A stretch of 19,650 nt of DNA, taken from NCBI GenBank assembly GCA_946886255.1, contig CAMPIG010000031.1:1-19650 (forward strand), written 5' to 3'. The stretch's first letter is position 1. Every line of letters starts with the position of its first letter. Source of the DNA: an uncultured Cellvibrio sp. GTDB lineage: Bacteria; Pseudomonadota; Gammaproteobacteria; Pseudomonadales; Cellvibrionaceae. Position numbers and translations under genes: made by a program. The notes under the pieces are model-generated. The model was not told the DNA's origin. It saw only the letters and a list, made by a program, of their open reading frames with translations, and did not search any database. Positions 1 to 19,650 of the stretch are shown one piece after another.

Positions 1-40
1 TGATTGCGCAATTCCTTGCAAGTAGCGATCCTAAAAAATT

Positions 41-352
41 ATGAATAATAAGCAAGAAAAAAAATTTCTCGAACACCTCGAAAAATCTCTTTCGGCACAT
101 GATAGGGGTATGATTAAGCAGCAGAGAATTTCGTGGGCTCTACTTATCCTGGGATTTTTAATTGCCTTTGGTTTCCAGGTTTATGCTGGTTATAAACCAG
201 AAGCTGAAATGCACAGTGGCATATACATCTTGGCCGGTTGCTTTATAGGTTTCGGTTGGAACCTGAATCTTTCAACGCGGATGTGGCCATACTTAGCGAA
301 GCATTTAAACAGACAATCTATCAGAGAGCGTATAAGTGAACTCAATATCTAA
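41..352 (+). CDS. Small two-TM membrane protein, unknown function
   Basis: I do not recognise this 103-residue protein. It has a charged N-terminus (residues 1-30, rich in Lys and Glu). Two hydrophobic segments follow at about 31-50 and 60-78, joined by a short polar loop, and the C-terminal tail is basic and amphipathic (about 79-103). This predicts a small inner-membrane protein with both ends in the cytoplasm. No clear Shine-Dalgarno is visible before the ATG; the upstream 40 nt are short and AT-rich, so the start could be shared with a longer transcript from outside the window. The next gene is 43 nt downstream on the same strand, so co-transcription with the DUF7010-like and barstar-like genes is plausible. 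No function can be given. Confidence 0.6.
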   Translation: MNNKQEKKFLEHLEKSLSAHDRGMIKQQRISWALLILGFLIAFGFQVYAGYKPEAEMHSGIYILAGCFIGFGWNLNLSTRMWPYLAKHLNRQSIRERISELNI

Positions 353-395
353 CCAAACACGTCACATGCGCTAAATTTTAAAAGAGATCATAGAT

Positions 396-968
396 ATGAA
401 TTCGATCATAGAATTTCAAAAGGACATGAGCAATGCATATTATTATGGCGTACCAGGAATTATATCTTCTGGCTCAATCTGGCTTTTAGCCGGCGTGGTT
501 TCGTTACTTCACAGCCCAAATTCAGGTATCGCCACATTAATATTTGGTGGCACGTTAATATTTCCACTCTCCGTGTTGCTGTGCAAGCTTCTCGGCCGTA
601 GTGGAAAACACAAAAAGGAAAACCTTTTAGCTCCGCTTGCAATTGAAGGCACTCTTTGGATGCTGTTTTCAATACCCATAGCGGTAGGGGCGGCATTTTA
701 TAAACCTGAGTGGTTCTTCCCTGCGATGCTCTTGGTTATTGGAGGTCGTTACCTGACGTTTAATACCATTTACGGCAATCGTCTATTTTGGTTGTTTGGT
801 ATTTCATTGGTTATGTCATCCTTTGTATTGGTTATGTTGAACGCACCCGTCTACGCAGGTGGTCTCACTGGTGGCCTTATAGAATTTACGTTTGCACTGC
901 TTATTTTTATACGATCTAGAAAATCAACTTTAAGCGAGCAAAACGCCTCGAACGGTATTTCTGGTTAG
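396..968 (+). CDS. Six-TM membrane protein, DUF7010-like
   Basis: This is a 190-residue integral membrane protein with about six hydrophobic segments (roughly 18-38, 44-64, 82-101, 106-122, 129-147 and 152-172) and a short polar C-terminus. Length, the YYYGVPG motif near the N-terminus and the FNTIYGNRLFW motif after the fourth segment resemble the family annotated as DUF7010; I recall this family only loosely. The ATG at 396 is preceded by AAAGAGAT about 10 nt upstream; an alternative ATG at 426 would remove ten polar residues. The stop lies 9 nt before the barstar-like ATG, so the two are probably translationally linked. Its function is unknown. In this context of small accessory genes it could be a membrane immunity or stress protein, but nothing proves it. 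Confidence 0.65.
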   Translation: MNSIIEFQKDMSNAYYYGVPGIISSGSIWLLAGVVSLLHSPNSGIATLIFGGTLIFPLSVLLCKLLGRSGKHKKENLLAPLAIEGTLWMLFSIPIAVGAAFYKPEWFFPAMLLVIGGRYLTFNTIYGNRLFWLFGISLVMSSFVLVMLNAPVYAGGLTGGLIEFTFALLIFIRSRKSTLSEQNASNGISG

Positions 969-977
969 AGCTTGCCC

Positions 978-1277
978 ATGAAAAAATACATTATTGATTG
1001 CTTTAAGATTGATAGCGAAGATGACTTTTGGGACGCTTACGTTCGCTGCGTTGATATTGAAGGAGCTGAATGTTTTGGCAGGAATCTGGATGCGCTATGG
1101 GATGCACTGCACGCAGGCGGCCCCGGCACTCCAAAAGACAGGAACTGCTTTATTTCCGTGCGTAGAACTGAAAAACTCAGGAGAATTAAAGATGGTTATT
1201 TTTACGATCATCTTAGACAAATAGCATACGATCTAGATACTGACCCAGCCAATAGCCTTAAATTCAGGGTAAATTAA
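978..1277 (+). CDS. Barstar-family (RNase inhibitor-like) protein
   Basis: This 99-residue protein has the size and hallmark of barstar, the small cytoplasmic inhibitor that plugs the active site of barnase-type ribonucleases. It begins MKKYIIDCF, a beta strand as in barstar. The central motif FGRNLDALWDAL (residues 33-44) aligns with the YGENLDALWD core of barstar; Asp38 and Asp42 correspond to the acidic residues that contact the nuclease. An upstream in-frame TTG at 972 would add two residues, but the ATG at 978 fits the family start better. No barnase-like ORF lies within the window, so the partner is absent, encoded elsewhere, or this is a stand-alone immunity gene against a competitor's toxin. 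It follows the membrane-protein gene by 9 nt. Family assignment is fairly sure; the target is unknown. Confidence 0.8.
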   Translation: MKKYIIDCFKIDSEDDFWDAYVRCVDIEGAECFGRNLDALWDALHAGGPGTPKDRNCFISVRRTEKLRRIKDGYFYDHLRQIAYDLDTDPANSLKFRVN

Positions 1278-1336
1278 CTGGTGCATGGTAGTTTCCAGCA
1301 AGCCACCTAGCGTTTACATCACTAACTGGCAAATAT

Positions 1337-1858
1337 ATGCAGGATTTCAGAAATTTAATTCAGCAAGAAGAAAAGGAAATAGCAAGATTGCATTTCAGAG
1401 TGCATGAAACCTTCAATCAGAAGAGCCGAGCCCCTGAAAAATGGAAACTTGCCTGTAGAGAATTTCATTCTTATGTGTCAGCCATTGATAAATATATTGA
1501 TTACGCATACAGAGAGATCCAGTATACCGACCCGGCATTGTTGGAGTTTGCGATCAGCTTTTTGGAAATAGATCCATTCTTCTTCAGATCGGGCTATATA
1601 AAAGCAGAATTGCTAAGAAAGTTGAAGAGATCGGATCTAAATGCCAAACACATTGTGCGATTAAATGTAATCTTGGAGGATGCGGTAAATCGTAGAGGAT
1701 CGAGAGAGTTTAAGGCATATTGTCGCCTGGCAGCGATCATAGCAACCCCTAAACTTATGTATATTCTTGAAAATGTGACAGAACACGGCGAAGCCTCTCG
1801 AAAAAGCAGAGCGAAGCTAATGCTCAACCATATACAGCAAGCAACACATGCAGTGTGA
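1337..1858 (+). CDS. Hypothetical helical cytoplasmic protein
   Basis: I do not recognise this 173-residue protein. It has no signal peptide or membrane segment and is rich in Lys, Arg, Glu and Phe. It looks almost wholly alpha-helical, with an aromatic stretch LEIDPFFFRSGYIKAELLRKL in the middle and a second helical region ending near LAAIIATPKLMYIL. It sits 59 nt after the barstar-like gene on the same strand and ends 10 nt before the convergent UPF0303 stop. No good ribosome-binding site is visible before the ATG at 1337. By position it could be another immunity or accessory protein. The coding call rests on length, an uninterrupted frame and normal amino-acid composition. Confidence 0.6.
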   Translation: MQDFRNLIQQEEKEIARLHFRVHETFNQKSRAPEKWKLACREFHSYVSAIDKYIDYAYREIQYTDPALLEFAISFLEIDPFFFRSGYIKAELLRKLKRSDLNAKHIVRLNVILEDAVNRRGSREFKAYCRLAAIIATPKLMYILENVTEHGEASRKSRAKLMLNHIQQATHAV

Positions 1859-1868
1859 CTGCACCAGC

Positions 1869-2348
1869 TCAGACCATTTCAAACTGCTGCTTTATTACCT
1901 CACGCAACCCATCAATCACCAGTTGGTGATCCATCTCCTGTGGCAAACCCGATACGGTTACGGCACCGACCATGCCGCTGTTTTTAACTCGAATTGGAAA
2001 CGATCCACCGTGAGCACAATATTCTTTTGGATCAATATGTGGCTGGGCTTCAAAATCGCGATTCTTTGATGCGTTGTACTGGCCTTGGTAATAAGAGCTA
2101 TGCCCGAAGCGCAGCACAGATTGGCGTTTACGCCGCAACCATTCCTGATGGTCTTTAGCAGTGCCCTGCATGGCATAACTAAACAGCACTTGCTCAAACG
2201 CATATATTTCAATCGCCACCGCCACTGAAAGTTTATCAGCAGCTAGCTTGATTAGATTGCCCAGCTCCCAGGCGGTTCGGTGATTAAAGTAATGCAGCTG
2301 AAGTTCATCTTCCTGCATTAGCAATGCGTTCAATACGTCAGTGTTCAT
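1869..2348 (-). CDS. UPF0303 / DUF336 family protein (HbpS/GlcG-like fold)
   Basis: This 159-residue cytoplasmic protein belongs to the UPF0303 family, of the DUF336 (HbpS/GlcG) fold that is often annotated 'heme-degrading domain'. Diagnostic stretches are TAWELGNLI near the N-terminus, the WLRRKRQSVLRFGHSSYY block, AHGGSFPI, and the C-terminal VGAVTVSGLPQEMDHQLV, all typical of the family. The molecular function is not settled. The frame stays open to an ATG at 2390, but I prefer the ATG at 2348: a GAAG lies 9 nt before it, and a TATAAT box on the minus strand (2385-2380) overlaps the first codons of the longer version. The resulting start MNTDVLNALLMQEDEL also matches the usual family length. 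The gene is convergent with the hypothetical gene to its left and divergent from the lipoprotein gene. Confidence 0.85.
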   Translation of the reverse strand: MNTDVLNALLMQEDELQLHYFNHRTAWELGNLIKLAADKLSVAVAIEIYAFEQVLFSYAMQGTAKDHQEWLRRKRQSVLRFGHSSYYQGQYNASKNRDFEAQPHIDPKEYCAHGGSFPIRVKNSGMVGAVTVSGLPQEMDHQLVIDGLREVIKQQFEMV

Positions 2349-2379
2349 AATTGGCATCTTCAAAATAATGGTTGGCGCT

Positions 2380-2385
2380 ATTATA
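2380..2385 (-). promoter_or_regulatory. Candidate -10 box for the UPF0303 gene
   Basis: Read on the minus strand, this is a perfect TATAAT preceded by TGGA. It lies about 32 nt upstream of the preferred ATG at 2348, leaving a 5' leader of roughly 25 nt. No good -35 hexamer is present at 17 nt, so the promoter may rely on an extended or activated form. The 180 nt further right (2386-2564) hold no other feature I can support apart from the lipoprotein ribosome-binding site. Confidence 0.4.
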
Positions 2386-2554
2386 TCCAATCATTTCCTA
2401 ATAACATTAAAAACTATAACTATCACCGAAAATAAATCCATAATGATTGAGCTAATTCAGCTCCGCGTTTTACGGTTGAAGGAATACACAAAACGGAAGC
2501 GACGGTAGGTCTTTAGACGCTTAAATATCTCATCCAAATTTTTACACATCACAT

Positions 2555-2559
2555 GAGGG
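2555..2559 (+). promoter_or_regulatory. Ribosome-binding site deciding the lipoprotein start
   Basis: GAGGG lies 5 nt before the ATG at 2565 and 8 nt before the ATG at 2568. Because it lies inside the first codons of the longer frame from 2553, it argues that 2565 or 2568 is the true start. Confidence 0.55.
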
Positions 2560-2564
2560 AATAC

Positions 2565-3629
2565 ATGATGCCCATAAATTCTGCATACATATTTCGTAGC
2601 TTTTTAAGTACGAGGTTATCCAAATCCTCCTCGTTTTTCATTGTCTGCGCTTCGGTCTTTGTCGTGGGTTGTGTTTCACCGCAGATTACGCAATTCGAAG
2701 TAGACCCGCGAATCTTCTGTCCGCGTACCGACATACAGGTGGTATGGGCGACGGAAGATGTCGAAGCTATTTCACTTACGTTTAATGATGCAATGGTGAC
2801 TAATGAAAACGATGGCGCCGAAACCATCAGAAACATCTCAGAATCAGGCGTCCTCAGGCTTATCGCAACGCGCGGGCAACAAGCGGTCATCATCGAACAG
2901 GAGATAGCATTATTTTCCGGTCATCACTCCACCGAACAGGCGACCACAGGTTGTCTGGCTGGTGGCGCACCCACAGGTATTCTTAATGTCGACACCAATG
3001 GTTTACCGTTGATTGTTATGGACGTTTCGGCCAGGCTCTTGCCTGTGACTGTTGCGCACGACGGTGAAAGTCACTCACATCCTGCCGAGCCGCTTGATGT
3101 GTGGCAGCGCAAGGTGATGGCGGGCCCATGGGAGGTTACGGGGATGCCGCAGCCCGGCAGAAGTTGCGTGGGTGCAATAACGCCAGGTACGCCACCTGAT
3201 CCCAAATTCCTCACGCTTGTGGGTTCCTGTAATGGCGAGGCAGGAGACGGGCCCCAATCCATAAACCCGCCAAGGGCGGTACCGATTAGCGAAGCAAGGC
3301 GAGTCACATTGCGCTGTAACGGCGAGCCGTTCGATGGCGCAACTCAGGTATTTCAGTTGTGGATTCGCGAACCGACAGGGTGTGCCGTCCAGGAAATTTA
3401 TATGGCGAGTTCGTTGGCAGAAGCCGTTGAATGTGCGCGAAGTGAAGCCAAAGATGTTGTGGGTGATGTGACTGCGCATCCCAGCCCGGTGGCTTATCGG
3501 GTAACCTGCGGGAGCCCGAGCACCTGCTACAACTTCTCAGCGTTTACGACTGGCGATGCAAGGGAGTGCGCGCTTGCCTGGTGCCCGGATTCTGTGACTG
3601 GATTTTTGGTGGGACGTTGTGGTTCGTAG
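2565..3629 (+). CDS. Cysteine-rich outer-membrane lipoprotein, unknown
   Basis: I do not recognise the family. The N-terminus is a lipoprotein signal: basic residues, a hydrophobic run and the lipobox VVGC, with Cys36 in this numbering followed by Val, which fits outer-membrane sorting. The mature part of about 319 residues carries twelve further cysteines (an even number), suggesting several disulfides in the periplasm or at the surface. There is a Pro/Gly-rich middle (GPWEVTGMPQPGRSCVG) and repeated short Cys motifs toward the end. The open frame reaches an ATG at 2553, but GAGGG at 2555-2559 sits 5 nt before the ATG at 2565 (another ATG follows at 2568), so that start is preferred. A strong terminator follows directly, so it is probably monocistronic. 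The amidase gene comes next on the same strand. Confidence 0.7.
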   Translation: MMPINSAYIFRSFLSTRLSKSSSFFIVCASVFVVGCVSPQITQFEVDPRIFCPRTDIQVVWATEDVEAISLTFNDAMVTNENDGAETIRNISESGVLRLIATRGQQAVIIEQEIALFSGHHSTEQATTGCLAGGAPTGILNVDTNGLPLIVMDVSARLLPVTVAHDGESHSHPAEPLDVWQRKVMAGPWEVTGMPQPGRSCVGAITPGTPPDPKFLTLVGSCNGEAGDGPQSINPPRAVPISEARRVTLRCNGEPFDGATQVFQLWIREPTGCAVQEIYMASSLAEAVECARSEAKDVVGDVTAHPSPVAYRVTCGSPSTCYNFSAFTTGDARECALAWCPDSVTGFLVGRCGS

Positions 3630-3641
3630 GAAATTTTCACG

Positions 3642-3672
3642 GAGCCTCTGAAAAATTTTCAGAGGCTCTTTT
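3642..3672 (+). terminator. Rho-independent terminator after the lipoprotein gene
   Basis: A perfect 13-bp inverted repeat (GAGCCTCTGAAAA at 3642-3654 and its complement at 3656-3668) is followed by TTTT. The inner A/T pairs will open to form the loop. It begins 12 nt after the lipoprotein stop and separates that gene from the amidase gene. The A-run on the other arm could give weak bidirectional activity. Confidence 0.9.
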
Positions 3673-3719
3673 CGTCTGCATTGACAATGTAATGGCATCA
3701 ACAGCCTTGGAGGGTTGAA

Positions 3720-4319
3720 ATGACAACGACATGGGAACAACGTCTGTTACGCGCCGATATGGCGAATGTAGATTATGAATATGCGTTATGGTCACCGGCG
3801 GGAAATTTTCGCATCCCATCAACGCCGCGCACAATTCGTTACATCATTATTCATATTACCGGTGGCCCGGCGCACGATGAACGCAATGCGTTAAATACCT
3901 TCAGGGCCGGCCCCGCCAGTGCACACTACATTGTGAATCGCCAGGGCCGGGTGGTACAGACGGTGCGCGAGGCGCATATCGCCAATCATGTTGATAACCT
4001 GAATTCCCAAACCAATCGGGAAAGCATCGGGATTGAACATGTTAACCCGTGGAATCCTAGCGAGCGTTTATATCCAACAGATGCACAGTATATTGCTTCA
4101 GCGCGTTTGGTGGCCAAGCTTTGCCATCAATACAACATCCCAGTAACACACTCTTTGGTTCCCCATACACCGGGAATTCGTGGTCACAAAGAAGAAGCGC
4201 CGCATTCAACCCACGATAGCTGTCCGAATCCGGCGTGGAACTGGGATCGTTATATCGGCATGGTTCGCAGTTTGCGTATGGAAACATTTAACGAAATGAT
4301 TCACACCTTGGCTACTTAG
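3720..4319 (+). CDS. N-acetylmuramoyl-L-alanine amidase (Amidase_2/PGRP-like)
   Basis: This is a 199-residue zinc amidase of the Amidase_2 / peptidoglycan-recognition fold (AmpD, T7 lysozyme), predicted to cut the amide between N-acetylmuramic acid and L-alanine. Visible family features are YIIIHITGG with zinc ligand His45, SAHYIVNRQGRVVQTV (68-82), IGIEHV with Glu106, RGHKE with His156, and HDSCPNPAWNWDRY, where Cys168 replaces the AmpD Asp as third ligand, as in T7 lysozyme. About 38 residues precede the domain. There is no signal peptide or membrane segment, so it is either cytoplasmic (wall recycling) or exported by another route such as a contact-dependent system. A good GGAGG lies just before the ATG. 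It is preceded by a terminator and its stop is 5 nt before the trehalase-operon terminator. Confidence 0.85.
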   Translation: MTTTWEQRLLRADMANVDYEYALWSPAGNFRIPSTPRTIRYIIIHITGGPAHDERNALNTFRAGPASAHYIVNRQGRVVQTVREAHIANHVDNLNSQTNRESIGIEHVNPWNPSERLYPTDAQYIASARLVAKLCHQYNIPVTHSLVPHTPGIRGHKEEAPHSTHDSCPNPAWNWDRYIGMVRSLRMETFNEMIHTLAT

Positions 4320-4323
4320 CCCG

Positions 4324-4345
4324 AAAAAATTGCAGCCAAGTGCAA
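4324..4345 (-). terminator. Intrinsic terminator closing the trehalase operon
   Basis: Read on the minus strand, TTGCA, a six-base loop and TGCAA form a short stem (4345-4330), followed at once by TTTTTT (4329-4324). It lies 47 nt past the trehalase stop and 5 nt from the convergent amidase stop. The stem has only five pairs, so efficiency is uncertain. Confidence 0.55.
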
Positions 4346-4391
4346 GGGAAATACTACTCCTATGCAATTTAAGTTTGGCAGAGCATTTTCC

Positions 4392-6002
4392 TTATAGAAT
4401 CGCGTGGCAACGATTGGCGCTATGCGCCGGATCATCCCGCAATAATCTTGCGGTAACGCCATTAGTCCAGCCAAAGCCATCCTGTAGCGGATATTCCCCG
4501 CCCTTCGCGTGTTCAAGCGTCGGGCGCAGTACATATTTTTCCACCAGCTTGCCTTCTGCCCGATAAAGCTCGGCAACTATTGTCAGCCAGTGCTCGCGAA
4601 TTTCTGCGGCAAGCTCGGTGTGGCAGTAATTGAGCAGCCCGCGAATCGCGAGCCATTGCAGCGGCGCCCAGCCGTTGGGGCGGTCCCATTGTTGGCCGGT
4701 GTGGCCCAATTCTGTGGTTGAGATTCCGCCCGGTGCGAGCAGGCGCTGGCGAATGGTGTCGGCGACGGCGTTGGCCTGCTCGGGGCTGGCGATCTCGACA
4801 AACAGCGGGACTACCGTAGCCGCGGTGAGATTGTCACGCTGTTGTTGCAGTTGCCAATCGTAATCCATATAGGCGCCTTCACTTTCTCGCCAGAAGTATT
4901 TATTGATCGCGGCCTGACGGTCATTCGCGCGCTGAATAAAACCATCCGCTGCCTGCATTTCACCGGCTTGCGCGCACAGGCGGGCGATCTGTCGTTCCAG
5001 CTTAAACAGCAGGCAATTAAGATCCACCGGCACAATAGCCGTGGTGCGAATGGTTGCTAATGAATGAGGATCGGCTTGCCAACGCGAACTGAAATCCCAT
5101 CCGGATTCTGCTGCCGCACGCAAATCGCGATAAACGTCGTGGACGGGACGGGTCGATGCGCGCGCTGTCGTCACGTCTTCGTAATAGGATTCCTCGCGCG
5201 GACCATCGCGATCATCCCAATAGCGGTTTAATAATGCACCATCGGCCATGCGCACACAGCGGCGATGCGCTTCTCCTGGGCGCAAATCATCTGCACCATC
5301 CATCCAGAAGGCATATTCCTTACGCAGCTGCGGTAAATAATCAAGCGCTTTGTGAATGCCGCCGGTTTCAAATAAATCCACCATCAGGCAAAACACCGGC
5401 GGCTGCGAACGGCTCAGATAATAGTTGCGAGTGCCATTAGGTACATGGCCGTAGGTGTCGATCAGGTAGGCAAAATTGTCGGCCATCGAACGTAGCAAGT
5501 CCGACCGCTTGCGGTCGAGCAGTCCGAGCATGGTGAAATAGGAATCCCAATAATACAGCTCACTAAAACGCCCACCGGGTACAACATAATCATGGGGTAA
5601 GGCGAGCAGCGATGAACGCTTGGGATGTTTGCGTGGGCGACGAGTCAATACATCCCACAGGCTATCAATATGTTCCGCCAGGCTCAGTTCGCGGTTGGCA
5701 ACAAAACAATCGGGTGGTGCTTCCTCGGCAATAAAGTGGTCGTTCACAAACTGGCGCAAATTAAAATCCTCACGCGCGCAGTTTGCGCGATATTCACTGA
5801 GAATGCGTTCTGGATCATGGCGTGGCACACAGTCCACAAAGGTTTTGCTATCGGGAAAAATCTCGTTCATTTGTACCGCGACAAACAGTTCTTGATAGCG
5901 ATCTGCTGGGGTCAGGGTATCGGGCGGTAATAAACGGTGAATATCATCAGCATCAACCAACTCATCATCGGCGGTGGGTATTACTGCTCCGTATAATTCC
6001 AC
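4392..6002 (-). CDS. treF: Cytoplasmic trehalase, GH37 (TreF-like)
   Basis: This 536-residue enzyme hydrolyses alpha,alpha-trehalose to two glucose molecules (GH37, inverting). Both trehalase signatures are present: PGGRFSELYYWDSY at 142-155 and QWDRPNGWAP at 438-447. The general acid should be Asp303 in SGWDFSSRW. The C-terminal block VEKY (487-490) plus GGEYPLQDGFGWTNG (501-515) carries the catalytic base region. The linker between these two blocks, VLRPTLEHAK, differs from the usual glycine-rich stretch. There is no signal peptide, so it acts in the cytoplasm like E. coli TreF rather than TreA. The start is GTG at 6002, supported by GGAGG six nt upstream; it overlaps the end of the SDR gene by 22 nt, implying translational coupling. 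Last gene of its operon; the function is near certain. Confidence 0.95.
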   Translation of the reverse strand: MELYGAVIPTADDELVDADDIHRLLPPDTLTPADRYQELFVAVQMNEIFPDSKTFVDCVPRHDPERILSEYRANCAREDFNLRQFVNDHFIAEEAPPDCFVANRELSLAEHIDSLWDVLTRRPRKHPKRSSLLALPHDYVVPGGRFSELYYWDSYFTMLGLLDRKRSDLLRSMADNFAYLIDTYGHVPNGTRNYYLSRSQPPVFCLMVDLFETGGIHKALDYLPQLRKEYAFWMDGADDLRPGEAHRRCVRMADGALLNRYWDDRDGPREESYYEDVTTARASTRPVHDVYRDLRAAAESGWDFSSRWQADPHSLATIRTTAIVPVDLNCLLFKLERQIARLCAQAGEMQAADGFIQRANDRQAAINKYFWRESEGAYMDYDWQLQQQRDNLTAATVVPLFVEIASPEQANAVADTIRQRLLAPGGISTTELGHTGQQWDRPNGWAPLQWLAIRGLLNYCHTELAAEIREHWLTIVAELYRAEGKLVEKYVLRPTLEHAKGGEYPLQDGFGWTNGVTARLLRDDPAHSANRCHAIL

Positions 6003-6748
6003 AATAGGCCTCCATCAACATAAAAGGTCGAACCGGTAACATAATCTGCATCCGCTGATGCGAGGAACGCCGCTAAACCAGCCACGTCTTCCGGCTGCCC
6101 CAGGCGGCGCAGCGGAATATTACACAGCAGTTTTTCCAGTAGCACTGGGTTGTTGAGCAAGGTTTTATTCATGGGCGTTTCAATGGCGCCCGGTGCGATG
6201 TTATTGACGGTAATGCCGAGGTGCGCCAACTCGATGGCCAGATTGCGCATCATCATTTTGAGCGCGCCTTTACTCGCGCAATAGGCAGTAAAGTTTGGGA
6301 AAGGTAACTCTTCGTGAACGGAACTGATATTAATAATTTTGCCCCCACGCCCGGTATCGCGCAGATGCTGTACGAAAGCCTGAGCGGTGAAGAACGCGCC
6401 TTTCAAATTGACGCCCAGTGTTCTGTCAAAATGCTCTTCCGTCATCTCCCAGAACGGCGCAGGCTTTTCTACCCCGGCATTGTTGACCAGAATATCTATC
6501 GGCCCCATGCGCGCCCCGCCTTCGGTGATCAAATACCGGCAGGCGTCCACGTCGGAAATATCCCCAGCCAGCACGCACACGCGACGGCCATGGGCCTGCA
6601 CCTGTTCAGCGGCGACAGCAGAACGCTCATCTTCGACGCGCCCGGCAATAATAATATCGGCCCCTTCTTTTGCCAGACGCTCGGCAATTCCCAAGCCTAT
6701 GCCTTGGGTGCTGCCTGTTACCAAGGCCACTTTATTGATCAGTCTCAT
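5981..6748 (-). CDS. SDR oxidoreductase, probable glucose 1-dehydrogenase
   Basis: This is a 255-residue classical short-chain dehydrogenase/reductase. The Rossmann nucleotide motif TGSTQGIG is at 11-18, NNAG at 89-92, catalytic Ser142/143, Tyr156 and Lys160 (YCASK), and the PG motif near 186. Overall similarity (TEEHFDRTLGVNLKGAFF, GKIINISSVHEELPFPNFTAY, C-terminal YVTGSTFYVDGG) is to the glucose 1-dehydrogenase group, which oxidises glucose to gluconolactone with NAD(P)+. The residue after the second beta strand (Arg37 in AGRVEDER) is compatible with NADP. AGGGA lies 7 nt before the ATG. Its 3' end contains the ribosome-binding site of the trehalase gene, so the pair would form a trehalose to glucose to gluconolactone route. 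Another sugar or polyol substrate cannot be excluded. Confidence 0.85.
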   Translation of the reverse strand: MRLINKVALVTGSTQGIGLGIAERLAKEGADIIIAGRVEDERSAVAAEQVQAHGRRVCVLAGDISDVDACRYLITEGGARMGPIDILVNNAGVEKPAPFWEMTEEHFDRTLGVNLKGAFFTAQAFVQHLRDTGRGGKIINISSVHEELPFPNFTAYCASKGALKMMMRNLAIELAHLGITVNNIAPGAIETPMNKTLLNNPVLLEKLLCNIPLRRLGQPEDVAGLAAFLASADADYVTGSTFYVDGGLLWNYTEQ

Positions 6749-6805
6749 TGGGGTTCCCTGAGTGGTGTGATTTCACGGTGAATGACAATGATCATCCCCG
6801 ATTTT

Positions 6806-6815
6806 CACACGTGTG
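6806..6815. promoter_or_regulatory. Palindrome in the gap before the SDR gene
   Basis: CACACGTGTG is a perfect ten-base palindrome in the 160-nt gap between GH62 and SDR, about 60 nt upstream of the SDR start. It could be a regulator site for the SDR-trehalase pair. No convincing -10/-35 set is visible beside it, and no strong terminator follows GH62, so read-through from GH2-GH62 remains possible. Confidence 0.25.
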
Positions 6816-6908
6816 TCTGTTAAACACGACACCCAGTGGCGACAGGATCGGTTGCAGCGATGTTGGCGGATGGTGATGAGCTTATCTTCTTCATTCACCG
6901 GCAAATTT

Positions 6909-8003
6909 TTATTTGCACATGCTACTTATCGGATTAGCTGTGGTTGCCGTGAGAACACCTAACCGATATGGGCTTTCAATATATTCATATTCTTTGCCCT
7001 CTTCTTTATCCAACCCTTGATAAAGGTACTGTAGAGGTTTACAGGGATCGATAGTCAACGTCTGATCCACCGAATTACGGATCATTTCACCGTGCGAGAC
7101 GCCCTCCGACCAGATACGTCCCTTGAAGCTCATGCTGTCTGAGTCCGCAAACACATTCATGGGATCGGGCGTTAATGGCTGCCACTCACCGGCAAGGCTG
7201 CCACTGATCCAGGCGCGAAAATAGCGCCCTTTGGGACCAATAGCTTCGATCAACGTCAGGTAGTTATCGGTGCCGGCAATTTTATAGGTATTGCTGGCTT
7301 CGAACAGATCATCCTGCTTGCCTGCCATAACCTTTGTCGTGTTATGAAACCCGTTAGGAAACTGCTCCAGCGAGGTTTCTGCGCGAAAGAAATCACCATG
7401 GTCGTTGGTGAAAAATAAGTAACACGTTTTCTCATCGCAGATATTCCAGAAATCGAGCCACGCATTGTAGCCATCGGCATGTTTGACAAGTTCGGGAGTT
7501 ACCTCAAAAAAGGGTTTAGGTGCTGTCCACGACATGGGATCGCTAATATCGCGGCTGGTTGAGTAGAGGGGATCGCCACCCTGATAAATCAGATACCATA
7601 ATTTTTGCGGTGCAAAGAAAAATACTTGCGGTGCTGCGCGGTAACCTGGCCCCATGGGAGATTTATCCAATCCGATGATGGGGGCTGTCGGTGCTTCGCT
7701 CCAATCGCTGAACGATGTGTAAGCCAACCCCCAACCTTGCTCTCCAGCCGTAGTCATGAACACGTGGTATTTATTGTCGACATACACAATTGACGGATCT
7801 TTAACACCGTAGATTTTTTGCGTTGCATCTGCCGGTGGTACGATCAAGGGAGCGCTGGACATCCAGGAAAAAGCCTCCGGTCCGTCATCAGCAGACGGCG
7901 CCTCCACCGTCGAGCATGCGACAACCATCAGCGAAAAAGCTGCAATTACTCCTTTCAAATATTTTCTGTTGTATGAAATAAAATTTAATTCTTTTCGCTT
8001 CAT
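6909..8003 (-). CDS. GH62 alpha-L-arabinofuranosidase lipoprotein
   Basis: This 364-residue protein is a single-domain GH62 enzyme that removes arabinofuranosyl side groups from arabinoxylan or arabinan. Family blocks are clear: KDPSIVYVDNKYHVF (general base Asp69), GYRAAPQVFFFAPQKLWYLIYQ (120-141), WLDFW (Asp184), CYLFFTNDHGDFFRAETSL, DLFEASN, and SHGEMIRNSVDQTLTIDPC with general acid Glu306. The N-terminus is a lipoprotein signal with lipobox VVAC (Cys30, Ser31 at +2, fitting the outer membrane). A short spacer precedes the catalytic domain, and no carbohydrate-binding module is present. GAGAG lies a few nt before the ATG. It follows the GH2 gene by 38 nt on the same strand, so the two are likely co-transcribed. 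Most bacterial GH62 enzymes I know are secreted by actinobacteria; a lipoprotein form is less usual. Confidence 0.95.
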   Translation of the reverse strand: MKRKELNFISYNRKYLKGVIAAFSLMVVACSTVEAPSADDGPEAFSWMSSAPLIVPPADATQKIYGVKDPSIVYVDNKYHVFMTTAGEQGWGLAYTSFSDWSEAPTAPIIGLDKSPMGPGYRAAPQVFFFAPQKLWYLIYQGGDPLYSTSRDISDPMSWTAPKPFFEVTPELVKHADGYNAWLDFWNICDEKTCYLFFTNDHGDFFRAETSLEQFPNGFHNTTKVMAGKQDDLFEASNTYKIAGTDNYLTLIEAIGPKGRYFRAWISGSLAGEWQPLTPDPMNVFADSDSMSFKGRIWSEGVSHGEMIRNSVDQTLTIDPCKPLQYLYQGLDKEEGKEYEYIESPYRLGVLTATTANPISSMCK

Positions 8004-8041
8004 TTTTCTCTCACATTCATTGCAGCAGTTATTTCGTTGAA

Positions 8042-10828
8042 TTAATCCGGAAGTTCACCAAAAAACAGATATGCCTCTCCTTCATACCAGTGTCCCAAAC
8101 GCCCACTCCTGTTCAATGCGCCTTGAACGCCGAGCGTATCTGCTGGATGAAATTTGGTTCCAATCGGCGTGATACCTTGCAGGAACGAGATATCCCCGGA
8201 AGGAAAATCAACATGGGTATCCATAGGGTTGGAGGCTTCTCGCGGAGTAAACAATCGAAGGTAAGTATTGTTGTTGCTTGTGGCGAGGGTAATGGGTAAC
8301 TCCTGTGTTTCCAGCGTCGCCCAATGGAAGTCGCGGAAAAATCCTTTGAACTCTGGATAGCCCCAGGATTGCCCCGTAATGGAATCGTTGTAATTGTTTT
8401 GCCAAATATTATGGGTCATACCTTTCAATCGGTTTTTCCATACGCGATATGGCCCACGGCCAAGCCAACGCACGCCTTTAACCTTCTCCTCCGGGTAATC
8501 GAACGTCACACCCAAATAGGGCGCCTGATGTTTTGGAGGTAAATGATAGGCGTAATTCATTTGCAGCCAGCCACTGGGATGCAGACGCCATTGCACTCGG
8601 CGTAACTCGCCTTGATAGCTGATACTGATTACCGGCGTATCACCATCCCAGTCGAGTGATATTTTTTCCAGCTTGCTTTCACCATCAACCAGACGGGGTC
8701 CGTTGTTTAGGGACAAATGTTGGTCCCCGCGCGTCACATCGTCCAAGCGTCCATTGCGCTTATCTATTAAGAGGGTGAGATCGCCGGTGCGAAGTTTAAT
8801 ATGTGTGGCTTTGTTTTCCGCCTCAACAACACCGCTAATTTTGCCTAACATTCGCTTGGTTAAGTCAGCTGGTGATGCAATCATCCAGGTCCAGGTGTGA
8901 ATTAATTGGCCATGGGCATCTGTCGCCGACAAGGCCAGGGCATCGTTCGTGCGCCAATTCCCGGGCAATTTCAACGTTAAATCACCTGACTGACCTGGTG
9001 CGATTTTTTCAGGCATCCCTCGGCCATTATTAATAACGCTATGAATTGCATTCGCGTCCTGGGGATCTGGAAATTTCCACAGTTCCCAATTAAAAGTCAC
9101 GTCGCTCAAATTCGTAAAGTCATAACGGTTTTCAACGCGCAGCTTTCCATCAAATTTTTCAGGCAGGAAGCTCAGCTCACTTTGGGGTAAATACACCGGA
9201 GACCAGATTTCGCGGATAGCGTAAAAACTTCCCTCTTTCTCCCGGTATGGCCCCACAATGCCATCAGGTGCCGAGTTGCCTGATGTATCAAGCGCACCGG
9301 CCTGATCGTCACGTACTATGCCTTCGTCGGAAAACGACCAAATAAAACCACCCACCGATAAGGGATGGCGCAACATCTTGTTCCACCAATCATCCAAACC
9401 GGCACCGGCGCCACCGTCATATAGCCCATGCAAAAACTCGGTGGGCATAAACAATTCAGAACCACCAAACAGGCTGCTGGCACAACAGTCGTAGGTTTCG
9501 TAATGAGACGTATCAATACCACCGAACAGTGCCCACGGATGAATTACTGGCCGCCCTTGCCTATCCCAATGTTTGAAGTCAGCATCGAGTTCCGTATTCC
9601 AACCACCCTCATTGCCATTCGCCCAGATAATGACTGACGGGTGATTGTGGTCGCGCGCGATCATTTCTCGCACCAACGGTCGACCAGCCTCCGTGTCATA
9701 CGCATCTTGCCAGCCGGTGAGCTCATTAATTACATAAACTCCCAACTCGTCCGCAGCCTTCAGAAAGTGTCGATCCGGAGGGGAGTGCCCCACACGGACG
9801 GCATTCATGTTCATTGCCTTGATCAACTCAATATCACCACGGCTGATCGCTTCGCTGGTGGTACGGCCAGAATCAGGCCAGAACGAGTGTCGGTTAGCAC
9901 CTTTTAATCGAATCTTACGACCGTTGATATAAAAGCCATCGCGAGGGCGAACCTCCACCGTACGAAAGCCAAAGACCTCATCTACTTGATGCAGAGACTT
10001 TCTGCCATGTTTAAGTTCGAAAACCGCTTTATAACGTTGCGGATCTTCTGCACTCCATGGACGCACTCCATGGAGTTGGGCTGAGAGCTGCACTTCACGC
10101 TGGCCGGGTTTCACTACCGCCGAAAACCGACGCCCTAGCCGCTTGCCATCCAGGTCAGTGATGTAACCTTCAATTGAATCGGCCTTCTCGATACCATCAA
10201 GTAAAACCTGCGCCTGAAATTCACCGGTATGAGTAGCATCCAACGCAACACGCTCTATATGCTGGGAAGGCTTGGCCTCGAGCCATACCGGGCGATAAAT
10301 GCCACTAAACATCCAAAAATCCGCACGGCGTTCGGCAAGATTAATGGATTTATTTGCGGAAAAACGCGTGACGTTAACGTCCAACAGATTGTCTTCGCCA
10401 TAGCGTAATAGCTTGTCAACGTCGTAGCGGAATTCGTAAAAGCCACCGCGATGTACTGGACCGACAAGCGTACCATTAAGGCGTACCTCGGTATCAGTCA
10501 TCACACCACCAAATACAATCTCAATTGCACGCCCTTTCCAATCGGACGGCACGGAAAAGGTGTACCGATATTGACCTTCGCGATCCGGAACATGCCCACC
10601 ATCCCAATCGCTCCAATAACGATACGTACCAAATCCTTGCATTTCCCAGTTTGACGGAACTGGAATCGTTTTCCACTCGCCGCTATTGCGTCCTCCGCTG
10701 ACCCGAAATTGCCAATCTACGGTGTGGTCCTTGTCTGTGCCACTCAGAAAATGAACTTCCGTGGCTTCAGCCAATGCCATATTGGTCAATGCCAAAAGTA
10801 CAAGAAACCATATTGAACGTGCGATCAT
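8042..10828 (-). CDS. Secreted GH2 glycosidase (beta-galactosidase-like)
   Basis: This 928-residue GH2 enzyme has a signal peptide (MIARSIWFLVLLALTNMALA) and would act in the periplasm or outside. The jelly-roll sugar-binding domain covers roughly 45-190 (WRYTF-like core, FWMFSGIYRPVWL). An immunoglobulin-like domain follows, then the TIM barrel starting near FYINGRKIRLKGANRHS. The acid/base is Glu407 in WANGNEGGW and the likely nucleophile is Glu464 in MPTEFLHG, a spacing and motif like LacZ. GGFIWSFSDEG closes the barrel, and the C-terminal third resembles the beta-galactosidase small-chain domain. The frame extends to a TTG at 10840, but the ATG at 10828 has GGAG six nt upstream and a better signal peptide. 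It is first in the operon with GH62. Beta-galactosidase acting on galactosyl side chains is the likeliest activity; alpha-L-arabinopyranosidase or related activity is possible. Confidence 0.88.
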   Translation of the reverse strand: MIARSIWFLVLLALTNMALAEATEVHFLSGTDKDHTVDWQFRVSGGRNSGEWKTIPVPSNWEMQGFGTYRYWSDWDGGHVPDREGQYRYTFSVPSDWKGRAIEIVFGGVMTDTEVRLNGTLVGPVHRGGFYEFRYDVDKLLRYGEDNLLDVNVTRFSANKSINLAERRADFWMFSGIYRPVWLEAKPSQHIERVALDATHTGEFQAQVLLDGIEKADSIEGYITDLDGKRLGRRFSAVVKPGQREVQLSAQLHGVRPWSAEDPQRYKAVFELKHGRKSLHQVDEVFGFRTVEVRPRDGFYINGRKIRLKGANRHSFWPDSGRTTSEAISRGDIELIKAMNMNAVRVGHSPPDRHFLKAADELGVYVINELTGWQDAYDTEAGRPLVREMIARDHNHPSVIIWANGNEGGWNTELDADFKHWDRQGRPVIHPWALFGGIDTSHYETYDCCASSLFGGSELFMPTEFLHGLYDGGAGAGLDDWWNKMLRHPLSVGGFIWSFSDEGIVRDDQAGALDTSGNSAPDGIVGPYREKEGSFYAIREIWSPVYLPQSELSFLPEKFDGKLRVENRYDFTNLSDVTFNWELWKFPDPQDANAIHSVINNGRGMPEKIAPGQSGDLTLKLPGNWRTNDALALSATDAHGQLIHTWTWMIASPADLTKRMLGKISGVVEAENKATHIKLRTGDLTLLIDKRNGRLDDVTRGDQHLSLNNGPRLVDGESKLEKISLDWDGDTPVISISYQGELRRVQWRLHPSGWLQMNYAYHLPPKHQAPYLGVTFDYPEEKVKGVRWLGRGPYRVWKNRLKGMTHNIWQNNYNDSITGQSWGYPEFKGFFRDFHWATLETQELPITLATSNNNTYLRLFTPREASNPMDTHVDFPSGDISFLQGITPIGTKFHPADTLGVQGALNRSGRLGHWYEGEAYLFFGELPD

Positions 10829-11244
10829 TATTATCTCCAAATTCTTTAAGCTTGACTAAAGCCTCGTTATCTTTTTCATTGTTTAATTAACGCCAAGATT
10901 AATAAAACCAGGCATATAAAACGTGAAAATTAATTGCTCTTTCCGATTCTTGTTATTAATTCCCCCAATTTTGTTAATGCCGGGGAGGTAAAGGGTAATA
11001 ATCTGCACAAAAAACAACACAATTTTAATAACGTTAAATAGGTATTCAGCAATTTCACACTTCACTGGATCATGGAAGACGTTATCCTCCACCTCCCTAC
11101 GTAGGGCAGAAATTTTTCTACAAGTGTTAATAAATGTCTACATATGTCAATTAAAATTACATCACGACCAGAGCTAATCCATCGTCGCGCCTGACGCCTA
11201 ACCTACACAATCTTTTTAATAATCACAATCAGTTTGAGACGCAC
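10829..11244. promoter_or_regulatory. Divergent intergenic region, GH2 operon / haem lipoprotein
   Basis: This 416-nt gap lies between divergent genes and must hold promoters for both. It is markedly AT-rich, with repeated TTAAT/ATTAA patches in 10880-10980. GGAG at 10835-10838 serves the GH2 start. A perfect palindrome lies at 11095-11106. I see no convincing gene, RNA structure or complete sigma-70 promoter. The AGTTTGAGAC just before the ATG at 11245 is only a weak ribosome-binding site. Confidence 0.6.
11095..11106. promoter_or_regulatory. Candidate operator palindrome
   Basis: CCCTACGTAGGG is a perfect 12-base palindrome about 140 nt upstream of the haem lipoprotein start and 270 nt upstream of the GH2 start. 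Its place in a divergent promoter region makes it a candidate binding site for a dimeric regulator, but no regulator gene is present in the window to match it. Confidence 0.35.
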
Positions 11245-14200
11245 ATGAAAAAACATCCACTTGCTATTCTATCTTCGCATTGTATCCATCCGCCGCGCCG
11301 TTCGGCTTTTGTTCGCACATGCTTCACGATGTGTATTATTTTATTAACGGGCTGCGGTGAAAAAACTGTCAGCACAGATCATAACGCGACACAAACCAGT
11401 AGTGCCGCCAGTAGTGTGTCGCTGGAGATCAAGCGCATTAGCGCACAAGACGCTCAAAAAACCGCCGCGACCATTGAGTCGCAAGTTGAGTTAACACTGG
11501 CGGAAGGCATTACCGGTGAACTCTGGGCCTCTGAAGAATTGATGGGTGATACGGTCGCCATTCACGTCGATGACAAAGGTCGTATTTGGGCTGGCATTAC
11601 CCAACGCAGTAATAACTCGGAATTTGATATTCGCCGTGCCCCTGACTGGGAACACACCTCGGTTGCCTTCAGGAATATTGAAGAGCGTCAGGCCTTTTTG
11701 AAAACAGAATTAGCGCCCGGAAAAAACTCACACAGCACATTAGTTCCAGACCGTAATAAAGATGGCAGCCACGACTGGCGCGATCTGGCAGTAATGACTG
11801 AAAAAGTGATTCGCCTGGAAGACACTGCCGGCAGCGGCAAAGCGGATTTTGTACAAACTGTGGTGGAAGATTTTAATACGGAAGTGACCGATGTTATCGG
11901 CGGTATGTTTTACAGCGACTTGTTGGACGAATTGTTTGTCAACATCGCTCCGGACTTCTGGCGTTTGAAAGACACCAACGGCGATGGTCAGATGGACGAA
12001 AAAGAATCGCTGGCGCACGGCTATGGTGTACACATTGGTTTTAGCGGTCACGGTATGTCAGGCGCTACCATGGGACCCGATGGAAAACTTTATTACAGCA
12101 TGGGAGACATAGGTACGGTGGTTACCGATGCCGATGGCAAAACCTGGAACTATCCCGATCAGGGCGTAATTGTGCGCAGCGAGCCGGATGGTGGCCACTT
12201 TGAAGTTTTTGCTGCCGGTCTGCGCAATATTTATGAGTTCTCATTCGATAAATACGGCAATTTTATCAGCGTTGACAACGACGGCGATCACGTCGGCGAA
12301 TACGAGCGTGTGGTGCATTTGATCGAAGGTTCCGACTCCGGCTGGCGTATTAACTGGCAGCTGGGTAAATATAAAGATCCAAAAAATAACAGCTATAAAC
12401 CCTGGATGGATGAAAACTATTACAAGCCGCGTTTTAAAAACCAGGCCGCGCATATTTTGCCTCCGGTTGCGCCCTACCACTCAGGCCCGACCGGTATGAC
12501 CTATAACCCCGGCGCCGCGTTTAACGATCAATGGAAAGATCATTTCTTTGTCGTGGAATTTGTTGGCTCCGCCGCGCGAGCCGGTATCAATGCCTTCACT
12601 CTCAAGCCCAAAGGTGCAAGTTTTGAGTTAGCAAGCGATCAAAATATTTTTCGTGGCGTACTAGCCACCGGCTTGGATTTCGGCCCGGACGGTGCCATGT
12701 ACATGAGCGACTGGATTGAAGGCTGGAACCTCAAACAAAAAGGCCGTATATGGAAGTTGGACACACCCGATACCGCCGGCAATGAAATCCGCAAAGAAAC
12801 CCAAGCCCTGCTTGCGGAAGATTTACACCAACGCAGCGGGGAAGATCTGGCCAAGCTACTAAGCCACGGGGATATGCGCGTGCGTCAGAAAGCGCAATTT
12901 GTGTTGGTCGATAAAGGCGAGCGCAGCCTGCTGGAGAACCAGGCACAAGCTGCCAGCGATGAATTTGCACGCATCCATGCGATTTGGGGCCTCGGTCAAT
13001 TATTGCGCAAAGATGCGAAGGTTGATTCAGTGCTTATTGCCCTGCTGAAAGATGCCAATAGTGAAATTCGTACACAAGCTGCAAAAGTCTTGGGTGACGC
13101 TAATCACGCGGCCGCAACGGATGCGTTATTACCGCTGCTAGGCGATAAAGATCCACGCGCGCAACTGTACGCAGCCCAAGCATTGGGCCGCATCGGCGCC
13201 ACATCCGCTATCGCACCCATAGTTAACATGCTTGCCATCAATAACGATGAAGATGTTTATTTGCGTCAGGCCGGTGCCATCGCGCTGGCACGTATCGGCG
13301 ACGATGTGGCCGTCGGTCGTTTGGCGACACATCCATCGGAAGCCGTACGTATTGCTGCGGTAGTTGCCTTAAAACAAATGACCAGCCCTGCCCTTGCCGT
13401 ATTCCTTAACGACACAAGCGAATACGTGGTTACCAACGCGGCGCGTGCTATTAGTGATGACACACTGGTCATCGAAGCGCTTCCCGTTTTGGCTGCCTAT
13501 CTGGATAAACCCGTATTTACCAACGAACCCCTATTACGCCGCGCCATCAATGCGAACGTCTATGCTAACAGTGAAGGTAGCGCTACCGCTGATAATGCCA
13601 AGCGTTTAGCTCGTTTTGCTGTACAGAAAAATATAGCCGGCGGAATACGAGCCGAGGCAGTTCACGCCTTGGCAAGCTGGGGTGAAACCTCGGTTTATGA
13701 TCGCGTAACGGGCGCTTATCGCGGTGCCATAAAGTACCCGGAAAGCGAGGCCATTGCCGCCCTGAGTGGCAGCTATAAAAATCTTTTGGAGGATAGCGAA
13801 GCGAATGTGCGTGAGGCAACAGTGCATACCATCGCCGATTTAAATGTACGCGACGTTAATGGTCAGCTGGCTGCAATGGTGACCAAAGATGCTGCCCCAC
13901 ATGTGCGCATTGCGGCGCTGCAAACGCTAGAAAAATTCGCGGTAGGAAACATCGGTGACCTGGTATTATCCGCCATAAAAGATAAAAACCAAAACGTACG
14001 GATGGCTGCACTGGCGTTGGTACCGGAACTGGCTCTACCTGCTCCACAAGTGGTCGAAATGCATAGTTTGCTACTCAAAACCGGCACTATTGGTGAACAG
14101 CAGGCCGCGCTCTTGTCGCTGGCAAATGTAAAAGGACCGGAAGCGATTGCTGTGTTTAAAGATCAACTGGAAAAATTGATCGCTGGCAAAATAGCACCGG

Positions 14201-14628
14201 AAGTGCAACTGGAATTAATCACCGCCGTGGAAAAAAATAATGTGCCGGAATTAACCGCGCTACTCGCCACTTACCAGAACAGCAAAGATAAAACCAAACC
14301 ATTGAACATGTTCCGGGAATCCTTATTCGGCGGCGACGCAGAAAAAGGCGGGAATATCTTCCGCTACAGCAATGCTGGACAGTGCGTCCGCTGCCATAAG
14401 GTAGGAAGCAGTGGGGCCGACGTCGGCCCAAACCTAACAACCATCGCCAAGACACTATCGCGTGAACAATTACTGGAAGCATTGGTAGATCCGGGTGCGC
14501 GCGTAGCGCCAGGCTTCGGGCCGGTATCCGGCATGCCACCGATGGGTATGTTGTTAAAACCGAATGAGATACGCGATGTGGTGGCCTACTTATCAACCCT
14601 CACGAAGGATGTACACCAAGGCCATTAA
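11245..14628 (+). CDS. Lipoprotein: dehydrogenase-type propeller, HEAT repeats, cytochrome c
   Basis: This 1127-residue protein has three parts. After a lipoprotein signal (lipobox LLTGC, Cys37) and a Ser/Thr spacer comes a beta-propeller of about 450 residues (90-530). Its motifs, such as GHGMSGATMGPDGKLYYSMGD, FAAGLRNIYEFSFDKYGN, DNDGDHVGEYERVVHL and GLDFGPDGAMYMSDW, match the 'putative membrane-bound dehydrogenase' type best known from Planctomycetes and Verrucomicrobia. Residues about 540-1000 are HEAT-like helical repeats (EIRTQAAKVLGD, RAQLYAAQALGRIGA, VYLRQAGAIALARIGD). The C-terminus is a class I cytochrome c with CVRCH (1047-1051) and candidate Met ligands in SGMPPMGM. It should sit in the periplasmic outer membrane leaflet or at the surface and pass electrons from a substrate oxidation. 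The substrate is unknown; neighbours suggest sugars. DNA is visibly continuous with no frameshift. Confidence 0.85.
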   Translation: MKKHPLAILSSHCIHPPRRSAFVRTCFTMCIILLTGCGEKTVSTDHNATQTSSAASSVSLEIKRISAQDAQKTAATIESQVELTLAEGITGELWASEELMGDTVAIHVDDKGRIWAGITQRSNNSEFDIRRAPDWEHTSVAFRNIEERQAFLKTELAPGKNSHSTLVPDRNKDGSHDWRDLAVMTEKVIRLEDTAGSGKADFVQTVVEDFNTEVTDVIGGMFYSDLLDELFVNIAPDFWRLKDTNGDGQMDEKESLAHGYGVHIGFSGHGMSGATMGPDGKLYYSMGDIGTVVTDADGKTWNYPDQGVIVRSEPDGGHFEVFAAGLRNIYEFSFDKYGNFISVDNDGDHVGEYERVVHLIEGSDSGWRINWQLGKYKDPKNNSYKPWMDENYYKPRFKNQAAHILPPVAPYHSGPTGMTYNPGAAFNDQWKDHFFVVEFVGSAARAGINAFTLKPKGASFELASDQNIFRGVLATGLDFGPDGAMYMSDWIEGWNLKQKGRIWKLDTPDTAGNEIRKETQALLAEDLHQRSGEDLAKLLSHGDMRVRQKAQFVLVDKGERSLLENQAQAASDEFARIHAIWGLGQLLRKDAKVDSVLIALLKDANSEIRTQAAKVLGDANHAAATDALLPLLGDKDPRAQLYAAQALGRIGATSAIAPIVNMLAINNDEDVYLRQAGAIALARIGDDVAVGRLATHPSEAVRIAAVVALKQMTSPALAVFLNDTSEYVVTNAARAISDDTLVIEALPVLAAYLDKPVFTNEPLLRRAINANVYANSEGSATADNAKRLARFAVQKNIAGGIRAEAVHALASWGETSVYDRVTGAYRGAIKYPESEAIAALSGSYKNLLEDSEANVREATVHTIADLNVRDVNGQLAAMVTKDAAPHVRIAALQTLEKFAVGNIGDLVLSAIKDKNQNVRMAALALVPELALPAPQVVEMHSLLLKTGTIGEQQAALLSLANVKGPEAIAVFKDQLEKLIAGKIAPEVQLELITAVEKNNVPELTALLATYQNSKDKTKPLNMFRESLFGGDAEKGGNIFRYSNAGQCVRCHKVGSSGADVGPNLTTIAKTLSREQLLEALVDPGARVAPGFGPVSGMPPMGMLLKPNEIRDVVAYLSTLTKDVHQGH

Positions 14629-14721
14629 ACAATGGCTGGCACCAAACAAAGTACAGTCGGTCCGGTCGTGCTCTTATTGGAAAATTTGCAATGGATTAAA
14701 AGCAGGTATTCTAAAAAGGAA

Positions 14722-14748
14722 AAACCCCACACGCTACGTGTGGGGTTT
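14722..14748 (-). terminator. Strong terminator between convergent genes
   Basis: A 12-bp stem (AAACCCCACACG at 14722-14733, complement at 14737-14748) closes a CTA loop. Read on the minus strand it is followed by TTTTTCCTTTTT, so it ends the GH74-DUF1080-MFS unit 48 nt past the MFS stop. On the plus strand only TTTGG follows, so termination of the haem lipoprotein transcript is likely weaker, though the hairpin could serve both. Confidence 0.88.
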
Positions 14749-14795
14749 GGTGGGGAGCGCTTAGTTACCTCAACGAGGCCTACAAACTAATAAAA

Positions 14796-16010
14796 TTAAT
14801 TGCGTGCAAATCGCTTGCGAATCAAGAACAGGAAACCAAATGCAAAAATCAGAAACATTGGAAAAAGCGCAAGGCTTTGCAGTGTTAACTGACCCGCTGT
14901 CAACTCTACGGCTTCGGCAGGAACACCGCTGGCGATAGCTTCAACTTTCGCATCATCCAACCAACCGCCGATAACCGGGTTCCACATACTCATAGAGAAC
15001 ATACCGGCACCTCCCAATAAGGACATACCCAACGCCCCGGTCCTGGGTTGATACTCGCTGATAAACCCGATCATAGTTGGCCAGAAGTAAGTCACACCCA
15101 GCGCAAAAACCATAGCGGCAATATAAATCATATCGCCTGATGCGTTGCTCAACAGAAAGATACCAATGGTTGTGACAATGGAAGACATCAATAACACACC
15201 CACTGGATTAAGCGCTTCTACAATCGGGCCGGCAAAAAAACGACCCAATGCCATTAACCCGGTCACCAGTGCCAGCACTAGCATCGGGTGGGCGCCAGAT
15301 GCGCCAAAAATGCGGTCAACCCATTGCTGGGTGCCAAACTCGGACGCAGCGGTTACTGTCATACAGAAGAACATAAAGATAAACAATGGGGAGAACAACG
15401 CTTTGATATTGGTTTTGGTGGAAGTTTCCGAATTCGCCATGTTCGGGAAAGGCTGACCGAAAATCATCATTCCGTAAATAATTGTCGGGATAATCATGAT
15501 TGCAATTTGCCAATGCCAATCCAGTCCCAATTTGGTCATCACGCTGGACACCAATGCACCAATCACAATGCCACCCGGAAACCAAACGTGGAATTTATTG
15601 AGCATGGCCGTTTTGCGGGTGTGATAAATATCCGTGATCAATGGATTACACGCCGCTTCAACCGAACCATTAGCGAAGCCGATTAAAAAGCTCGACAACA
15701 ATAACGACCAAAACCCGGTTGCGGAAATGGTCAGGATCAAACCGAGCAGATGGCAGACAAACGCCATATACATCAGCGTGCGCGCACCCACATGATTGTA
15801 AATCAAGCCACCAAACATCATTGCCACCGGAAAACCGAGGAAGGCCATACCGTTAATCCACCCTAACTGGGTGTTGTTAAAATCAAAATCGGCACTCAGC
15901 TGGGTGAGGATACCGGCGCGAATCGCAAAGGTCATTGCCGTCACAATCAGTGCGACGCAGCAAGCAATAAACAGTCGCTGCGGATTAATGGTTGCGGGGG
16001 ATCCGTTCAT
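14796..16010 (-). CDS. MFS sugar transporter, FucP/glucose-type
   Basis: This 404-residue major facilitator has about twelve hydrophobic segments in two halves, with a central cytoplasmic loop near 187-205 (NMANSETSTKTNIKAL). Visible features are GWINGMAFLGFPVAMMFGGLIYNHVGARTLM (49-80), the loop-2/3 signature region of MFS; GFANGSVEAACNPLITDIY (111-129), which in sugar/H+ symporters of the FucP type carries the family's acidic and asparagine residues; and FHVWFPGGIVIGAL. It probably imports a sugar or oligosaccharide by proton symport, but the substrate is not readable from sequence. A start at 16010 is preceded by AAAGG about 12 nt upstream, a weak site. It follows DUF1080 by 112 nt on the same strand with a hairpin in between, and is the last gene before the terminator. 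Confidence 0.88.
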   Translation of the reverse strand: MNGSPATINPQRLFIACCVALIVTAMTFAIRAGILTQLSADFDFNNTQLGWINGMAFLGFPVAMMFGGLIYNHVGARTLMYMAFVCHLLGLILTISATGFWSLLLSSFLIGFANGSVEAACNPLITDIYHTRKTAMLNKFHVWFPGGIVIGALVSSVMTKLGLDWHWQIAIMIIPTIIYGMMIFGQPFPNMANSETSTKTNIKALFSPLFIFMFFCMTVTAASEFGTQQWVDRIFGASGAHPMLVLALVTGLMALGRFFAGPIVEALNPVGVLLMSSIVTTIGIFLLSNASGDMIYIAAMVFALGVTYFWPTMIGFISEYQPRTGALGMSLLGGAGMFSMSMWNPVIGGWLDDAKVEAIASGVPAEAVELTAGQLTLQSLALFPMFLIFAFGFLFLIRKRFARN

Positions 16011-16065
16011 AAAATCTATACCTTTTTATTGTTGCTTGGCTTGGTGTCGTTGGTTGTTGTCAGAC

Positions 16066-16092
16066 AAAAACTACCGGGCAGATATCCCGGCA
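16066..16092 (-). terminator. Attenuator-like hairpin between DUF1080 and MFS
   Basis: Read on the minus strand, TGCCGGG, a seven-base loop and CCCGGTA form a 7-bp stem (16092-16072, one G-T pair), followed within 1 nt by TTTTT (16070-16066). It lies 30 nt after the DUF1080 stop and 60 nt before the MFS start. It could end part of the transcripts and lower MFS expression relative to GH74 and DUF1080. Confidence 0.6.
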
Positions 16093-16122
16093 GTTCATAA
16101 ACAGGGAATTGAAAACCAGTGA

Positions 16123-16983
16123 TCAGTACTCACAAACTTCTTGTTTATTTTTTACAAAATAATTTTTGAAGTTTTTCGCCGTTTTATCCATGCAACCTTC
16201 CAAATTTAATAAAGTCACGCGGCGAAAATCCGTTGGATGGCTCTCTGCTTGCAGAGCGATATAGCCGCCGCTATTGGGCGTTCGGTCGTCCCATTGCAAA
16301 TGGGTATATTCAAGGACTTTTTTTCCATTAATAATGTGCGCAGCTTTTTCGCTGCCATATACCACCAGCTCAGCAGTTACCCACTGGTCACCATGATAGG
16401 TATCGCTGTTAGAATTAATAACGTGATCTTCAGTAAACTTTCCGTTGAACACTACATGGGTTGCAGGTGTGCAAAGATTGCCGGTAGAGCGCGAATTTAC
16501 GCCATCACCACCTAACAATTGATACTCTATGCTACCGGGGAAGTCTTGTTTGAGTTCCATGGATTTAGGGTCTTGAGTGTGATACATAATACCGTTATTG
16601 CGGTAAGCCCACCCAGGCCCACCTTTCACCTGATCACCTACAAAACGGTACTCTACTTTCAAACGGTAGTGGGAATACGGCCCACCGTTGTAGAAGATGT
16701 GACCAAAGTGACCATTGAAGTCCTCGTATTGGTCGTAACGCATCTTCATCATGCCGTCTTCAACACGAAAGGTATTAAAAGCATTGTTATTCAACTCAAA
16801 ACCGCTGATTTTAATGCTCCAGTTATTTAGATCCTTACCGTTAAAGAGTTCAACCCATTCTTCTTTGTCAGGATCTTTTACTGCTTTCTTTTCATCGGTT
16901 ACCGTTACTGCCAATACCAACATTGACATAGTACAAAAAAATACTGCCATGATGGTTTTCTGTTTGATACTCGTGTGATTCAT
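16123..16983 (-). CDS. Secreted DUF1080 protein (3-keto-disaccharide hydrolase family)
   Basis: This 286-residue protein has an N-terminal signal (hydrophobic run 11-27) and one DUF1080/PF06439 domain, a jelly-roll fold now linked to cleavage of 3-keto-glycosides. Family markers: EEWVELFNGKDLNNW (41-55), the core GHIFYNGGPYSHYRLKVEYRF (94-114), YRNNGIMYHTQDP (127-139), FPGSIEYQLLGGDG (148-161), the Cys171 region, and GGYIALQAESHPTDFRRVTLLNLEGCMD (239-266). It ends with the short tail GCMDKTAKNF...VCEY, a motif common in Bacteroidetes secreted proteins. The signal lacks a lipobox, so it is periplasmic or secreted. The gene follows GH74 by 61 nt on the same strand and precedes the MFS gene. This supports a role on oxidised oligosaccharides or trehalose-like disaccharides; no matching GFO/IDH-type or GMC 3-dehydrogenase is in the window. 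Confidence 0.9.
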   Translation of the reverse strand: MNHTSIKQKTIMAVFFCTMSMLVLAVTVTDEKKAVKDPDKEEWVELFNGKDLNNWSIKISGFELNNNAFNTFRVEDGMMKMRYDQYEDFNGHFGHIFYNGGPYSHYRLKVEYRFVGDQVKGGPGWAYRNNGIMYHTQDPKSMELKQDFPGSIEYQLLGGDGVNSRSTGNLCTPATHVVFNGKFTEDHVINSNSDTYHGDQWVTAELVVYGSEKAAHIINGKKVLEYTHLQWDDRTPNSGGYIALQAESHPTDFRRVTLLNLEGCMDKTAKNFKNYFVKNKQEVCEY

Positions 16984-17044
16984 TACCTATTCTCTTTCTG
17001 ATCTATTAAATTTTTTGCGCTTATTACCAGGCGAGGCCAACCAT

Positions 17045-19474
17045 TTATCTTGAGTAATTTCTCCTGTTCAGGATGAGACCAGAAATTAACATGGAAAACA
17101 AAGACAGCAATAGAAAAATACCGACACCACCGCCACCGCCCTGACCGTTGGGCCTTGATGAAGAGCTGGAAGAATTAGTACTCATAGCACTTGATGATAA
17201 ACTTGAAGAGCTAACAGCGGCAGTACTCGACAAGGAGCTTGAAGAGCTGACACCGCTAATGCTTGATGAAGAATTGGAAATATCCCCTGTACCTAAATCT
17301 GTCAGTTTTCCATATACGATACCTCTTCCGGCAGTGCTCATATATACCGTGCCAAAGGTATTCATATCACCTATTATAAAATTACCATTTCCAGGGCCGC
17401 CATACTGATGTGCAGCATCATTTATTTTTACCCACGTGTTTCCTCTATCAATAGACCGAAAAATTCCCGTGTCGTTATTGACCGCTCCCCAAATATAAAT
17501 TGCCGGGAAGTCAGCACCATCTGCTGCTTTACCAAACCCAACAGCACTAGCATAAGTCACTCCAGAAACTAGTGCGAAGTTTTCACCAGAATCTGAAGAA
17601 TACGCCAAACCATTATTATAAAGCGGCACCCACACACCGCCTTCTATGCCTGGAACAGCTCTAATCAGTTTGGAATCATTTGAGCTTGGTAGTGTACCTA
17701 TCTGATTAAATGAAGCGCCTGAATCAAGGCTAACCATCATTTTGTTACCATTAAGAGCATACAGTTTATTACTGTTAACCGTATCAGCCACCACCCTTGC
17801 CCCGGGCATTGATAACCCTTCAATCTCTGACCAGGTTACACCCCAGTCTGTCGTATAAAAACTTGATCGTAATTCCTCTCGATCTGTGGTGGATCGGGGA
17901 CTGTAGATCAACGTTCTACCATCGGCTGTGAGCGTACTGTAACCATAAATTCCATTATCAAAATTAATCTTCTTCCATGTTTTTGCAGTATCAGTTGAAT
18001 AGTACAAAGATGAACCTACTCGAACCATAAGGCGGGGGTCACGATAAGCAAAGGATATACTCGTTTCTGTACCCATTCTTGGGGTATGGATAGGGCTATA
18101 CTGAGCTGCATTTTCGTGAACAAATCCATCATAATCACCGATCACCGAAACCAATGGGCCACCCGGAATACTCACCAAATCCAAAGGAACCGTTTCTTCA
18201 ATTCCAGCTACCCAAAATGACCACACCACCGGTGAGGCATCAATATCCTGTGCTTTAAAAATTCCGTTACCCGAAGTCACATAGATATTTTTGGTATTGA
18301 AGGGATCGAATTCCACTGAACCAGCCCAATGAATAGAGTTACCATCAATCCAATCGATACCTTGTGTATCCAGAACAAATCCACCGTCCATAACATTGAT
18401 CCAATTTTTTCCACCATCACGACTTGAAAAAATCTGATCACCCCAAGCATTGCCCGAAGCATTACTATATTGAAACTGATATGTGTTACAACTCGATATA
18501 ATTATGCGATCCGCGTCATTAGGGTCGACCGTTATTCCTCCAAACGCATTGGAAAATCCTGCTGGGGTAATATTCGTCCACTGTTTAGTAGCGGGAGAAT
18601 ATTTCCAAACCTGTCCCTTAGTCATGGGTTCTGGTTCGGTCCAATGAGCATGTGGCCCTGCACCATTTGCATAGGTAATCAATAGATCACCCCGCTTGTC
18701 GAACACCGCTCGTTGTGGCATCAGATCAGAAGGCCCACCACTGATTGCGGCAAAGGTTTTTCCGGCATCATCAGAGTAGTAAAAGTTGGCGCCGACCGAA
18801 GGAAAGCGAGAAACCCCTACGAAAATATTTTTTGCCGCTTCGCCTATTCCATTTGAAGGGTCTAGTGCTATAAAACTGATGCCAGTTTCATTCGGGGTAG
18901 TTGTAATATCCAGGCCGTTCAGTCTTGACCAGGTGGCTCCAGCATCTGTTGATTGAAATAAGCCATTCCAGCGAGTGCCTGCGTACAGAATGCTACTATT
19001 AAGAGGATCAACAACTAATTTTTCGCCTGTTTGTCTTCCCATGCCGTTGCCATGTGCTTTAAATTGATTCGACACATCAAAAATAGTGAACGTATTACCA
19101 TAGTCACTCGACTTTAATATTGCTGTTTTACCACCATTAAAATAGGAGATCCCCACCAACATATACAGTACTGATGAGTCTTTTGGGTCCAATGCAATGG
19201 ATTCTACCCCAAGGAAACTTACCTGATCTTGAGATACCCAATCAGTCAGCGCAATCCAGCGGGCCTTTTGATTATCCCACCGATATGCACCACCAACATC
19301 TGTGCGGGCATAAAATAAATTTTGCTCCGTTCTACTGGGTATAACAGCACTGACAAACCCACCGCCCCCCACTGCAACGGTATCCCAATAATAGTTATCA
19401 GCTTGGGCACAGAAACTAAAGCCATAAAGTGCAACAAAAGGCAACGCAGCAAAAATTCGCTTGAGTATTTCCAT
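17045..19474 (-). CDS. GH74 xyloglucanase with Ser-rich linker and GlyGly-CTERM tail
   Basis: This 809-residue enzyme has a signal peptide (cleavage after AQA, about residue 25) and a full GH74 tandem-propeller domain (about 27-728). Family motifs are VAVGGGGFVSAVIPS, YARTDVGGAYRW with catalytic Asp59, many 'DAGKTF/DGGKNW' Asp-box turns, and VIGDYDGFVH with Asp447 as the probable acid. It should cut xyloglucan beta-1,4-glucan backbones by endo action. No carbohydrate-binding module follows. Instead a poly-Ser linker (about 733-773) leads to a Gly-rich stretch, a hydrophobic segment (about 784-802) and the basic end NRRNYSR, a GlyGly-CTERM type signal for rhombosortase-linked secretion. No SD stronger than a short AGG-type run precedes the ATG at 19474. 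It is first in an operon with DUF1080 and MFS. Confidence 0.93.
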   Translation of the reverse strand: MEILKRIFAALPFVALYGFSFCAQADNYYWDTVAVGGGGFVSAVIPSRTEQNLFYARTDVGGAYRWDNQKARWIALTDWVSQDQVSFLGVESIALDPKDSSVLYMLVGISYFNGGKTAILKSSDYGNTFTIFDVSNQFKAHGNGMGRQTGEKLVVDPLNSSILYAGTRWNGLFQSTDAGATWSRLNGLDITTTPNETGISFIALDPSNGIGEAAKNIFVGVSRFPSVGANFYYSDDAGKTFAAISGGPSDLMPQRAVFDKRGDLLITYANGAGPHAHWTEPEPMTKGQVWKYSPATKQWTNITPAGFSNAFGGITVDPNDADRIIISSCNTYQFQYSNASGNAWGDQIFSSRDGGKNWINVMDGGFVLDTQGIDWIDGNSIHWAGSVEFDPFNTKNIYVTSGNGIFKAQDIDASPVVWSFWVAGIEETVPLDLVSIPGGPLVSVIGDYDGFVHENAAQYSPIHTPRMGTETSISFAYRDPRLMVRVGSSLYYSTDTAKTWKKINFDNGIYGYSTLTADGRTLIYSPRSTTDREELRSSFYTTDWGVTWSEIEGLSMPGARVVADTVNSNKLYALNGNKMMVSLDSGASFNQIGTLPSSNDSKLIRAVPGIEGGVWVPLYNNGLAYSSDSGENFALVSGVTYASAVGFGKAADGADFPAIYIWGAVNNDTGIFRSIDRGNTWVKINDAAHQYGGPGNGNFIIGDMNTFGTVYMSTAGRGIVYGKLTDLGTGDISNSSSSISGVSSSSSLSSTAAVSSSSLSSSAMSTNSSSSSSRPNGQGGGGGVGIFLLLSLFSMLISGLILNRRNYSR
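17154..17285. repeat. 36-bp tandem repeats encoding the poly-Ser linker
   Basis: Three full 36-base units (17154-17189, 17190-17225, 17226-17261) and a fourth partial one (17262-17285) are imperfect copies starting CTTGATGAAGAGCTGG. On the minus strand they encode 12-residue serine-rich blocks of the GH74 linker. The number of copies sets the linker length and could vary between strains. Confidence 0.75.
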
Positions 19475-19523
19475 TATGTAACCTTAGATTTAATGCCGAT
19501 GGTTTGATTGATTGAAAATTAAT

Positions 19524-19573
19524 AAAAAACAGATGCAGCATTGAAGGTCATTAAACTAACTCTCGATGCTGCA
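19524..19573 (-). terminator. Possible terminator of a gene upstream of GH74
   Basis: TGCAGCAT (about 19534-19541) and ATGCTGCA (about 19566-19573) pair across a 24-nt loop. Read on the minus strand the stem is followed by a six-T run near 19529-19524. It could end the transcript of a minus-strand gene lying beyond the window. The long loop makes this uncertain. The rest of 19475-19650 shows no gene. Confidence 0.4.
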
Positions 19574-19650
19574 CCTGATATAAAAGCATCCATGCCAGGG
19601 GAGAAAATCGATCAAGCCGTTTACAGAATAAACGACACGAAAATCCTACC

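What the first reader, a model, noticed from the sequence alone, without database searches (positions are those of the whole stretch)
14796..19474. GH74 xyloglucanase in an apparent operon with DUF1080 and an MFS importer
GH74, a DUF1080 (3-keto-disaccharide hydrolase family) protein and a sugar transporter sit in order on one strand with 61- and 112-nt gaps and one closing terminator. Xyloglucan loci usually pair GH74 with GH31, GH35 or GH95 exo-enzymes and a TonB-dependent receptor; a 3-keto-type enzyme in this place suggests an oxidation/elimination route for xyloglucan oligosaccharides. Family assignments and order are seen; the pathway is inference.
Basis: partly seen in the sequence, partly recalled or inferred. 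Interest (0 to 1): 0.72.

Follow-up and report, generated by a model that had tools for sequence, protein, structure and literature searches.

The report
Portable 3-keto-sugar module beside a xyloglucanase
In a Cellvibrio-like bacterium, a plant-polysaccharide-cutting enzyme sits next to a gene thought to cleave oxidised sugars, but in relatives the second gene mostly keeps company with a neighbouring sugar-dehydrogenase-like cytochrome, so its place beside the polysaccharide enzyme is probably a recent, local arrangement.

Summary
The three genes are real: GH74 endo-xyloglucanase, DUF1080/PF06439 protein, MFS importer. "One closing terminator" is doubtful: a second terminator-like hairpin lies between DUF1080 and MFS. 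GH74-DUF1080 adjacency was not seen again: 0 of 10 other genomes carrying both, among 144 searched, and 0 of 80 DUF1080 loci. Co-presence is near chance (10 against 6.7 expected, p 0.14).

The partner that recurs is the convergent gene 11245-14628 (+), 'CytHEAT': a lipoprotein-like protein with a propeller of PQQ-sugar-dehydrogenase fold, HEAT repeats and cytochrome c. It is in 28 of 31 DUF1080 genomes, within 5 kb in 15 of 26 pairs; a similar gene sits directly upstream of DUF1080 in five Runella loci. The MFS gene's home in relatives is a TIM barrel-Gfo/Idh/MocA-MFS operon. Best reading: a portable periplasmic oxidise-cleave-import module for 3-keto sugars, joined to GH74 recently. Substrate and oxidase role are inferred. 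Against: PqqC was found in none of the 30 CytHEAT genomes. New variant of a known kind; moderate interest.

The parts
17045..19474 (-). GH74 endo-xyloglucanase; signal-peptide-like start, Ser-rich linker and glycine-rich plus hydrophobic C-terminal tail (by eye)
   Evidence: with about 160 nt upstream it matches GH74 of G031 (70.8% of 2360 nt), where a GH62-like gene follows, not DUF1080
16123..16983 (-). DUF1080 / 3-keto-disaccharide hydrolase family (PF06439) protein; signal-peptide-like N-terminus (by eye)
   Evidence: modelled beta-sandwich (pLDDT 71), Foldseek rank 3 is 3hbk, a solved DUF1080 protein
16068..16096 (-). 11-bp terminator-like hairpin with U-run between DUF1080 and MFS; part of the MFS leader
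   Evidence: seen before MFS at its home locus in G031, in none of the other 4 home loci viewed, degraded in G001:C141
14796..16010 (-). MFS importer, 91-93% identical in 6 genomes to an importer whose home (read in G031, G002, G005) is a TIM barrel - Gfo/Idh/MocA - MFS gene run
   Evidence: about 85 nt of leader (16011-16095) match the G031 home locus too
14722..14748 (-). 12-bp terminator-like hairpin after MFS
11245..14628 (+). 'CytHEAT': lipoprotein-like start, DUF7133/TIGR02604 propeller of PQQ sugar dehydrogenase fold, HEAT repeats, C-terminal cytochrome c (CxxCH); convergent recurrent partner of DUF1080

Best explanation
The window carries a portable set of three genes for sugars oxidised at C3, set down next to a GH74 gene. 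Proposed working: (1) CytHEAT, a periplasm-facing lipoprotein, oxidises a glycoside with its propeller domain and passes the electrons to its own cytochrome c and on to respiration (inferred from fold, residues and architecture). (2) The exported DUF1080 protein splits the 3-keto-glycoside by hydrolysis or elimination (inferred from family precedent). (3) The MFS protein takes the freed keto-sugar across the inner membrane (inferred). (4) In the cytosol a xylose-isomerase-like TIM barrel and a Gfo/Idh/MocA reductase, encoded beside the MFS gene's home copy in relatives, return it to an ordinary hexose (inferred). GH74 is a recent neighbour that may feed the module with oligosaccharides but is not part of its recurrent core (shown as to gene order, inferred as to function).
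Confidence: 0.5

Rival explanations
1. One reading: a dedicated oxidation/elimination route for xyloglucan oligosaccharides, with GH74, DUF1080 and MFS as one co-regulated unit.
For: 61-nt gap without structure between GH74 and DUF1080; G031 carries a GH5/TonB-receptor/GH97/GH29/GH74 cluster between DUF1080 and CytHEAT; GH74-like genes flank the module in G001:C141.
Against: Adjacency not seen in any other genome examined; co-presence near chance; 21 of 31 DUF1080 genomes without a GH74 match at E 1e-20; hairpin before MFS; no blastn match upstream of DUF1080 to the five relative loci compared.
Confidence: 0.15
2. The DUF1080/CytHEAT convergence point is merely a permissive insertion site, and the two genes have no joint metabolic role; the window is a chance collage.
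For: In Cellvibrio the interval holds very different cargo (pectate lyase, GH cluster, GMC gene, MFS) and ranges from 0.3 to 60 kb; convergent genes can stay together by inertia.
Against: Same pairing on one strand in Runella, G015 and G064; two separate pairs in G001 that part company in both trees alike; DUF1080, MFS and CytHEAT sit together in window and G001:C141 outside the flanks shared by G031, G033, G028 and G038, though in G001:C141 two other genes intervene.
Confidence: 0.2
3. CytHEAT is not the C3 oxidase: it is a glycosidase like Lac161_ORF7 or a redox partner (for instance of LPMOs), and another dehydrogenase supplies the 3-keto substrate.
For: Lac161_ORF7 report; a GMC gene beside DUF1080 in L002 and GMC plus Gluconate_2-dh3 genes in L072; no PqqC. 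Most other neighbours were not scanned, so more such genes may exist.
Against: Fold and aligned residues resemble sugar dehydrogenases; no GMC gene among the ten window proteins scanned.
Confidence: 0.2

Closest known systems
Caulobacter crescentus LacABC + CCNA_01705 (putative 3'-ketolactose hydrolase, DUF1080); PMC9007349, passages
   Same: Exported DUF1080 protein near a respiratory sugar dehydrogenase, transporter and sugar reductase/epimerase genes
   Different: No LacABC-type genes among the window proteins scanned; a propeller-HEAT-cytochrome c protein stands in that place
Bacteroides BT2157 (3-ketotrehalose hydrolase), named in PMC9007349; NCBIfam BT_2158/BT_2159 families, seen as sub-threshold hits
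   Same: DUF1080 cleavage of a 3-keto glycoside; Gfo/Idh/MocA and TIM-barrel partners (partners recalled)
   Different: Oxidation there by NAD-type Gfo/Idh/MocA enzymes (recalled); here a cytochrome-linked candidate
Lac161_ORF7 (Verrucomicrobia metagenome, AGW45552), PMC5342196, section 15 and passages
   Same: TIGR02604 + HEAT_2 + Cytochrom_C architecture; acts on a disaccharide
   Different: Reported as beta-galactosidase; no DUF1080 in the passages read
PQQ-dependent sugar dehydrogenases: soluble GDH (1cq1), aldose dehydrogenases (3a9g, 2ism), fungal AA12 pyranose dehydrogenase (6jt5)
   Different: Long HEAT region and own cytochrome c; no PqqC found in the hosts
Levoglucosan pathway LgdA-B1-B2-C, PMC7676230, passages
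   Same: Sugar-isomerase-type and Gfo/Idh/MocA enzymes turn a 3-keto sugar into glucose, as proposed for the MFS home locus
   Different: No DUF1080 among the four enzymes named
C. japonicus xyloglucan locus (Xyl31A-Bgl35A-TBDR-Afc95A), PMC4285296, passages
   Same: Same genus, same polymer as GH74
   Different: Holds no endo-xyloglucanase; DUF1080 not among the genes named in the passages

Membership tests
GH74 xyloglucanase | Whole-domain similarity to solved GH74 enzymes | tested here: met
   6p2l E 1.1e-182 and 2cn2 E 2.6e-109, residues about 27-723 covered
GH74 xyloglucanase | Two catalytic aspartates (roles recalled) | tested here: met
   TDVGGAYRWD and GD segments keep Asp in the alignment to 6p2l
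3-keto-disaccharide hydrolase PF06439 | Score over the Pfam cut-off | tested here: met
   119 bits against 26.8
3-keto-disaccharide hydrolase PF06439 | Cleavage of a 3-keto glycoside | not testable with these tools
   needs an assay
LacABC-DUF1080 lactose pathway | GMC (LacA) plus Gluconate_2-dh3-type subunit beside DUF1080 | tested here: not met
   none among the ten window proteins scanned; seen instead in L072
PVC-type heme-binding protein TIGR02604 | Score over the NCBIfam cut-off and CxxCH motif | tested here: met
   123.8 against 122.2 bits; C1047, C1050, H1051 invariant in 29 rows; the companion model TIGR02603 stays below its cut-off, 59.3 against 68.15
PQQ-dependent sugar dehydrogenase | Propeller fold | tested here: met
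PQQ-dependent sugar dehydrogenase | PQQ-site residues (His, Arg-Asn, Arg, Lys; roles recalled) | tested here: inconclusive
   H269, R327, N328 align to four assumed relatives and are invariant; a lysine equivalent is not evident and R470 is loosely placed
PQQ-dependent sugar dehydrogenase | PQQ made by the host | tested here: not met
   PqqC in 0 of 30 CytHEAT genomes; not strictly required if PQQ is scavenged; the window's own genome is not held
Xyloglucan utilisation locus | GH31, GH35/GH95 exo-enzymes and TonB receptor | tested here: not met
   absent among the ten window proteins scanned; the window stops 176 nt upstream of GH74
Three-gene operon | Single transcript with one terminator | tested here: inconclusive
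   extra terminator-like hairpin before MFS, which in G031 stands inside another operon; transcripts not testable here

The most novel reading that the evidence does not exclude
The propeller-HEAT-cytochrome c proteins (TIGR02604/DUF7133) are a new class of periplasmic, cytochrome-linked glycoside 3-dehydrogenases that work as a pair with DUF1080 enzymes. This would give the 3-keto-glycoside pathway an NAD-free, respiratory entry step in Cellvibrionaceae and Runella, could help explain why DUF1080 is so numerous in Planctomycetes (PMC5673643, passages), and would recast the lactose activity of Lac161_ORF7.
Probability: 0.3. Interest if true: 0.75.

Novelty: new variant of a known kind. Interest (0 to 1): 0.48.

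Why it matters
3-keto-glycoside cleavage is an alternative to classical glycoside hydrolysis, and its oxidising step is known for few lineages. A recurrent, portable DUF1080-cytochrome pair would name a candidate oxidase for many bacteria and give a function to a large family of multi-domain haem proteins. It also warns against reading pathway meaning into one tight gene order: the GH74 link here did not recur.

Tried and rejected
Rejected: GH74-DUF1080 as a conserved pair. One search was empty for all 36 genomes and had no positive control of its own; the same query rings in 31 of 144 family genomes. In some searches only the best candidates of the first look were scored in some genomes, so extra copies may be missed.

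Led nowhere: phmmer of the propeller alone against solved structures, no match. Class-level search with TIGR02604 gave 89 of 274 genomes, none over the cut-off, mostly short frames, and PF06439 was over its cut-off in 13 of 274, so no class-wide co-occurrence test was possible. NCBIfam gave no name for DUF1080 or for the 438- and 203-aa genes of L002. The consensus promoter scan found no more sites than shuffles (15 against 16.4). PMC10628242 holds none of the terms sought.

Choices and dropped rows: one search used 56 of the 81 co-directional neighbour genes (near-duplicates and some short genes left out by hand), and one search found no clustered DUF1080 gene in 5 of 80 loci. The pair table leaves out G003, G013 and G017, whose best copies lie on different contigs; in G013 a second, stop-bearing DUF1080 copy lies 19.6 kb from a CytHEAT gene on the same strand. 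Where a genome has several DUF1080 copies the one nearer CytHEAT was used. Alignment A2 used 28 of the 120 listed homologues plus the window.

Recalled, from no call: roles of PQQ-site and GH74 catalytic residues; NAD use by BT2158/BT2159; PQQ scavenging by other bacteria; HHIP as a non-enzyme; LPMO electron donors as a rival role.

Change made on re-checking: confidence of the best explanation went from 0.52 to 0.50, because the trees disagree in places and the comparison proteins are only assumed dehydrogenases.
Full report
What is there. The three ORFs exist at the stated coordinates. 17045-19474(-) is a GH74 enzyme (6p2l, E 1.1e-182). 16123-16983(-) belongs to PF06439 (119 bits); its model is a beta-sandwich of middling confidence (pLDDT 71) with the solved DUF1080 protein 3hbk at rank 3 of a Foldseek list otherwise full of galectins and other beta-sandwiches. 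14796-16010(-) is an MFS protein. The organism is close to Cellvibrio: the nearest named DUF1080 loci are Cellvibrio sp.. Gaps are 61 and 112 nt. A 12-bp terminator-like stem follows MFS. An 11-bp hairpin with a U-run also follows DUF1080 (0 of 200 shuffles as good in a 46-nt piece, 7 of 200 in a 92-nt piece), so 'one closing terminator' is doubtful.

The GH74 link does not recur. In 80 DUF1080 loci from named genomes, many of them cut short by contig ends, a GH74 relative within the fetched flanks showed up in 1, at 29-41% identity (L001). In 144 genomes of the family, DUF1080 was in 31 and GH74 in 31, both in 10, against 6.7 expected (p 0.14). In none of the 10 are they seen adjacent (4 of the 10 have them on different contigs); the closest are G031 (15 kb) and a 33% GH74-like gene in G001 (7.6 kb). 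GH74 was in 0 of 36 DUF1080 genomes outside the family, with no control in that call. At its other places the GH74 orthologue is followed by a GH62-like gene (G031, G001:C148); in G031 about 160 nt of its upstream DNA match the window.

The link that does recur. CytHEAT, the convergent gene at 11245-14628(+), occurs in 30 of 144 genomes, 28 of them among the 31 with DUF1080 (Fisher 3e-24 without correction for kinship). Of 26 same-contig pairs in 25 genomes, 10 lie within 1 kb, 15 within 5 kb, 19 within 15 kb and 24 within 70 kb; two (G062, G063) are about 0.9 Mb apart. Of the 24, 20 are convergent; G015 and G064 have both on one strand close together, G004 and G006 on one strand 50-60 kb apart. 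G001 has two pairs: in both trees one pair falls with the window, G031 and G033 (100/100) and the other outside; the CytHEAT tree puts that other pair with G002, G028 and G003, the DUF1080 tree leaves it unresolved. The trees disagree on G038 and on the G004/G005/G006 group. In 11 cases the two protein searches list the same longest-contig length, which suggests shared contigs; this is inference from length alone. In Bacteroidota, the 5 Runella loci of the 80 have a CytHEAT-like gene directly upstream of DUF1080, with DUF7133, HEAT and cytochrome c domains shown for L053. Over the 62 loci outside the family such a gene was near in 6. In G002 a 1084-aa frame combines a sub-threshold DUF1080 stretch (20.9 against 26.8 bits) with DUF7133, just downstream of another DUF1080 gene.

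A collage of home loci. In G031, G033, G028 and G038 the DUF1080 and CytHEAT genes sit between shared outer neighbours, with different cargo between them: in G031 GH5, TonB receptor, tryptophan-halogenase-like, GH97, AraC, GH29, GH74, GH62-like genes and a pectate lyase; in G033 a relative of that pectate lyase. The window and G001:C141 lack those outer neighbours and share the DUF1080-MFS junction (80.8% over 1534 nt); in G001:C141 two more genes stand before CytHEAT. The MFS, with about 85 nt of leader and its hairpin, matches its home locus in G031. Home loci read in G031 and G002 run TIM barrel, Gfo/Idh/MocA, MFS; in G005 one more gene intervenes (domains shown for G031). The TIM gene is in 71 of 144 genomes and in 30 of 31 with DUF1080. 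So three genes of separate homes have met in the window. The order of these events is inference.

Mechanism. Inferred from family precedent (PMC9007349 passages; PMC7676230 passages): periplasmic oxidation by CytHEAT, cleavage by DUF1080, import by MFS, cytosolic rearrangement and reduction by TIM barrel and Gfo/Idh/MocA. Nothing here shows the substrate or the carbon oxidised. GMC oxidoreductases near DUF1080 in L002 and L072 keep open that another enzyme does the oxidation.

Literature. DUF1080 or '3-keto-disaccharide hydrolase' occurs in 6 papers of the library; I read passages of two (PMC9007349; PMC5673643) and did not open the other four. The 15 papers listed for Cellvibrio, xyloglucan and DUF1080 terms hold no DUF1080. 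I saw no paper in the listings that pairs DUF1080 with this cytochrome type or with GH74; most listed papers were not opened, and papers outside the open-licence library were not searched.

Verdict. Genes confirmed; operon partly; a xyloglucan-specific 3-keto route is not supported; the recurrent DUF1080-cytochrome pair is the better finding.

Noticed in passing
   Followed up: partly
window 17048-17140 (-): GH74 ends in a Ser-rich linker, a glycine run and a hydrophobic stretch with a basic tail, like a GlyGly-CTERM sorting signal (family name recalled; no such NCBIfam hit).
   Followed up: no
L001 10988-12082: The MFS copy beside DUF1080 in G001:C141 lacks about 40 residues (query 217-256) present in the copy on G001:C22; possibly decaying or an assembly error.
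   Followed up: no
L002 9417-12825: CytHEAT is split over two frames in this metagenome-derived genome, beside a GMC oxidoreductase gene.
   Followed up: no
L105 16120-19158: Two tryptophan-halogenase-like genes (one scanned, the other by clustering) follow a TonB receptor inside the G031 polysaccharide cluster.
   Followed up: no
L072 13314-18247: A second DUF1080, two GMC genes and a Gluconate_2-dh3 gene form a LacA/LacC-like cluster near the DUF1080 relative in a Lysobacterales genome.
   Followed up: partly
L140 3212-7362: In G002 a DUF1080 gene, a frame with a DUF1080-like stretch plus DUF7133 propeller, and a TonB receptor gene run on one strand.
   Followed up: partly
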